Below are positions 1 to 64,000 of a stretch of DNA of 64,000 nucleotides, in pieces (the first letter of the stretch is position 1; the number at the start of each line of letters is the position of its first letter). The notes beneath the pieces were generated by a model, which searched no databases, was not told where the DNA came from, and saw nothing but the letters and a program-made list of their open reading frames with translations. Location: positions 1 through 64,000 of the forward strand of contig JAKFXX010000003.1 in NCBI GenBank assembly GCA_021731145.1, given 5' to 3'. A program made the translations under genes and the position numbers. The stretch is from Gammaproteobacteria bacterium. GTDB lineage: Bacteria > Pseudomonadota > Gammaproteobacteria > Ga0077554 > Ga007554.

Positions 1-864
1 TGCGTATTGCATTATGGCCCGAGCCGATGAATGGCTCACACTGAGGCCGGATAGATACACGCAATCCTTACCCTGATGGAAAAAATTCAGTTCTTCCCCT
101 TGCAAAACGGGTGGAGTCCATAGATACGCCGTTGATCGTAGGCCTTGTGTTTTCTCTACGCCCGGGCTTGCCACCGTGAAGGTGACAATGCGCCCAGACT
201 TCGAGAAAACCCCCAGCTCCTGCGGCTATCCGGGGGTTGCCAGCCTGCGCTCGCTTACGCGTCGCTTTCCCTGGCTGGCGCCTCGGAAAACTAACATAAG
301 TTATTTATTTATATAATTTTATGTATCGTTACCTATCGACATATATCGACGGCAAGCAAAATTTTTTGTCGGTAGTCCTGACGGTAAGGAAAGCTAGGCC
401 GACCATCCGAAAATATTTACCGTCTGACGGATTTCAGTGGTGACGGTAAAAAATAGCCAGAAAAGCTAGTGTCGCGTCACTCATCAAATGTCGCATCTAT
501 AGCGGCACACATAATATAAATTTATCAATAAAAATAATATATTATAGTTAAGCATCACATCCGTCGTTTCATGCATGACGCGACACTAATATTCATACGG
601 GTTTCAGAGCATCCTGTTACTTTAGAAGGGCTGCCGCTCTCACTGTTGGATTCGCGAAGGCCGCGTTCATTGGTGCTGAAAACCACAGGAGATAGCGGTT
701 CTCTCCGATGGATGTGGACCACTACATCGACTTGTTGTTGCGGCAGGGGCTCGTCCAAACCGCCAAGTCGCTGACCATCTATCAGGCCATCTTGTAACGT
801 CAACAAGAATCAGGAAGGGAAGGGGTATTTCCTCCCCCAAGTCATATTCAAAAACAGACAAGCG
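1..864. other. Gene-poor, AT-rich left flank with repeats
   Basis: I see no convincing gene here. A possible 29-codon ORF (708-797) begins MDVDHYIDLLL but lacks a ribosome binding site at a useful distance; it may be the tail of a lost gene. The stretch contains a G/C hairpin (208-214 with 232-238), a second inverted repeat (gccagc 239-244, gctggc 274-279), and a sharply AT-rich block (about 300-560). The octamer gacggtaa occurs three times in about 70 bases (380-387 and 442-449 direct, 417-424 inverted). A 13-bp inverted repeat also flanks the AT-rich core. The combination is what one expects at the end or replication/recombination region of a mobile element, but nothing here proves it. Confidence 0.5.
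467..588. repeat. 122-bp segment bounded by 13-bp inverted repeats
   Basis: TAGTGTCGCGTCA at 467-479 is perfectly repeated in inverted orientation as TGACGCGACACTA at 576-588. The interior is very AT-rich. I see no flanking target duplication. It could be a small non-autonomous element or paired recombinase/regulator sites. Confidence 0.55.
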
Positions 865-2289
865 ATGCGGCTTTTTGCATATAATTTGGGGATTTTATCG
901 CAGTTCAGACAGCGAGCATTGAGCAATATGGTGCGTGAATTCACAGACAAGCCCCCCTGTAAACTCATCGACCGACTTCAGGCGAGTCGTGATATTCGCC
1001 GCTTCCGGCGGCGTGCAGTGCTGACAAACGGAAATGGTCATTGGGAACTGGTTTGTTGCACGGTTGAAGGCTTTCTACTTGATGAGAGCACTCCTCAATC
1101 AGTTGTCTCACGGCGCTACCGGCAAGCCGTCCTTTGCGAAGAGTTTCTTACCGGAGAAGAATGTCTGCGCTTCGTGAGTGAACTCCAAGAGGGCCATGCC
1201 CAAATTGGTGATATCGATCTTCAGCGCGGCCAGAATTCGCAGTGGACCACTGAACTCCTGCCGGTGAACAATGACTATATGGCCCGCGCAGGTTATGTAA
1301 TCAGTCTGGGATTCGCACAGCATGGCACAAGGGCATCGGTTAGCACACTATTGGCAGCCGACCAGCCCTACTATCCTGAAATCAATGATGCCGCGCGCGA
1401 CTGGTTGCCGTTTCCCGTATATCACGAGCATGGCGACGTGAGGAACGGTCAGATCATTTTCCTACTACCGGAAACGCGGGCGTTTATTGCAGGTGCCATT
1501 TTCTCGGAGAAAGGAACGCTCGACATTACTGTGGGGGGTGCCGAAGTTGACACGCTGTCCCTCCTGATCAAGGGCGCTTACTGGGAAGAAAAATCGATAC
1601 ACCACTTCGACGCGGCCGTCAGCGACGCAAAGGTTGCGCTCGTGGTGCCGGGAGATGCCGACCGTCTTGAGTATTACCTGATCGACCGCGAAGAAACTGT
1701 CTACGACTTTCACCGGGAAGATCGATTTTCACGGCTCACACCGAACAGAAATACGCTTGGTTCGGTCAAACGCACCTTGGAAGATCAAGTCCGTGGAGCC
1801 TGCCGCGACGGGGAAGGGTTGCACGTCGAGTTCAAGCCATTTGTTGCGCCAGAGCAGAAACTCAGTTCAGGCAGTCAGAAAACCAAGTTGCGCGAGGTGA
1901 TCACGACCGTTGTCGCATTTGCAAACACCAAGGGTGGTTATATTTACCTTGGCGTTGACGACGACTGCACCATCACTGGTGTCGACCAGGACCTGCAGAA
2001 GTGGGCCAAGAGTGCCGTCGATAATGACTCCGTTATCAATCGATATCTCGGCGCACTCAAGAACAAAATTAAGGAAGTCGTGCATGGAGAAGTGGAGCTG
2101 CATTTGGCGCACACGGTGATAAGCGACGCCCTTGTCGTCGTTATCGAAGTTCCGCAAGCGCCGATCAAGCCGGTCTCGCTGCAGCAGGATCAGCATCTCT
2201 ATGTACGTACAGGCGCGAGTAATCGAAAGTTGCCGCCCGACCAATGGAAGAACATCCTGCAGTACGACAAGTTGGGTAACTTGTTCTGA
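865..2289 (+). CDS. AlbA_2 (Schlafen AAA_4-like) domain protein with long unassigned N-terminus
   Basis: A protein of 474 residues. Residues about 316-455 carry a divergent AlbA_2/Schlafen-type putative ATP- or nucleic-acid-binding domain: a VEFK motif (321-324), a helix then VVAFANTKGGYIYLGVDD (349-366), and the family's closing pattern LYVRTGASNRKL. In prokaryotes such domains occur in regulators and in defence-associated proteins. I do not recognise the first 315 residues; they contain no membrane segment, and a mixed alpha/beta fold is likely. The ATG at 865 has no clear Shine-Dalgarno sequence, so translation could instead start at Met22 (928). The next gene is convergent, and the surroundings (AbiE, TOTE) suggest a defence role. 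That role is inference from context. Confidence 0.75.
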   Translation: MRLFAYNLGILSQFRQRALSNMVREFTDKPPCKLIDRLQASRDIRRFRRRAVLTNGNGHWELVCCTVEGFLLDESTPQSVVSRRYRQAVLCEEFLTGEECLRFVSELQEGHAQIGDIDLQRGQNSQWTTELLPVNNDYMARAGYVISLGFAQHGTRASVSTLLAADQPYYPEINDAARDWLPFPVYHEHGDVRNGQIIFLLPETRAFIAGAIFSEKGTLDITVGGAEVDTLSLLIKGAYWEEKSIHHFDAAVSDAKVALVVPGDADRLEYYLIDREETVYDFHREDRFSRLTPNRNTLGSVKRTLEDQVRGACRDGEGLHVEFKPFVAPEQKLSSGSQKTKLREVITTVVAFANTKGGYIYLGVDDDCTITGVDQDLQKWAKSAVDNDSVINRYLGALKNKIKEVVHGEVELHLAHTVISDALVVVIEVPQAPIKPVSLQQDQHLYVRTGASNRKLPPDQWKNILQYDKLGNLF

Positions 2290-2399
2290 ACATCCTGGGA
2301 AGAGAAATCTGCCCGTGGAGAACAAGATTGCCGGTCGATCTCGCGAATGTTTCGAAACTAAACTCGGCGCGTCCGTAGCTCTCCAGGCTCACGGTGGCT

Positions 2400-3743
2400 C
2401 TATCCGGCAAGAGCTTCGTCAGGCTCGCGTCGCGACGATTGAACGGCGGCGACCACCGCGCGATTTCCGGTTAGGACCGCTTCTACCAGGATGCTGAGTG
2501 CTGCGGTGGTGTCGGCGTAAGCGCCTATGTAGCCCGATTGGATGAGGTCGAGAAACGCCCCCTGACGAATGTAGCGGCCGCCGAGAGTGTTGTAGCTGAT
2601 CCGAAACGCTCCGCGCGGACCCTTGCAAGATGGGTCCTGCAGTAGGCGTTCGTAATGATCGACCGGTGTGATGATGCTGCCATTGGCCAAGTTGCCGTTG
2701 CGTCGCACGAACTTTAGGTAGAATACTTCGGGGTTCAAACGGTATTCGAGCGGGCCCGCTGCGTGTGTGATGGCGAAGGCGCGCATGCGCCGCACCTCAT
2801 CGGCCATCTTCGGGTCGGGACGGTAGAGCCAGTCGGTGGGTTCGCCCAAACGGCTATTCGGTTCCAACATCTTGTACTGCACCATCACGATGTTTTTCTT
2901 CGTGAGGTTGAGGTAGATGAGATCAATGCCGAAGACATGCTCCAGGTCGCGCCGGTTGGCAGTGAACACTTCCAGTTTGTCGGTACCTTTCTCAAACAGG
3001 GCGCGCCCTGTGATATGGCTTGCTGAGAGCATGTGGCCGGGGACGGCGCGTGCATCATGTTCGATCACCGAGTCTTCCATCAGTGGTACGCGCGCCAGCG
3101 CCGTGGATTGCGATTCGACCAGTTCAACGCGGCTGGCACGGTCGCTGGTAGCCAAGCCGAACGCCTTGAGCGCGGTTTGCACGGCGTCCTCTTGCACGGC
3201 TGCGAAGTTGGCGTAACGCTTGGGCGTGGTCAAGGATTCAGCCACGGCTCGAATCGGTCCCTGGTTCGCCGGAATTGCCACGAGCGCATTCATCAGTGCG
3301 CCACTCAGTTTTGGCGATAGCACGATTACATCTGCGGAAGACTGCAATTTCTTTTGCAACTGCGTCGCATGGGTGGTGCCATTGAGCAGCGCGGACATGG
3401 CCTGTTCGGTGTCAGGTGCCATGCTGACTGCGCGTTTGATCTTGATGCGAGTTTCCAGCGTCGTGATCGGGCTGCGTGAACTGATCAGGCCGATGTAGGC
3501 GAAGTGTTCGATCTGGTCAGGGTTCGCCCATTCGGAGAGTTTGCCGAAAATCAGGCAGATCGTTGGCGGCTTGATGTCGGCGCACAGTTCATGCGCGCGA
3601 GCCAGCGTGAATTCGTTCAAACCACGCCGAGAGGCATACAGCAGACCGCTGTCGCTTTTGTCCAGGCGAAGAATCACGCACGGCTTTGTCTGCACGTGCT
3701 GCTGTAGCGCGTCGAGCCATGTTTTGTCTTGAGAAGCAGGCAT
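2400..3743 (-). CDS. Uncharacterised third gene of the AbiE-like operon
   Basis: A 447-residue soluble protein that I cannot assign to a named family. It begins three bases after the stop of the AbiEii-type toxin gene and runs the same way, so it is very probably co-transcribed and translationally coupled. Visible features are an N-terminal segment with CVILRLDKSDSG, a middle part with DLEHVFGIDLIYLNLTKKN and VMVQYKM, and a C-terminal part rich in short hydrophobic helices (GYIGAYADTTAALSILVEAV). There is no signal peptide or Walker motif. The pair DLIYLN and VMVQYKM, an acidic strand followed by a strand with Q and K, vaguely recalls PD-(D/E)XK-type nucleases. That is a weak impression only. 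Position suggests an effector or accessory of the AbiE module. Confidence 0.7.
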   Translation of the reverse strand: MPASQDKTWLDALQQHVQTKPCVILRLDKSDSGLLYASRRGLNEFTLARAHELCADIKPPTICLIFGKLSEWANPDQIEHFAYIGLISSRSPITTLETRIKIKRAVSMAPDTEQAMSALLNGTTHATQLQKKLQSSADVIVLSPKLSGALMNALVAIPANQGPIRAVAESLTTPKRYANFAAVQEDAVQTALKAFGLATSDRASRVELVESQSTALARVPLMEDSVIEHDARAVPGHMLSASHITGRALFEKGTDKLEVFTANRRDLEHVFGIDLIYLNLTKKNIVMVQYKMLEPNSRLGEPTDWLYRPDPKMADEVRRMRAFAITHAAGPLEYRLNPEVFYLKFVRRNGNLANGSIITPVDHYERLLQDPSCKGPRGAFRISYNTLGGRYIRQGAFLDLIQSGYIGAYADTTAALSILVEAVLTGNRAVVAAVQSSRREPDEALAG

Positions 3744-3746
3744 CGG

Positions 3747-4661
3747 TTATCCCAACCGCTGCGCAAGTACTTCGGCCTGCTTGGCGAATTTCCCCGGGCT
3801 CTTGCGTTCCAGCTGCGCGAGGTTGCGCAGCTTCCAGCGAATCCCCGGAAGATGTTCGAGGTGCGCGATTTCCAGAAACGGCCACTTCGGTCGACCAGCG
3901 ACCAGTGACAGCAAGAAGTCGCGCTCATCCGCATCCAGACCATCTTGCAGTTCTCGTACCATCCGTTCGCGCGCAGCCAGCAAGGCGGATAGTTCAACTG
4001 GCTCGGTGGTCATTCCTTTGAAGTTGCGTTCGTACTCCTGCTCGATATTTCGCAGAGCCGGGAACAGCACTTCATGCACCGGCCGGTTATGACTGGCCAG
4101 GTAGACCACAAATGCTCGCCGGATGCCGGCGGTGATACCTTCGTGCGCGAACAACTGCATCACGTCGAACAGGTCGCGGGGATGCTGACGGTCCATTGCG
4201 GCGACGAGCTTGCCGCCATACACGTCCTCCAGCGAAACCACCGGAATTTCGAGATCGGCCAGCAAGGTATCGCGGGCCGTGGGAGTCAAGGCTGCGGAGC
4301 GCACTGGATGGACGGTGCCGCGCATCACAAAATTGACTTCGATCTTGACCTCAATGCCCGCGCGACGAACCAGCAGCTTGGTTTCGCCGGCCTCGGCCGT
4401 CGCGAGCGCATGGGTTTGAAAACCCCGAGTCTTCAGGCGCTCCGCAGACTGCCGGATGGCTTCATTGATGCGGGCCAGTGCTTCATCACGCGGCAGGCTG
4501 TGATCTGGGAACACCAGATCCAGATCGACAGACAGGCGTGGCATGTCACGGATGAACAGATTGATCGCGGTGCCGCCCTTGAGGGCAAACGTGTCGTCCA
4601 CAAAGACGAGCGGCGCGACTTGGGTCAGCAGGCGTGCCGTGTCAAGATACGTTTGGTTCAT
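3747..4661 (-). CDS. AbiEii/AbiGii-family nucleotidyltransferase toxin
   Basis: A 304-residue protein of the AbiEii toxin family. AbiEii enzymes are nucleotidyltransferase-fold toxins of type IV toxin-antitoxin systems that give abortive infection. The N-terminal core has FALKGGTAINLF followed by LSVDLDLVF, matching the family's GG-T and DxD metal-binding motifs, with further family signatures LEDVYGGKLVAAMDRQHPRD in the middle. I start it at MNQTYLD because the ATG overlaps the stop of the upstream antitoxin gene in an ATGA arrangement; an upstream in-frame extension (to 4787) would run far into that gene. Antitoxin first, toxin second is the classic order. Confidence 0.88.
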   Translation of the reverse strand: MNQTYLDTARLLTQVAPLVFVDDTFALKGGTAINLFIRDMPRLSVDLDLVFPDHSLPRDEALARINEAIRQSAERLKTRGFQTHALATAEAGETKLLVRRAGIEVKIEVNFVMRGTVHPVRSAALTPTARDTLLADLEIPVVSLEDVYGGKLVAAMDRQHPRDLFDVMQLFAHEGITAGIRRAFVVYLASHNRPVHEVLFPALRNIEQEYERNFKGMTTEPVELSALLAARERMVRELQDGLDADERDFLLSLVAGRPKWPFLEIAHLEHLPGIRWKLRNLAQLERKSPGKFAKQAEVLAQRLG

Positions 4662-5395
4662 GGCTTGAGCACAAGCAGCCCATCGGCGGAGCGGGATACC
4701 CAAGCTCGGTCGCTGCCGGTCGGCAGTTGCGCGGCATCCAGCTTGGTGGCCCAGGGCAGGGCGAGTTCGCGTCCAAGCTGCAGGCACAGGCGCACCGTCT
4801 TGACGCTGGTGCAGCGCTGCAGCAATTCACGCAGTACATCGGCACGCAGACCATAGGCACTCTCGGCGAGTTCGCGCGCCTCCTGCAGCGGCTGACGCAC
4901 TCCCACCTCGCTGAGCACTTCCAGCAACGCTCGTTCTGGTGTCGAGACCCGAGGCGCGCCGCTGCGCTTTTCGAACGGTCCGGCATGAAGCGGGTCGGCT
5001 GGTAGCTCGTCGAACAGGCGCTTGCGGTGGTACTCCGACGGGAAGCGCTCGGTAAACCAGTCGGGGAGGCGGGCGGTTGTCCAGCCGTAGAGATGAAGAA
5101 CGGAACGCTGCGATAGATACTGCCGTACACCGTACCAGTCGAGGGCGGACTTGCCGCCGACATGCAGGCCTTCGACGGTGCGCTGTATCAGGATCAGACA
5201 GGCATGGAGGTCCAGCGTATCGTTGGGGCGGCGGTACACCCCGCGTGCCAAGCGGGAAAGCCAGCCGGCGCGCGCGTAGTGAACGGCCAAGTCTGCAGAG
5301 ACACCCAATGCCGCCAGGTCCTCCGACGTCAAGGGGGTTCCTGGTGCCCACTGCCTGTAGAGGGAGTTTAGTTTGGTTCTTTCAGTCGTAGCCAT
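4658..5395 (-). CDS. AbiEi-family antitoxin / transcriptional autoregulator
   Basis: A 245-residue protein with an N-terminal winged-helix region (about 1-60, LTSEDLAALGVSADLAVHYARAG then GVYRRP) and a C-terminal AbiEi antitoxin domain containing GGKSALDWYGVRQYL and STPERALLEVLSEV. AbiEi proteins neutralise AbiEii toxins and repress their own promoter by binding inverted repeats. Two matching 20-bp repeats lie at and upstream of this start codon (5385-5404 and 5451-5470), which supports autoregulation here. Its stop overlaps the toxin start by four bases. The ATG at 5395 is the natural start because it sits directly inside the first operator. Confidence 0.87.
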   Translation of the reverse strand: MATTERTKLNSLYRQWAPGTPLTSEDLAALGVSADLAVHYARAGWLSRLARGVYRRPNDTLDLHACLILIQRTVEGLHVGGKSALDWYGVRQYLSQRSVLHLYGWTTARLPDWFTERFPSEYHRKRLFDELPADPLHAGPFEKRSGAPRVSTPERALLEVLSEVGVRQPLQEARELAESAYGLRADVLRELLQRCTSVKTVRLCLQLGRELALPWATKLDAAQLPTGSDRAWVSRSADGLLVLKP

Positions 5396-5470
5396 ACTAC
5401 GATATTTACCATCATTTTAAAGAACTGCCAAGCTTTGTTTGGGTGTGATAGTCGTAGTTGTGCTACGATA
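5385..5470 (-). promoter_or_regulatory. AbiE operon promoter with two palindromic operator repeats
   Basis: The sequence gtcgtag-N6-ctacgata, itself an inverted repeat (CGTAG and CTACG arms), occurs at 5385-5404 and again at 5451-5470 in the same orientation, 66 bases apart. The first copy covers the antitoxin start codon. On the minus strand TTGGCA (5426-5431) and TAAATA (5403-5408) are 17 bases apart and could be the -35 and -10 boxes. The repeats are plain in the sequence. Binding by the AbiEi-type protein is inferred from the family. Confidence 0.65.
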
Positions 5471-5812
5471 ACGCAAAACAATCCAAAACTTCAGGTTTGC
5501 TGGCTCGCGGCGATAGTTGACGATTGATGGGCTGGAGTAGCCGCCGCGCAAACCGAGTGCATCTCCCGCGCCCGGCAAAGCGGTCTTTTTTTGACGGTAT
5601 AAACGACGGTAAAACTGAATGATCGCCACCAAGAAAACCAGCATTCATGCTGGTTTCAAGGCCTCGGAAACAATTGAGTGGGAATGAGGGGACTATTAAC
5701 TTCTATTGAGGGGCGAAGATCGTCCACCCGCATAGCCAGCGTATGGGCAGTGACCGCCGCTGGATGCTACGTACTCGCAGCGGCGAACTCCTGAGTCTGA
5801 AAAAAATAGATA
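5471..5812. other. Intergenic stretch with palindromes between divergent defence modules
   Basis: No gene is supported. It contains another copy of the octamer gacggtaa (5605-5612) seen near the left end of the window, a perfect 22-base palindrome (5635-5656; arms AACCAGCAT and ATGCTGGTT), and an inverted repeat cgccgct (5755-5761) with agcggcg (5779-5785) just before the primase gene. The last could bind a regulator of that gene. Confidence 0.45.
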
Positions 5813-6916
5813 GTGAATACGCTCGCTCAACAGCTCGCTGATCGACAGCAGGAGTGCTCCAAGCTCAGGGCGGAGAATGCCCGCCTGATCGCCCTGCTGG
5901 AGAGGCACGGCATCTCTCATTCCGTCGAGCCTCCTCTATCGGCGCCCCCAGCCACACCACCTCGGGCGACTTCGAGCCTGAGCACCGAACACAAGATCGC
6001 GCTATTCAGGCGGTTGTTCCGTGGCCGTACCGATGTCTACCCGATACGCTGGGAGAAAAAGGACGGCAGCAAGTCTGGCTACACCCCGGCCTGCGGCAAC
6101 GAATGGAAGGTCGGCCTCTGCGACAAGAAGCGGGTGAAATGCGGCGAATGCGGAAACCGCCTGTTGCTGCCGCTCGCTGATCACGTCATTTACGACCACC
6201 TTGCCGGCGACCATGTCGTCGGTGTCTATCCGCTGCTCACCGGCGACACTTGCCATTTCCTCGCCGTCGATTTTGACGAGGCCGACTGGCGCGACGATGC
6301 CAAGGCTTTTGCCGCTTCCTGCCGCGAGCTTGGCGTGCCTGTCGCCTTGGAAATTTCCCGCTCCGGCGCGGGCGCCCATGCCTGGATTTTCTTTTCGTCC
6401 GCCGTGCCGGCCCGGGATGCGCGCCGCCTCGGTTCTGCCATAATCAGCCACACCTGTGCCCGAACCCGGCAACTGAAACTCGAATCGTATGACCGGCTGT
6501 TCCCCAACCAGGACACCATGCCCAAGGGCGGTTTCGGCAACCTGGCCGCTCCTGCGCATCCATGCGCTCGCGGCATTCGTGCGTCCTGCACATCATCGCG
6601 CTGCCGCGCCAGAAAGAGGCGCGCGAAAAAGGCTTCAGCCTGTTCGTCGATGACAAGCTCCAGCCGCATCCCGATCAGTGGTCGTTTCTGGCGTCAGTCC
6701 GCCCGATGTCTCTGGCCGACCTGGAATCCGCCATACAGCGTGCAATGGGCGGTGGCCATCCGCTGGACGTCGCGTTCATCACCGAAGAGGACGAGTGCGA
6801 GCCATGGAAACGACAGCCGCTGTCGAAAAAGGTTGCCGGACCCTTGCCAGACAAACTCACCGTCGTGCTCGCAAACCAGATTTATTTCGAGAAAACCCAG
6901 TTGCCGCAACCGTTGA
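5813..6916 (+). CDS. TOTE-type archaeo-eukaryotic primase, N-terminal part of a split gene
   Basis: The first 244 residues match the archaeo-eukaryotic primase domain of TOTE conflict systems. A short coiled coil (1-33) is followed by a Cys cluster (C94, C103, C110, C113) that probably binds zinc. The catalytic VDFDEADW (D153, D155) and the SRSGAGAHAWIFF motif with H189 come next. At residue 244 (KGGFGNL) the reading frame is derailed by a 50-nt insertion (6545-6594), and the remaining residues of this ORF are out-of-frame noise. The real continuation, IALPRQKEAREKG, lies in another frame and belongs to the next entry. The GTG start has no strong ribosome binding site. The original product was probably one protein of about 790 residues. 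Confidence 0.75.
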   Translation: MNTLAQQLADRQQECSKLRAENARLIALLERHGISHSVEPPLSAPPATPPRATSSLSTEHKIALFRRLFRGRTDVYPIRWEKKDGSKSGYTPACGNEWKVGLCDKKRVKCGECGNRLLLPLADHVIYDHLAGDHVVGVYPLLTGDTCHFLAVDFDEADWRDDAKAFAASCRELGVPVALEISRSGAGAHAWIFFSSAVPARDARRLGSAIISHTCARTRQLKLESYDRLFPNQDTMPKGGFGNLAAPAHPCARGIRASCTSSRCRARKRRAKKASACSSMTSSSRIPISGRFWRQSARCLWPTWNPPYSVQWAVAIRWTSRSSPKRTSASHGNDSRCRKRLPDPCQTNSPSCSQTRFISRKPSCRNR

Positions 6917-8253
6917 TGAATCGCCTGATCCGGCTCGCGGCATTTCAGAACCCAGAGTTCTACAAGGCACAGGCCATGCGCTTTCCGGTTTGGGACAAGC
7001 CCCGTATTATCGGTTGTGCCGAAAACTATTCCAAGCACATCGCCTTGCCCCGCGGCTGTCTGGATGCGGCAACCAAGCTGCTTGACGAGAACGATATCGT
7101 ACTCGAACTTAGCGATGAGAGGTTTGCCGGCGCCCCGCTGTCCTTGAAATTCACCGGCCAGCTCCGCCCCGACCAGGAGAAGGCAGTCAAAGCCATGATG
7201 GCGCACGATACCGGCGTCCTCTGTGCGCCCACCGCCTTCGGCAAGACCGTGACCGCGGCCGCGCTTATTGCGCGGCGCGGCGTCAGCACGCTGATCCTGG
7301 TTCACCGCACCGAGCTGCTCAAGCAATGGCAGGAGCGGCTGCGAACCTTTCTGAACCTGGAAAAGGGCGATCTCGGCGCCATCGGTGCCGGGAAGCGCAA
7401 ACCCTCAGGCAAGATCGATATTGCCGTCATGCAATCGCTCACCCGCAAGGGCGAAATCAGCGACCTGATCGAGCAATACGGTCACATCGTGGTGGACGAA
7501 TGCCATCATATCTCCGCCGTTTCATTCGACAACCTGCTACGGCAAGCCAAGGCGTGCTATGTGCTCGGTCTCACCGCGACGCCGATCCGCCGCGATGGCC
7601 AGCATCCAATCATCTTCATGCAGTGCGGCCCCATCCGCCATGAAGCCAGCCGGCCGGAAGGCGCGCCGCAATCACTGACGGTGATTCCTCGAATTCTGGC
7701 AGCACCGCTGAGCAGTGATCCGGCCATGGGTATTCAGGATATCTTCCGGCAACTCGCCGCCAGCATCGAGCGCAGTCAGCGAATTGTCGAGGACGTGCTC
7801 CGCGCCTATCGATCCGGCCGCAGCATCATCGTGCTCACCGAACGTACCGACCATCTTGACACGTTGGAGCTGGCACTGACTGGGCAGATAGAAAACCTGT
7901 TTGCCTTGTATGGCCGCATGTCCCGAAAGCAGCGCGCCGTTTCGCTGGAAGCGCTTGAAGCCTTGCCCGGCGACGCCCCCCGCGTATTGCTCGCCACCGG
8001 TCGGCTAGTCGGCGAAGGTTTCGATCATCCGCCCCTCGATACCCTGATGCTGGCGATGCCGATTTCGTGGAAAGGCACTTTGCAGCAATATGCTGGCCGC
8101 CTGCACCGCGAGCACGCCAGCAAATCGGATGTGCTGATCTATGACTACGTCGATACCGGCAACCCGGCGCTCGAACGCATGTGGGAAAAGTGCCAGCGCG
8201 GCTATAATGCCATGGGGTATCGGATCGAGACCACCCAGGAAAATCTTTGCTGA
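6562..8253 (+). CDS. TOTE-type DEAD/DEAH helicase, C-terminal part of a split gene
   Basis: From 6595 onward this frame continues the primase protein and then forms a superfamily 2 helicase. Visible motifs are Walker A APTAFGKT, DECHH (DEAH-like box), TATPIRRDG (motif III/Ia-like) and QYAGRLHRE (motif VI). The ATG at 6562 lies inside the inserted 50 bases, so a separate helicase polypeptide is possible, but no Shine-Dalgarno sequence supports it. TOTE helicases normally sit on the same chain as the primase. This locus is therefore either a recent frameshift, a sequencing or assembly error, or a gene now producing two polypeptides. The next gene follows after 15 bases. Confidence 0.75.
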   Translation: MRSRHSCVLHIIALPRQKEAREKGFSLFVDDKLQPHPDQWSFLASVRPMSLADLESAIQRAMGGGHPLDVAFITEEDECEPWKRQPLSKKVAGPLPDKLTVVLANQIYFEKTQLPQPLMNRLIRLAAFQNPEFYKAQAMRFPVWDKPRIIGCAENYSKHIALPRGCLDAATKLLDENDIVLELSDERFAGAPLSLKFTGQLRPDQEKAVKAMMAHDTGVLCAPTAFGKTVTAAALIARRGVSTLILVHRTELLKQWQERLRTFLNLEKGDLGAIGAGKRKPSGKIDIAVMQSLTRKGEISDLIEQYGHIVVDECHHISAVSFDNLLRQAKACYVLGLTATPIRRDGQHPIIFMQCGPIRHEASRPEGAPQSLTVIPRILAAPLSSDPAMGIQDIFRQLAASIERSQRIVEDVLRAYRSGRSIIVLTERTDHLDTLELALTGQIENLFALYGRMSRKQRAVSLEALEALPGDAPRVLLATGRLVGEGFDHPPLDTLMLAMPISWKGTLQQYAGRLHREHASKSDVLIYDYVDTGNPALERMWEKCQRGYNAMGYRIETTQENLC

Positions 8254-8268
8254 AGAGAGTCTGCATTC

Positions 8269-10776
8269 ATGAAAACGAAGCCGCGTATCGTCAAAACAAC
8301 AAAGCCAGTAAAAGAACCCAAGCTATCCCGTACTCAGGCCCCGGCAGAGCTTTCGCCGGTTGACTGGCAGCGTGCGCTGCGCCGTCAGTTTGGGCGCGAG
8401 CAGGCTTTCGGGCTGGAAAACATCGGCGAGGAGCCGTTCTTTTCCGGGTTCCGCGTCAGCAACCCGCAGTCGAAGAGCGCCTATCGCGTGGCCATTCGTG
8501 GCAAGCAGCCGGGTGATAACTATTGCGCTTGTCCCGATTACGCCACCAACGAACTGGGAACCTGTAAACACATCGAGTTCGTTCTTGCCGTGCTGGAGAA
8601 AAAACGTGGCGCCAAGGCGGCTTTTACGCGCGGCTACCATCCGCCATTCTCCGAACTCTATTTGCGCAACGACAGCATGCGCACCGTGCATTTCCGTGCC
8701 GGCACGGATTGTCCGCCAGCCGTGCGCGAGGCCGCAGTACTGTTATTCGACGAGGAACGAGACTGGCAGTTACGGGATCTGCGACTGGATGGGCTGGAAC
8801 GCTTTACCGCAGTGATAGCCAAGAGCGGCCACGAGTTGCGCGCCTATGACGATGCGCTCGATTTTCTTGCCGGGCGACGTGATGCGGAACGACGGTCGCT
8901 TGCACTCGACGGCCTGTTCCCGCGAGGAGCCGCAGATCCGTCGCTGAAGAAACTGCTCAAAGCGCCGCTCTATCCGTACCAGACAGAGGGCGCCTTGTTT
9001 GCCGTGCGTGCGGGCAGGGTGCTGATCGGAGACGAAATGGGGCTGGGCAAGACCATCCAGGCCATCGCTGCTGCCGAAATCCTGGCCCGGCATTTTGGCG
9101 TATCAAAAGTGCTGGTGATCTGCCCGACCTCGCTCAAGTACCAGTGGCAAAGCGAAATTGCGCGCTTTTCCGGCCGTGACTCCCGCGTCATTGCCGGTGG
9201 GCGTGCCCAGCGGCAGAAAGACTACGTGCGGGATGACTTCTGCAAGATTACCAACTACGAAAAGCTCCAGCCCGATCTCGACCTGATCACGGCTTGGTCG
9301 CCGGACCTGGTCATCGTCGACGAGGCACAGCGGGTGAAGAACTGGAACACCATTGCTGCCCGGGCGCTGAAGCGCATCGACAGCCCCTATGCCGTGGTGC
9401 TCACCGGCACCCCGCTGGAAAACAAGCTGGAGGAGTTGATTTCCCTCATCCAGTTCGTCGATCAACACCGTCTGGGGCCCACCTGGAAGTTGCTACACGA
9501 ACATCAGGTCAAGGACGAGAGCGGTCGTGTCACCGGCTACACCGGGCTGGAAAAGATTGGCCAGACCTTGGCGCCAGTCATGATCCGCCGCCGTAAATCC
9601 GAAGTGCTGCAACAGTTGCCGGGGCGTACCGACCAGAACCTGCTGGTGCCGATGACCGAATTGCAGATGGCTTACCACCAGGAAAACGCCGAGATCGTGA
9701 CCAAAATCGTCCAGCGCTGGCGGAAGATGAAGTTCATTTCCGACAAGGACCAGCGGCGGCTGACCTGCGCCTTGCAGAACATGCGCATGTCGTGCAATAG
9801 CACCTATTTGCTCGACCAGAAAAGCGATCACGGCGTCAAGGCGGACGAACTGGCGGCGCTGTTTGACGAACTGTTCGAGCAAGCGGACGCCAAGGCCGTG
9901 GTGTTCAGCCAATGGACGCGCACCCATGACATCGTGATCCGGCGCCTGGAAGCGCGCGGGATCGGCTACGTCAGTTTCCACGGCGGCGTACCCTCGGAAA
10001 AAAGACCGGCGCTGGTGGAGCGCTTCCGCGACGATCCCGATTGCCGTGTGTTCCTCTCGACCGATGCCGGGGCGACGGGCTTGAATTTGCAACACGCCTC
10101 GACCCTGGTGAACATGGATCTGCCCTGGAACCCGGCGCTACTCGAACAGCGCATCGGCAGGATTCACCGCATGGGCCAGAAGCGGCCGGTACGGATCGTC
10201 AATTTTGTGGCCAAGGGCACGATCGAGGAGGGCATGCTCTCGGTGCTGGCCTTCAAGCGCTCGCTGTCGGCGGGGATTCTTGATGGCGGCACGGGCGAGA
10301 TATCGCTGGGCGGCTCACGCCTCAACCGCTTCATGAAGGACGTTGAGAATGTCACCGGCCACATGGGTGAAGGCGAGGCCATGACACCTGCTGAAGAAGC
10401 GGCAGGCGTGACGACCGTGCCCGAAGTCACATCCGTGCCGGAAGAGAATGCGGATACAAAGGTTATGCAAAGCGGTATCCAGACGGACGGCGTTGGCGAG
10501 ACGGTGATCCCGGAACATGAGGGGCAAGGGTCGCCGGAAGTGCCGCCGCGCACCGATGCCGATCCTTGGCACGCCTTGGCGCAGGTTGGCGCTCAGTTGG
10601 TTTCCGCCCTCGTGGCGGCCGGCAATCCCGCTGCTCCGGCGCATCCATGGATCGAGCGAGACCCCAGCACCGGGGTGCAAAGCCTGAAAGTGCCGTTGCC
10701 GTCGCTGGAGACGGCGGGGCGAATTGCCGATGCACTTTCAATGCTGGCGAACACCTTGCGGGGGCAGCGCCCATGA
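8269..10776 (+). CDS. SNF2-family DNA translocase/helicase with SWIM zinc finger
   Basis: An 835-residue protein. A SWIM zinc finger near residues 85-105 (CACPDYATNELGTCKH) precedes a full SNF2 ATPase core: DEMGLGKT (Walker A), DEAQ box within VIVDEAQRVKNW, LTGTPLENKLEEL, and motif V/VI GLNLQHAS followed by QRIGRIHRMGQ. The last 130 residues are acidic and low-complexity, then end in a small alpha-helical region. SNF2 proteins move along double-stranded DNA and remodel protein-DNA complexes. Spacing of only 15 bases to the helicase gene implies co-transcription. Pairing with a TOTE primase-helicase suggests joint action on invading or replicating DNA, which is inference. Confidence 0.88.
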   Translation: MKTKPRIVKTTKPVKEPKLSRTQAPAELSPVDWQRALRRQFGREQAFGLENIGEEPFFSGFRVSNPQSKSAYRVAIRGKQPGDNYCACPDYATNELGTCKHIEFVLAVLEKKRGAKAAFTRGYHPPFSELYLRNDSMRTVHFRAGTDCPPAVREAAVLLFDEERDWQLRDLRLDGLERFTAVIAKSGHELRAYDDALDFLAGRRDAERRSLALDGLFPRGAADPSLKKLLKAPLYPYQTEGALFAVRAGRVLIGDEMGLGKTIQAIAAAEILARHFGVSKVLVICPTSLKYQWQSEIARFSGRDSRVIAGGRAQRQKDYVRDDFCKITNYEKLQPDLDLITAWSPDLVIVDEAQRVKNWNTIAARALKRIDSPYAVVLTGTPLENKLEELISLIQFVDQHRLGPTWKLLHEHQVKDESGRVTGYTGLEKIGQTLAPVMIRRRKSEVLQQLPGRTDQNLLVPMTELQMAYHQENAEIVTKIVQRWRKMKFISDKDQRRLTCALQNMRMSCNSTYLLDQKSDHGVKADELAALFDELFEQADAKAVVFSQWTRTHDIVIRRLEARGIGYVSFHGGVPSEKRPALVERFRDDPDCRVFLSTDAGATGLNLQHASTLVNMDLPWNPALLEQRIGRIHRMGQKRPVRIVNFVAKGTIEEGMLSVLAFKRSLSAGILDGGTGEISLGGSRLNRFMKDVENVTGHMGEGEAMTPAEEAAGVTTVPEVTSVPEENADTKVMQSGIQTDGVGETVIPEHEGQGSPEVPPRTDADPWHALAQVGAQLVSALVAAGNPAAPAHPWIERDPSTGVQSLKVPLPSLETAGRIADALSMLANTLRGQRP

Positions 10777-10851
10777 CTGCAGATGGGAGGGATCAACGCT
10801 TGCTGATTATTTGCGGTCATAGCGATCTTGTTACGCTGGAAGTAAGCCGTC

Positions 10852-10969
10852 GTTCATTGCGTGCTTATCCGGTTAGCCCCCAACCGCACTAGATATAGTG
10901 GATATACGGTATGCTTATCATACTACCGGTAGTGAGTCTGGGAGGCAACCGGATAAGCACGGTTCATTG
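10852..10969. mobile_element. MITE-like element with 15-bp inverted ends and 8-bp target duplication
   Basis: CGTGCTTATCCGGTT (10860-10874) is perfectly inverted at 10947-10961, giving a 102-bp element. It is flanked on both sides by the direct repeat gttcattg (10852-10859 and 10962-10969), the hallmark of transposition. The interior has further palindromes (CACTAGATATAGTG at 10887-10900, ACTACCGGTAGT at 10922-10933) and no ORF. It is non-autonomous. I cannot name the parent transposon family. Confidence 0.8.
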
Positions 10970-10977
10970 TAATCTGT

Positions 10978-11101
10978 ACATTTAGAATGGTGGGAACGGC
11001 ATAAGGGGCCGTAATCACCGTAAGGCATTGCGCCCTTCACGGGTGTGACAATGAGGCTTAACCAGAAAAGCACTGGTTATTCCTTAACGGCCCCTAAATG
11101 T
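10978..11101. repeat. Branched palindromic element, candidate structured RNA or DNA
   Basis: acatttag (10978-10985) pairs with ctaaatgt (11094-11101), and ggggccgt (11005-11012) pairs with acggcccc (11087-11094). Inside lie two independent hairpins, ccgtaagg with ccttcacgg and aaccag (11060-11065) with ctggtt (11073-11078). The fold resembles a three-way junction with a bulged closing stem. No function is known to me. Confidence 0.5.
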
Positions 11102-11139
11102 TCGTTCTCGCTACGACCCCAGCCGCCGTTTTTAGGTTA

Positions 11140-11240
11140 AGGCGCTGTAAATAAATTAACGTCTCACATTGAAAGCTGAGTTACATGTTTTCCGCGCACG
11201 GAATGCGTCAACTTGGTGCCTTTATTTATTTACAGCGCCT
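11140..11240. repeat. 101-bp element with 16-bp perfect inverted ends
   Basis: AGGCGCTGTAAATAAA (11140-11155) is perfectly inverted at 11225-11240. The ends resemble those I associate with IS256-type transposons, so an internally deleted relic is possible. No convincing target duplication is visible and there is no ORF inside. Confidence 0.55.
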
Positions 11241-11295
11241 AAATCGAATGCGCGAGTTCGCAGGGTGGAATCATGGCTTTATGGACATCGTCCTA

Positions 11296-11438
11296 AGAAC
11301 CTGTTCACGATCTCGCTGAAGGGCGCATTGCGGCGTTAAAATCGAACTCAAAATGCTTACATACTTCGTGTATGCTCCGCTTTTTCGTTCGATTTTGCCT
11401 TGCACTGCATCCCTTGATCAAGATCGTGAACAGGTTCT
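11296..11438. repeat. Structured dispersed repeat, copy A
   Basis: The outer arms AGAACCTGTTCACGATCT (11296-11313) and their perfect inverse (11421-11438) enclose an inner stem (aaaatcgaac with gttcgatttt) and an apical hairpin (catac-ttcgt-gtatg). The unpaired or loop-proximal segments, such as ctcaaaatgct and ctccgctttttcg, are shared with the element at 38476-38615. The stem sequences differ between the copies but stay self-complementary. Confidence 0.75.
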
Positions 11439-11495
11439 AAAAGCTAAATTTTAATGAGGGGGTCCTGCCTGATCTCTACCCCGTCAAGTCAATCA

Positions 11496-11525
11496 TTGAC
11501 AGGTTAAGCCTGTGGCAATCATACT
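11496..11525 (+). promoter_or_regulatory. Candidate sigma-70 promoter of the czc operon
   Basis: TTGACA (11496-11501) and CATACT (11520-11525) are 18 bases apart, giving a perfect -35 and a 4/6 -10 box. Transcription would begin almost at the czcI start codon, so the czcI message would be nearly leaderless. Small dyads overlap the site (caggttaagcctg), where a metal-responsive repressor could bind. No regulator gene is adjacent. Confidence 0.35.
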
Positions 11526-11532
11526 GTCGGTC

Positions 11533-11883
11533 ATGCGACGTTTTCTTGTGCTCATCATGCTGTGTATGCTCCCGCTCCAGATCTCCTGGGCTGCGGTGGC
11601 CGACTATTGCGGGCATGAGCAGGGGAAAGCCGCACAACACTTCGGTCATCACGACGACGAGCACAAAGCGTTTTCTGAAAAATCCGACTTAGACAAGCAG
11701 CCCGGGAAATCCAATCTCGGACACGATCACTGCCATATGTCTGGCTTCCTGTGTCTCCTGAATGAGGCTGTTGCTCACACCTCTGTTCCACCTACACTAC
11801 CTTCGTTGCGTTGCGACGAACGGATTCGCTCTTCCCTCGCTCTGGATAGACCAGAACGTCCCAAATGGCACGCTCTCGCCTGA
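11533..11883 (+). CDS. czcI: CzcI-like small exported metal-resistance protein
   Basis: A 116-residue protein with a cleavable signal peptide (MRRFLVLIMLCMLPLQISWA) followed by a His-rich segment (CGHEQ, FGHHDDEHK, GHDHCHMSG). This matches CzcI, the small periplasmic protein encoded first in cobalt-zinc-cadmium resistance operons and thought to modulate their expression. I start it at ATG 11533 because the signal peptide begins there; a GTG 21 bases upstream is in frame. It lies 97 bases before czcC on the same strand. Confidence 0.75.
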   Translation: MRRFLVLIMLCMLPLQISWAAVADYCGHEQGKAAQHFGHHDDEHKAFSEKSDLDKQPGKSNLGHDHCHMSGFLCLLNEAVAHTSVPPTLPSLRCDERIRSSLALDRPERPKWHALA

Positions 11884-11980
11884 TACGGCGGGACGGATGC
11901 CACTCATCAAGCTAGCACGCGCTTTTTAGTCTGCGCAGTTCCGTTTCGCCGGATTCATCCTTTCATTTCTGGAGAATTCG

Positions 11981-13309
11981 ATGCGAAGACGTCTATTGCC
12001 GTTTGGGTTGGCGGCGCTGTTTTTCAACCCATCTTTTGCACAAACTGTTGATGCCGGACGCGGTGGCACTTACGAAACCGGCGATGTCAGCGCGCCGCGC
12101 GCCACCGAACCGGCGGCCTCGCTCACCCTGAAGGCGGCACTGGAGCTGGCATTTGGCGCCAACCCGGAGCTATCGGCCGCCGGGCGCGAACTGGAGGCGC
12201 TCGAAGCGACAATCATCCAGGCGCAAGTACGCCGGAACCCGGAGATTGCAAGCTCCATTGAGGATACGCGCAGGGCGACGCGGACCACCACGCTGCAGGT
12301 AAACCAGCCGATCGAGCTTGGCGGCAAGCGCGCGGCCAGGATCGAAGCCGCCGAGCGGGGCCGTGATGCCGCGTCGGCGGAGCTGGACGCCAAGCGCGCC
12401 GAGATTCGTGCGACGGTGATGGCTGCGTTCTTCGATGTGCTCGTGGCACAGGAGCGTTTGCGCCTTGCCCATGCCTCGGTCGAACTCGCGCAACGCGCAA
12501 CCGCTGCCGCCTCGCGGCGGGTCGCGGCTGGCAAGGTGTCCCCGGTCGAAGAGACCAGGGCGCGCGTGGCCGAAGCGAGTGTGCGGGTTGAATTGACACT
12601 GGCTGGCAGTGAACTGGTGACCGCACGCAAGCGCCTCGCCGGTACCTGGGGCAATGCGATTCCCCGTTTCGAGCGTGCCGAGGGCGACCCGGAAGCCCTG
12701 CCGCCGCTACCCGTTCTAGCCGACCTGAACAACCGTCTCGCCGCCTCGCCCAACCTGCTGCGGGCCAGGATCGAGGTCGACCGCCGACTGGCGCTGGCGG
12801 AGGTTGAACGCAGCCGGCGCGTTCCGGACCTGACCGTCAGCCTGGGCGCCAGACGCAACGAAGAACTGGGCCTCAATCAGGCGATTTTCGGCGTGTCGAT
12901 TCCGATCCCGGTCTTTAATCGCAATCAGGGCAACCTGCTTGAAGCGCTGCACCGCACCGACAAGGCGCGGGACGAACTGTCCGCCGCTGGGATCCGCCTG
13001 TCCAATGAGCTGGCTGTTGCGTACGAGCGCCTGAACACGGCACGCCAGGAAGTCGAGACGCTGCGGCGGGACATTCTGCCGGGTGCGCAAAGTGCCTATG
13101 ATGCCGCGACCAAGGGCTTCGAGCTGGGCAAATTCAGCTTTCTCGACGTGCTGGACGCCCAGCGCACTTCATTCCAGGCTAAATCCCAATACCTGCGCGC
13201 ACTGGCCGGGGCGCACCGGTCTGCTGCCGAGATCGAACGCATCCTCGGTGAAGCATTGCCCAGTTCAACGCCCGATCCGACCTTGGCACCCGCCGCCACA
13301 AAATCGTAG
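11981..13309 (+). CDS. czcC: CzcC-type outer membrane channel of a heavy-metal RND system
   Basis: A 442-residue TolC-family outer-membrane efflux protein. It begins with a signal peptide (ending SFAQ) and carries the two OEP repeats typical of the family, with long heptad-rich helices (LELAFGANPEL, GVSIPIPVFNRNQGN, LGKFSFLDVLDAQRT). It forms the outer-membrane exit duct for the CzcA pump joined by the CzcB adaptor. A good ribosome binding site (ctggag) sits before the ATG. The next gene starts nine bases after its stop. Confidence 0.9.
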   Translation: MRRRLLPFGLAALFFNPSFAQTVDAGRGGTYETGDVSAPRATEPAASLTLKAALELAFGANPELSAAGRELEALEATIIQAQVRRNPEIASSIEDTRRATRTTTLQVNQPIELGGKRAARIEAAERGRDAASAELDAKRAEIRATVMAAFFDVLVAQERLRLAHASVELAQRATAAASRRVAAGKVSPVEETRARVAEASVRVELTLAGSELVTARKRLAGTWGNAIPRFERAEGDPEALPPLPVLADLNNRLAASPNLLRARIEVDRRLALAEVERSRRVPDLTVSLGARRNEELGLNQAIFGVSIPIPVFNRNQGNLLEALHRTDKARDELSAAGIRLSNELAVAYERLNTARQEVETLRRDILPGAQSAYDAATKGFELGKFSFLDVLDAQRTSFQAKSQYLRALAGAHRSAAEIERILGEALPSSTPDPTLAPAATKS

Positions 13310-13318
13310 GAACCCAAC

Positions 13319-18041
<4,723 letters not shown>

Positions 18042-18125
18042 CGGGATGAGAAAAATGACATTTTACCCGCAGCACTGCATTGCAGCGCATCCGACAGGGA
18101 TGTATTCATCGCGGCGGCATGCATC

Positions 18126-18746
18126 ATGAGCGGCTGCGGCTGCGATTCTGTCTGCGACACGCCGCCCCCCAATCCGGCTTACCGGCGCGCCTTGTGGATT
18201 GCGCTGGTGTTGAACGCGCTGATGTTTGGTGTCGAGATTGTTGCCAGTTTTGTGGCGCAGTCGGTATCGCTGCTGGCCGACGCAGTCGACTTTCTGGGTG
18301 ACGCCGGCAACTACGGCGTTGCCCTGTTCGTGCTGGGACTGGCGCCGGTGTGGCGTTCGCGCACGGCGCTGTGGAAAGGCTGGCTGATGGTGGGCTATGG
18401 CGTGTTCGTGCTTGGCAAGTCAGCCTGGCAATGGTCGGCCGACGTAGTGCCGGAGCCCATCATCATGGGCTGGGTGAGCCTGCTGGCGCTGGCGGTCAAC
18501 GTCGGCGTGGCGGCGCTGCTGTATGCCCATCGTCAGGGTGACGCGCAGGCCCGTTCGGTGTGGCTGTGTTCGCGCAACGACGCGCTCGGCAATCTGGCGG
18601 TGATGGGGGCGGCGGCCGGGGTGTGGGCGACGGCGCACGGCTGGCCGGATATTGCGGTGGCGCTGCTGTTGGCAGGGTTGGCGTTAAGTTCGGGTAGCTC
18701 GGTGATTCGTCACGCGCGGCGGGAACTGCGCGCGGCGGCTGACTGA
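18126..18746 (+). CDS. Short cation diffusion facilitator (CDF) transporter
   Basis: A 206-residue CDF-family protein with about six membrane segments and no C-terminal cytosolic domain. The TM2 metal site appears as ADAVDFLGD and the TM5 site as SRNDALGN. A Cys-rich N-terminus (MSGCGCDSVCD) could bind metal. CDF proteins export Zn, Co, Cd or Ni from cytosol to periplasm in exchange for protons, which would feed the CzcCBA pump. It lies 84 bases downstream of czcA on the same strand. Confidence 0.85.
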   Translation: MSGCGCDSVCDTPPPNPAYRRALWIALVLNALMFGVEIVASFVAQSVSLLADAVDFLGDAGNYGVALFVLGLAPVWRSRTALWKGWLMVGYGVFVLGKSAWQWSADVVPEPIIMGWVSLLALAVNVGVAALLYAHRQGDAQARSVWLCSRNDALGNLAVMGAAAGVWATAHGWPDIAVALLLAGLALSSGSSVIRHARRELRAAAD

Positions 18747-18788
18747 ATTGCCGCAGTTATCGGAACAAGAAAAAAGAAAGGTCAAACA

Positions 18789-20675
18789 ATGAATGTGAAC
18801 CGTGCAGCGGCGGCCGAACAAGCGAGCGCCTCAAGCCTGCGGGTGCTGATGACACGCACGCGCTGGGTCGAAGTCGGACGTATTTTGCTTACCGGCTTGG
18901 TGGCGCTGCTGTTTTGGCGGCAATGGGTACCGCTACAAATCCTGTGGCTGGCCGTCGCTATTGGCTTATACCCGCTGGTAAAAACCGGCTTGATCGACCT
19001 GATACGCGAACGCAAAGTCGGCACCGAGATTTTCGTTACCGTTGCCACATTGGTCGCTGTGTTTGGAGGAGAGACGGTCGCCGGCGCCGTGCTGATGGTG
19101 ATTATTCTCATTGCGGAGTTCATCGCCGACTTGAATATGGATCGCGCCCGGGCTTCCATCAAGACCCTGATCGGTTCAGTGCCGCAAGTCGCGCTGATGC
19201 GCGGCGCGGACGGTGAACGCGTGGTTCCGATCGAGCAACTGCGAACCGGCGATGTCGTTCTGGTGCGTGCTGGCGAAAAAATTCCGGTGGACGGCAGCAT
19301 CGTAGGCGGTGCCGCATCGATTAACGAAGCGCCCATCACCGGCGAAAGCCTTCCCAAGGACAAGAGTAGCGGCGCGAGCGTTTTTGCCGGCACCATCGTC
19401 GCGTCGGGTGCACTCGATATTCAGACAGAAAAAGTCGGCAGCGACACCACCTTTGCCCGCATTATCGGACTAGTCGAAAGTGCAGAAGCGGCGCAAGCGC
19501 CCGTGCAAAAACTCGCCGACAAAGTGGCGTCGTGGCTGATCCCCGTGGTTTTTATATTTCTCATCGTGGTTTATATGGTCACGGGCGACGTGCGCACCAT
19601 CGTCACGTTGCTGATTTTTACCTCGCCTGCCGAACTGGGGCTGGCGACACCCTTGGTGATGATCGCCGCGATTGCGCGTGCGGCTCGCCATGGGATTTTG
19701 ATCAAGGGCGGTCTGTATCTGGAGTCGCTGGCTAAAGTGGATGTGATGGTCTTCGACAAAACCGGTACGCTGACAGCGAACAAGTCTGAAGTGGTTCGTG
19801 TGGAGGTGCGCAACACACAATTTTCTGCAATGGAACTGTTGAGTTTGGCTGCCGCCGCCGACCGCCGTTCAGCGCATCCGTTGGCCAAAGCCGTGGTGGA
19901 TTACGCAACGCTTAAACAGATTGCCGTGCCGGAACCGGACCAATATGAGCAAGTGCAAGGCCGCGGCGTGATAGCAACCGTCTCGGGGCACGCCGTACTG
20001 GTCGGCAATGCTGCACTGCTGCGTGAGAATGGCGTAACGCTTGTCACAGCCATTGAGGACGGCGGACAAACACCGGTTCATGTGGCGGTTGATGGACAAT
20101 TCGCCGGGGTAATTTTCATCGCCGATACGTTACGGCCAGGTGCGCGTGAAGCGCTGGCGAAGCTGAAAGCGACTGGCGTCAAGCGCATCGTGATGTTGAC
20201 CGGCGACAACGAAGCCACCGCACGCGCGGTGGCCACGGCATTAGGCGTGGACGAGGTGCGCGCCAACTTGATGCCGGAAGACAAAGTCACAGCGATCGAA
20301 GAGCTAAAAAAGCAAGGGTGTCGCGTAGCAATGATAGGTGACGGCATCAATGACGCACCCGCCTTGGCGCGAGCGGATGTAGGTATTGCGATGGGCGGTG
20401 GCGGCACCCAGGCCGCGCTGGAAGCGGCCGATATTGTCTTGATGACGGATGATTTATCTAAAATCGTCAGTGCCCGTGCCATTGCCCGACGCGCTTATCG
20501 CACGATTCAAGAGAATTTATTTGTGGGCGTTGGCATAGTCCATGTGTTGGGTATCACGGCAGCGCTGATGGGCTGGATTGGTCCTATCGAAGCCGCCTTT
20601 CTGCATCTGGGGCCGGATGTTCTGGTGTTTTTGAATTCGGCCAAATTGCTGCGCGTTCGGATTGATGGGGCCTGA
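18789..20675 (+). CDS. P1B-type ATPase with SPA in place of the CPx motif
   Basis: A 628-residue heavy-metal-type P-ATPase without an N-terminal HMA domain. Recognisable are the actuator TGES motif (PITGESLP), the phosphorylation site DKTGTL, the P1B-specific HP dipeptide (RRSAHPLAKA), and GDGINDAPALARADVGIAMG. The sixth-helix motif, usually CPC, CPH or SPC, reads SPA (residues 279-281, SPAELGLATP), so the metal-coordinating cysteine is absent. Substrate is therefore uncertain; the SPC class (P1B-4, Co/Zn/Fe) is closest by motif. It follows the CDF gene by 42 bases and has a ribosome binding site (aagaaagg). Confidence 0.87.
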   Translation: MNVNRAAAAEQASASSLRVLMTRTRWVEVGRILLTGLVALLFWRQWVPLQILWLAVAIGLYPLVKTGLIDLIRERKVGTEIFVTVATLVAVFGGETVAGAVLMVIILIAEFIADLNMDRARASIKTLIGSVPQVALMRGADGERVVPIEQLRTGDVVLVRAGEKIPVDGSIVGGAASINEAPITGESLPKDKSSGASVFAGTIVASGALDIQTEKVGSDTTFARIIGLVESAEAAQAPVQKLADKVASWLIPVVFIFLIVVYMVTGDVRTIVTLLIFTSPAELGLATPLVMIAAIARAARHGILIKGGLYLESLAKVDVMVFDKTGTLTANKSEVVRVEVRNTQFSAMELLSLAAAADRRSAHPLAKAVVDYATLKQIAVPEPDQYEQVQGRGVIATVSGHAVLVGNAALLRENGVTLVTAIEDGGQTPVHVAVDGQFAGVIFIADTLRPGAREALAKLKATGVKRIVMLTGDNEATARAVATALGVDEVRANLMPEDKVTAIEELKKQGCRVAMIGDGINDAPALARADVGIAMGGGGTQAALEAADIVLMTDDLSKIVSARAIARRAYRTIQENLFVGVGIVHVLGITAALMGWIGPIEAAFLHLGPDVLVFLNSAKLLRVRIDGA

Positions 20676-20724
20676 ATCCCTGGTGCGCAAACAAAAAGTG
20701 GGAATACGGGAGCAAGGTCATACG

Positions 20725-21708
20725 ATGATTCGGGTCTCTAAGCCGATGCTGGAAAAGCATCAAGTTGCTATCTATTTCACAGCGGTGTTTGCTGGACTAC
20801 TGGCAGCCACCGTGGCGGATCGATCCTCCGCTGCCTTGGAAGCCTGGATCAATCCGGCACTGGCTGCGCTACTCTATGTCACGTTCCTGCAAGTGCCGAT
20901 GACCTCCCTCCGGCAGGCACTGACCCATGGGCGCTTTCTCTCGGCGCTGTTAATCGTCAACTTCGTTGCGGTTCCGCTGGTGGTATTTGGGCTGATCCAA
21001 TTCCTTCCCGACAACCCGGCGCTACTGTTCGCTGTGCTGCTGGTATTGCTGACGCCCTGCATTGATTATGTCGTCGTATTCACGCACCTGGGGCGGGGAG
21101 ACGCGAAGCTCATCCTCGCGGCAACGCCCGTTTTGCTCATCGCGCAAATGCTGCTGTTACCCATTTACCTCGGGCTGTTTCTCGGGGCTGACGCAGCAGG
21201 CTTGGTGCAGGCAAGACCCTTCCTGAACGCATTTTTCTGGCTGATTGCAGTACCCCTTGTCCTCGCCTGGTTAACCCAGTATTGGGCTGCCCGCCGCGAG
21301 CTGGGCAAGCGGGTTGAGGGTGCGATGGGATGGTTGCCCGTCCCTCTAATGGCGCTCGTGTTGTTGATTGTGTTCGCGGCCGTTGCTCCACAGATCGGTG
21401 CTGCATCTACCGATGTTGCCTGGACAGTACCGATTTATGTGGCATTCGCGATCGCCATGCCTCTTGTCGCCTATGCGGTGGGAAAACTTTTAGGACTCGA
21501 TGTTGGTGCGGGCCGTGCCCTGGCCTTCAGCGCTGGCACCCGCAATTCATTGGTGGTATTGCCACTGGCATTCGCCGTCCCCGGAGGTGGCGCCCTCATC
21601 CCGGCGGTAGTGGTCACGCAAACGCTGGTCGAACTCGTTAGCGAACTTGTCTATGTGCGCTGGATACCGCGATTGATTAAAACGGCAACGGAACGCGAGA
21701 CGTTATGA
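20725..21708 (+). CDS. ACR3/bile-acid:Na symporter-family permease, likely arsenite efflux
   Basis: A 327-residue membrane protein with about ten hydrophobic segments. The motif TPCIDYVVVFTHLGRGD holds the conserved Cys-containing region of ACR3 carriers, and the later FSAGTRNSLVVLPLAFA matches their second conserved half. ACR3 proteins export arsenite or antimonite. No arsC or arsR lies nearby, so a role in another oxyanion or cation is possible. I start at ATG 20725 (MIRVSKPM), preceded by ggagcaagg; an upstream in-frame ATG at 20662 would overlap the ATPase gene. Confidence 0.75.
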   Translation: MIRVSKPMLEKHQVAIYFTAVFAGLLAATVADRSSAALEAWINPALAALLYVTFLQVPMTSLRQALTHGRFLSALLIVNFVAVPLVVFGLIQFLPDNPALLFAVLLVLLTPCIDYVVVFTHLGRGDAKLILAATPVLLIAQMLLLPIYLGLFLGADAAGLVQARPFLNAFFWLIAVPLVLAWLTQYWAARRELGKRVEGAMGWLPVPLMALVLLIVFAAVAPQIGAASTDVAWTVPIYVAFAIAMPLVAYAVGKLLGLDVGAGRALAFSAGTRNSLVVLPLAFAVPGGGALIPAVVVTQTLVELVSELVYVRWIPRLIKTATERETL

Positions 21709-21797
21709 TGCTCGGCCCCATCCTGCTCATGTGAGGGTTGACCTCGGCGTCTGGCGCGAGCGCATTGCTATTGCTGAACCTCGAAGGCGTGTTTACG
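21708..21797 (+). pseudogene. Fragment of an EamA/DMT-family transporter
   Basis: Reading from the ATG at 21708 gives MLGPILLM, a stop, then GLTSASGASALLLLNLEGVFTA. This matches an internal segment of EamA drug/metabolite transporters, where SASxASLLLNLEGVFTAL is typical. Neither end of the transporter is present, so this is a relic about 30 codons long. It lies at the transition from the metal-resistance block to the core genome. Confidence 0.55.
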
Positions 21798-22626
<829 letters not shown>

Positions 22627-22684
22627 CAAAACCAAGGTTGCTAGTTGTTCTGCCGTTGGAAAAAGCGTATTCTAACGCCTCTTT

Positions 22685-22778
<94 letters not shown>

Positions 22779-22792
22779 ACTCGGGGTCGAGC

Positions 22793-23428
22793 ATGATTCA
22801 AGTAATCCTGGTTGATGACCATGCGCTGGTGCGCAGCGGTATAAAGCGCATGCTTGCAGATGTTCCTGGTATTGACGTGATTGCCGAGGCCAGTAGCGGC
22901 GAGGAGGCCATCCTCCTTGTCAGGCAATGCAAGTCCGATGTTGTGCTCATGGATGTGAACATGCCTGGGATCGGCGGGCTTGAGGCGACGCGCAAGCTGC
23001 TGCAGATAGACCCCGCCATCAAGATCATTGTCGTCACAGTCCATGGCAATGAACCTTTCCCTAACCACTTTATGCAGGCGGGCGCCGCCGGTTATCTGAC
23101 CAAAGACTGCGGCATCGACGAGATCGTGCGCGCCATCGAGACGGTATACAAAGGAGGCCGCTACATCGCCCCTGCCATCGCTCAGAGTCTGGCGCTGAGC
23201 TTGTTGCCGGGCGCGGCTGAGTCGCCTTTTGACAAGCTGTCGTCACGTGAGATGCAAGTGATGCTGATGGTGGCGAAGGGCATCAAAGTGCCGGATATCT
23301 CGGACAAACTTTGTCTTAGCCCCAAGACTGTCAACACCTATCGTTATCGCTTGTTTGAGAAGCTGGGCGTGCAGTGCGACGTCGAGTTGACGCATCTTGC
23401 CATGCGTTATCGAATGATCGAGGATTGA
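22793..23428 (+). CDS. uvrY: UvrY/GacA-type response regulator
   Basis: A 211-residue regulator: a receiver domain (1-120, with DDH, phospho-Asp in VVLMDVNMP and the K in YLTKDCG) plus a LuxR/NarL-type helix-turn-helix (LSSREMQVMLMVAKG through SPKTVNTYRYRLFEKL). The sequence closely follows gammaproteobacterial UvrY/GacA, the partner of BarA/GacS. That regulator drives CsrB-type small RNAs and thereby biofilm, motility and carbon storage. The matrix genes downstream in this window could be indirect targets. The start at MIQVILVDDH is 17 bases after the tRNA. Confidence 0.88.
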   Translation: MIQVILVDDHALVRSGIKRMLADVPGIDVIAEASSGEEAILLVRQCKSDVVLMDVNMPGIGGLEATRKLLQIDPAIKIIVVTVHGNEPFPNHFMQAGAAGYLTKDCGIDEIVRAIETVYKGGRYIAPAIAQSLALSLLPGAAESPFDKLSSREMQVMLMVAKGIKVPDISDKLCLSPKTVNTYRYRLFEKLGVQCDVELTHLAMRYRMIED

Positions 23429-23488
23429 CCCGCTGTCTTTTCATTTTTTGCAAATCCATTCAGTTCTCAAAAATAACCCCTGCCCGCA

Positions 23489-24448
23489 GTGACCCAAACC
23501 ACGCCCAAGGATGCACTTCCCCCCGCCATTTTTCTCATGGGGCCGACCGCTGCCGGCAAGACCGATCTTGCCCTGGAGCTGGTTCGTCATCTGCCGTGCG
23601 ACATCATCAGCGTCGATTCGGCGCTGGTCTATCGCGGCATGGATATCGGTACTGCCAAGCCGGGGCCGGATGTGCTGGCGGCTGCTCCGCACCGTCTGAT
23701 TGATATCCGCGACCCCTCCGAGGCTTATTCGGCAGCCCAATTCCGTGATGACGCCTTGCGGGAGATGGCGCAGATTACCCAGGCGGGCCGGATTCCCCTG
23801 TTGGTGGGCGGGACAATGTTGTATTTCCGGGCGCTGCAACAGGGATTGTCGGACATGCCGTCCGCAGATGGCGCAGTACGCGCGCGCCTGGAGGCGGAGG
23901 CGGACGGGTTGGGGTGGGCGGCGCTCCATGCCCGGCTGGCGCAGGTGGATCCCCTCGCGGCGCAGCGGATACACCCCAACGATCCCCAGCGCATTCAGCG
24001 AGCCCTGGAAGTGTATGAGTTGAGTGGGGTGCCGATGAGTGAGCTATACGCGCAACATGCCGCCGTGCAACTGCCTTATCGTCTGTTGAAGCTGGTGGTG
24101 TCGCCAGCGGATCGCGCGGTGTTGCATTGGCGCATAGGGGCGCGGTTTCATGCCATGCTGGACGCCGGATTCGTGGACGAAGTCGCAAAATTGCGCAGCC
24201 GTGGTGATCTGCATGCGGATCTTCCCTCGATACGTGCCGTGGGGTACCGGCAGGCATGGCGCTATCTTGAGGGGGATATGGCATACTCGGAAATGGTCGA
24301 GCGTGCCATCATAGCCACCCGCCAATTCGCCAAGCGGCAGATGACGTGGCTGCGTGGCACGCAGGATGCGACATGGTTTGACGGCGGGCAAAATATTTTT
24401 GATGAGGTGTTGCAATATCTTGCTGGCGCCTTGATCATAAAGCGTTGA
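23489..24448 (+). CDS. miaA: tRNA dimethylallyltransferase MiaA
   Basis: A 319-residue enzyme that adds a dimethylallyl group to A37 of tRNAs reading U-starting codons. The P-loop GPTAAGKT, the [18 protein letters not shown] segment, and [13 protein letters not shown] near the C-terminus are family signatures. The start is a GTG at 23489 with a weak ribosome binding site, the only position giving a normal N-terminus. miaA followed by hfq and hflX is a conserved proteobacterial order. Confidence 0.93.
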
Positions 24449-24559
24449 TGGCGCCCTATGTTATACTGCGGATGCTATCGATAACATCCGCTGCTGGCAG
24501 CCTGGATGTAAGGGTTGAAGCGCTACTTGGACTACACAACAAAAAAAGGAGACACTCAC

Positions 24560-24811
24560 ATGACTAAAGGGCAAGGCATACAAGACCCTTTCCTGAACGC
24601 ATTACGCAAAGAGCGGGTGCCCGTTTCCATCTATCTGGTGAACGGAATCAAATTGCAAGGGCAGATCGAATCGTTCGACCAGTTCGCTGTGTTGTTGAAA
24701 AACACGGTCAGCCAGATGGTCTATAAGCATGCCATTTCCACCGTTGTGCCGGCACGCAACGTCAAGTATGCGGGTGCTGGTGAGGCGTCGACAGAAAGTG
24801 ATGATGAGTAG
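24560..24811 (+). CDS. hfq: RNA chaperone Hfq
   Basis: An 83-residue Sm-like protein that forms hexamers and pairs small RNAs with mRNAs. Sm1 and Sm2 motifs are intact ([26 protein letters not shown] and [11 protein letters not shown], here split by normal family residues). A strong ribosome binding site (aaaaaaggaga) precedes ATG 24560. The C-terminal tail is short and acidic. It sits between miaA and hflX as usual. Confidence 0.97.
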
Positions 24812-24832
24812 TAGCGATGTACGCCCCGGTGG

Positions 24833-26005
24833 ATGGAGTTGTTCGCCGGAGTGAGTCTGTCCGAACGGCACCGTAAGGCGGAGCGCGCCATCCTCGTCAA
24901 TGTGGATTTCCGCGCGGCGGGAATTCGCGAAGAGCTTGATGAGTTTCGTGAGCTTGCGTGTTCCGCCGGGGTCGAGCCGGTCGCTGTTATCAGCGGCAGC
25001 CGTCAGGCCCCCGACCCAAAGTACTTCGTGGGTAGCGGCAAGGCGGAAGAGATTCGCGCCTGCGTCGAAAGCATGAAGGCCGACGTAGTGCTCATCAATC
25101 ACGCCATTTCGCCAGGCCAGGAGCGTAATCTGGAGCGGCTGTTGCAATGCCGGGTGCTGGATCGCGTTGGCCTGATCCTGGATATTTTCGCGCAACGCGC
25201 CCATTCGTTCGAGGGGAAATTGCAGGTCGAACTGGCGCAACTGCGCCATTTGTCGACGCGACTGGTACGCGGCTGGACACACTTGGAGCGGCAGAAGGGC
25301 GGTATTGGCCTGCGCGGCCCAGGTGAAACGCAGCTCGAGACCGACCGGCGGCTTGTTGCGGAGAGAATCAAGCAGCTCAACAAGCGCCTCGAAAAGGTGG
25401 GCGGGCAGCGCGACGGGCGCAGAAAGGCCAGGCGCAAGGCGGCTATCAAGACGGTATCCCTGGTGGGTTATACCAACGCCGGTAAATCGACGTTGTTTAA
25501 CCGCTTGACGGGTTCCACGGTTTACGCGGCGGATCAGTTGTTCGCCACGTTGGATCCTACCTTGCGGCGAGTCAAACTGCCCGGCGCCGATCCTGTCATT
25601 TTGGCCGACACGGTAGGATTTATCCGCCATCTGCCCCATAATCTGGTGGCGGCGTTTCGTTCCACGCTGGAAGAAACCAGTGAGGCGGCCCTGTTATTGC
25701 ATGTTATCGACGCGCATAATGACAAGCGTCATGAATGCATCGAGCAGGTAAACGAGGTGCTCAAGGAAATCGGGGCTGACGCCATTCCGTGCATTGAGAT
25801 CTACAACAAGATTGATATGCTTGAGGGTGGCGCCCCGCATGTTGATTATGATGCCGAGGGACGGGTGCAGCGGGTCTGGTTATCCGCAGCGACGGGCGCC
25901 GGGTTGGACTTGTTGCGGCAGGTATTGTCGAACTATTCATGGGGCGATGGTCAAAAGCAAGAGCGCGCGGAAGCCGCAGACACAGAATGTCCGGAATGCG
26001 CATAA
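24833..26005 (+). CDS. hflX: Ribosome-associated GTPase HflX
   Basis: A 390-residue GTPase that splits stalled or heat-damaged ribosomes. The N-terminal HflX domain ([30 protein letters not shown]) and linker ([12 protein letters not shown]) are present. The G domain follows (G1 [10 protein letters not shown]3 DTVGF, G4 NKID). It starts 21 bases after hfq. The C-terminal tail is slightly extended and charged. Confidence 0.95.
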
Positions 26006-26067
26006 ATTGCGGGTTTTTGTAGTTGTAAGATGTACCTTTAATAAAAATATTATGGAGTATCTATCTG

Positions 26068-27294
26068 ATGGCCTGGAATGAACCGGGTGGCTCCCGCGAC
26101 AACGACCCTTGGGGTAACCGCGGCGGCAATCGTGGCAATAAGCAGTCTCCACCTGATCTTGACGAGATGATTCGCAAGGTGCAGCAAAAACTTGGCGGCT
26201 TGTTTGGCGGCAAGGGTGGTGGTAGATCCGAAGGCCCCAAAGGGCCGGGCACCGCACCCGCCAAGATTGTTGGCATGATTGCAGGTGTTGCGGTAGTCGT
26301 ATGGCTGGCTACGGGTATTTACATCGTTGATGAAGGAACGCGGGGTGTTGTTACGCGTTTTGGTCAATATGTTGACACCACGTTGCCTGGCCCGCATTGG
26401 CATATCCCTACCCCCATCGAGACGGTGCAGGTTGTCAATGTCGAGCAGATCCGTACCGTGGAAATCGGCTACCGCTCCGGTGGCGGCGGCGGGGGAGCAC
26501 AGGCAGGTTCGGTATCCAACGAGGCTCTGATGCTGACCAAGGATGAAAACATCATCAACGTCAAATTTGCCGTGCAGTACAAAGTCAAGGATGCGCGCGA
26601 GTATTTGTTTAACACCCGTGATCCCGATGCTGCCCTGCGTCAGGCAACGGAAAGCGCGGTGCGCGATGTCGTGGGCAAAAACAACATGGATTTCGTGCTC
26701 AAAGAAGGGCGTAGCGAGATTGGCGCCCGCGCTATCGAGCTGATTCAAAAAACGCTGGATCGTTATGGCGCCGGTTTGCAGGTCAGCAGCCTCAACATGC
26801 AGGATGCCCAGCCTCCGGAAGAGGTGCAGAGCGCCTTTCTGGACGCGGTCAAATCGCGTGAAGATGAGCAGCGGTTGATCAACGAGGCCGAGGCCTATGC
26901 CAATGATGTGATTCCCAAGGCGCGCGGTGGCGCGGCTCGCCAGATAGAAGAGGCGAACGGCTATAAAGCCCAGGTGGTGGCGCAGGCAAAAGGTGAGGCC
27001 AGCCGCTTTGAACAGGTGTTGACGGAGTATCAAAAGGCACCCAAAGTGATGCGTGATCGTCTCTATATCGAAGCCATGGAATCTGTCTTATCGAAGAGCA
27101 GCAAGGTGATGGTGGATGTGAAAGGCGGCAACAATCTTCTGTATCTACCGTTGGATCGCATCACCCAGAGGCAAGGACAGGCTGCCGCCGGCAGTTCGGC
27201 CATTGAGCCGGCGCAAATACTGGATGGCTCGTCGGTGATTCCTTCTGATATAAGTCGCGCGCGTGACAATGTACGTGCACGGGAGCAACGTTAA
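26068..27294 (+). CDS. hflK: Membrane protease modulator HflK
   Basis: A 408-residue SPFH-domain protein. A Gly/Asn/Pro-rich cytosolic N-terminus (about 1-60) is followed by one membrane segment (about 70-90) and a periplasmic SPFH/band-7 domain with a long helical region. With HflC it forms a large cage around the FtsH protease and limits turnover of membrane proteins. Its TAA stop overlaps the hflC start by one base, typical of coupled subunits. Confidence 0.95.
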   Translation: MAWNEPGGSRDNDPWGNRGGNRGNKQSPPDLDEMIRKVQQKLGGLFGGKGGGRSEGPKGPGTAPAKIVGMIAGVAVVVWLATGIYIVDEGTRGVVTRFGQYVDTTLPGPHWHIPTPIETVQVVNVEQIRTVEIGYRSGGGGGGAQAGSVSNEALMLTKDENIINVKFAVQYKVKDAREYLFNTRDPDAALRQATESAVRDVVGKNNMDFVLKEGRSEIGARAIELIQKTLDRYGAGLQVSSLNMQDAQPPEEVQSAFLDAVKSREDEQRLINEAEAYANDVIPKARGGAARQIEEANGYKAQVVAQAKGEASRFEQVLTEYQKAPKVMRDRLYIEAMESVLSKSSKVMVDVKGGNNLLYLPLDRITQRQGQAAAGSSAIEPAQILDGSSVIPSDISRARDNVRAREQR

Positions 27295-28166
27295 TGGATC
27301 AGAAAAAGATATTTGGCCTGGTTGGCCTGATCGGTGCTGTGCTGATAATCGGCTCGATGTCGGTGTTCACCGTGGGTGAGCAGCAGCGCGCCGTACTGTT
27401 TCGTCTTGGTGAGGTGGTGGATTCCGACTTTGCTCCGGGGCTGCATCTCAAATTCCCCTTCATCAATAATGTCCGCAAGTTTGATGCACGCATTCTTACC
27501 CTGGAAGCGGCGCCCGAGCGCTATCTGACGGCGGAAAAGAAGAATGTGATCGTTGATTCTTTCGTCAAATGGAAGATCAGCGATGTGGCCCGCTACTACA
27601 CTACCATGGGCGGTGATGAAGAGCGTGCCAATGTGCGTCTGGCCCAGCTTATCAAGAACGGCCTGCGTGATGAATTCGGCAAGCGCACCATTCAGGAAGT
27701 GATCTCGGGTGAGCGTGAGCAGATCATGGCGATTCTGACTGCCAACTCCAACAAGCAAGCCAAGGAGTTCGGCATAAGTGTTGTCGACGTGCGCATCAAA
27801 CGCATTGACTTGCCGGAAGAGGTCAGCAGCTCGGTGTTTCAGCGTATGGTGGCGGAGCGTTCGCGTGTAGCAAAGGACCTGCGTTCACGAGGCGCCGAGG
27901 CAGCAGAGCGTATCCGCGCCGATGCTGACCGTCAGCGTGCCGTGATCGTTGCCGAGGCCTATCGCGAGGCGGAGCGCACACGTGGTGAAGGTGATGCCCA
28001 GGCATCCGATATTTATGCCCAGGCCTTCAAGAAAAACCCGGAGTTCTACGCTTTTTATCGCAGCATTAATGCCTATAAGGCAACGTTTAAAGACCAGAAC
28101 GATATGGTTGTCCTTGATCCGGGTTCGGAGTTCTTCAAGTACTTCAAGAGCTCGAATCCCAAGTAA
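27294..28166 (+). CDS. hflC: Membrane protease modulator HflC
   Basis: A 290-residue SPFH protein, partner of HflK in the FtsH-regulating complex. It has one N-terminal membrane segment (5-24), the motif FTVGEQQRAVLFRLGEVV, and the repetitive coiled segment AAERIRADADRQRAVIVAEA before the C-terminal region. Length and order are normal. A terminator-like hairpin follows at 28190. Confidence 0.96.
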   Translation: MDQKKIFGLVGLIGAVLIIGSMSVFTVGEQQRAVLFRLGEVVDSDFAPGLHLKFPFINNVRKFDARILTLEAAPERYLTAEKKNVIVDSFVKWKISDVARYYTTMGGDEERANVRLAQLIKNGLRDEFGKRTIQEVISGEREQIMAILTANSNKQAKEFGISVVDVRIKRIDLPEEVSSSVFQRMVAERSRVAKDLRSRGAEAAERIRADADRQRAVIVAEAYREAERTRGEGDAQASDIYAQAFKKNPEFYAFYRSINAYKATFKDQNDMVVLDPGSEFFKYFKSSNPK

Positions 28167-28189
28167 TTTCAGTGTAGGATAAACAAACG

Positions 28190-28227
28190 AGGGGTGCGTG
28201 GCGAATGAAAACGCCGCCACCCCTTTT
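28190..28227 (+). terminator. Hairpin downstream of hflC
   Basis: aggggtg (28190-28196) pairs with cacccct (28218-28224), with an inner ggcg/cgcc stem, followed by a short T-run. It could end hfl transcripts; a weak T-tract leaves partial read-through into the DUF2065 gene likely. Confidence 0.55.
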
Positions 28228-28250
28228 GTGTGGTTTCGGTCGGGGGGCTG

Positions 28251-28436
28251 ATGTGGCAAGATTTCCTGGCGGCAGTTGCGTTAGTGCTGGTGCTTGAAGG
28301 CATAATGCCGTTCCTCAACCCCCAGGGTATGCGCCGGACCATGTTGCTTATCACGCAGATGGATGATCGCTCGCTGCGTATCGTGGGGTTGGTCAGCATG
28401 GTGCTGGGTGTTATCTTGCTGAGTCTGGTTCGCTAG
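28251..28436 (+). CDS. DUF2065 family small membrane protein
   Basis: A 61-residue protein with two hydrophobic helices (WQDFLAAVALVLVLEGIMPF and IVGLVSMVLGVILLSLV) and the family pattern NPQGMRR between them. It corresponds to the YjeT-type protein found after hflC in many proteobacteria. Its function is unknown. A G-rich ribosome binding site precedes ATG 28251. Confidence 0.85.
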   Translation: MWQDFLAAVALVLVLEGIMPFLNPQGMRRTMLLITQMDDRSLRIVGLVSMVLGVILLSLVR

Positions 28437-28548
28437 CCGGATTTTTGGTATTCTTATGCTTTGCTTCCCCTGAGTTCCTTCTTGAAAATACCATGTCCTG
28501 TGCCCCACCCATTCCGCTGTCTGTACTTTTGGCCAGATTTGACCTCCG

Positions 28549-29757
28549 ATGATTGACCGTTCCTTTTCAGAGAAAGACCGCTGGCTGTTGCCCGAGGGCA
28601 TAGAGGAAGTTCTGCCGCAGCAGGCCGAGCACCTTGAAAGATTGCGCCGGGATTTGCTCGATTTGTTCCATGGCTGGGGTTACGAGCTGGTTATCCCGCC
28701 ACTGATCGAATATCTCGAATCGCTGCTGATCGGCACCGGCGATGATCTTGATGTGCAGACCTTCAAGCTTATCGACCAATTGACGGGCCGTCTGATGGGC
28801 GTGCGCGCCGATATGACGCCGCAGGTGGCGCGCATTGATGCCCATCGCCTCAAGCGCGAAGCGCCCACCCGCCTGTGTTACATCGACACGGTACTGCGCA
28901 CCTATCCGTCCGGCTTTACCCGCAGCCGCAGCCCGTTGCAAATCGGCGCCGAACTCTATGGCCACGCCGGTATCGAGAGCGATGTCGAAGTGCTGCACCT
29001 GATGGTGGAAATGCTGGCTGCAACCGGCGTCAAGCAGGCGCATATCGATCTTGGTCACGTCGGCATCTTCCGCGCCCTGACGCATGATGCCGGGCTTGAG
29101 CGCGAGCAGGAAATGGCCCTGTTTAACGCCCTGCAACGCAAGGCCAAACCCGAAATAGAGGAATTGCTGGCGCAGCTTGCGATGAGCCAGGAGCAGCGTC
29201 GGAGACTGACCTGTCTGGTGGATCTGAACGGTGGCGAAGAGGTGCTGGCTGAGGCGAGCGCCGCGCTCAGCAACGCTGGTGATAGGGTGCAGGCTGCGCT
29301 GGATAACCTGCGGCAGATTGCTGCCTTGGCGCGCCGCCGTATGCCTTCCATCCCGCTGCATTTTGATCTTGCCGAACTGCGTGGTTATCACTATCAGACA
29401 GGCCTGGTATATGCGGCGTTCGTGCCGGGTCATGGTCAGGAGATTGCGCGCGGCGGACGTTATGACGATATCGGCAAAGTCTTTGGACGTGCCCGCCCGG
29501 CCACGGGATTTAGCGCCGACCTCAATACCCTGATTTCCCTGAGCGCTGCCACACCTTATCAGGTGCGTGCGATTTTGGCGCCCGACGATAATGCTGACGA
29601 TCAGAACCTGCAAGCACTGGTGCGCGAGCTTCGCCAGCGTGGCGAACGCGTTATCCATGCCTTGCCGGGCGCGGGTGGCGATATCCGCGAGATGGGTTGT
29701 GACCGCATTCTGGAACGGCGCGAGGGAACATGGACGGTTGTTTCTTTGTGCCCGTGA
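28549..29757 (+). CDS. hisZ: ATP phosphoribosyltransferase regulatory subunit HisZ
   Basis: A 402-residue HisRS-like paralogue lacking aminoacylation function. It activates the short-form HisG in histidine biosynthesis. Class II synthetase-like motifs are visible (LPEGIEEVLP, RADMTPQVARIDAHRL, ARGGRYDDI). Its presence implies a short HisG elsewhere. It precedes purA, a frequent gammaproteobacterial neighbour. Confidence 0.93.
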   Translation: MIDRSFSEKDRWLLPEGIEEVLPQQAEHLERLRRDLLDLFHGWGYELVIPPLIEYLESLLIGTGDDLDVQTFKLIDQLTGRLMGVRADMTPQVARIDAHRLKREAPTRLCYIDTVLRTYPSGFTRSRSPLQIGAELYGHAGIESDVEVLHLMVEMLAATGVKQAHIDLGHVGIFRALTHDAGLEREQEMALFNALQRKAKPEIEELLAQLAMSQEQRRRLTCLVDLNGGEEVLAEASAALSNAGDRVQAALDNLRQIAALARRRMPSIPLHFDLAELRGYHYQTGLVYAAFVPGHGQEIARGGRYDDIGKVFGRARPATGFSADLNTLISLSAATPYQVRAILAPDDNADDQNLQALVRELRQRGERVIHALPGAGGDIREMGCDRILERREGTWTVVSLCP

Positions 29758-29790
29758 ATCCCCATAAAGGGGACAATGGGGCGTAAGTAA

Positions 29791-31125
<1,335 letters not shown>

Positions 31126-31394
31126 GAGGCCGTGAAAAGTGCCGTGTCTATGGTGCTGGCTAGCCAGCTTGCTCCCCGGCCGGGTTGTAGAACCGCCCAT
31201 TCTGTGGGTTAACCTCATTTATCGAGGTGTTCATAGCCGGTGTAACCGTGGTGGCTCGGAGGTAGATGGCAGAAATAGCAAAACACAAGGCGCGGCCCCA
31301 TGGTGTCCCACTCCGCACGCTTTGGTGCTCCATCATGCGGCAAGGCGATGAGTGCCGTGTGTGACAATACCAATCGCCGATGCCTCCATTCATG
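31126..31394. other. Intergenic region at the right edge of purA
   Basis: About 270 bases between purA and the convergent TOPRIM-like gene. I see no gene, RNA or strong terminator. The region may mark the point where the two-gene cassette was inserted. Confidence 0.45.
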
Positions 31395-32048
31395 TTAAGG
31401 CGCATCCTTGGCCAGTCGGCGCAATCCATCCCTCAGCTTTCGAAAGCTGGGAGAGATGTTCCGATCTGGGTCCATCAACGGACCAATCTTTTCGGCCCAT
31501 TCATGCTTCACCTGTCCCGGCAATGGCCAGCCAGCTTTCTTGATCGCTGCCGATCCACCCGAATGTACTGCATCGGCGAGAAGTTCCCACGTATCACATG
31601 CGCTATCCTGAACATACTTTCCGAGCACATCCCGCTTGGCTCGTGGATAGGCGGCCAACAAAGCATCATGGTCGCCGAAATACCAGGCTTCCATTTCCTC
31701 AATAGCGAATCTAAACAGAGTGCTAGGCACCGGATCGCAGACATCGGCGGCCGCTTTCAGCTCGGCCAAAAATGCAGTGCAGTCGCGTTTGTCAGTATCG
31801 AGCACGACCACAACGGCATCTATTCCGGGCGTATTGCCATAACCGCGTAACAGCTTTGGCAGCTGATCAAGAAGAATACGTTTCGCGGGATCGGCCTTCG
31901 TTACCAGTCCCTGCGGAATTCGGCCGATACCTTTATAGGCATGTAAACGCCAGGTATGTGGCTCGCCTTGTGGCCCCAGAAGCTGAGGCAGCAATACTTG
32001 CAGCAACATCTTCCCCGAGCTGTCCTCCACCAATATCTCAATGTGCAT
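31395..32048 (-). CDS. DUF4276/TOPRIM-like protein, likely nuclease partner
   Basis: A 217-residue protein. The N-terminal strand EILVED followed downstream by VVVVLDTDKRD gives the Glu and DxD acidic pattern of TOPRIM folds; EEMEAWYFGD is the DUF4276 family signature. TOPRIM domains cut or join nucleic acid with metal ions. The ATG at 32048 lies two bases after the stop of the ATPase gene, so the two are translationally coupled. ATPase plus TOPRIM two-gene units (OLD-like, PARIS-type) are antiphage systems, so an effector role is a reasonable inference, not proven here. Confidence 0.75.
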   Translation of the reverse strand: MHIEILVEDSSGKMLLQVLLPQLLGPQGEPHTWRLHAYKGIGRIPQGLVTKADPAKRILLDQLPKLLRGYGNTPGIDAVVVVLDTDKRDCTAFLAELKAAADVCDPVPSTLFRFAIEEMEAWYFGDHDALLAAYPRAKRDVLGKYVQDSACDTWELLADAVHSGGSAAIKKAGWPLPGQVKHEWAEKIGPLMDPDRNISPSFRKLRDGLRRLAKDAP

Positions 32049-32050
32049 GC

Positions 32051-33280
32051 TCACCTCGCATCGAGATAGTCGCTGTACCAAAGGCCACCCAAAGGCAAGC
32101 CTTCAGCCACGAGGTTTTTCACGTCTTCCAGCTCGGAGACGCGACGCACGGTGGAATATCCATCCGCGCCTTTCTCTAAGATCCACACTTCCTCGGGCGC
32201 CAGCGCATCAACAAAGTACGGCTGGTGTGTGGTCACGAAAATCTGCGGGGCATTCTTCTTGCCGGTGGCATGTAAACGGAACTCCTTGGCTAATGCCTCC
32301 AACAGCTTGTGATAGAGGCCGTTCTCGGGTTCTTCGATACAAATGAACGGTGGTGGGTCGGGATCTTCCAATAACAGTAGGTAAGCAAACACTTTTAGGG
32401 TGCCGTCTGACATCTGCTGGGCGAAAAACGGGTCCCCAAAAGCGCCGTCGTTAAAGCGCAGCAACACGCGTTTATCTTCCGTCACCTGTGTATCAATACT
32501 GGCAATCCCCGGAATCTTGGCCGCAATGCGGTCGAGGACGGCCTTGAATCGCGCTTTGTGCTCGCGCTCCATGAACTGCACTACGTTGCCAATGTTGTCG
32601 CCGTGGATGTTCAAATGCCGCTGTGGACCGGCGCTCGGTAGACTACGTGCCGCATCCGGATAGAAGTATGATAGATACCAGCCTTTAAGGAAGTCTCGAA
32701 AACGTTTGATACGCGGATGTTCCTTGAGCGTGCCCAGAGTGGCGATACCGAGTTGCCGGGTATCGGTCAGCTCCACGGGCGTCTGGGCGCGATCCTCCTC
32801 ACCTTCGACCTCTACAGCTTCTTCACCTGCCCAGACAGTGCCCTTGCCGTGGCTAAGTCGCAGGAACGGAAAGGGCCGACCGCGGGTTTGTCCCTTGCGC
32901 CGCTGCTTGAGCACCTCGGATTCAACAAAGGGGCGACCCGAGGTATCGAGCGCGATCGCCAATTCGTAGGTGATCGGTCGCTCATTGGGCGCTTCGCGGT
33001 AATAGATTTCAAACCGAACGGACTCATTCACCCCCATCGAGCGCAGGCGATCGAAGCCACCGCGCTGCTTCATGTCGCAGGCGCTTTCCACATCGGCAGA
33101 CAAACAATCCGCCACGAACCCGAAGGCATCGAACAAGGTGCTCTTGCCCACGCCGTTCTTGCCAATCACCACGGTGAAAGGCGTCAATGGTGCTTCGGTT
33201 TGCTGGCTGGAGAGTTTGCCCAATGTCACATCACGTAGCGCACGATAATTCTGTACTCGAAATCCTTCAATGACCGCCAT
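32051..33280 (-). CDS. AAA family (OLD/RecF-like) ATPase of a two-gene cassette
   Basis: A 409-residue ABC-type ATPase. Walker A is GKNGVGKS near residue 40 in a typical RecF/SMC-like N-terminus (VQNYRALRDVTL). The Walker B region is ICIEEPENGLYH, followed by the H-loop FVTTHQPYFVDAL. It is related to AAA_21 ATPases found with OLD or TOPRIM nucleases. A clean ribosome binding site (aaggagaaata) precedes the start. It is the first gene of the pair, and the cassette points against both neighbouring core operons, fitting insertion as a unit. Confidence 0.82.
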   Translation of the reverse strand: MAVIEGFRVQNYRALRDVTLGKLSSQQTEAPLTPFTVVIGKNGVGKSTLFDAFGFVADCLSADVESACDMKQRGGFDRLRSMGVNESVRFEIYYREAPNERPITYELAIALDTSGRPFVESEVLKQRRKGQTRGRPFPFLRLSHGKGTVWAGEEAVEVEGEEDRAQTPVELTDTRQLGIATLGTLKEHPRIKRFRDFLKGWYLSYFYPDAARSLPSAGPQRHLNIHGDNIGNVVQFMEREHKARFKAVLDRIAAKIPGIASIDTQVTEDKRVLLRFNDGAFGDPFFAQQMSDGTLKVFAYLLLLEDPDPPPFICIEEPENGLYHKLLEALAKEFRLHATGKKNAPQIFVTTHQPYFVDALAPEEVWILEKGADGYSTVRRVSELEDVKNLVAEGLPLGGLWYSDYLDAR

Positions 33281-33595
33281 TTATTTCTCCTTAGTGCGTG
33301 CTTTAAAAGTCCCTATCCAGGTAGTCTATGGAAAGGTAGGTAAGAGCCTCTATTTCTGCGTCGTGTTTTCGTTATATCAAAAACAAAAACACAAATCTTA
33401 CTTCACACCCAAATCGCCGCCGCCTCGACGGATTTTTAAAGCACACTCTCACGGAGCAACTGCTCGGAGACTGGCTAGGGACAATACGGATGGGTTTCGC
33501 AAAAGTCAATGGCTAGCAGTTTGCCCAACAGAGCTATTAAGTTTTCAGCACTGACGGGTCAAAGGCGGCTGTTCTTCCTTTGAAAAAGGAGGGCG
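33281..33595. other. Intergenic region with inverted repeats upstream of the ATPase cassette
   Basis: gtgctttaaaagtcc (33298-33312) recurs inverted at 33428-33442 with one mismatch, bounding about 145 AT-rich bases just upstream of the ATPase gene. A small hairpin (gagca-ac-tgctc) follows. This may be a MITE-like remnant or the operator of the cassette. No gene seen. Confidence 0.45.
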
Positions 33596-33700
33596 ATGAG
33601 AGACCATGGCGTCGAAAATACGTCCGATGTGATTCGCTATGACTACCCTCTCAAAATCAAGTATTATTACCGGGTTTCGCTATCAAGAGTGATCGAGTAA
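33596..33700 (+). CDS. Possible 34-residue small protein or leader before exbB
   Basis: An ATG at 33596 opens a 34-codon frame beginning MRDHGVENTSDVIRYDY and rich in basic and aromatic residues near the end (KIKYYYRVSLSRVIE). A near-ideal Shine-Dalgarno sequence (aaaaaggaggg) lies three bases upstream. The stop is ten bases before the exbB start. It could be a real small protein, a translational leader, or the remnant of a gene that once stood here. I do not recognise it. Confidence 0.4.
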   Translation: MRDHGVENTSDVIRYDYPLKIKYYYRVSLSRVIE

Positions 33701-33710
33701 GGAATCCTGC

Positions 33711-34364
33711 GTGTTTGAAATAGTTAAAGCCGGCGGCTGGGTGATGGTGCCAATCATATTGTGCTCCATCGCTGCGCTGGCGATTATTGGCGAGCGGCTC
33801 TGGTCGTTGCAGAAAAAACGCATTTGCCCCTCGCGCCTGGTGCCGCAGATCTGGCAATGGGTGAAGGACGGTCAGCTCGACGCCAGCCATGTGGCCTCGT
33901 TGCGCAAGGATTCTCCGCTGGGTCGCATCCTCGCGGCCGGTTTGGTGAATCTGCGCCGTGACCGTACAATCATGAAGGAGGCGATCGAGGACGTGGGCCG
34001 CCAGGTGGTGCCGGAACTTGAGCGCTACCTGAATACGCTGGGCACGATTGCGGCGATTTCACCGTTGTTGGGTCTGCTGGGTACGGTGACGGGCATTATC
34101 AGGGCTTTTCACGCCATTTCCGGGGGGGAGGGCATGGGCAGCCCCGCGCTGCTGGCGGGGGGTATTTCCGAGGCGTTGATCACAACCGCCGCAGGTCTGG
34201 TGGTGGCGATTCCCAGCCTGATGTTTTACCGCTACTTTCGCGGACGTGTGGACGAGCTGGTGGTCTACATGGAGCAAGAATCCCTTAAAATGGTTGAGAT
34301 GCTGCACGGCGAGCGCGACGGCGAAAAAGAGGCCACGCCCGTGGCGCGGAAGAAGCTCGCGTGA
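33711..34364 (+). CDS. exbB: MotA/TolQ/ExbB proton channel family protein
   Basis: A 217-residue inner-membrane protein with three membrane segments (about 10-30, 110-130, 155-175) and the conserved LGLLGTVTGIIRAF in the second. With the ExbD-like partner it forms a proton-driven motor, either energising TonB-type uptake or maintaining the envelope. In this operon, before msbA-lpxK, the physiological partner is uncertain. The start is GTG at 33711 after aagga. Confidence 0.88.
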   Translation: MFEIVKAGGWVMVPIILCSIAALAIIGERLWSLQKKRICPSRLVPQIWQWVKDGQLDASHVASLRKDSPLGRILAAGLVNLRRDRTIMKEAIEDVGRQVVPELERYLNTLGTIAAISPLLGLLGTVTGIIRAFHAISGGEGMGSPALLAGGISEALITTAAGLVVAIPSLMFYRYFRGRVDELVVYMEQESLKMVEMLHGERDGEKEATPVARKKLA

Positions 34365-34783
34365 ATTTTCGCAAGTCCCGCAGAGAAGAACCCGATGTCA
34401 ACCTTATCCCACTGGTCGATGTTGCACTCCTGCTGGTGGTGTTTTTTATGCTTTCCACCACATTCAACAAACAGTCCGCGATTACCCTCAATCTGCCGGA
34501 GGCCTCCGCCGAGCATCGTCAGGGGCCGAAAAAGCCGCTGGAAATTACCATTGACGCTGAAGGGAGTTTCTATGTCAATCAGCAACGGGTGATCAATACC
34601 CAGCTTGAGACCCTGAAGCAGGCGATACACGCGGCGGCGGGCGATGACACGAAAACCCCACTACTGATCAGTGCTGACGCCAAGACCGCGCATCAGGCTG
34701 TCGTTACCGCCATGGATGCCGCAGGCCAGCTTGGTTTTGTTCATCTTTCACTGGCCACTACGCAAAAGCCAGCTCGCCAATAA
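34361..34783 (+). CDS. exbD: ExbD/TolR-type biopolymer transport protein
   Basis: A 140-residue protein with one N-terminal membrane segment carrying the functional Asp (NLIPLVDVALLLVVFFM) and a periplasmic C-terminal domain. It is the proton-pathway partner of the adjacent ExbB-like subunit. The GTG start overlaps the upstream stop (GTGA), so the pair is translationally coupled. Confidence 0.9.
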   Translation: MNFRKSRREEPDVNLIPLVDVALLLVVFFMLSTTFNKQSAITLNLPEASAEHRQGPKKPLEITIDAEGSFYVNQQRVINTQLETLKQAIHAAAGDDTKTPLLISADAKTAHQAVVTAMDAAGQLGFVHLSLATTQKPARQ

Positions 34784-34789
34784 TCAATA

Positions 34790-36547
34790 ATGACTGATTC
34801 ATCTCCCCCTAGCGCCTCCGTGGTATATCGCCGTCTTCTTGGATATGCGCGGCCCTACTGGAAAATCTTCGCCGTCTCCATCGTTGCCATGGTGTTTCTG
34901 GCGGCCACCGACACCGGCTTTGCTGCGCTGATGAAACCCATGCTGGACGGCAGTTTCGTAAACAAAGACCCGGATACCATCCGCATCATTCCACTGGCAA
35001 TCATCGGACTATTTATCTTGCGCGGTGTCAGTGGATTTATATCCTCCTACGGGATGACCTGGGTGGGGCGGCAGGTGATTAACAATCTGCGCCGGGAGAT
35101 GTTTGAGCATATGCTGCGTCTGCCCGCCGGGTTTTATGACAAAAGCTCTTCTGGGCAGTTGATTGCAAAATTGGTCTATGATGTGGAGCAAGTCGCGGAG
35201 GCATCCACCAGTGTGTTGACCGTTGTTGTTCGGGATACCCTGACCATCGCCGGCCTGCTGGCCTGGATGTTTTACCTGAACTGGATGCTGGCCATCACCT
35301 TCATGTTGACCGGTCCTCTCATTGCATTGTTGGTGGTCTACGTGAACAGGCGTTTCCGGCGCATCAGTGGCCGTATCCAGGCAAGCATGGGCGGCGTTAC
35401 CGAGGCGGTAGGTCAGGCTATTGACGGGCAGCGTGTCATCAAGATTTTCGGCGGTCAGCGCCACCAGGCGGAAATTTTTGACAACGTGAACGCAGTCAAC
35501 CGGCGCCAGCACATGAAAATGACGGCGACGCGGGAAGCGAGTGTGCCTTTGGTTCAACTGGTTGCGGGGTCTGCACTGGCCGGCATCATCTATTTGGCGA
35601 CCATGGATTCCATGCTGGCAAAGATCACGGTGGGCACGTTTATGTCGTTCATCGTCGCCATGACCATGCTGCTCACACCGCTCAAGCGCCTGACCACTAT
35701 TCATTCCTCGATACAGCGTGGCATCGTTGCCTCGGAAAGCATTTTTGGCCTGCTGGATTGTGAGGCGGAAAAGGATACCGGTACTGCACGCATCGAGCGT
35801 GCGCGTGGCGCCATCGAATACGGCAATGTCTCGTTTGCCTATGACGCCACGAAGGGCGGGGTACTGGAAAATATCAATCTGAAGATTGAGCCCGGCCAGA
35901 CGGTTGCATTTGTCGGGCGCTCCGGTAGCGGTAAAACAACATTGGTTAGCCTGTTGCCACGTTTTTATGACCTGACCACAGGCTGTATCACACTTGACGG
36001 TTGCGACATACGCGACTTCAAGCTTGAGGACCTGCGCAATCAAATCGCGTTGGTAGGTCAGGATGTGACCCTGTTCAATGACACCATCGCCAATAACATT
36101 GCCTATGGGCGTCAGAGTGGCGTGAGCGAGACGGATATCATTCGTGCCGCCGAGGCGGCACATGCGATGGAGTTTATTCGTAAGCTGCCGCAGGGTTTGC
36201 AGACCATCGTCGGTGAGAAGGGCATGATGTTGTCCGGTGGCCAGCGCCAGCGCCTGGCGATTGCCCGTGCTCTGCTGAAGGACGCGCCTGTGCTGATTCT
36301 CGATGAGGCCACTGCCTCGCTGGATACCGAGTCAGAACGCATGATCCAGGCCGCGCTTGCCCAGCTTGTGCGCAATCGCACCACGCTGATTATCGCTCAT
36401 CGCCTCTCCACCATTGAACAGGCGGATGTGATTGTGGTGATGGATGCTGGGCGGATCGTGGAGCAGGGCAGGCACGCCGAACTGCTGGCGCGCGGCGGGC
36501 ATTACGCCAGCCTGCATCGCATGCAGTTTGCTGCGGAGATCAGTTAA
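34790..36547 (+). CDS. msbA: Lipid A export ABC transporter MsbA
   Basis: A 585-residue half-transporter: six membrane helices (about 1-310) and an ATPase with Walker A GRSGSGKTT, signature LSGGQRQRLAIARAL, Walker B LILDEATASLD and the H-loop IIAHRLST. It flips lipid A-core across the inner membrane. It begins six bases after exbD and is followed five bases later by lpxK, a classical gammaproteobacterial lipid A cluster. Confidence 0.94.
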   Translation: MTDSSPPSASVVYRRLLGYARPYWKIFAVSIVAMVFLAATDTGFAALMKPMLDGSFVNKDPDTIRIIPLAIIGLFILRGVSGFISSYGMTWVGRQVINNLRREMFEHMLRLPAGFYDKSSSGQLIAKLVYDVEQVAEASTSVLTVVVRDTLTIAGLLAWMFYLNWMLAITFMLTGPLIALLVVYVNRRFRRISGRIQASMGGVTEAVGQAIDGQRVIKIFGGQRHQAEIFDNVNAVNRRQHMKMTATREASVPLVQLVAGSALAGIIYLATMDSMLAKITVGTFMSFIVAMTMLLTPLKRLTTIHSSIQRGIVASESIFGLLDCEAEKDTGTARIERARGAIEYGNVSFAYDATKGGVLENINLKIEPGQTVAFVGRSGSGKTTLVSLLPRFYDLTTGCITLDGCDIRDFKLEDLRNQIALVGQDVTLFNDTIANNIAYGRQSGVSETDIIRAAEAAHAMEFIRKLPQGLQTIVGEKGMMLSGGQRQRLAIARALLKDAPVLILDEATASLDTESERMIQAALAQLVRNRTTLIIAHRLSTIEQADVIVVMDAGRIVEQGRHAELLARGGHYASLHRMQFAAEIS

Positions 36548-36552
36548 CGCGC

Positions 36553-37545
36553 ATGCAGCGGCTGGATCATTATTGGTACAGCAATAATCCCATATCGGTC
36601 TTGCTGGCGCCCCTGTCCTGGCTGTTCTGTCTGGTGGCCATACTGCGCCGCACCGCCTATCGTGCCGGATTGCGCAAGGTCACGCGGCTGCCCGTGCCGG
36701 TAATCGTGGTTGGAAATATCAGTGTCGGCGGCACTGGCAAAACGCCGTTGGTGGCGTGGCTGGTTGAGCATCTCAAACAGGCAGGGTATGCACCCGCCAT
36801 TGTCAGCCGTGGCTATGGCGGCACGGCCCGCCAGTGGCCACAACAGGTGAATGCAGACAGTGACCCCGCCCTGGTGGGGGATGAGGCAGTGCTGTTGGCG
36901 CGGCGCTGTGGATGCCCGATGGCAGTTGCGCCGAATCGCGTTGCCGCAGCAAGAAAGGTGCTGGAAAGCGCGGAGTGCGACATCATTATCTCCGATGATG
37001 GTCTGCAACACTATGCGCTGGGCCGTGATATGGAAATCGCAGTGATCGACGGCACACGCCGCTTCGGTAACGGTTATTGTCTGCCCGCAGGGCCGTTGCG
37101 CGAGCCGCAAGGCCGATTAAAGAGCGTGGATCTGGTCGTGGTGAACAACGGGCAGGCAGGGCAAGGCCAGTTTGCCATGCGACTGCGTAGTGGTTTGATC
37201 CGTAATGTATGCGATGAATCCATGATGCGTCAGCCTGCGGATTTTCAGGGGCAGGTTATCCACGCGGTTGCAGGCATTGGCCATCCGGCGCGGTTTTTTG
37301 ACCACCTCAAGAGTCTCGGAATGACCATCATCGAACATGCTTTTCCGGATCACCATCCGTTTGTGGCGCAGGACATTCAATTCGGCGACAATGCGCCTGT
37401 TATCATGACCGAAAAAGACGCGGTAAAATGCCGCAGGTTTGGCGGTGCGCAGCACTGGTATCTGCCGGTGGATGCAGAACTGGATGAGGATTTTGGCAAG
37501 CAATTGCTTAACTTGCTGGCGTTAAGGAAGGTGAAAAATGGATAA
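36553..37545 (+). CDS. lpxK: Tetraacyldisaccharide 4'-kinase LpxK
   Basis: A 330-residue membrane-associated kinase that phosphorylates the 4' position of the lipid A precursor. The P-loop reads [13 protein letters not shown], followed by the family motifs IVSRGYGG and DDGLQHYAL, and HPFVAQD with TEKDAVKC near the C-terminus. Its end overlaps the next small gene by eight bases. Confidence 0.94.
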
Positions 37546-37717
37546 AAAATTACTCGATATTCTTGTGTGTCCCATCTGCAAGAGTCCGCTTGTTTACAAA
37601 AAGGCGGAAGCGGAACTGATCTGTAAGGCAGATCGCCTGGCCTATCCAATCCGCGACGAAATCCCTGTCATGCTGGAAGAAGAGGCGCGTAAACTGGGTG
37701 CGGATGAGGAAGTCTGA
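37538..37717 (+). CDS. Trm112-family small zinc-ribbon-like protein
   Basis: A 59-residue protein beginning [15 protein letters not shown], with a CPxC pair, then [12 protein letters not shown] and a conserved [12 protein letters not shown]. This is the YcaR-type protein encoded between lpxK and kdsB. The family shares the Trm112 zinc-binding fold, and its role here is unknown. The start overlaps the lpxK end by eight bases, and kdsB begins two bases after its stop. Confidence 0.92.
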
Positions 37718-37719
37718 CG

Positions 37720-38475
37720 GTGTTCCGTGTCATCATCCCCGCACGCCACGCGTCCAGCCGATTGCCCGGCAAGCCACTGCTTGATATTGGCGGTAAGCCC
37801 ATGATTCAGCACGTCTATGAACGCGCGCTGGAAAGCGGCGCTGCCGAGGTGGTGGTGGCCACTGATGACGAGCGCATCCGCAGCGTGGCCGAGGGCTTTG
37901 GTGCGCATGTGTGCATGACTGCAACGCATCACCCTTCAGGTACCGACCGCCTCGCCGAAGTGGCGCGGCTGCTGGGGTATGCCGACGATCAAATTATCGT
38001 CAACCTGCAAGGCGATGAACCCCTCATGCCGCCCGCGCTGATCCGCCAGGTTGCCGAAAATCTGCAAGCGCACTCGCAGGCCAGCATCGCCACGTTGTGC
38101 GAGCGCATCAAGTCCGCAGGCGAGCTGTTTGATCCGCATCTCGTGAAAGTTGTGATGGATAAACAGGGTTATGCCCTGTATTTCAGCCGCGCCGCCATCC
38201 CCTGGGACCGCGATGCCTTCACCGCGACCACCGGCGAACTGCCCGCCCGCTCTGAACACTACCGGCACATCGGCCTGTACGCCTATCGCGCCGCCTTCCT
38301 CCAGGACTACGTCCAATGGCCGCTGTGCGTGCTGGAACAGACTGAATCCCTGGAGCAGCTAAGAGCCTTGTGGCGGGGCTGCAAGATTCATGTTGCCGAG
38401 ACTCTGGAGCCGCCGGGGATTGGCGTTGATACGGAGGAGGATTTGCTGCGGGTACGGCGGGTGCTTGGGGGTTAA
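37720..38475 (+). CDS. kdsB: 3-deoxy-manno-octulosonate cytidylyltransferase KdsB
   Basis: A 251-residue enzyme that activates Kdo as CMP-Kdo for lipopolysaccharide core assembly. The nucleotide-binding start [16 protein letters not shown], the NLQGDEP segment and the C-terminal [10 protein letters not shown] are typical. It uses a GTG start, two bases after the preceding gene. The stop codon abuts the structured repeat at 38476. Confidence 0.95.
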
Positions 38476-38615
38476 GGGCACCTCTATAAACTCGCTAAAG
38501 CCGCGATGGCGGCGTTGAAAATAGGCTCAAAATGCTCATTTACTCCGTGTAAACTCCGCTTTTTCGCCCATTTTCGCCTTGCCCTCGCGCCTTGATCGAA
38601 TTTATAGAGGCACCC
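38476..38615. repeat. Structured dispersed repeat, copy B, filling a convergent gap
   Basis: gggcacctctataaa (38476-38490) pairs with tttatagaggcaccc (38601-38615) apart from two positions. An inner stem (gaaaataggc with gcccattttc) and an apical hairpin (tttac-tccgt-gtaaa) lie inside. It is homologous to the element at 11296-11438 in the non-stem segments. The repeat begins at the first base after the kdsB stop and ends at the base before the convergent stop, so it may act as a bidirectional terminator. Confidence 0.75.
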
Positions 38616-38897
38616 TTAGGCGTCCAGCAAATTCAGATCCAAAAACACCGGATTGAGTTCGGTTTTGTCGCCGCTCAGGACGGGGATAGTGAAGGTAGAG
38701 GGCACGCGGCGGTGAGCCTCGCCGAGCTGATCTGGCTGGATCATGGTGTGTCTCTCGCAATCCTGAAGGATCAGGGCGGGCTCATCCTCCAGCACCTCGA
38801 TAATCTGGCAGCGCGCGCCGTTATAGTTGACATGCAGGCCAATCAGGCCGCGCAATTGCGTCAGGGAACAAGACGGGCTGAAATCAGGGTATGTCAT
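38616..38897 (-). CDS. Conserved hypothetical protein
   Basis: A 93-residue soluble protein convergent with kdsB. A central strand-rich part (LIGLHVNYNGARCQIIEVLEDEPALILQD) resembles a small beta-barrel (SH3- or KOW-like) fold, followed by HRRVPSTFTIPVLS. No catalytic motif, membrane segment or signal peptide is seen. I cannot assign a function. Confidence 0.65.
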   Translation of the reverse strand: MTYPDFSPSCSLTQLRGLIGLHVNYNGARCQIIEVLEDEPALILQDCERHTMIQPDQLGEAHRRVPSTFTIPVLSGDKTELNPVFLDLNLLDA

Positions 38898-38968
38898 GGC
38901 TCTATGCTAAGAGTAGTAAGATTGAAAAGCAAGGTAAGGGTTTAAACCACCGTATTCCGGAGTAGAAA

Positions 38969-39442
38969 ATGGTACGTGTTTTATTCGTTTGTATGGGTAA
39001 TATCTGCCGTTCGCCGACGGCTGAGGGTGTGTTTCGCAATCTTGTGATCCAGCATGGCCTGGAGTCCATAGTCGAGATCGATTCGGCGGGTACGCACGCC
39101 TATCACATTGGTCATGAGCCGGACCGGCGTTCCCAGGCGGCGGCGTTGCGGCGTGGGGTTGATCTCAGCCCGCAACGCGCGCGCCGGGTGGAGGTAGCGG
39201 ATTTCGAAACCTTCGATTACGTCCTGGCGATGGATGAGGAAAATCTCGATAACTTGCGCGTGGTGTGTCCACCCGGCTATGAGCACAAACTCAAGCTGTT
39301 CCTGGAATATGCCCCACACCTCAGTGAGAAGGAAGTGCCCGACCCCTATTATGGTGGGCTCACCGGTTTCGAGCGTGTGCTGGACCTGATTGAAGCGGCT
39401 GCTGAGGGGTTGATAACAGAAGTCAGGAGACCTCGACGTTGA
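38969..39442 (+). CDS. Low-molecular-weight protein-tyrosine phosphatase
   Basis: A 157-residue phosphatase. The P-loop CMGNICRS (C8 to R14, the CX5R motif) is at the N-terminus, and the general-acid Asp lies in VPDPYYGG near residue 125. Such enzymes either regulate capsule/exopolysaccharide tyrosine kinases (Wzb type) or act in general dephosphorylation. No Wzc-like kinase lies next to it, so its substrate is open. A strong terminator follows. Confidence 0.9.
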   Translation: MVRVLFVCMGNICRSPTAEGVFRNLVIQHGLESIVEIDSAGTHAYHIGHEPDRRSQAAALRRGVDLSPQRARRVEVADFETFDYVLAMDEENLDNLRVVCPPGYEHKLKLFLEYAPHLSEKEVPDPYYGGLTGFERVLDLIEAAAEGLITEVRRPRR

Positions 39443-39533
39443 GGGCCGGGCCGGCGCTTTTTTCACATATAAACGGGGTTCTGCCATGCGCCACAAAAAA
39501 AGATTAAGCTTTTCACTTAACTCACACTACATG

Positions 39534-39573
39534 AAAAGCGCCGGTCATTCCAGGGAATGACCGGCGCTTTTTT
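39534..39573 (+). terminator. Strong intrinsic terminator after the phosphatase gene
   Basis: A long GC-rich stem (aaaagcgccggtcattcc at 39534-39551 with its complement ending near 39571) is followed by a run of T. The A-run on the other side lets it work in both directions, so it can also serve the convergent subtilase gene. Confidence 0.85.
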
Positions 39574-39595
39574 TATAGTGGGGGTAGCGGTTTTT

Positions 39596-41359
39596 TTACC
39601 TTAAAACCTGTATGGAAGTAGTTGTCTTGTTCCCTGCGGCGTCTTCCGCAACCGCGCTAATAGTATTCCACCTATTCAAAGCCTGCCCCGTTTTCCATCT
39701 GTAGGACAGCGTGTTGGAGGTGGTGGCACTCCTTATCGCTCCGTTGATGTATAAACTTAGCTTGGTGACGGCTACATTGTCGGCTGCTGCCAGCCGGATG
39801 GTGACGGCTGATCCCACAGTGCTGCCGTTAGTGGGGTTGGTGATGCTGGCGGTCGGCGGGGAGGTGTCCGATTTGGCCAACGTATTGGCGACGGTGACAC
39901 TGACCGATTTGGAGGCCCCCTGGTTGCCAGCGGCATCCACTGCGTTGGCTGTCAATTGAACGGTTCCGTCTGGAGTGAGCGTGGAGTCCCAGCTAAATGA
40001 ATAGGGCGCGGTGGTGTCGCTGGCCAGTAATTTTCCGTTGGCAAGAAGATCCACGCGGGTGACGCCGATGTTGTCACTCGCGTTTACGCTCACGGGCACT
40101 ATGCCAGACACCGTGCCGCCAGTGGGCGAGGCGATGGAGGTTGTGGGAGCTTGGGTATCGAGCGTCTGGGTTTGAGTGGCTTTGAGTACCGCTGCTGCGG
40201 CGTTGATTCGGCCATAGCCGTAATAGGTGTCGTAACCGGCCGTTCCCAGATCATCTGCGGTTGAAGTCATGATGTTCTCTACCTGGGAAGGCTGAAGAGC
40301 GGTGTTGGCGGACATGACGAGTGCGACCACGCCGGCAGTGGCAGGGCTGGCGAACGAGGTGCCGGAGGGCGTGGAATAGCCACCGCCTCTGGCCGTGGTC
40401 CAGATGCTCGCGCCGGGGGCCGAGAGATCAATGAATTCTCCATAGGTTGACCAGCTTGTGCGGGCGTCAGTGCTGTCTGTGGCGGAAACAGAGAGCATGG
40501 CCGCGTTTGGTGCGGTGGCGTCATAAACGCCGCTGTTGCCGCCCGCAACCACGACGACACCTCCTTTGTTTCTCATGTATTGGGCTGCACTCTGCACGGC
40601 GGCGCTGCCGGATACGCCATAGCTGATGTTGGCAACGCGTGCGCCGTTGTCCGCCGCCCATGTGAGACCGCTGGCGATGGTGCTGAAAGAGGCGTAGCCA
40701 TCCGGCTGGCTGATGCGCACCGGCATGATCCTGGTTTGCCACGCGATGGATGTGACGCCTGTGGCGTTATTGCTGGCGGCTGCCACCACGCCGGCGACCT
40801 GTGTGCCATGGCCGTGGACATCCGAGGCGTCGCTGTTGTTGTCGTACATATTCCAGCCGGGGACCATTTGCCCGGCCAGATCCGGATGGCTTGGATCAAC
40901 GCCTGTGTCGAGAATGGCCACGGTGATGCCTGTGCCGCGCGAGGTATCCCATGCGGTGGGGGCCTGGATCTTCGACAGATGCCATGCGTTGCCATAATAG
41001 GGGTCGTTGGCTGTGGTCGCGGTCAGGGGTACCAGCCGGTCGAGTTCTGCAAATTTAATATGACGATGACGCGACAATATTTTTGATACCGCAACTTCAT
41101 CCGCTTGGGGGGGCAGTTCCACAATCTGGAAGTTGGTGCGCGGGATGTGGCGCATGGCGCGTCCGCCGTGGGGTTTGATGATTTTGTCCAGTTCAAGGCC
41201 TGATAGCCCGGCGCGTGGCTGGATGAGTATCCGGTGTGGTACCCACTGATCAGGCGCCGGAGCAGCGGTGGCCGTCATTGCTGCGGTCATCAGGGTAGTA
41301 GTTGTGATTATGGTGGATAGCGTTGCTACGGAAGCCAGGCGTGACTTTAATCTGTTCAT
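39596..41359 (-). CDS. Secreted subtilisin-like (S8) serine protease with Ig-like domains
   Basis: A 587-residue protein with a signal peptide (about 1-33), a propeptide-like inhibitor region (about 40-110) and an S8 catalytic domain. The catalytic triad is D151 (ILDTGVD), H184 (HGHGTQVAG) and S335 (SGTSFASP), with the oxyanion Asn in AGGNSG. Two Ig-like repeats follow (about 405-495 and 500-587), each with PTxSI, SxNGxTV-like and DNxGVT/VAVT patterns and a final AAGN segment. It is probably an exported protease that is displayed or binds matrix. The gene runs against the terminator at 39534. Confidence 0.92.
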   Translation of the reverse strand: MNRLKSRLASVATLSTIITTTTLMTAAMTATAAPAPDQWVPHRILIQPRAGLSGLELDKIIKPHGGRAMRHIPRTNFQIVELPPQADEVAVSKILSRHRHIKFAELDRLVPLTATTANDPYYGNAWHLSKIQAPTAWDTSRGTGITVAILDTGVDPSHPDLAGQMVPGWNMYDNNSDASDVHGHGTQVAGVVAAASNNATGVTSIAWQTRIMPVRISQPDGYASFSTIASGLTWAADNGARVANISYGVSGSAAVQSAAQYMRNKGGVVVVAGGNSGVYDATAPNAAMLSVSATDSTDARTSWSTYGEFIDLSAPGASIWTTARGGGYSTPSGTSFASPATAGVVALVMSANTALQPSQVENIMTSTADDLGTAGYDTYYGYGRINAAAAVLKATQTQTLDTQAPTTSIASPTGGTVSGIVPVSVNASDNIGVTRVDLLANGKLLASDTTAPYSFSWDSTLTPDGTVQLTANAVDAAGNQGASKSVSVTVANTLAKSDTSPPTASITNPTNGSTVGSAVTIRLAAADNVAVTKLSLYINGAIRSATTSNTLSYRWKTGQALNRWNTISAVAEDAAGNKTTTSIQVLR

Positions 41360-41593
41360 GTGATGGGTGTTCCTGGGTAAGTTTGCTGGTGTTGTTAAGG
41401 TATCGGTAGGGCGATTTTTTTTCTGCGTAGCAAGTCATGCTGGATATGTGATGCGGCGCACAATTTGGGGATTTAGTCTGTACGGTAAGCTCAGATGTGC
41501 TGTTTTTTTGCTATCGCGGGGTACTTCAACGCCAACGTTGGTTGGCGTGGCAGGAGTATAGACTGACGTTTCTTGATGAAAAAAGATGAAGGG

Positions 41594-42592
41594 CTACAGG
41601 GTAAACTTGTCCTTGGGCCGGTTATCCCACATTGCGCGTGCCAATGCCTCGGCGGCTTCAAACGATTCCGCCCGGCCCATGAGTTTGAGTGCGATGGCAG
41701 CGGTGCCGGTGACTGCGGCCAGGCCATATTCATCCTCTATATCGCCGCGCCACAGCGCCGCCAGGCGACGCACATCCATGGTTTCATCCTTCATGTGACG
41801 TTGATCTTCAAACATGGCAGGCCACAGCTCCTCGCCGGCGACGCCTTCATGCACTGTCAGCACCTGGCTTAACGCATCCGGATTGCGTTCGATCTCGCCG
41901 CCATCACCTTTAAGCACTGCCGCATGGGGCTGGTTGAGCAGCAGTGCCGCCTGCTGATGGATCTCTTTGTAGCCGGGATGGAAGATGCCTTGCATCAGGT
42001 AGGGTGCCTGGAAGGGATTGAGCATGCGCACCAGGGTATGAACCGGAGAACGCAGCCCCAGCACATCACGCAGGTCGATAATTGACTGAAGTTTTGGCTG
42101 AAACCGCTCCAGCGGCAGAAAGGCAAAGCCATGCTGACGGATGCGCATGGCGGCGTCGTCGAGCGACTGGCTGGCTGGAATGCCCAGGGACTCCAGCGCC
42201 GCATGAGTATATACGCGCTCGTGTTTGTGCCCGCCGATGCCGTGCATCAGTATCGAGATGCCGTTTTCGGCCAGCAGCAGGGTGGAGAGGGTAAACCACG
42301 GCAACTGCCGGCGCTTGCCTGCGTAGGATGACCAGTCCAGATCAATCCGAGGGAGGGGATTGGGCAACGCCAGGGAGTCACGCGCCGCGCGCACGAAGCC
42401 GGCGAGCTCCTGGGGGCTTTCCTCCTTGACGCGCATCAGCATCAGGAAGGCGCCGAGTTGCACCGGTTCGACTGCATTGGCGAGGATCAGGCGCATCGCT
42501 TCATAGGCCTCGTCCTGCGTCAGCGAGCGCGAGCCCTTTTTGCCTTTGCCGAGGATGCGCACGTATTGCGCGAATATGTGTTCTTCAGTCAC
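41594..42592 (-). CDS. ybiB: YbiB/TrpD2-like glycosyltransferase-fold protein
   Basis: A 332-residue homologue of anthranilate phosphoribosyltransferase. The N-terminal helical domain (SLTQDEAYEAMRLILANAVEPVQLGAFLMLMRVKEES) and the LLAENGISILMHGIGGHKHERVYTHAALESLGI segment match the YbiB/TrpD2 group, which lacks true TrpD activity and binds nucleic acid in E. coli. The gene is likely monocistronic. The shared hairpin at 42611-42644 separates it from the upstream gene. Confidence 0.8.
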   Translation of the reverse strand: MTEEHIFAQYVRILGKGKKGSRSLTQDEAYEAMRLILANAVEPVQLGAFLMLMRVKEESPQELAGFVRAARDSLALPNPLPRIDLDWSSYAGKRRQLPWFTLSTLLLAENGISILMHGIGGHKHERVYTHAALESLGIPASQSLDDAAMRIRQHGFAFLPLERFQPKLQSIIDLRDVLGLRSPVHTLVRMLNPFQAPYLMQGIFHPGYKEIHQQAALLLNQPHAAVLKGDGGEIERNPDALSQVLTVHEGVAGEELWPAMFEDQRHMKDETMDVRRLAALWRGDIEDEYGLAAVTGTAAIALKLMGRAESFEAAEALARAMWDNRPKDKFTL

Positions 42593-42610
42593 GGTGTTGT
42601 GTCCTTACAA

Positions 42611-42644
42611 TAAAAACCCCCGGTGGCGGGATGCCTGCCGGGGG
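42611..42644 (-). terminator. Intrinsic terminator of the BAX-inhibitor family gene
   Basis: cccccgg (42617-42623) pairs with ccggggg (42638-42644). On the minus strand the hairpin is followed by TTTTTA (complement of 42611-42616), a standard terminator for the gene at 42687-43364. Confidence 0.75.
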
Positions 42645-42686
42645 GGGTGTGCTTTACGTTGCCACTTATATGCTGGGGGTGCAACG

Positions 42687-43364
42687 TCAATCATCACCAC
42701 TGGTTACGCCCAGCAGGTGTAGCAGGCTGGTGAACAGATTGAAGATGCTGACATACAGGGAGACGGTCGCCAGGATGTAGTTGGTTTCGCCGCCATGCAC
42801 AATCTGGCTGGTTTCGAACAGGATCAGGCCAGAGGCGAGCAGCACGAACATGGCGGAAACCGCCAGCGCCAGGGTAGGCATTTCAAAAAAGATTGCACCC
42901 AGGCCCGCCAGGAATGCCACCAGCACGCCGACGAACAGGAAGCCGCCCATGAAGCTGAAGTCCTTGCGCGTGGTCAAGGCATAGGTGGACAGGCCGAGGA
43001 AGATTGCGCCGGTCGCGCCCATCGCGGTCATGACAACCTGGCCCCCATTGGGCATGCCGAGGTAAGAGCTGATAACGGGACCCAGGGTGAGGCCCATGAA
43101 GCCGGTCAGCCCGAACACCGACAACAGCCCCCAGGCGCTGTTTTGCAGCTTGTAAGTCAGGAACAGCAGCCCGAAATAACCCACCAGGGTGATAATCAGT
43201 CCGGGGTGAGGCAGCTTGAGCACGATAGACGCACCTGCGGTCGCGGCGCTGAACAGCAGGGTCATCGCCAGCAACGTATAGGTGTTCCTGATCATCTTGT
43301 TGGCGGCAAGCGCCGAGCCAGTGCTGCTGGCGGTCGTGGCAACAGGTTGTTGGTAGCGGTTCAT
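42687..43364 (-). CDS. BAX inhibitor-1/YccA family membrane protein
   Basis: A 225-residue protein with seven predicted membrane helices. The family features GLTGFMGLTLGPVISSYL, TGAIFLGLSTYALTTRKDFSFMGGFL and the C-terminal LFETSQIVHGG are all visible. YccA-type members inhibit FtsH proteolysis of membrane proteins and so connect functionally to HflKC elsewhere in the window. I start it at ATG 43364 (MNRYQQ), preceded by aggag; an ORF extension upstream is unlikely. Confidence 0.88.
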   Translation of the reverse strand: MNRYQQPVATTASSTGSALAANKMIRNTYTLLAMTLLFSAATAGASIVLKLPHPGLIITLVGYFGLLFLTYKLQNSAWGLLSVFGLTGFMGLTLGPVISSYLGMPNGGQVVMTAMGATGAIFLGLSTYALTTRKDFSFMGGFLFVGVLVAFLAGLGAIFFEMPTLALAVSAMFVLLASGLILFETSQIVHGGETNYILATVSLYVSIFNLFTSLLHLLGVTSGDD

Positions 43365-43542
43365 TGGGGGGGGGCTCCTGAAAAATGGAAAAAGAATACG
43401 CTTTGTAGGTGAGACAATTTTGCGTTGGACTTGTTCCAAGCTTATCTTTTACGTCTATATCATGTCAAAGTTTTGGTTGTGTGCTGGTATTTTATCCTCT
43501 TTTTCGGTTATCCTTCTGCGGATAGCATGACCTGACATGTCA

Positions 43543-43633
43543 GGAGAGGTGGCTGAGCGGTCGAAAGCGACGGTCTTGAAAACCGTTGAAGGGCATCCCC
43601 CTTCCGTGGGTTCGAATCCCACCCTCTCCGCCA
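43543..43633 (+). tRNA. tRNA-Ser (UGA)
   Basis: A 91-base class II tRNA. The acceptor stem ggagagg/cctctcc, discriminator G and encoded CCA are present. The anticodon loop ctTGAaa gives UGA (codon UCA). The long variable arm (ggcatcccccttcc) and T-arm gggttcgaatccc are intact. Confidence 0.95.
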
Positions 43634-43810
43634 TATTTCCCTTCTGTATTTTCCTCACGTTTCATTCCGCCCGCTGTGTAGTAATCAATCCGCTCTTCTG
43701 CGGATGGTTTTCCTGCTCATCTTTTACGTCATCGAGCCGATATTTCCCTTGAAGGAGGTCTGCCCCCGCAGGTCAGATATTCGTACTTAAGCCGGAAGGT
43801 GGATGCTGCA

Positions 43811-44260
43811 ATGACGGCACAACAAGATAAAGATGACGAACGCATCGGTTTTTTATTGGATTTCATGGCGTCGTATGCAAAACCCGTTGTTGTCGTTGCG
43901 GAGGATGATGAAAGTATCGGCTTTTTGTTGAATTTCATGTTGACGCGAGAAGGATTTGATGTGCTGATGGCCACGGATGGCCGCCAAGCGAAGGCTCTGA
44001 TAGATGAAATACCCCCGCCAAGCATGGTGCTGCTCGACCTGATGCTGCCCTATGCGGATGGCTTTGAAGTGAATGCCCACATCCGCTCCAAGCCCGAGTG
44101 GAGTGATGTGCCTGTGATCATGTTGACGGGAAGATCACAGGAACGCGACATAGTCCGGGCGTTCGATGCGGGCGTTTGCGATTACATTATCAAGCCTTTT
44201 CAGCCGGTGGAGCTGATAGCCAGGGTGCGACGCCATTTAAAGGTAAAAACAGCGGCATGA
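43811..44260 (+). CDS. Single-domain response regulator with duplicated N-terminal segment
   Basis: A 149-residue receiver domain with no output domain: acidic pocket EDDES (31-35), phospho-Asp D76 (VLLDLMLP), Thr in MLTGRS and Lys in YIIKPFQP. The first 24 residues contain DDERIGFLLDFM, a near copy of DDESIGFLLNFM (32-43), 72 bases apart and 30/36 identical in DNA, so the N-terminus arose by partial duplication. It leads a four-gene operon with YaiO-like, HEAT and GT2 proteins and probably controls them through protein contact. I prefer ATG 43811 (spaced from aggtgg) over an in-frame GTG at 43799. Confidence 0.85.
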   Translation: MTAQQDKDDERIGFLLDFMASYAKPVVVVAEDDESIGFLLNFMLTREGFDVLMATDGRQAKALIDEIPPPSMVLLDLMLPYADGFEVNAHIRSKPEWSDVPVIMLTGRSQERDIVRAFDAGVCDYIIKPFQPVELIARVRRHLKVKTAA

Positions 44261-45078
44261 AATGGATTAAATACACTTGCCTGACAGGGTTGATGACCTT
44301 TATTCACTTTTCTGCCATGGCGGCGGAGATTGAGCTTGGTCATGCCTATGACAACCTGAATAATCAACTTCCTGGTTGGCGCAGTACCTATATTGAGGCC
44401 ATGCAAAAAATTGCCGAGCGTAAGGTTGTTTATGGCGTTGCGCGTGAAACAGAGCGTTTTTCTTTCAATGACAGAGAGTTTCTGGCCGGGATGTATTATC
44501 CATTAGGCCAGCGTTGGACGGTTCTGCTTGAGGGTAATGCAAGCCCAACCCACCGTGTGTTGCCGCAGTGGTCTATGCTGGGGCAAGTGCAGTATGCCTT
44601 TGGGCAGGGGTGGGGCATCCACATGGGATGGCGCCACACAAACTATAAAACAAGCTGCGACCTGAGCGATGATTCAAGGGCACTCTGCAAGAATCTGGAA
44701 TTGCCAGGCACGGGCCATATAACCTCCGGCATCAATCGAGAAATTCTCGTTCTGGAGCGCTATTGGCAAAATTATCGCGCGGCCTATACCTTTTCCGCGA
44801 GCCAGGTCGAAGGAGGGGGATCCCCCGTCGGGCATGCGCTCCAGCTCGGTTATTACTATGGCGATCGCAACAATATAAACATAATTTATGCCACAGGCCA
44901 GGAAGTGCAGAATGTAGGAAAGGGGGTGTTGCGCACCTCGGATATACAGACATTGGCATTGACGGGCCGCTACTGGGTTACACCCGCGTGGGCTGTTACT
45001 CACGAAATCAGCCTGCATGAACAGGGTGATATCTATACCAGAAAAGGAGTTCGCCTTGGAATTCGCCACGTCTTCTGA
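44257..45078 (+). CDS. YaiO-family outer membrane beta-barrel protein
   Basis: A 273-residue protein with a signal peptide (MKWIKYTCLTGLMTFIHFSAMA) and alternating hydrophobic strands typical of a small outer-membrane barrel. It ends in an aromatic F (GIRHVF), as barrels do. The segment GMYYPLGQRWTVLLEGNASPTHRVLPQW is characteristic of YaiO-type proteins associated with polysaccharide loci. The ATG overlaps the response regulator stop (ATGA). It is a candidate export channel for the polymer made by the GT2 enzyme of the operon. Confidence 0.82.
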   Translation: MKWIKYTCLTGLMTFIHFSAMAAEIELGHAYDNLNNQLPGWRSTYIEAMQKIAERKVVYGVARETERFSFNDREFLAGMYYPLGQRWTVLLEGNASPTHRVLPQWSMLGQVQYAFGQGWGIHMGWRHTNYKTSCDLSDDSRALCKNLELPGTGHITSGINREILVLERYWQNYRAAYTFSASQVEGGGSPVGHALQLGYYYGDRNNINIIYATGQEVQNVGKGVLRTSDIQTLALTGRYWVTPAWAVTHEISLHEQGDIYTRKGVRLGIRHVF

Positions 45079-46111
45079 TCCGATAGTAAATCTGGTGTTC
45101 TGGACAGGGATCGCTGTGATTTTCATTATTATTTTCATGGTGCCCTATGTAATTTCTTTGCGTTATATGCTTATTCGTGAAGAGCGGCGCAGAAAGCTCT
45201 TTATGGATATCTGGCGCCCAATCCTGATTCGAAGCCTGGAATCCATCCCTGATGTTCTCCCCCCTGTTAAAAAAAAGGATTGGCCGGTTTTATTCAATCT
45301 TTGGAATCACTTTCATGAATCCCTACGGGGTAGCGCAAAGGATAACCTCAACGAAATCGCGCGCAAGGCCGGGATGCTTGAGGTTGCAGAGCGCCTACTA
45401 AAGAAAAGCAAGGTGAGACCCCGTTTTGCAGCAATTACTACATTAGGATTGCTGCGCGAAAAATCAGTCTGGGATGAGATAAAAGACGCAGCTGTTGATG
45501 ACCACCCCTCCGTGTCGTTGGCTGCGATGAAGGCGCTGATTCGAATTGATGAAGAGCGTGCGATGCCATTCATCATCCCCTTGATCAGTGCGCGGACAGA
45601 CTGGCCACCTGCCAGGGTTGCCAACATCCTGCATGAGGCTTCACCTCATGTTATCTGTGCAGCATTGGCGGATGCGGTATTGCATTCACCTGAGCTGCAT
45701 ATTCCACGCCTGATCCGTTATTTTGAGACTATCGCCTGTGATTCATCGACAGTGGTTCTTCGTCAGGTGATAGAAAAATTCCCAACCGACGCGGTTCTTT
45801 CAGCCTGCCTTCATGCTTTCAAGAGCCCTGATGCCCTGGATATCGTGCGGAAGAACCTTACGCATTCCGCGTGGCATGTGCGGGTTCAGGCGGTGAGGGC
45901 CTTGGGGAGGATGGGGTTAATAGATGACAAATATATTTTAATAAATATGTTGTGTGATCAGCAGTGGTGGGTACGTTACCGGGCAGCCCAGGCGTTATCC
46001 AGTTTGCCATTTATAAGCAGTGCTGATCTCGATAAAATCAGGGACGAACAGACTGACCGCTACGCGAAAGATATTCTCGCCCAGGTGATCGCTGAAAAGA
46101 GGATGGTATGA
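45056..46111 (+). CDS. Membrane-anchored HEAT-repeat protein
   Basis: A protein of about 351 residues with one N-terminal membrane helix (IVNLVFWTGIAVIFIIIFMVPYVI, a split hydrophobic run) and a cytosolic array of HEAT/armadillo repeats, for example RPRFAAITTLGLLREKSVWDEI, HPSVSLAAMKALIRI and AWHVRVQAVRALGRMGLIDD. Such arrays bind proteins. The best ribosome binding site (aaaaggag) stands six bases before TTG 45056, so I use that start; an ATG at 45017 would give a longer N-terminus but lacks a site. The following GT2 gene overlaps by four bases. A scaffold or regulator of the synthase is plausible. Confidence 0.78.
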   Translation: MEFATSSDPIVNLVFWTGIAVIFIIIFMVPYVISLRYMLIREERRRKLFMDIWRPILIRSLESIPDVLPPVKKKDWPVLFNLWNHFHESLRGSAKDNLNEIARKAGMLEVAERLLKKSKVRPRFAAITTLGLLREKSVWDEIKDAAVDDHPSVSLAAMKALIRIDEERAMPFIIPLISARTDWPPARVANILHEASPHVICAALADAVLHSPELHIPRLIRYFETIACDSSTVVLRQVIEKFPTDAVLSACLHAFKSPDALDIVRKNLTHSAWHVRVQAVRALGRMGLIDDKYILINMLCDQQWWVRYRAAQALSSLPFISSADLDKIRDEQTDRYAKDILAQVIAEKRMV

Positions 46112-47520
46112 CATTATCCGATATAATATTGATGTCCCAGTGGTTCTTCCTGCTGTATTTCATTGGCATGAACCTGGGATACATTATGCTTAATGTAATG
46201 TCGTTCTTTACCCTTACGCGTTATATGCAAGAGCATGGTGCTGAGGAAGGGCTTTCCCAAGAGTATGCCGATTTGCAATTGCCAATCAGCATTCTGTCCC
46301 CTGCGTACAATGAGGAAGCAACGGTTGCGGCGTCAGTTCGCTCCTTGTTGCAATTGACCTATCCTGAATATGAGATCATTGTTATCAATGACGGCTCAAA
46401 AGATAAAACATTGGAGGTGCTGATTCAGGAGTTTTCGTTGGTCCCCTTCCCGGAAGCCTACCGGGTTCGCCTTCAAACAAAACCCGTCATAACCATCTAC
46501 CAGTCCACGGTATATCCTAATCTGCGCGTTATCGATAAGGAAAATGGCGGCAAGGCCGACGCCCTCAACGTTGGCATAAACAGCGCGCGCTACCCGCTTT
46601 TTTGCTGTATTGACGCTGATTCAATTTTGCAGCGCGACAGCCTGGAAAAAGTAGTTCTACCCTTTTTGGAGGATCCTACCACGGTTGCCTCCGGCGGCAC
46701 GGTGCGCATTGCAAATGGTTGCGAGGTGAGCGGTGGCTTTTTGGTGGGTACGGGATTGCCGAGTAATCCTCTGGCATTGTTTCAGATCGTGGAATACATG
46801 CGTGCCTTTTTGTTCGGCAGGCTGGGGTGGTCACCCTTAAACGCCTTGCTGATTATCTCCGGTGCATTTGGTGTATTCCATAAAGAAAAAGTGATATCCG
46901 CTGGAGGGTATCTCACCAATACCATTGGTGAAGATATGGAGCTGGTCGTGCGTCTGCACCGGCATTTGCGTCAACAAGGCGTACCTTATCGCATTACCTT
47001 TGTTCCCGATCCCATTTGCTGGACGGAAGCACCGGAAGATCTGAAAACGCTGAAAAGCCAGAGAGTCCGTTGGCAGCGCGGACTTGCAGAAAGCCTGGCT
47101 AAAAATTTCGAGCTGCTATTTAATCGTAAAGGGGGAACGGTAGGCTGGCTGGCTTTTCCATTTATGATGATCTTTGAATGGCTGGGGGCGATCATTGAGG
47201 TGATAGGTTATATCTTCATGGCGGTTGCGTTCATCTTTGGCATGATTTCAGGGCAGGCGATGGTGGCATTTCTCATTGTGGCGATAGGGCTTGGCGTGTT
47301 GCTTTCCGTCAGCGCCTTCCTGCTAGAGGAAATATCGTTTCATATTTACCCAAAACCCAAGCATATTCTTATCCTGTTTCTTGTCGCCATCGCGGAAAAT
47401 TTCGGTTATCGCCAGTTGAATTCGGTATGGCGGCTGATGGGTTTATATCATTGGGCTCGCGGCAAAAAAGGCCATTGGGGAGAGATGACCAGAAAGGCGT
47501 CGTGGCATAAGACGGGGTGA
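46108..47520 (+). CDS. Family 2 processive glycosyltransferase
   Basis: A 470-residue membrane glycosyltransferase. The catalytic domain has SPAYNEEATVAASVRSLL, VINDGSKDKT (first acidic motif), DADSILQRD (DxD), EDMELVVRLHRH and QRVRWQRG (QxxRW), the set found in processive synthases such as chitin/hyaluronan/poly-GlcNAc enzymes. Several membrane helices lie at both ends. It ends a four-gene operon and is convergent with the PgaA-like gene 13 bases beyond. The polymer is unknown. Confidence 0.88.
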   Translation: MTLSDIILMSQWFFLLYFIGMNLGYIMLNVMSFFTLTRYMQEHGAEEGLSQEYADLQLPISILSPAYNEEATVAASVRSLLQLTYPEYEIIVINDGSKDKTLEVLIQEFSLVPFPEAYRVRLQTKPVITIYQSTVYPNLRVIDKENGGKADALNVGINSARYPLFCCIDADSILQRDSLEKVVLPFLEDPTTVASGGTVRIANGCEVSGGFLVGTGLPSNPLALFQIVEYMRAFLFGRLGWSPLNALLIISGAFGVFHKEKVISAGGYLTNTIGEDMELVVRLHRHLRQQGVPYRITFVPDPICWTEAPEDLKTLKSQRVRWQRGLAESLAKNFELLFNRKGGTVGWLAFPFMMIFEWLGAIIEVIGYIFMAVAFIFGMISGQAMVAFLIVAIGLGVLLSVSAFLLEEISFHIYPKPKHILILFLVAIAENFGYRQLNSVWRLMGLYHWARGKKGHWGEMTRKASWHKTG

Positions 47521-47533
47521 CGGGTTGCGTTGG

Positions 47534-49225
47534 TCAGAAAATGAGTGTCAGGTCGATGCCGCCATAGCTGCGTGCGTATCCCCTGCCGAACGCTGAGCTG
47601 GAATTGAAGGCGGAATCGGAGCGACCGACATACAGACGCAGATTTACCGAATCACGGATGTAACGCGAGGCATGAAGTTCCCAGGAATAGATCCCACGGC
47701 CTATGCCCGAGGGTTCTTCACTGAGTCGTCCGAAACCTCCCCTGGCCAGGAAATTCCAGTCCCAGCGCGTGGTTTCTATGCTCGAAATCAACTTGTTTTC
47801 GATATAGCTTTCCGGGTTGTAGTAGCCACGCACGATGTCCGGTTTACTGTTGGAAAAACGGAAACCTTCCCAGCCGAGTGTGACGCGCGGTTGTGTTAAC
47901 ACCAAGCCCTCGATGCGCGCCCGCATGCGATTGCGGACATTGCCGTCATCGAAGCGTCCCAGGCCAAGGCTGGCAGCGGCGGTTATGCGCGGGTGAATCC
48001 TGACTTCTGTTCCTGCACCCAGAGACGTGAACGTGACTTTGTTGCGCACGGACGGAATGTTTTCGATCACTTCGTTGCCTGCATCGAGATCGACCCGCCA
48101 CAGATCGGCGGGCAGCCATTTTGCGCCGGCGCGCCATGCAAAAGTTTGCCAACCCTCAAAGTCACGGACGCCTGCGCTGACGGAGGGCCATATCAATCCG
48201 CGTGGCGCATCGAATGCGCCAAACCTGTCGCCGTAGGAAACGAGCAACTCCTTACCATTGGCGTGCTGTCCGCGCTGTTCGAGCTGCGCAAGGCGCAACG
48301 AGGTTTGCAGTAACCGGGTGGTATCGAACGGGAAACGGAAAGCCAGGGTTTCGGAGTGAATGCGCAGCCTGTCCGTATCGTAAGACGTGGTGGCGCCGAA
48401 GCGTAGCCCACGGAGTGTGTCTACCCTGAGGTGGCGGCGTAGTGTTGTGGCGCCGCCACCGGGCACTCCAGTCAGTGTGCTGAGGGCGAGGCTATCGGCT
48501 CCTGCCCAACGTTGTGCCGTTGCGAGGTCGGTTTTTATCCCGTCATCTGTGGGCCATTTCCCGGCGGCGGCTTCATACTCGCGTGCCGCGAGAAAATGCC
48601 GTCCACTCCAATTGTGCGCGCGCGCCAACCCGAGCGCGGCTTCCTTGTCATCGGGGTTTTCTCTCAACATTGCTTGATAACGCTGCTCTGCTTCGGCATA
48701 ACGATCCATCCATAGCAGCAAACGCGCCTCGCTGTGCCGTGCCCGCATGTCAGCGGCATCGGAAGCGATCAGCTTCTGGTATTCGCCCAGCGCTTCAGCT
48801 AGGCGGTTGTCGTTGCTGAGCGCTTCGGCGAGGCCGTGCCGGGATTCGCGATTAACAGGATCGGCGGCGAGCGATTCACGGAACAGGGTTGCCGCATCCT
48901 GATGCCGACCAGACCAGGTCAATTGCCAAGCCAGCGGCCGTAGTACGTCGTTGCGGCGCTGCGGCGCCACGTCGAGCACGCGCTGGTAGATTGCTATCGC
49001 CTCCTTGTGCCGGTCTGCCCAGGCATTGACGCGTGCAGCTTCGATCAGAAGGTCTGTATCGTCAGGTTTTCCAGCCAGAAGCCGGTCATACATTTTCAGT
49101 GCGCTGGGAAAGTTTTTTTGATCGACAAGCTGTCTGGCGTCTTCACGCATTCCGGCGCATGACAGTCCTGGCCACAGCACAGACAGACTCAGTAACAGTA
49201 GGGGTGCAGTCCTTGCTTTCATCAT
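47534..49225 (-). CDS. PgaA-like TPR plus outer-membrane barrel protein
   Basis: A 563-residue exported protein: a signal peptide (about 1-25), six to seven TPR units (about 30-250; for example DLLIEAARVNAWADRHKEAIAIYQ), then an outer-membrane beta-barrel ending in F (GGIDLTLIF). This architecture matches PgaA, the outer-membrane exporter of poly-N-acetylglucosamine. It starts just downstream of the PgaC-like gene. I use the ATG at 49225 because it begins the signal peptide (MMKARTAPLLLL); a 49249 start would overlap the upstream gene. Confidence 0.82.
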   Translation of the reverse strand: MMKARTAPLLLLSLSVLWPGLSCAGMREDARQLVDQKNFPSALKMYDRLLAGKPDDTDLLIEAARVNAWADRHKEAIAIYQRVLDVAPQRRNDVLRPLAWQLTWSGRHQDAATLFRESLAADPVNRESRHGLAEALSNDNRLAEALGEYQKLIASDAADMRARHSEARLLLWMDRYAEAEQRYQAMLRENPDDKEAALGLARAHNWSGRHFLAAREYEAAAGKWPTDDGIKTDLATAQRWAGADSLALSTLTGVPGGGATTLRRHLRVDTLRGLRFGATTSYDTDRLRIHSETLAFRFPFDTTRLLQTSLRLAQLEQRGQHANGKELLVSYGDRFGAFDAPRGLIWPSVSAGVRDFEGWQTFAWRAGAKWLPADLWRVDLDAGNEVIENIPSVRNKVTFTSLGAGTEVRIHPRITAAASLGLGRFDDGNVRNRMRARIEGLVLTQPRVTLGWEGFRFSNSKPDIVRGYYNPESYIENKLISSIETTRWDWNFLARGGFGRLSEEPSGIGRGIYSWELHASRYIRDSVNLRLYVGRSDSAFNSSSAFGRGYARSYGGIDLTLIF

Positions 49226-49232
49226 GATCACA

Positions 49233-50477
49233 TCACGCCATTTTGCCATTGCGGGCAGTATCCCAGCGCACCGCTTGTTTGGCTGGCTTCCTGAACAGCG
49301 CGGTCATCGAAATCACAGTGGTGAGGGACATCAGCATCCAGTAGATGATCGGATAAAAAACCGCGTAGGGATAATATTTCATGATGTGTCGGTCGTATTT
49401 TTTATCCATCATTGCTCCGGCCAGCAATTGCAACAGGCAGAAGGTGGCGATGAGCATGCCCCATATGTTGGGCAATGGATTCGCACCTATTGGCGTGTGG
49501 CCGAGGCTGAAAGACACCCCCCAAAGAATGGAGAACATGACGAAGCATATTGCCCACACTATGGAGAGCACCGACTCTACATACACCGGCCACATGCGGC
49601 GGTATTTCCAGTGCAGCATGATGTCGTAATGTTTGCGTAACACCTGCATCAAGCCGTGTGCCCAGCGCAGGCGCTGCTTGTAGAGTCCGCGCAATTTTTC
49701 GGGCACGATCATCCAGATCACCGCATTCGGTTCGTAGCGCACGTCGTAGAAACGTTTTTGCAGCTTCCAGGTAAGCTCGATGTCTTCTGTAGGCATCTCT
49801 GGGCTGAAGCCTCCGACATCGAGGATGGCGTCTTTGCGGAACGCGGATACCACGCCAGATACGGTAAGCAGGCGGCCCCATACGCGCTGCGAGCGGCGCA
49901 ACAAGCTGACGATGGATGTGAATTCCATGAGCTGCAAACTGGACAGCAGGGTGGTGGCGTTTTTAACTCGCGGATTACCGGTGACAGCCGCTACCCGCGC
50001 ACTTTCGAAGTGGCGCACCATGTAGCGCAGGGCCTGCGGTTCGGGCTCGGCATCGGCGTCAAGAATCAAGATGATTTCACCACGCAAGCAGGGTAGTGCA
50101 TCGTTGAGCGCCATGGCTTTGCCTTCGTTAATCGTTTTACGGATCAGGCGCACGCCGTGGGATTCGCGGTAACGTGCAACGATGCTCGCCGTGTTGTCAG
50201 TGGAGCCATCGTCAATGACTACAATCTCAAAGTCGGGATAGTCGCTGGCATAGGCTGCCTCTTCATTGTGCGCAGCAATGAGTATCGAAACTTTCGGTGT
50301 ATAGGTTGACGTTGTATCGGGTGGCGTTGTGGGGTTCTTCTCCTGCCGCCAGCGGAAAAACATTGAGGTTGTGACCCACATGACGCTGGTTATCATCGGA
50401 TATAGGGCAAAGAAACCGAGCGTTGCCGCATACAGCAGGCTGCTGTCAATCCACGTGATTATCGAGAGTGTGTCCAT
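49233..50477 (-). CDS. pgaC: PgaC-like poly-GlcNAc synthase (GT2), shortened near the active site
   Basis: A 414-residue glycosyltransferase with flanking membrane helices. The DADAEPEP, TEDIELTWKL and QRLRWAHG motifs, together with the C-terminal PYAVFYPIIYWM and ALFRKPAKQAVRW, closely follow PgaC synthases. Between AHNEE and ASDYPDFE only three residues (AAY) stand where relatives usually have about eleven, so part of the first helix after the nucleotide-binding strand is missing. Whether it remains active is uncertain. It lies between the PgaD-like and PgaA-like genes. Confidence 0.85.
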   Translation of the reverse strand: MDTLSIITWIDSSLLYAATLGFFALYPMITSVMWVTTSMFFRWRQEKNPTTPPDTTSTYTPKVSILIAAHNEEAAYASDYPDFEIVVIDDGSTDNTASIVARYRESHGVRLIRKTINEGKAMALNDALPCLRGEIILILDADAEPEPQALRYMVRHFESARVAAVTGNPRVKNATTLLSSLQLMEFTSIVSLLRRSQRVWGRLLTVSGVVSAFRKDAILDVGGFSPEMPTEDIELTWKLQKRFYDVRYEPNAVIWMIVPEKLRGLYKQRLRWAHGLMQVLRKHYDIMLHWKYRRMWPVYVESVLSIVWAICFVMFSILWGVSFSLGHTPIGANPLPNIWGMLIATFCLLQLLAGAMMDKKYDRHIMKYYPYAVFYPIIYWMLMSLTTVISMTALFRKPAKQAVRWDTARNGKMA

Positions 50478-50514
50478 GAGTCTTCTTTGTGTTGTGGGGG
50501 CAGGTGCGGGGTGG

Positions 50515-50886
50515 TTATCTCGCTTCGTATTGTTTGTCGTTTCCGCTGATCGATATGACGATGTTCGATGCCTGTTTCATGTCATTCCAATCTGCCGTTA
50601 CATTGCGTCCTTTCCAGTCGGAGGCATAATTTTCTTCAACGGTGGTGCGGCCTTGCCGTGGACCCTTGTTCTTGAAGATGCGGACATTGTGCAATATCCA
50701 GATCAGGGTGATGGTGGGCACGATAACGATGACGCTGAGGAGAAAGAACGCCACCAATGGGCTTAGGCTTTGGTCGTATACATAAATGACGCGCCACCAT
50801 AGCCAGAAGTAGATAAACCAGCCGCCGAAAATCGCCAAGGCATGCACGATGCGGCGGCCCAGTGAGGCCAGTGGTTGGCGTGTCAT
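50515..50886 (-). CDS. pgaD: PgaD-like small membrane subunit
   Basis: A 123-residue protein with two membrane helices (about 12-32 and 40-65) and a cytosolic tail. PgaD assists PgaC and links poly-GlcNAc synthesis to c-di-GMP in E. coli. Assignment rests on size, topology and position two genes ahead of the PgaA-like gene; sequence similarity in this family is low. It precedes the synthase by 37 bases. Confidence 0.7.
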   Translation of the reverse strand: MTRQPLASLGRRIVHALAIFGGWFIYFWLWWRVIYVYDQSLSPLVAFFLLSVIVIVPTITLIWILHNVRIFKNKGPRQGRTTVEENYASDWKGRNVTADWNDMKQASNIVISISGNDKQYEAR

Positions 50887-50902
50887 GGTTATGTGGGAAA
50901 AA

Positions 50903-51703
50903 TCAGGTTGCGGCTACGGGTGAGGCAACTTTGTTTTTCCGAAAGTACCAGGCCAGCGTCAACAAGCCTGCCGCGAACAGCAGCCACTCCTGGGGTTCCG
51001 GCACGGGGGGGGTGGCGCTGAACAGGCTGGACTGGGGTATCAACGAGTAGTCCTTGGTTGCTGTTCCCTGCCACCAGTTGAGGCTGACGACGCCTGCTTG
51101 ATTATGTTCATAGGTATCCAGGGTAAATTGGTAGATGCCAGCCTGCATCGCAAAATTTGAATCGAATCCGACGAGGTCGCGTGGGTTTAATCCATCACGT
51201 TGCGAGGAAAAAGAACCATTGGCGCCGGTCAGTGTGAATTTGAAGCCTTCGTCCGATAGCACGCCGAAATTGTATTCGCCGGGTGTAGTGATGGCGATGT
51301 AACCCGTAAAGCGTGCGGCATAGTCATTCTGGTTTGGGTCTGTCGGGGAGAAAAGCGGTACAGGTGTGGTTACATACTGCTTCCAGGCGTCGGTGTTCGC
51401 CCATAGCGCGCGGTAGACATCATCGGAGAAATTGATGGTGCTGACTTTCTCTTCCAGGGACCTCAGAATGCCAGTATTACCCGTCGGCAAATCCATGACT
51501 GCTTTTTGATCTGCGAGCTGTTCGATACCCCATTTGCCATTCCAATCATCTGTTACTTGCACCCAGCGGCTCAATGCGCCGTCACCGTTGGTGTATAAGC
51601 CCGTCTGTAGCGGGTTCAGATCAACTACGGCTGCGTGGGCGGGTGACAGTAATGCGGAAAGGAGGGCTGCGATGCCGAGAATCTTTGGGGTATTGGTATT
51701 CAT
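50903..51703 (-). CDS. PEP-CTERM-anchored extracellular protein
   Basis: A 266-residue exported protein: a signal peptide (about 1-25), a body with a PA14-like beta pattern (ARFTGYIAITTPGEYNFGVLSDEGFKFTLTG, split across normal positions), and a C-terminal sorting signal of VPEP, a hydrophobic helix (WLLFAAGLLTLAWYF) and RKNK. PEP-CTERM proteins are processed by an exosortase, so an EpsH-type exosortase must be encoded elsewhere. Such proteins usually accompany exopolysaccharide loci, as here. A sigma-54-like promoter lies upstream (51782-51797). Confidence 0.88.
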   Translation of the reverse strand: MNTNTPKILGIAALLSALLSPAHAAVVDLNPLQTGLYTNGDGALSRWVQVTDDWNGKWGIEQLADQKAVMDLPTGNTGILRSLEEKVSTINFSDDVYRALWANTDAWKQYVTTPVPLFSPTDPNQNDYAARFTGYIAITTPGEYNFGVLSDEGFKFTLTGANGSFSSQRDGLNPRDLVGFDSNFAMQAGIYQFTLDTYEHNQAGVVSLNWWQGTATKDYSLIPQSSLFSATPPVPEPQEWLLFAAGLLTLAWYFRKNKVASPVAAT

Positions 51704-52162
51704 GGTGACTTTTCCTTTTGTCTTTGACTTCAGTTTGGATCAATTCTCTAAAGTTAGCTGTATAAACAGCAGGTAGGGGATGGCGATAAAGTTGCCAATT
51801 ATTTTGGCCTTAATAGGCTGCAACTGCCATTTTTTCGACGTTTAGGCGGTGATTGTAGGGTAACTAAAGTGTATTAGGAATGACTATTGCCAGAAAATCA
51901 GGTAATTTTTAAAAAATTAACATTTTCATGCTTGATGAGGGCTTGTTTTTTCAGTAATTTGACGGACTTTTTGAGCAAATAATCTCAAATAAAGCGACGA
52001 TGGAAAGACTGTTTATGGTGTTTTTCAGCTATAAAAATGTGTTTTTTGCTTTAGGTGCCTTTTATCGCAAGCTTTACACTGGGTATCCCAAGCTGGGGGG
52101 TGACTAAAGCGCCGCCATCAAGCAGGCGGCGCCGAGATTGGGGTGTGTTTCGTGTTGTGGTG
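51704..52162. other. AT-rich intergenic region between matrix and copper loci
   Basis: About 460 bases without a gene, much more AT-rich than its neighbours. It holds a sigma-54-type promoter for the PEP-CTERM gene (listed separately), a small hairpin (gctgt-ataa-acagc) and several T-rich runs. The part next to the CusF-like gene ends with a short GC hairpin (gcgccgcc-ggcggcgc, near 52108-52132), which can terminate the copper operon. Confidence 0.5.
51782..51797 (-). promoter_or_regulatory. Candidate sigma-54 (-24/-12) promoter of the PEP-CTERM gene
   Basis: On the minus strand TGGCAACTTTATCGCC keeps the essential GG and GC ten bases apart, with TGGCA matching the -24 element; the -12 element is weaker. 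Transcription would start about 70 bases before the gene. PEP-CTERM genes under RpoN with an EPS-associated activator are known in exosortase systems. Confidence 0.45.
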
Positions 52163-52510
52163 TTATTTGGCCGGGATGATGCGTGTGATAACAAAAGTGC
52201 CATCGGCTTCTTTTGTCACTTCGAAATCGACTTTTGTTCCGGGTTTGATTTTATCCAGTGTGGCCTTGTTCTTTACCTTGAAATCCATTGTCATGCCGGA
52301 CCAGCCCAGGCTCTTGATCGGGTCGTGGGTCAGGTTGACGGTGCCCGCCAGCACATCCAGCTTGTTCACCGTGCCTTGTCCTTTGTGGGTTACTGCCTGG
52401 GCTTTGGTGGCGCCCATCACCATGCCGGCCATGTGGTCGTGCGTGTTGTCGGCGTATGCAGGCAGGCCAAGCAACGCCAGTGCGGGTAGGATATATGACA
52501 TTTTTTTCAT
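52163..52510 (-). CDS. CusF-like periplasmic copper chaperone domain protein
   Basis: A 115-residue protein with a signal peptide ending in AYA and a CusF-type small beta-barrel. The segment SLGWSGMTMDFKVKNK keeps the W and M-T-M pattern used to bind Cu(I) or Ag(I) through Met and Trp. The N-terminus also has HDHMAGMVMG. It would hand copper to the CusB/CusA pump. It is the last gene of the cus operon, 34 bases after cusA. Confidence 0.86.
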   Translation of the reverse strand: MKKMSYILPALALLGLPAYADNTHDHMAGMVMGATKAQAVTHKGQGTVNKLDVLAGTVNLTHDPIKSLGWSGMTMDFKVKNKATLDKIKPGTKVDFEVTKEADGTFVITRIIPAK

Positions 52511-52544
52511 GGTATTACTCTCCTGTTGTGGTTTGACAAAAACT

Positions 52545-55500
52545 CTAAAATTCCAACTGCCGCCGTTTCCACAGCGCGTACAGCGCCGGGATTACCAGCA
52601 GGCTGAGCAGTGGTGCGGTGATCATGCCGCCGATCATGGGGGCGGCGATGCGTTGCATGACTTCGGAGCCGGTGCCGTGGCTGAGCATGATGGGCAGCAG
52701 GCCGGCTATGATGACGGCGACGGTCATCATCTTGGGCCGCACGCGCAGGACGGCACCTTCGATGATGGCTGATTTGAGATCCGCCCAGGAGTTCATGCGG
52801 CCCTCTGTCTGATAACGTTTTACGGCTTGATCCAGATACAGTAGCATGACGACGCCGAATTCCGCCGCCACGCCCGCCAGGGCGATGAAGCCCACGCCTA
52901 CCGCAACGGAAAGCTGGTAATCCAGCAAATAGATCAGCCAGAAGCCGCCGATCAGGGCGAAGGGCAGGCTCACTACGATGATGGCCACTTCCATCAGGTT
53001 ACGGAAGTTGAGGTAGAGCAGCAGCACGATCAGTGCGAGGGTGAGGGGCGCCACCAGTTTGAGTTTGGCCTTGGCGCGTTCCATATATTCGTACTGGCCG
53101 GACCAGATGAGTGAGTATCCGGGCGGTATTTTCACTTGTTTTTCCACGGCGGCCTTGGCGGTGGCAACAAAGCTGCCCACATCCACGTCAGCGATGTCTA
53201 CGTAGATCCAGCCGTTCAAACGGGCGTTTTCACTTTTGATTTCCGGCGGGCCGTCCACCAGCCGCAGTGTGGCGATCTCTCCGAGCGGGATCTGTGCGCC
53301 CGAGGGTGTTGCTATGCGGCTGGCGGCCAATGCGCCCATCGAGTCCCGCATCGCACGCGGATAGCGCATGTTGACGGGGTAGCGTTCGCGCCCTTCGACG
53401 GTGGTGGTAATATTTTCACCACCGATGGCGGTGCGGATCATGTCTTGTGCATCGGCGATGTTGAGGCCATAGCGGGCAGCGAGGGCGCGGTTTACTTCGA
53501 TGTCGATGTAACGCCCGCCGCTGACACGTTCAGCGAAAGCAGAGCGTGTACCGGACAATCCTTTGATAACCGCCTCGATCTCCTTGCTGACGCGCTCGAT
53601 TCCTGCCAGATCAGGCCCCGCCACTTTGATGCCCACGGGGGTGCGGATGCCGGTGGCGAGCATGTCGATACGGTTGCGGATAGGCATGACCCAGGCGTTG
53701 GTAAGCCCGGGGACTTGTACGCTGTTGTTGAGCTCTTCCTTGAGCTTGTCGAGCGTCATGCCGGTGCGCCATTCGCTGGGGTCTTTGAGTTGCACCACGG
53801 TCTCGAACATCGACAGCGGCGCGGGGTCGGTGGCGGTCTCGGCGCGCCCGGCCTTGCCGAACACGCGCTTTACCTCCGGCACCTGGCGGATCATTTTGTC
53901 GGTTTGTTGCAGAATGCGCGCGGTCTCGCCGATGGAGACCGACGGCAATGTGATGGGCATGTAGAGCAGGTCACCTTCGTCGAGCGGCGGCATGAACTCC
54001 GATCCCAATCGCTGCAAGGGATAGGCAATGGTTGCCAGCAACACCAGAGCGATGACCACGGTAAGGATGCGGAAGCGCAACACGGCGTTGATGAAGGGGC
54101 GATAGACGGCGATCATCAGCCGGTTCAAGGGATTCTTATGCTCGGGCAGGATGCGGCCGCGGATCAGATAACCCATCAGCACCGGCACCAGGGTGACGGC
54201 CAGCCCCGCCGCTGCGGCCATTGCATAGGTTTTGGTATAGGCGAGCGGGGCGAACAGCTTGCCTTCCTGCGCCTCCAGGGTGAACACCGGCAGGAATGAT
54301 GCGGTGATGATGAGCAGCGAAAAGAATAGTGCAGGCCCGACCTCTTGTGCGGCTTCGCGCGCGATGATCCAGCGGTCCGCATCCGGCGCGGCTCTTTCCA
54401 GATGCTTGTGCATATTCTCGATCATGACGATGGCGGCATCCACCATCGCGCCAATGGCAATCGCTATGCCGCCCAGCGACATGATGTTGGCATTGATGCC
54501 CTGCTGGTGCATGATGATAAAGGCGGTGAGTATGCCCACTGGCAGACTGACGATAGCCACCAGCGCGGAACGCAGGTGAAACAGAAATACCAGGCACACC
54601 AGCGCCACTACCAGCGATTCTTCAAACAGCTTTTCTTTCAGATTGGCGACAGCGCGGCTAATCAGTGCCGAGCGGTCATAGGTCTCGACGATCTCTACTC
54701 CGGCGGGCAGGCCGCTCTTTAGCGCGGCGAGTTTTTCCTTGACATGCGTGATGGTCTCCTGGGCATTGCTGCCGTGGCGCATCACTACAATGCCGCCCAC
54801 CACCTCGCCTTGCCCGTCGAGTTCCGCCACGCCACGCCGCAGTTCCGGGCCTAGCTGAATATTGGCGACGTCTGAAAGACTTATGGGCGCGCCGGTGGTG
54901 GATACGCCCAAGGGTACCTGGCGCAGATCGGCGATTGAATGCAGATAGCCCTTCGACCGCACCATGTATTCCGCGCCACCCATCTCGATTACCGAGCCGC
55001 CGGTTTCGCTGTTGGCGCGTTTGATCGCTTCTTCCACCTGTGGCAGGGTGATGCCGTAGGCCAGCAGCTTGACCGGATCCACTTCTACTTGATATTGCTT
55101 GACCATGCCGCCGACGGTGGCGACCTCGGCCACACCGGGCAAGCGTTGCAGTTCGAATTTAATGAACCAGTCTTGAAGTGATCTTAGTTGTGACAGGTCG
55201 TGCTGATTGCCACGATCCACCAGTGCGTATTCATAGACCCAGCCCACGCCGGTGGCATCCGGCCCGAGCGTTGGGGTCACCCCTTGGGGTAGCCGGGACT
55301 GGGCCTGATTGATGTATTCCAATACCCGCGAGCGCGCCCAGTAAGGATCAGTGCCGTCCTTGAAAAGTACATAGATGAACGAATCGCCAAAAAAGGAATA
55401 GCCGCGCACAGTGGCCGCGCCGGGCACCGCCAGCAGCGTGGTAGTGAGCGGATAGGTCACTTGGTCCTCAACCACCTGCGGCGCCTGGCCGGGGAAGCTG

Positions 55501-55652
55501 GTCTTGATGATGACCTGAACATCGGAAAGATCGGGAATGGCGTCCACGGGCGTTTTTTGCACGGCGTAGATGCCCCACGCGACGAGTGCCGCTGTGGCGA
55601 GCAGCACCAGAAAGCGGTTGCGCAGTGACCAGTCGATGAGGGCTTTAATCAT
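52545..55652 (-). CDS. cusA: CusA-type copper/silver RND efflux pump (HME4 class)
   Basis: A 1035-residue RND pump. The TM4 motif AIGAMVDAAIVMIENMHKHLE differs from the divalent-cation CzcA pump in this window and fits the HME4 class that exports monovalent Cu and Ag. Other signatures are the N-terminal VDAIPDLSDVQVIIKTSFPGQAP and GGEFMPPLDEGD-like motif (SEFMPPLDEGDLLYMP). Its ATG overlaps the cusB stop by four bases. Confidence 0.93.
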   Translation of the reverse strand: MIKALIDWSLRNRFLVLLATAALVAWGIYAVQKTPVDAIPDLSDVQVIIKTSFPGQAPQVVEDQVTYPLTTTLLAVPGAATVRGYSFFGDSFIYVLFKDGTDPYWARSRVLEYINQAQSRLPQGVTPTLGPDATGVGWVYEYALVDRGNQHDLSQLRSLQDWFIKFELQRLPGVAEVATVGGMVKQYQVEVDPVKLLAYGITLPQVEEAIKRANSETGGSVIEMGGAEYMVRSKGYLHSIADLRQVPLGVSTTGAPISLSDVANIQLGPELRRGVAELDGQGEVVGGIVVMRHGSNAQETITHVKEKLAALKSGLPAGVEIVETYDRSALISRAVANLKEKLFEESLVVALVCLVFLFHLRSALVAIVSLPVGILTAFIIMHQQGINANIMSLGGIAIAIGAMVDAAIVMIENMHKHLERAAPDADRWIIAREAAQEVGPALFFSLLIITASFLPVFTLEAQEGKLFAPLAYTKTYAMAAAAGLAVTLVPVLMGYLIRGRILPEHKNPLNRLMIAVYRPFINAVLRFRILTVVIALVLLATIAYPLQRLGSEFMPPLDEGDLLYMPITLPSVSIGETARILQQTDKMIRQVPEVKRVFGKAGRAETATDPAPLSMFETVVQLKDPSEWRTGMTLDKLKEELNNSVQVPGLTNAWVMPIRNRIDMLATGIRTPVGIKVAGPDLAGIERVSKEIEAVIKGLSGTRSAFAERVSGGRYIDIEVNRALAARYGLNIADAQDMIRTAIGGENITTTVEGRERYPVNMRYPRAMRDSMGALAASRIATPSGAQIPLGEIATLRLVDGPPEIKSENARLNGWIYVDIADVDVGSFVATAKAAVEKQVKIPPGYSLIWSGQYEYMERAKAKLKLVAPLTLALIVLLLYLNFRNLMEVAIIVVSLPFALIGGFWLIYLLDYQLSVAVGVGFIALAGVAAEFGVVMLLYLDQAVKRYQTEGRMNSWADLKSAIIEGAVLRVRPKMMTVAVIIAGLLPIMLSHGTGSEVMQRIAAPMIGGMITAPLLSLLVIPALYALWKRRQLEF

Positions 55653-57097
55653 TGCTGATGTCCCGCATGAACGCCCTGTACCGGAGCCGCAGGCTTTCCG
55701 GTGTCGCCTCCCTCAAGGCGGTCCATGGCGCTCTTGAAGCTGGCCTCCGCATCGAGCAGGAATTGGCCGCTGAGTACCACCTGCTGTCCTTCCTCCAGTC
55801 CTTCAAGAATTTCGGCAAATGCCTCGTTTTCCGCCCCCACACGCACTGCAACGGGTTTGAAGCGCCCCTCGCCCAATGCCAGAATTATCACATCCTGTGT
55901 GCCGGTGCGCAGCAGCGCCTCGCGCGGCACGGCGAGAGCCTTTTCCTTGGGTGAGGACTGAATGCTGGCGTTCACATACATGCCGGGGCGCAGCACATTG
56001 CCCGGATTATCAAACACCAGCCGCGCTTGCACGGTGCGGCTCTGTGTATTGAGGGTGGGGTAGAGATAGTCGATGCGCCCGCGCCACTCACGCCCCGGCA
56101 TATAGGCCAGATGCAGCGTGACCGGATCGCCCTGTTTGACGAAGGGAAGCTGGCTGGCGTAGACCTCCACAGTTACCCAGACGCGCGACAGATCGGCCAG
56201 GCTGTAAAGGCGGGTATCGGGAGTGACATATCCCCCCTCGCGCACGTTCAACTCTGTGATAACGCCGCTGTGCGGGGCATAAATCTTGATGGTGCGGCGC
56301 GCCGCTCCGCCCTGTTCCAGTGCCTGGATCTCGGCGTTCGATACATCCAGCAGCCGCAGCCGCGCACGAGCGGTTTCCAGTAATGCCTGGCTATCCTTCA
56401 CCAGCGAGGCATCAGTAAAACGTTTGGCTCCATTAAGTGCCACCCGGAATTCTTCCTGGGCGCTGACCAGTTCAGGTGCATAGATTTCCGCCAATAGCTG
56501 GCCGCGCTGTACGGGGTCTCCCACGGCTTTTACAGAGAGGCGCTCCACCCAGCCGCTGATCTTGGGGTTGAAGAAACTCACCCCGCGCTCGTCGAAGGCC
56601 ACTGTTCCCACCGTGTCGATGGACGTGGCGAAGGGCACGCGCTCCACAGTGGCAGTGCGCACGCCGAGGTTTTGCACCACGCGCGGGTCGATCTCCACCA
56701 TGCCTGTAGCTGTCGCCCCCTCGGCAAAGACAGGAATGTAATCCATGCCCATATCGTCTTTTTTCGGCGTGGGGGAGGTGATGTCCGGGTTCATGGGGTT
56801 ACGATAAAACAGTATCTTGCGTTCACCCGGCGATTGCGGGGATGCCTCGGCATAGACAGGAATATAGTCCATGCCCATCTCGTCCTTTTGCGGCGTAGGG
56901 GAGGTGACGGCGGGATTCATCGGCGCACGGTAGAACAGCACCTTGCGCTCTCCTTGGGCTGTAGGGGCGGGTTTCACGCCCGTCCCTATGGCCTGGGGAG
57001 ATTGCGCACGGTCTTTCAATAGCCATCCCATGCCGATGCCAATGGCGATGCTTGCCGCTGCCACGCCCAATAACAAGGGAGTTTTTTTAGTGCTCAT
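55649..57097 (-). CDS. cusB: CusB-type adaptor with two tandem metal-binding domains
   Basis: A 482-residue membrane-fusion protein. After the N-terminal anchor come two nearly identical 40-residue units (about 50-87 and 92-129), each with FYRxPMNP, TSPTPxKDxMGMDYIPV and many Met residues. Such units occur once in most relatives and bind Cu(I)/Ag(I). The barrel-sandwich (GWVERLSVKAVGDPVQRG and IYAPHSGVITELNVREGG), coiled coil and beta-barrel domains follow. It overlaps cusC by 11 bases. Confidence 0.92.
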   Translation of the reverse strand: MSTKKTPLLLGVAAASIAIGIGMGWLLKDRAQSPQAIGTGVKPAPTAQGERKVLFYRAPMNPAVTSPTPQKDEMGMDYIPVYAEASPQSPGERKILFYRNPMNPDITSPTPKKDDMGMDYIPVFAEGATATGMVEIDPRVVQNLGVRTATVERVPFATSIDTVGTVAFDERGVSFFNPKISGWVERLSVKAVGDPVQRGQLLAEIYAPELVSAQEEFRVALNGAKRFTDASLVKDSQALLETARARLRLLDVSNAEIQALEQGGAARRTIKIYAPHSGVITELNVREGGYVTPDTRLYSLADLSRVWVTVEVYASQLPFVKQGDPVTLHLAYMPGREWRGRIDYLYPTLNTQSRTVQARLVFDNPGNVLRPGMYVNASIQSSPKEKALAVPREALLRTGTQDVIILALGEGRFKPVAVRVGAENEAFAEILEGLEEGQQVVLSGQFLLDAEASFKSAMDRLEGGDTGKPAAPVQGVHAGHQQ

Positions 57098-58394
57098 GAG
57101 CTGATGTCTCTGTAATGGTAGTGCCCAGATAATTCAATTCGGCGGTGGCTATCCACGCATCGACACGCAGCCGCCACAGGCGCAACGCATAATCAAGGCC
57201 CACCTGGCGCGCACGCAGCACGCTTGCCATGTCGGTCTTGCCGGTGCGATAGGCGGCGAGCAGGGCGCTCACGGTTTGTTCGGCCTGCGGCAGCAAGGTA
57301 TGTTCCACAAGCGCCAGGCGTGATTTGGTGCGTGTGTATTCGGCATAGCGTGCGCGCGCCTCCTGATCCAATTGCAATAACAGATCGTCGCGCTGATAAC
57401 GCAGCGCAAGCAGGCGTGCCTGACGCTCCTGGGCACGGGCGTCCTGGCGCTGGGCAGTCCACAGCGGCAGGCTCATCACCATCCCGGCGGAGAACATGTC
57501 CGGTATTTTGGTGCCGCCCATGTCACGGGCGGCGCGGTAGCCGTACATCGCCTCCACGCCGAATTCGGGGTAGTAATCGCGCCGTGTTGCGGCCAGATCC
57601 AGTTCGGCGGCGCGAATCTGTGCATCCAGTGTGGCGACTTGAGGATGCTGGGGCAGCGTTTTCATCAGCTCCTCGTCGGTATGGACCGTGGGCGGCGCGG
57701 GCAACTCCTCCGGTACGGCGATGGTTGCGGCGGGCATGCCGATCAGTCGCGCCAGACGGCTCTGCGCCATGCTGCGTGCCGACTGTATTGCTTCTTCGCG
57801 ATCACGCAAGTCATCCCGCTCCAACTGCGCCTTCAGCACGTCGGCCTCTTGCGTGAGTCCCACGCGATATTGGGCGCGGGCCGCCTGCACGATCTGGTCG
57901 GCGATCTCGTAATTTGTGCGTACCACAGCCAGTTCGCGCTCCTGGTAATAGAAGTCCAGCCAGGCCATGTGTACCTCGTGGCGTATCCGTCCCCGCAAGT
58001 CGCGGTCTTTGGTCTGGGCGGCGGCTGTCTCCTGTTCGGCGCCCTGTTGCTGAAGGGCGCGTTTGCCCACGGGAGGGAACATCTGGGATACGCCGAATGT
58101 CACCATGCTCATTTCGCTGCGGTTCAGGGCAAGGCTGTCCACCGGCACATTTTGCATGCCGAAGCGCGCTTGTGGATCGGGCAGTTGGCCCGTGGAGCGG
58201 GCGCGCGCCCGCGCCTCCTCGATCTGCGCCGCAGATTGCGCAAGCAGCGGGTGGCGTTGCAGGGCCAGTTGTTCTGCGGCAGGGAGGGTGAGGGTCATGC
58301 TTTCTTGAGCTATGGCAGGAGAGGGTGCCAACGCCAGCCCTGCGGCGCAAGTGAACAGTATGCCGCGCAAATTTTTGATCAACACTCTCATCAC
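57087..58394 (-). CDS. cusC: CusC/TolC-type outer membrane efflux protein
   Basis: A 435-residue outer-membrane channel with an N-terminal signal peptide (ending ALAPSPAIA) and two OEP repeats with long coiled-coil helices. It completes the tripartite pump with the downstream adaptor and RND genes. The start overlaps the end of the cytochrome gene by four bases, and its stop region overlaps cusB, so the genes are tightly coupled. Confidence 0.9.
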   Translation of the reverse strand: MMRVLIKNLRGILFTCAAGLALAPSPAIAQESMTLTLPAAEQLALQRHPLLAQSAAQIEEARARARSTGQLPDPQARFGMQNVPVDSLALNRSEMSMVTFGVSQMFPPVGKRALQQQGAEQETAAAQTKDRDLRGRIRHEVHMAWLDFYYQERELAVVRTNYEIADQIVQAARAQYRVGLTQEADVLKAQLERDDLRDREEAIQSARSMAQSRLARLIGMPAATIAVPEELPAPPTVHTDEELMKTLPQHPQVATLDAQIRAAELDLAATRRDYYPEFGVEAMYGYRAARDMGGTKIPDMFSAGMVMSLPLWTAQRQDARAQERQARLLALRYQRDDLLLQLDQEARARYAEYTRTKSRLALVEHTLLPQAEQTVSALLAAYRTGKTDMASVLRARQVGLDYALRLWRLRVDAWIATAELNYLGTTITETSAHEH

Positions 58395-58891
58395 TCTTGT
58401 TTCTGGTAGCTCTCATCGACGAACACCCTGCCCACCGTGTGCTTGGTGACCCATGCGCCGTAGAGTTGATCCGGCCAGAGTGATTGAAACCAGGCCATCA
58501 CTGCGGTGATCTGCGGGTCGGTGAGTTTGTTCTGAAATCCTGGCATATCGCCCTTGCCGAATTCACTGCCGTACTTGATGTGGTTATGCAATTGGTTGCG
58601 CGAGCTGTGCCATTCCCGCCCTGTGCCATTGAGCGGTGGCGGCGGATATTTGCCCTGGTTCATGGCCGTGAGCCAATTGGGGTTGCCCTCCGCCTTGGCG
58701 CCGTGGCAACCCGCACAATGCTCTTTATAAAGCTGCTCACCCTGCGCGATCAGCTTAGGATCGAGCGTGCGTTTGACATCCACGCCAGTCATGGTAGTGA
58801 TGGTCTTCTGCGGCGGTATATTGCCCCCGGAATCACAACCGCCCAATGCGACTATACCGACCAATACAGGCAGAAAATATTTTTTACTCAT
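58391..58891 (-). CDS. Lipoprotein c-type cytochrome of the cus operon
   Basis: A 166-residue monoheme cytochrome c. A lipobox-like LGGC near residue 19 suggests a membrane-anchored lipoprotein; the heme site is CAGCH and a Met ligand candidate lies in KGDMPGFQ. Its partner is unknown; it could accept electrons from copper oxidation or simply travel with copper genes. I start at ATG 58891 (MSKKYFLP), where the signal sequence begins; the longer upstream frame is non-coding. Confidence 0.85.
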   Translation of the reverse strand: MSKKYFLPVLVGIVALGGCDSGGNIPPQKTITTMTGVDVKRTLDPKLIAQGEQLYKEHCAGCHGAKAEGNPNWLTAMNQGKYPPPPLNGTGREWHSSRNQLHNHIKYGSEFGKGDMPGFQNKLTDPQITAVMAWFQSLWPDQLYGAWVTKHTVGRVFVDESYQKQE

Positions 58892-58907
58892 TGAATCTAT
58901 CTCTCCG

Positions 58908-59570
58908 TCAGTGTGTATGTGGTTTCGCGGGATCATCGACATGGGGTGGCGGTTTTTTCGCCGGAGGGTCATGCGGTTCCGCCTGCTGCTCGTCATGCGC
59001 ATGCTCATCATCGTGAGAAGGTGGCTCGACCATCGTTGCGTTTGGTGCAGGCGCGGCATCGCTGCCGTGATCATGGCCTCCACCATCAGCATGTGCGTGC
59101 CCATGGCCTTCTCCTTCCGCCTTGGGTAGCGACTTCACCCCCAAGCCATAGCGGTAGACCAGCTCAGCACCGTGCCAGGCAGTGGATAGCAGCAATCCGC
59201 CGGTGAGCAGCAGCAATCCCAGGAATAGGCCATTGACCTTGGCCCCCGCGCGGTATTTCCACCACGACCACAACGCGAGCGGTATCACCACACCGAGGGT
59301 GACCAACGCCCAATTACGGTGTTCGATCATTGCCTCGTGCGACGGGGTATCGTGATTCACACTATTAAATGCAAACCACCCTGCCACGCCGGTGATGACG
59401 GCAAAACCACCCCCCAGCCACAGGTTCCAGTAAGCCACGGTGAGCCACTGTTCGCGCCAGTGCTGATTTTTCACCAGATAGGCCAGTAGAAAAAAACCTA
59501 TCGAAGTGCTGAGTAGTCCCACCGTGAAATGGACAAAAATAGGATGCCAGTTGGGGATGATTTCAATCAT
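58908..59570 (-). CDS. DUF2231 membrane protein with His-rich tail
   Basis: A 220-residue protein with four membrane helices in a DUF2231 domain (IPNWHPIFVHFTVGLLS at the N-terminus) and a C-terminal tail dense in His, Asp and Pro (GHGHAHADGGGHDHG, HDDEHAHDE). DUF2231 proteins often stand beside cytochromes and metal genes. The tail probably binds metal. It is the first gene of the cus operon, 16 bases before the cytochrome. Confidence 0.85.
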   Translation of the reverse strand: MIEIIPNWHPIFVHFTVGLLSTSIGFFLLAYLVKNQHWREQWLTVAYWNLWLGGGFAVITGVAGWFAFNSVNHDTPSHEAMIEHRNWALVTLGVVIPLALWSWWKYRAGAKVNGLFLGLLLLTGGLLLSTAWHGAELVYRYGLGVKSLPKAEGEGHGHAHADGGGHDHGSDAAPAPNATMVEPPSHDDEHAHDEQQAEPHDPPAKKPPPHVDDPAKPHTH

Positions 59571-59690
59571 GGCTAGACTCCTTTGGGTTTTCTATGTGCG
59601 AGTGAAACAACAAAACAAAAACATACGCGAGACTTCAGGGACCTCTGGATGAGGACTTCGTTCGTTTATGACGATCTTGTGATTAGATTG

Positions 59691-59740
59691 GTAGGGTGTG
59701 TCCTACGCACCAACCATGTGGTGCGTAGGACGCACCCTAC
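59691..59740. repeat. Long perfect-arm hairpin between small gene and cus operon
   Basis: Arms of 22 bases (59691-59712 and 59719-59740) pair except at one position around the loop accatg. The motif (gtagggtg...ggtgcg) resembles dispersed palindromes known across proteobacteria. It can also terminate or protect transcripts. Confidence 0.75.
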
Positions 59741-59749
59741 ATAATCTAT

Positions 59750-60127
59750 TTAGAGGATATTTCTGGGGGGTTTTGTTGCGGTGGGGATGACGATGCTGGT
59801 GACTATAACGGTTAAAGCGGAGCGGGGCGTGGATGGACTCGCGTGTGTCACATCATGATGCGTTGTGATCAACGCGAAGCAGCAATGCGCGCCTGATGAG
59901 CAATCGTGTGTGCCACTTTTGGTGGGGTGGCCTTTTTCGCATTGGCTGGCATTGGATGCGGCATCATCCATAACGGCGTGATGATGGCTGTCGCCGATCA
60001 ACCCGGCAGCCGGGGAGGTCTGCTCTGCCATGGCGGTATGAATTCCTGCATAGGAAAGCCTTACCGGCACCACCATCAAGGTGAGAGCCAGAAGCACGCT
60101 CATGAGCTTGTAGATTGCTTTTATCAT
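59750..60127 (-). CDS. Small exported His/Cys-containing protein
   Basis: A 125-residue protein with an N-terminal signal sequence (about 1-27) and an H/C-rich middle (DSHHHAVMDD, CEKGHPTKSGTHDCSSGAHCC, TTHHDVTHA). The pattern resembles small metal-responsive periplasmic proteins of copper or Czc loci, but I recognise no exact family. It lies 180 bases ahead of the cus operon, separated by a hairpin. Confidence 0.7.
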   Translation of the reverse strand: MIKAIYKLMSVLLALTLMVVPVRLSYAGIHTAMAEQTSPAAGLIGDSHHHAVMDDAASNASQCEKGHPTKSGTHDCSSGAHCCFALITTHHDVTHASPSTPRSALTVIVTSIVIPTATKPPRNIL

Positions 60128-60159
60128 TGTAGATAAGCATAGCCCGATTCAAATTTTTG

Positions 60160-62967
60160 TCAACCGGTAGACATATCCGGCTCTCCACAAAAGCGCAGGA
60201 TCTCAGTGCGGGTGGCATTGCGCAGTTTGATGGCGGCAGGCCAATCGGGGCCTTCCGGGGTGATCGGCGCGCTGATCGTGATGCTGATCGAGCCACGGCG
60301 TGGAAACCACTGGTCGGCGCGCAGGATGGTGCGGGTGCCGCGAATGGTCACGGGCGCCACCGGCACGCCCGCTTGGCTGGCCGCCACAAACGCGCCCATG
60401 CGGAACGGTAACAATCCCGGCATGCGGTCAAACGTGCCCTCGGGAAAAAATATCAGCGATTGGCCGGTGCGCAGGGTTTGCAAGAGCTGTTTCACGTCTT
60501 CAATACCTTGCTCAAGATCGAAACGCTCCACGAATTCCGCGCCGATATGTTCAAGGTATACGCGGGGAATCAGGCGCTCTCTCAGTTCCCGTTTGGCGAC
60601 GAAGCTGAACTGCTTTGGCAGGGCGGCCACCAGCAGGATGCCGTCGAGATAGCTGGCGTGATTCGCCACCAGTATGCACGGCCCATGCGGCAGGTTTTCC
60701 AGCCCTCGCACCACAAACGGCGTGCCGGACAGGCGCACGAAGAGTCGGGCCATGATGCGACTGATGGTCCAACCCCAGGCGGGACGCGGCAGCAGGGCGG
60801 CCATCAGCCATGTCAGGGGCGCCAATACCCAGAACAGAAACCATGTGTAACCGGCATAAAAGATGCCGGACGCCAGACGCAGTGAGCGTCTCAGTTGCGG
60901 CGTAACACTGGTCCACGCCAGGCGCGCGAATTGCCACCACACCGCGCGTGGCCGCCGCCCCGCAGTTCCGCCTTTTTCGTAAAGCTCGCGGCTGGCTGCA
61001 CGGCGGATCTTGCCGCTGGAGGTCTTGAGTACGGTGTGCGGCGGAGCCAGCACGATATCGTCCGGCGGCTCACCCAGCAGGTTCATTGCCAGGGTGTTGA
61101 TTTCCCCGCGCAGTTTGTCCGGCACGGTGGCCTCGGTCTCGCGCGTCTCCGCCAGCACGATGAGGCGTTCCGTGCCGGAGGCGGGACCGGGGCTGCCGAA
61201 CACCGCGACACAGCCTTTGCGTATGCCGGGGATGTTGCCCACGGCTTCTTCCAGTTCATAGGGGTAGATGTTACGCCCGGCGCGGATGATGATGTCCTTG
61301 GCGCGGCCGGTGAGATAGACATCGCCAGCGGCGATGTAGGCAAAATCGCCGGAATCCAGCCACTCCCCATGAAACAGGCGGCGCGTCTGCTCCGGGTTAC
61401 GGAAATAGCCGCTGGTGGTTGAAGGCCCGCGGAACTCCAATTGTCCCTCTTCGCGTTCGCCCAGTTCGTGGCCGGTGGCATCGACGATGCGGATCTGGTG
61501 GCTGGGCAGGGGCTGGCCGCAGGCCACGAAGCGCAACGCATCTTTCTCTTCTTCACTGGCTGGGAGGGCTTTGCCGGCGCGCATGAACGTATCACGCTTG
61601 ATGTGGTCGATGATTGGGCCGCGGCCGGGGGGCGGAAAGGCCAGACCTACAGCGGACTCGGCCAGCCCGTAGACGGGCGCGATGGCTTCAGGGCGCAGGC
61701 CGTAGCGGGCGAAACGCCGCTGGAAGTTGACGATAGTGTCAGGGCTGACCGGCTCGGCGCCGTTGAAGGCCATGCGCCAGGAGCTGAGGTCCAAGCCCTC
61801 GATGGCGTGGTCGCTGATCTTGCGCAGGCACAATTCATAAGCGAAATTAGGTGCCGCCGACAGTGTGCCGCGGTGCCGGTGGATGGCCCACAACCAGCGC
61901 TCCGGGCGGGCCAGAAAGGCGAGGGGTGACATGACAACAAAAGGGATGGCGTAATACAGGCTGCCGAGCCAGGCGCCGATCAGCCCCATATCATGGTACA
62001 AGGGGAGCCAGCTGACGAACACATCCGTGGAGTCCGCCCGCGTTGCCTGCCCCATGGCGCGGATGTTTGCCAGCAGATTGGCGTGCGTCAGCACGACCCC
62101 TTTGGGATTGCCTGTGCTGCCCGAGGTGTATTGCAAAAAGGCAATGTCCTGGGCCTTGATGACGGGGACGCTGATGGGGCTGACGAGCGCCGCGTGGGAG
62201 ACCGAAAGCTCCTGCACCGTGGTCACGCTGTGCAGTCCCTCCACGTGGGATTTAAGCAGCCGCGCCACCGCCTTGGCCTCGGGTACGGTGATCAGGATGG
62301 AGGCGAGGGCGTTGTTCAGAATGCCCGCGTGGCGGCGCAGATGATCTTCAATCTGCGACAGGCGCGCAGGCGGGTAGATGGGAACCGGCACGCCGCCAGC
62401 GAGCAGGATGCCGTAAAAACAATAAAAATAATCCCGGCTGGTTGGCAGCATGATGGCCACACTTTGCCCCGGTTGCAGGCCGCGCGCCCGTAGCCCCGCC
62501 GCCACAGCCGCTGCTCCCTGGCGCAGGGTGAAATAGCTGATCTCCTCTTCATCGGTTTCTTCGGAAAGGATGATATGTGTGCGTTGCGGATGTGCAGCTA
62601 CGTGCCAGTCCAGAACGTCGAGGAGGGTAGCTGCGTGGTCGGGTTCGGCCTCAACCCGTTCCGTCGCCGCCTCCCGGACCCTCGTTGGCATGGCGGCGTG
62701 AGGAGCAGCGGAAGAGGCCGCGAGCACTGCGCGTAGCAGGTCACGTGGCGTCTCAACTGCCGTCAATGTCTGCTCCGGCAGGCTCACGCCGAAGGCCTGC
62801 TCGATACGCAGCAGCAGTTCCACCCGCGCCAGACTGTCGAAACCCAGATCCCGATCCAGAGAGCTGTCGAGCGTCAGCGCTGATCCGGCCTTTCTATTGG
62901 GGTGTAACTCAATGCCGAGCTGGCGCACGGTGTCGAGCAGTACCGGGGTGAGATCATCGGCGTCCAT
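60160..62967 (-). CDS. ACP-AMP ligase-acyltransferase fusion protein
   Basis: A 935-residue three-domain protein. First an acyl-carrier domain (about 1-80) with the phosphopantetheine Ser in LGFDSLARVE (S45). Then a fatty acyl-AMP ligase-like domain (about 110-690) with YTSGSTGNPKG, GLAESAVG and the hinge TGRAKDIIIRAGRNIYP. After a membrane-associated linker comes a PlsC-type acyltransferase (about 730-935) with NHASYLDG (HX4D) and FFPEGTFDR. It can activate, carry and transfer an acyl chain by itself. The start at MDADDLTP follows gaggtg; a 40-residue upstream extension has no support. Confidence 0.88.
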   Translation of the reverse strand: MDADDLTPVLLDTVRQLGIELHPNRKAGSALTLDSSLDRDLGFDSLARVELLLRIEQAFGVSLPEQTLTAVETPRDLLRAVLAASSAAPHAAMPTRVREAATERVEAEPDHAATLLDVLDWHVAAHPQRTHIILSEETDEEEISYFTLRQGAAAVAAGLRARGLQPGQSVAIMLPTSRDYFYCFYGILLAGGVPVPIYPPARLSQIEDHLRRHAGILNNALASILITVPEAKAVARLLKSHVEGLHSVTTVQELSVSHAALVSPISVPVIKAQDIAFLQYTSGSTGNPKGVVLTHANLLANIRAMGQATRADSTDVFVSWLPLYHDMGLIGAWLGSLYYAIPFVVMSPLAFLARPERWLWAIHRHRGTLSAAPNFAYELCLRKISDHAIEGLDLSSWRMAFNGAEPVSPDTIVNFQRRFARYGLRPEAIAPVYGLAESAVGLAFPPPGRGPIIDHIKRDTFMRAGKALPASEEEKDALRFVACGQPLPSHQIRIVDATGHELGEREEGQLEFRGPSTTSGYFRNPEQTRRLFHGEWLDSGDFAYIAAGDVYLTGRAKDIIIRAGRNIYPYELEEAVGNIPGIRKGCVAVFGSPGPASGTERLIVLAETRETEATVPDKLRGEINTLAMNLLGEPPDDIVLAPPHTVLKTSSGKIRRAASRELYEKGGTAGRRPRAVWWQFARLAWTSVTPQLRRSLRLASGIFYAGYTWFLFWVLAPLTWLMAALLPRPAWGWTISRIMARLFVRLSGTPFVVRGLENLPHGPCILVANHASYLDGILLVAALPKQFSFVAKRELRERLIPRVYLEHIGAEFVERFDLEQGIEDVKQLLQTLRTGQSLIFFPEGTFDRMPGLLPFRMGAFVAASQAGVPVAPVTIRGTRTILRADQWFPRRGSISITISAPITPEGPDWPAAIKLRNATRTEILRFCGEPDMSTG

Positions 62968-63103
62968 GTATCCCGCACCTCTTTCAGGAAGTTGGCTGGT
63001 AAAACTTTGCCTTAAAGTAAGGTCATTATGCGCTTGTATTGATTGTCTCTGCCATACTTTAAGAAAGCCTGATCCTATTTGCACAGCGAGCAGCAGGTGC
63101 GGA

Positions 63104-63934
63104 TTATTCGCTCATGGAATTTCTGATAAGGAAGTCGGCCAGGGCATCGACCCAGGCTTCACGCATGAAGATGAATCCGTCGTTGTGGCCGCCCGCCAGC
63201 TGCAGAAGAACCTTGGGCTCCGACGCCGCCTCGAATAGCATTTCAGCGTGACGGAAGGGGACGATCTCGTCATCCGGACTATGGGCGACCAGCACCGGGG
63301 AGCGCACCGCTGCGAGCGCGGCGCGGGTATTATAACGCAGGCGAACCAGCCATCGCGCCGGCAGCCAGGGATAGAGGTCAGCCGCAAGCTCCGGCGCGGA
63401 GGTGAAAGCCGAAGACAATACCAGCGCGCCCGGCTGCACCCGCGCCGCCAGCCAGGCCGCCACGGCGGCGCCCAGGGATTCGCCGAAAAGGACGATGCGC
63501 CCGGGCTCAATGCCGCGCTGCCGGGTCAGGTGAGTCCAGGCGGTCTGGGCGTCCCGGTATAAGCCTTCCTCGGAGGGTTGGCCGGTGCTGCGGCCGTAGC
63601 CGCGATAATCGAAAATCAGGACGCCATAACCCAGGCGATGGAACATGGCGATCGTATCCATACGGTGGGAAATGTTGCCGGCATTGCCGTGCAGGATGAG
63701 CACGGCGCCGCGCGCCTGCGGCTTGGGCACGAACCAGGCATCCAGCCGTTCGCCGTCTGGCGTGGCCAGGGTCAGCGGCTCGTAGTCGAGGCCATGATCG
63801 CGCGGGGTGGACTGGATCTCACGGCCGATCTGCGGGTAATAGGCCAGATTTTCCTGGAAAAAAAAGAGCAGGGCGGATAAGCCGCCATAAGCCAGCACCA
63901 GGGTTCCCAGCAGATTCCAGAGCATTTTGCCCAT
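63104..63934 (-). CDS. Alpha/beta hydrolase (BEM46/YfhR-like)
   Basis: A 276-residue hydrolase with one N-terminal membrane helix (about 8-24). The nucleophile Ser lies in LFGESLGAA, the acid in HSPDDEIVPF and the His in LAGGHNDGF; HGNAGN forms the oxyanion loop. It resembles BEM46-type esterases of unknown substrate. It sits 136 bases ahead of the acyltransferase fusion on the same strand, so joint action on acyl chains is possible. The start at 63934 (MGKMLWN) is favoured; 63925 is an alternative. Confidence 0.85.
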   Translation of the reverse strand: MGKMLWNLLGTLVLAYGGLSALLFFFQENLAYYPQIGREIQSTPRDHGLDYEPLTLATPDGERLDAWFVPKPQARGAVLILHGNAGNISHRMDTIAMFHRLGYGVLIFDYRGYGRSTGQPSEEGLYRDAQTAWTHLTRQRGIEPGRIVLFGESLGAAVAAWLAARVQPGALVLSSAFTSAPELAADLYPWLPARWLVRLRYNTRAALAAVRSPVLVAHSPDDEIVPFRHAEMLFEAASEPKVLLQLAGGHNDGFIFMREAWVDALADFLIRNSMSE

Positions 63935-64000
63935 CTCGCTTGAATTTACCCCCCCAAGAGTGAGCCTCAGCGCAACTGAGCGGTTTTCCAAGGATAGCAA

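Follow-up and report, generated by a model that had tools for sequence, protein, structure and literature searches.

Two elements at the locus and their anatomy

The window, by which we mean the whole stretch of 64,000 nucleotides that we analysed, holds two related elements, copy 1 at 11296-11438 and copy 2 at 38476-38615, both located by direct reading. Copy 1 lies upstream of an efflux cluster (window 11512-18041) containing an outer membrane efflux protein (11981-13309) and an AcrB-type RND pump (14853-18041). Copy 2 exactly fills the gap that separates the stop codon of a cytidylyltransferase ORF (37720-38475; CTP_transf_3) from the end of a convergent small ORF. The features of both are collected in Table 1, in which TIR denotes a terminal inverted repeat.

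Folded as DNA, copy 1 reached -41.9 kcal/mol (z -9.8), and copy 2, folded as RNA, reached -53.9 (z -6.5); no shuffle equalled either of them. The unpaired blocks that the first-pass annotation had described as common to the two elements are real, and one of them, CTCCGCTTTTTCG, has only two exact matches in the window. At one conserved base copy 1 deviates, reading TGCTTA where nearly all other copies read TGCTCA. The same annotation had placed copy 1 correctly but drawn its bounds at 11296-11438, when the mobile unit is 11297-11437 and lies inside a 3-bp TAA duplication. The target duplication of copy 2 is imperfect, with 3 of 4 positions matching (TTAA vs TTAG).

Two further inverted repeats occupy the intergenic stretch of copy 1. 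A second MITE-like repeat stands directly before it (window 11141-11243; GGCGCTGTAAATAAAT ... ATTTATTTACAGCGCC) with TAA on both flanks, and a third (window ~11002-11097; AAGGGGCCGTAA ... TTAACGGCCCCT) includes 15 bases of the outer arm of copy 1, inverted (11025-11039).

Table 1. Features of the two elements, in window coordinates.
Feature	Position	Strand	Evidence or remark
Target-site duplication TAA, left, copy 1	11294..11296	.	Direct reading; TNA duplications recur in most type-A copies
Left TIR, type A, GAACCTGTTCACGATCT	11297..11313	+	~21 inverted pairs of this TIR in the genome
Left outer arm CGCTGAAGGGCGCATTGC, common to copies bearing other TIRs	11314..11331	+	Sequence comparison of copies
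Conserved hairpin core, copy 1	11332..11402	+	Covariance model R1: 90.9 bits, E 2e-17
Inner stem, left side AAAATCGAAC	11338..11347	+	Fold, pairs with 11387-11396; covariation
Conserved block TCAAAATGCTTA, family consensus TCAAAATGCTCA	11348..11359	+	Alignments of copies
Apical stem-loop CATAC-TTCGT-GTATG	11360..11374	+	Fold; covariation
Conserved block CTCCGCTTTTTC	11375..11386	+	Window search; alignments of copies
Inner stem, right side GTTCGATTTT	11387..11396	+	Fold
Conserved block GCCTTG, facing GCGTT	11397..11402	+	Alignments of copies
Right outer arm CACTGCATCCCTTGATCA	11403..11420	+	Direct reading; copy comparison
Right TIR, type A, copy 1	11421..11437	-	Inverted-repeat searches
Target-site duplication TAA, right, copy 1	11438..11440	.	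Direct reading
Left flank TTAA of copy 2, imperfect 4-bp target duplication	38472..38475	.	Overlaps stop codon of cytidylyltransferase ORF 37720-38475
Left TIR, type C, GGGCACCTCTATAAA	38476..38490	+	Direct reading; genome search
Conserved hairpin core, copy 2	38511..38581	+	Covariance model R1: 94.4 bits, E 3e-18
Right TIR, type C, copy 2	38601..38615	-	Direct reading; genome search
Right flank TTAG of copy 2	38616..38619	.	Direct reading

One core between many TIRs, in this genome and beyond

A degenerate core pattern allowing up to 3 mismatches matched the genome 26 times, and its reversed control 0 times. BLAST and pattern searches together gave ~26 copies and the covariance model R1 gave 29, so that the search for further copies proposed by the first-pass annotation did return a dispersed family. 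Four TIR types surround the one core in this genome: A (copy 1), C (copy 2), B (TNNTACTGTGTCACAAAG, e.g. L018-L020 and L022) and D (GAGACCTCTGAGAAACTCG, at C4:27076). The arms CGCTGAAGGGCGCATTGCGGCGTT ... GCCTTGCACTGCATCCCTTGATC are identical in A and B copies, the difference being confined to the ends. The flanking direct repeats are mostly TNA (TAA, TTA, TCA) in type-A copies and 4 bp long in type-B and type-C copies. Because the copies carry different TIR types with different duplications, what had been compared as a single outer stem with compensatory changes turns out to be two unrelated transposon ends, of type A in copy 1 and of type C in copy 2; that the elements are MITEs with unrelated TIRs had been missed. 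Typical copies measure 118-172 bp from end to end, and no transposase gene fits or was seen inside. Old copies show decay (L024, L025).

TIR type C was also seen around a quite different core (TTCCCGTCATTCCCGCGAAGGCGGGAATCC...) at four loci (L104, L105, L106 and L110, at C24:14433, C4:28500, C22:20281 and C4:49341, respectively); TIRs and cores therefore combine in both directions. At one point of the core some copies carry a GC-rich mini-hairpin of 23 bp (CCTCGGTACCCCCTTGAGGGGTG or similar) that others lack, and even orthologous copies can differ in this way (L013-L016, L023 vs L388), and Pseudomonas and Halomonas copies have other small hairpins (CTCGTGCGCGAG, CTGGTGCGCCAG) at the loop beside TCAAAATG.

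The orthologous site ~1 kb upstream of copy 2 is empty here (own L026:523/537) and occupied by a type-A copy in the genome G003. Most copies in the named genomes are intergenic, neighbouring genes having been called with a crude ORF method, and no bias in orientation relative to these genes was found (+|+ 23, -|- 24, +|- 22, -|+ 10). Neither was there a replication-strand bias, with 37 copies with and 30 against replication in G474, a complete Pseudomonas-like chromosome whose GC skew switches clearly near 2.7-2.9 Mb, and 6:6 in G128. Lacking orientation and replication bias, the insertions fit a double-strand process and lend no support to a strand-specific hairpin recombinase.

A PF01609 search of this genome found no partner transposase for TIRs A-D, and the assignment to an IS5-like kind thus relies on the resemblance of TIRs and duplications to published tables. 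The sole DDE_Tnp_1 gene in the genome was rejected as the partner, being IS4-like with ends (TAGCGTCCGGTTAAA) that differ from TIRs A-D. One TIR-A end, at C2:200979, is followed by a putative transposase tail, which has no Pfam match.

Beyond this genome, the degenerate core pattern matched at least 120 stretches in species-representative genomes, and the matches listed include Pseudomonas, Chromobacterium, Halomonas, Marinobacter, Nitrosomonas, Desulfobacterales, Alistipes and Bacteroidaceae. Model R1 matched 103 of 274 genomes sampled from the host's class (more than a third), 97 of 398 sampled from its phylum and 8 of 198 Bacteroidia genomes. The core family is present in at least three bacterial phyla. 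Copy number ranges from 0 to >150 between genomes, and the copies are not syntenic. Two Chromobacterium genomes each hold at least 150 copies, a Pseudomonas MAG ~149, a Desulfobacterales MAG 102 and an Alistipes MAG 40. At least 15 TIR types surround the core, as counted by eye from outermost inverted repeats detected automatically, and Bacteroidia copies contribute further types; several of the types resemble IS5-family ends. Detection succeeded in 114 of 168 copies, and we saw no clear example of a core that stands alone, lacking TIRs. Phage records gave no match, and in plasmid records the element is rare and mostly from Pseudomonas. Chromobacterium and Thalassolituus contigs also hold clusters in which several core copies, some of them nested or in tandem, share a stretch of between a few hundred and a few thousand bases (L187, L122, L165, L178).

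Covariation, proposed arm copying and the conserved blocks

Over ~200 aligned copies the covariation for which the first-pass annotation had proposed a check is overwhelming. Pairing, which is somewhat inflated in both alignments by their fit to the model, reached 95.0% of cells in 120 copies from the named genomes (80.2% when shuffled, at most 59% when slid) and 95.2% in a second, more diverse set of 94 (75.7% and at most 57%, respectively); in each set 19 of the 21 pairs had changed on both sides. In an ungapped set cut by the central pattern only, the inner ten positions were 81% Watson-Crick compared with 51% when arms were exchanged between copies, and both variable apical pairs were Watson-Crick in all 136 copies. 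Even the G-C pair adjoining the fixed loop has become C-G in Bacteroidia, through a change in each arm (L342, L345).

Among 19 non-redundant sequences, the columns of the inner stem (helix 1) mostly hold 0-0.8 bit, the outermost pair excepted, and the unpaired columns CGTT (before the stem), CTCA, CTSCG and GCCT (after the stem) show conservation mostly of 0.9-1.0. For the central blocks this conservation is partly ascertainment, the first searches having used a pattern that contained them; CGTT and GCCT were absent from that pattern, and their conservation is therefore not its artefact.

Wobbles are scarce in helix-1 cells, with G-T at 1-2% and A-C at 2-4%. Stems selected as RNA are expected to hold more G-U. 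Wobble counts are nearly equal between strands in 45 stems (27:24), and in larger sets lean slightly towards the minus strand, with A-C over G-T at 63:27 and plus-strand pyrimidine over purine pairs at 82:28 (helix 1). This slight excess of mismatches tolerable on the minus strand hints at folding of one strand. Most of the fixed mismatches on this strand are G.A or A.G, as read from the alignment and not from a computed structure. We rejected a reading of the minus strand as a Shine-Dalgarno sequence and start codon (GGAG...RTG AGC ATT TTG): the second G of GGAG is C in ~40% of copies and the frame is not kept. An Rfam search returned no family match, only a microRNA-like hairpin far below its cut-off.

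The ends of the elements covary as well. Across 46 type-A copies, departures from the TIR consensus were common to both ends 22 times, compared with 1.6 in shuffles (largest value 8 in 1000 shuffles), and in 16 of 16 copies the two ends agree in the variable bases (NN) of the type-B TIR, though these two bases differ between copies. Within one orthologous pair (L402 in G001, L418 in G003) the G001 copy changed CTCAAAATG to CGAAAAATG, two adjacent bases at once (TC to GA), and this change renders that arm the exact partner of the opposite one. At another orthologous site (L404 in G002, L420 in G003) the element is found in opposite orientations, which may mean that it inverted where it stood or that the site received a second insertion. 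The two arms of a single copy are not evolving independently, even where no structured core is at stake. Template switching of a polymerase between inverted repeats leads to arm homogenisation and to spacer inversion (PMC8604942, PMC7202029).

Because the TIRs covary, G-T and A-C intermediates are rare, change is concerted and an inverted copy exists, covariation alone fits template-switch copying of one arm. It supports a maintained inverted repeat and by itself is no proof of selection. Selection is better signalled by the unpaired blocks: homogenisation would erase them, yet they stay fixed from phylum to phylum as the stems drift freely. The first-pass annotation had taken compensatory change as the signature of selection as opposed to descent; its conclusion gains from the fixed blocks, and its argument is weakened by arms that are homogenised within copies, for which template switching could suffice.

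Origin and significance of the family

The elements contain no genes, end in TIRs with TIR-specific target duplications, are mainly intergenic and occur as empty and filled sites between related species, and one hairpin core stands between many unrelated TIR pairs. They are MITEs and not a host RNA gene. Our preferred reading, which we consider likely, is that both elements belong to one superfamily of non-autonomous DNA transposons (MITEs) and owe their features to mobilisation in trans, arm copying and selected blocks. Each version would be moved through its own TIRs by transposases supplied in trans, which the TIRs and target sites suggest are mostly IS5-like DDE enzymes. Arms that covary, the TIRs among them, would stay complementary chiefly because one arm is copied from the other by template switching or fold-back, and a TIR captured at one end could be copied to the other, whereby the core would change transposase. 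The fixed unpaired blocks may be selected for a feature of shape plus sequence that aids the spread of the element, e.g. the binding of a putative widespread host factor to the extruded hairpin.

A reading in which nothing is selected, with template switching keeping the arms complementary and the blocks conserved through recent or horizontal spread, can draw on the homogenisation that we see directly and that is known between inverted-repeat arms (PMC8604942). However, homogenisation should also remove asymmetric blocks, which it does in a few degenerate copies (CGAAAAATG in G001), and the blocks persist in Bacteroidia and Pseudomonadota copies with little in common in stems, arms or TIRs. 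Compensated G-C to C-G swaps beside the fixed loop likewise speak against pure descent with mutation bias, which we regard as unlikely.

We judge it quite improbable that the host maintains the core as a functional structured RNA, whether cis-regulatory or trans-acting, with the TIRs incidental to it. Covariation beyond the controls was found, as in a structured RNA family, and the conserved unpaired blocks between freely covarying stems resemble one; the mostly G.A mismatches and the weak wobble excess of the minus strand point the same way. Against it stand the absence of an Rfam match and of an orientation bias to neighbouring genes, the presence of TIRs with target duplications, and G-T/A-C intermediates at only 1-4% in variable stems, below the G-U tolerance expected of RNA. 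Since the copies are dispersed, non-syntenic, variable in number and without orientation bias, and old ones decay, a role in the element's own transposition or persistence is likelier than a role as host RNA. A strand-specific system of single-stranded DNA hairpins like integron attC or REP/RAYT, with one folded strand as the substrate of a recombinase or Y1 transposase, would account for a covarying stem with conserved extrahelical bases, and its minus strand would gain the G.A pairs read from the alignment. This reading is very improbable in our view, given target duplications that fit double-strand DDE transposition, insertions without replication-strand bias and no attC or REP motifs seen.

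As MITEs the elements belong to a known kind, the nearest described being MITEPsy1 and the P. fluorescens repeats. MITEPsy1 of Pseudomonas syringae pv. phaseolicola is a 100-nt MITE with an IS5-like TIR (GGAAGGTCTGAAAAAGCC) and a 4-nt CTAG/YTAA duplication, whose transposition was shown and whose authors stated that similar sequences may be widespread (PMC3189936). Compared by ends only, this TIR, shared with ISPsy2, is resembled by type GGAAGCTCTGAAAAA (L133) in our set; a cross-phylum core, TIR exchange or covariation does not figure in the passages that describe MITEPsy1 (PMC3189936). Similarly, the IS5-family ISPsy19, with TIR GAGGGTGTAGACAAAAT and a 3-nt duplication (PMC3189936), resembles our GAGGGTGTTTACAAAAT elements (L228, L236). 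ISPsy2 and ISPsy19 are autonomous and ~1.2 kb long, and a hairpin core is not among the features listed for them there. The P. fluorescens repeats R0, R2, R178 and R200 are intergenic inverted repeats of MITE-like form that occur in many copies, with an enrichment between convergent genes, and R178 measures 101 bp with an internal inverted repeat (PMC2718517); compared by description only, they are reported in the passages on them as strain-specific families, unlike the one core with many TIRs found here. REP/BIME sequences with RAYT are, like this family, high-copy intergenic palindromes of related hosts, but REPs span 20-40 bp, are tagged GTAG/CGTC (PMC3733652) and have no TIRs of such kind, whereas our elements span 120-170 bp with TIRs and target duplications. 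String and topical searches of open-access full text found no description of the core; ISfinder and the subscription literature fell outside their scope, which leaves priority uncertain.

MITEs are usually regarded as short-lived deletion derivatives of single insertion sequences. Going further than the preferred reading, we tentatively put forward as a possibility that the core is an ancient structured DNA module of at least three phyla, independent of any transposase, which would persist by TIR exchange (one-end capture and hairpin copying) and whose internal loop would be selected and read by a putative widespread host factor, the lineage being older than the insertion sequences that mobilise it and not derived from them. 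A cross-phylum core inside MITEs with many unrelated ends would make some MITEs long-lived lineages that move between transposases, and its conservation would also imply a putative factor that reads the folded centre. Searches for RNA that rely on covariation in repeat-rich bacterial genomes should take heed that covariation in inverted-repeat DNA, transposon ends included, can arise by arm copying. As a repeat that reaches 150 or more copies in a genome and occurs in more than a third of the genomes sampled from the class, the family is both major and unannotated.
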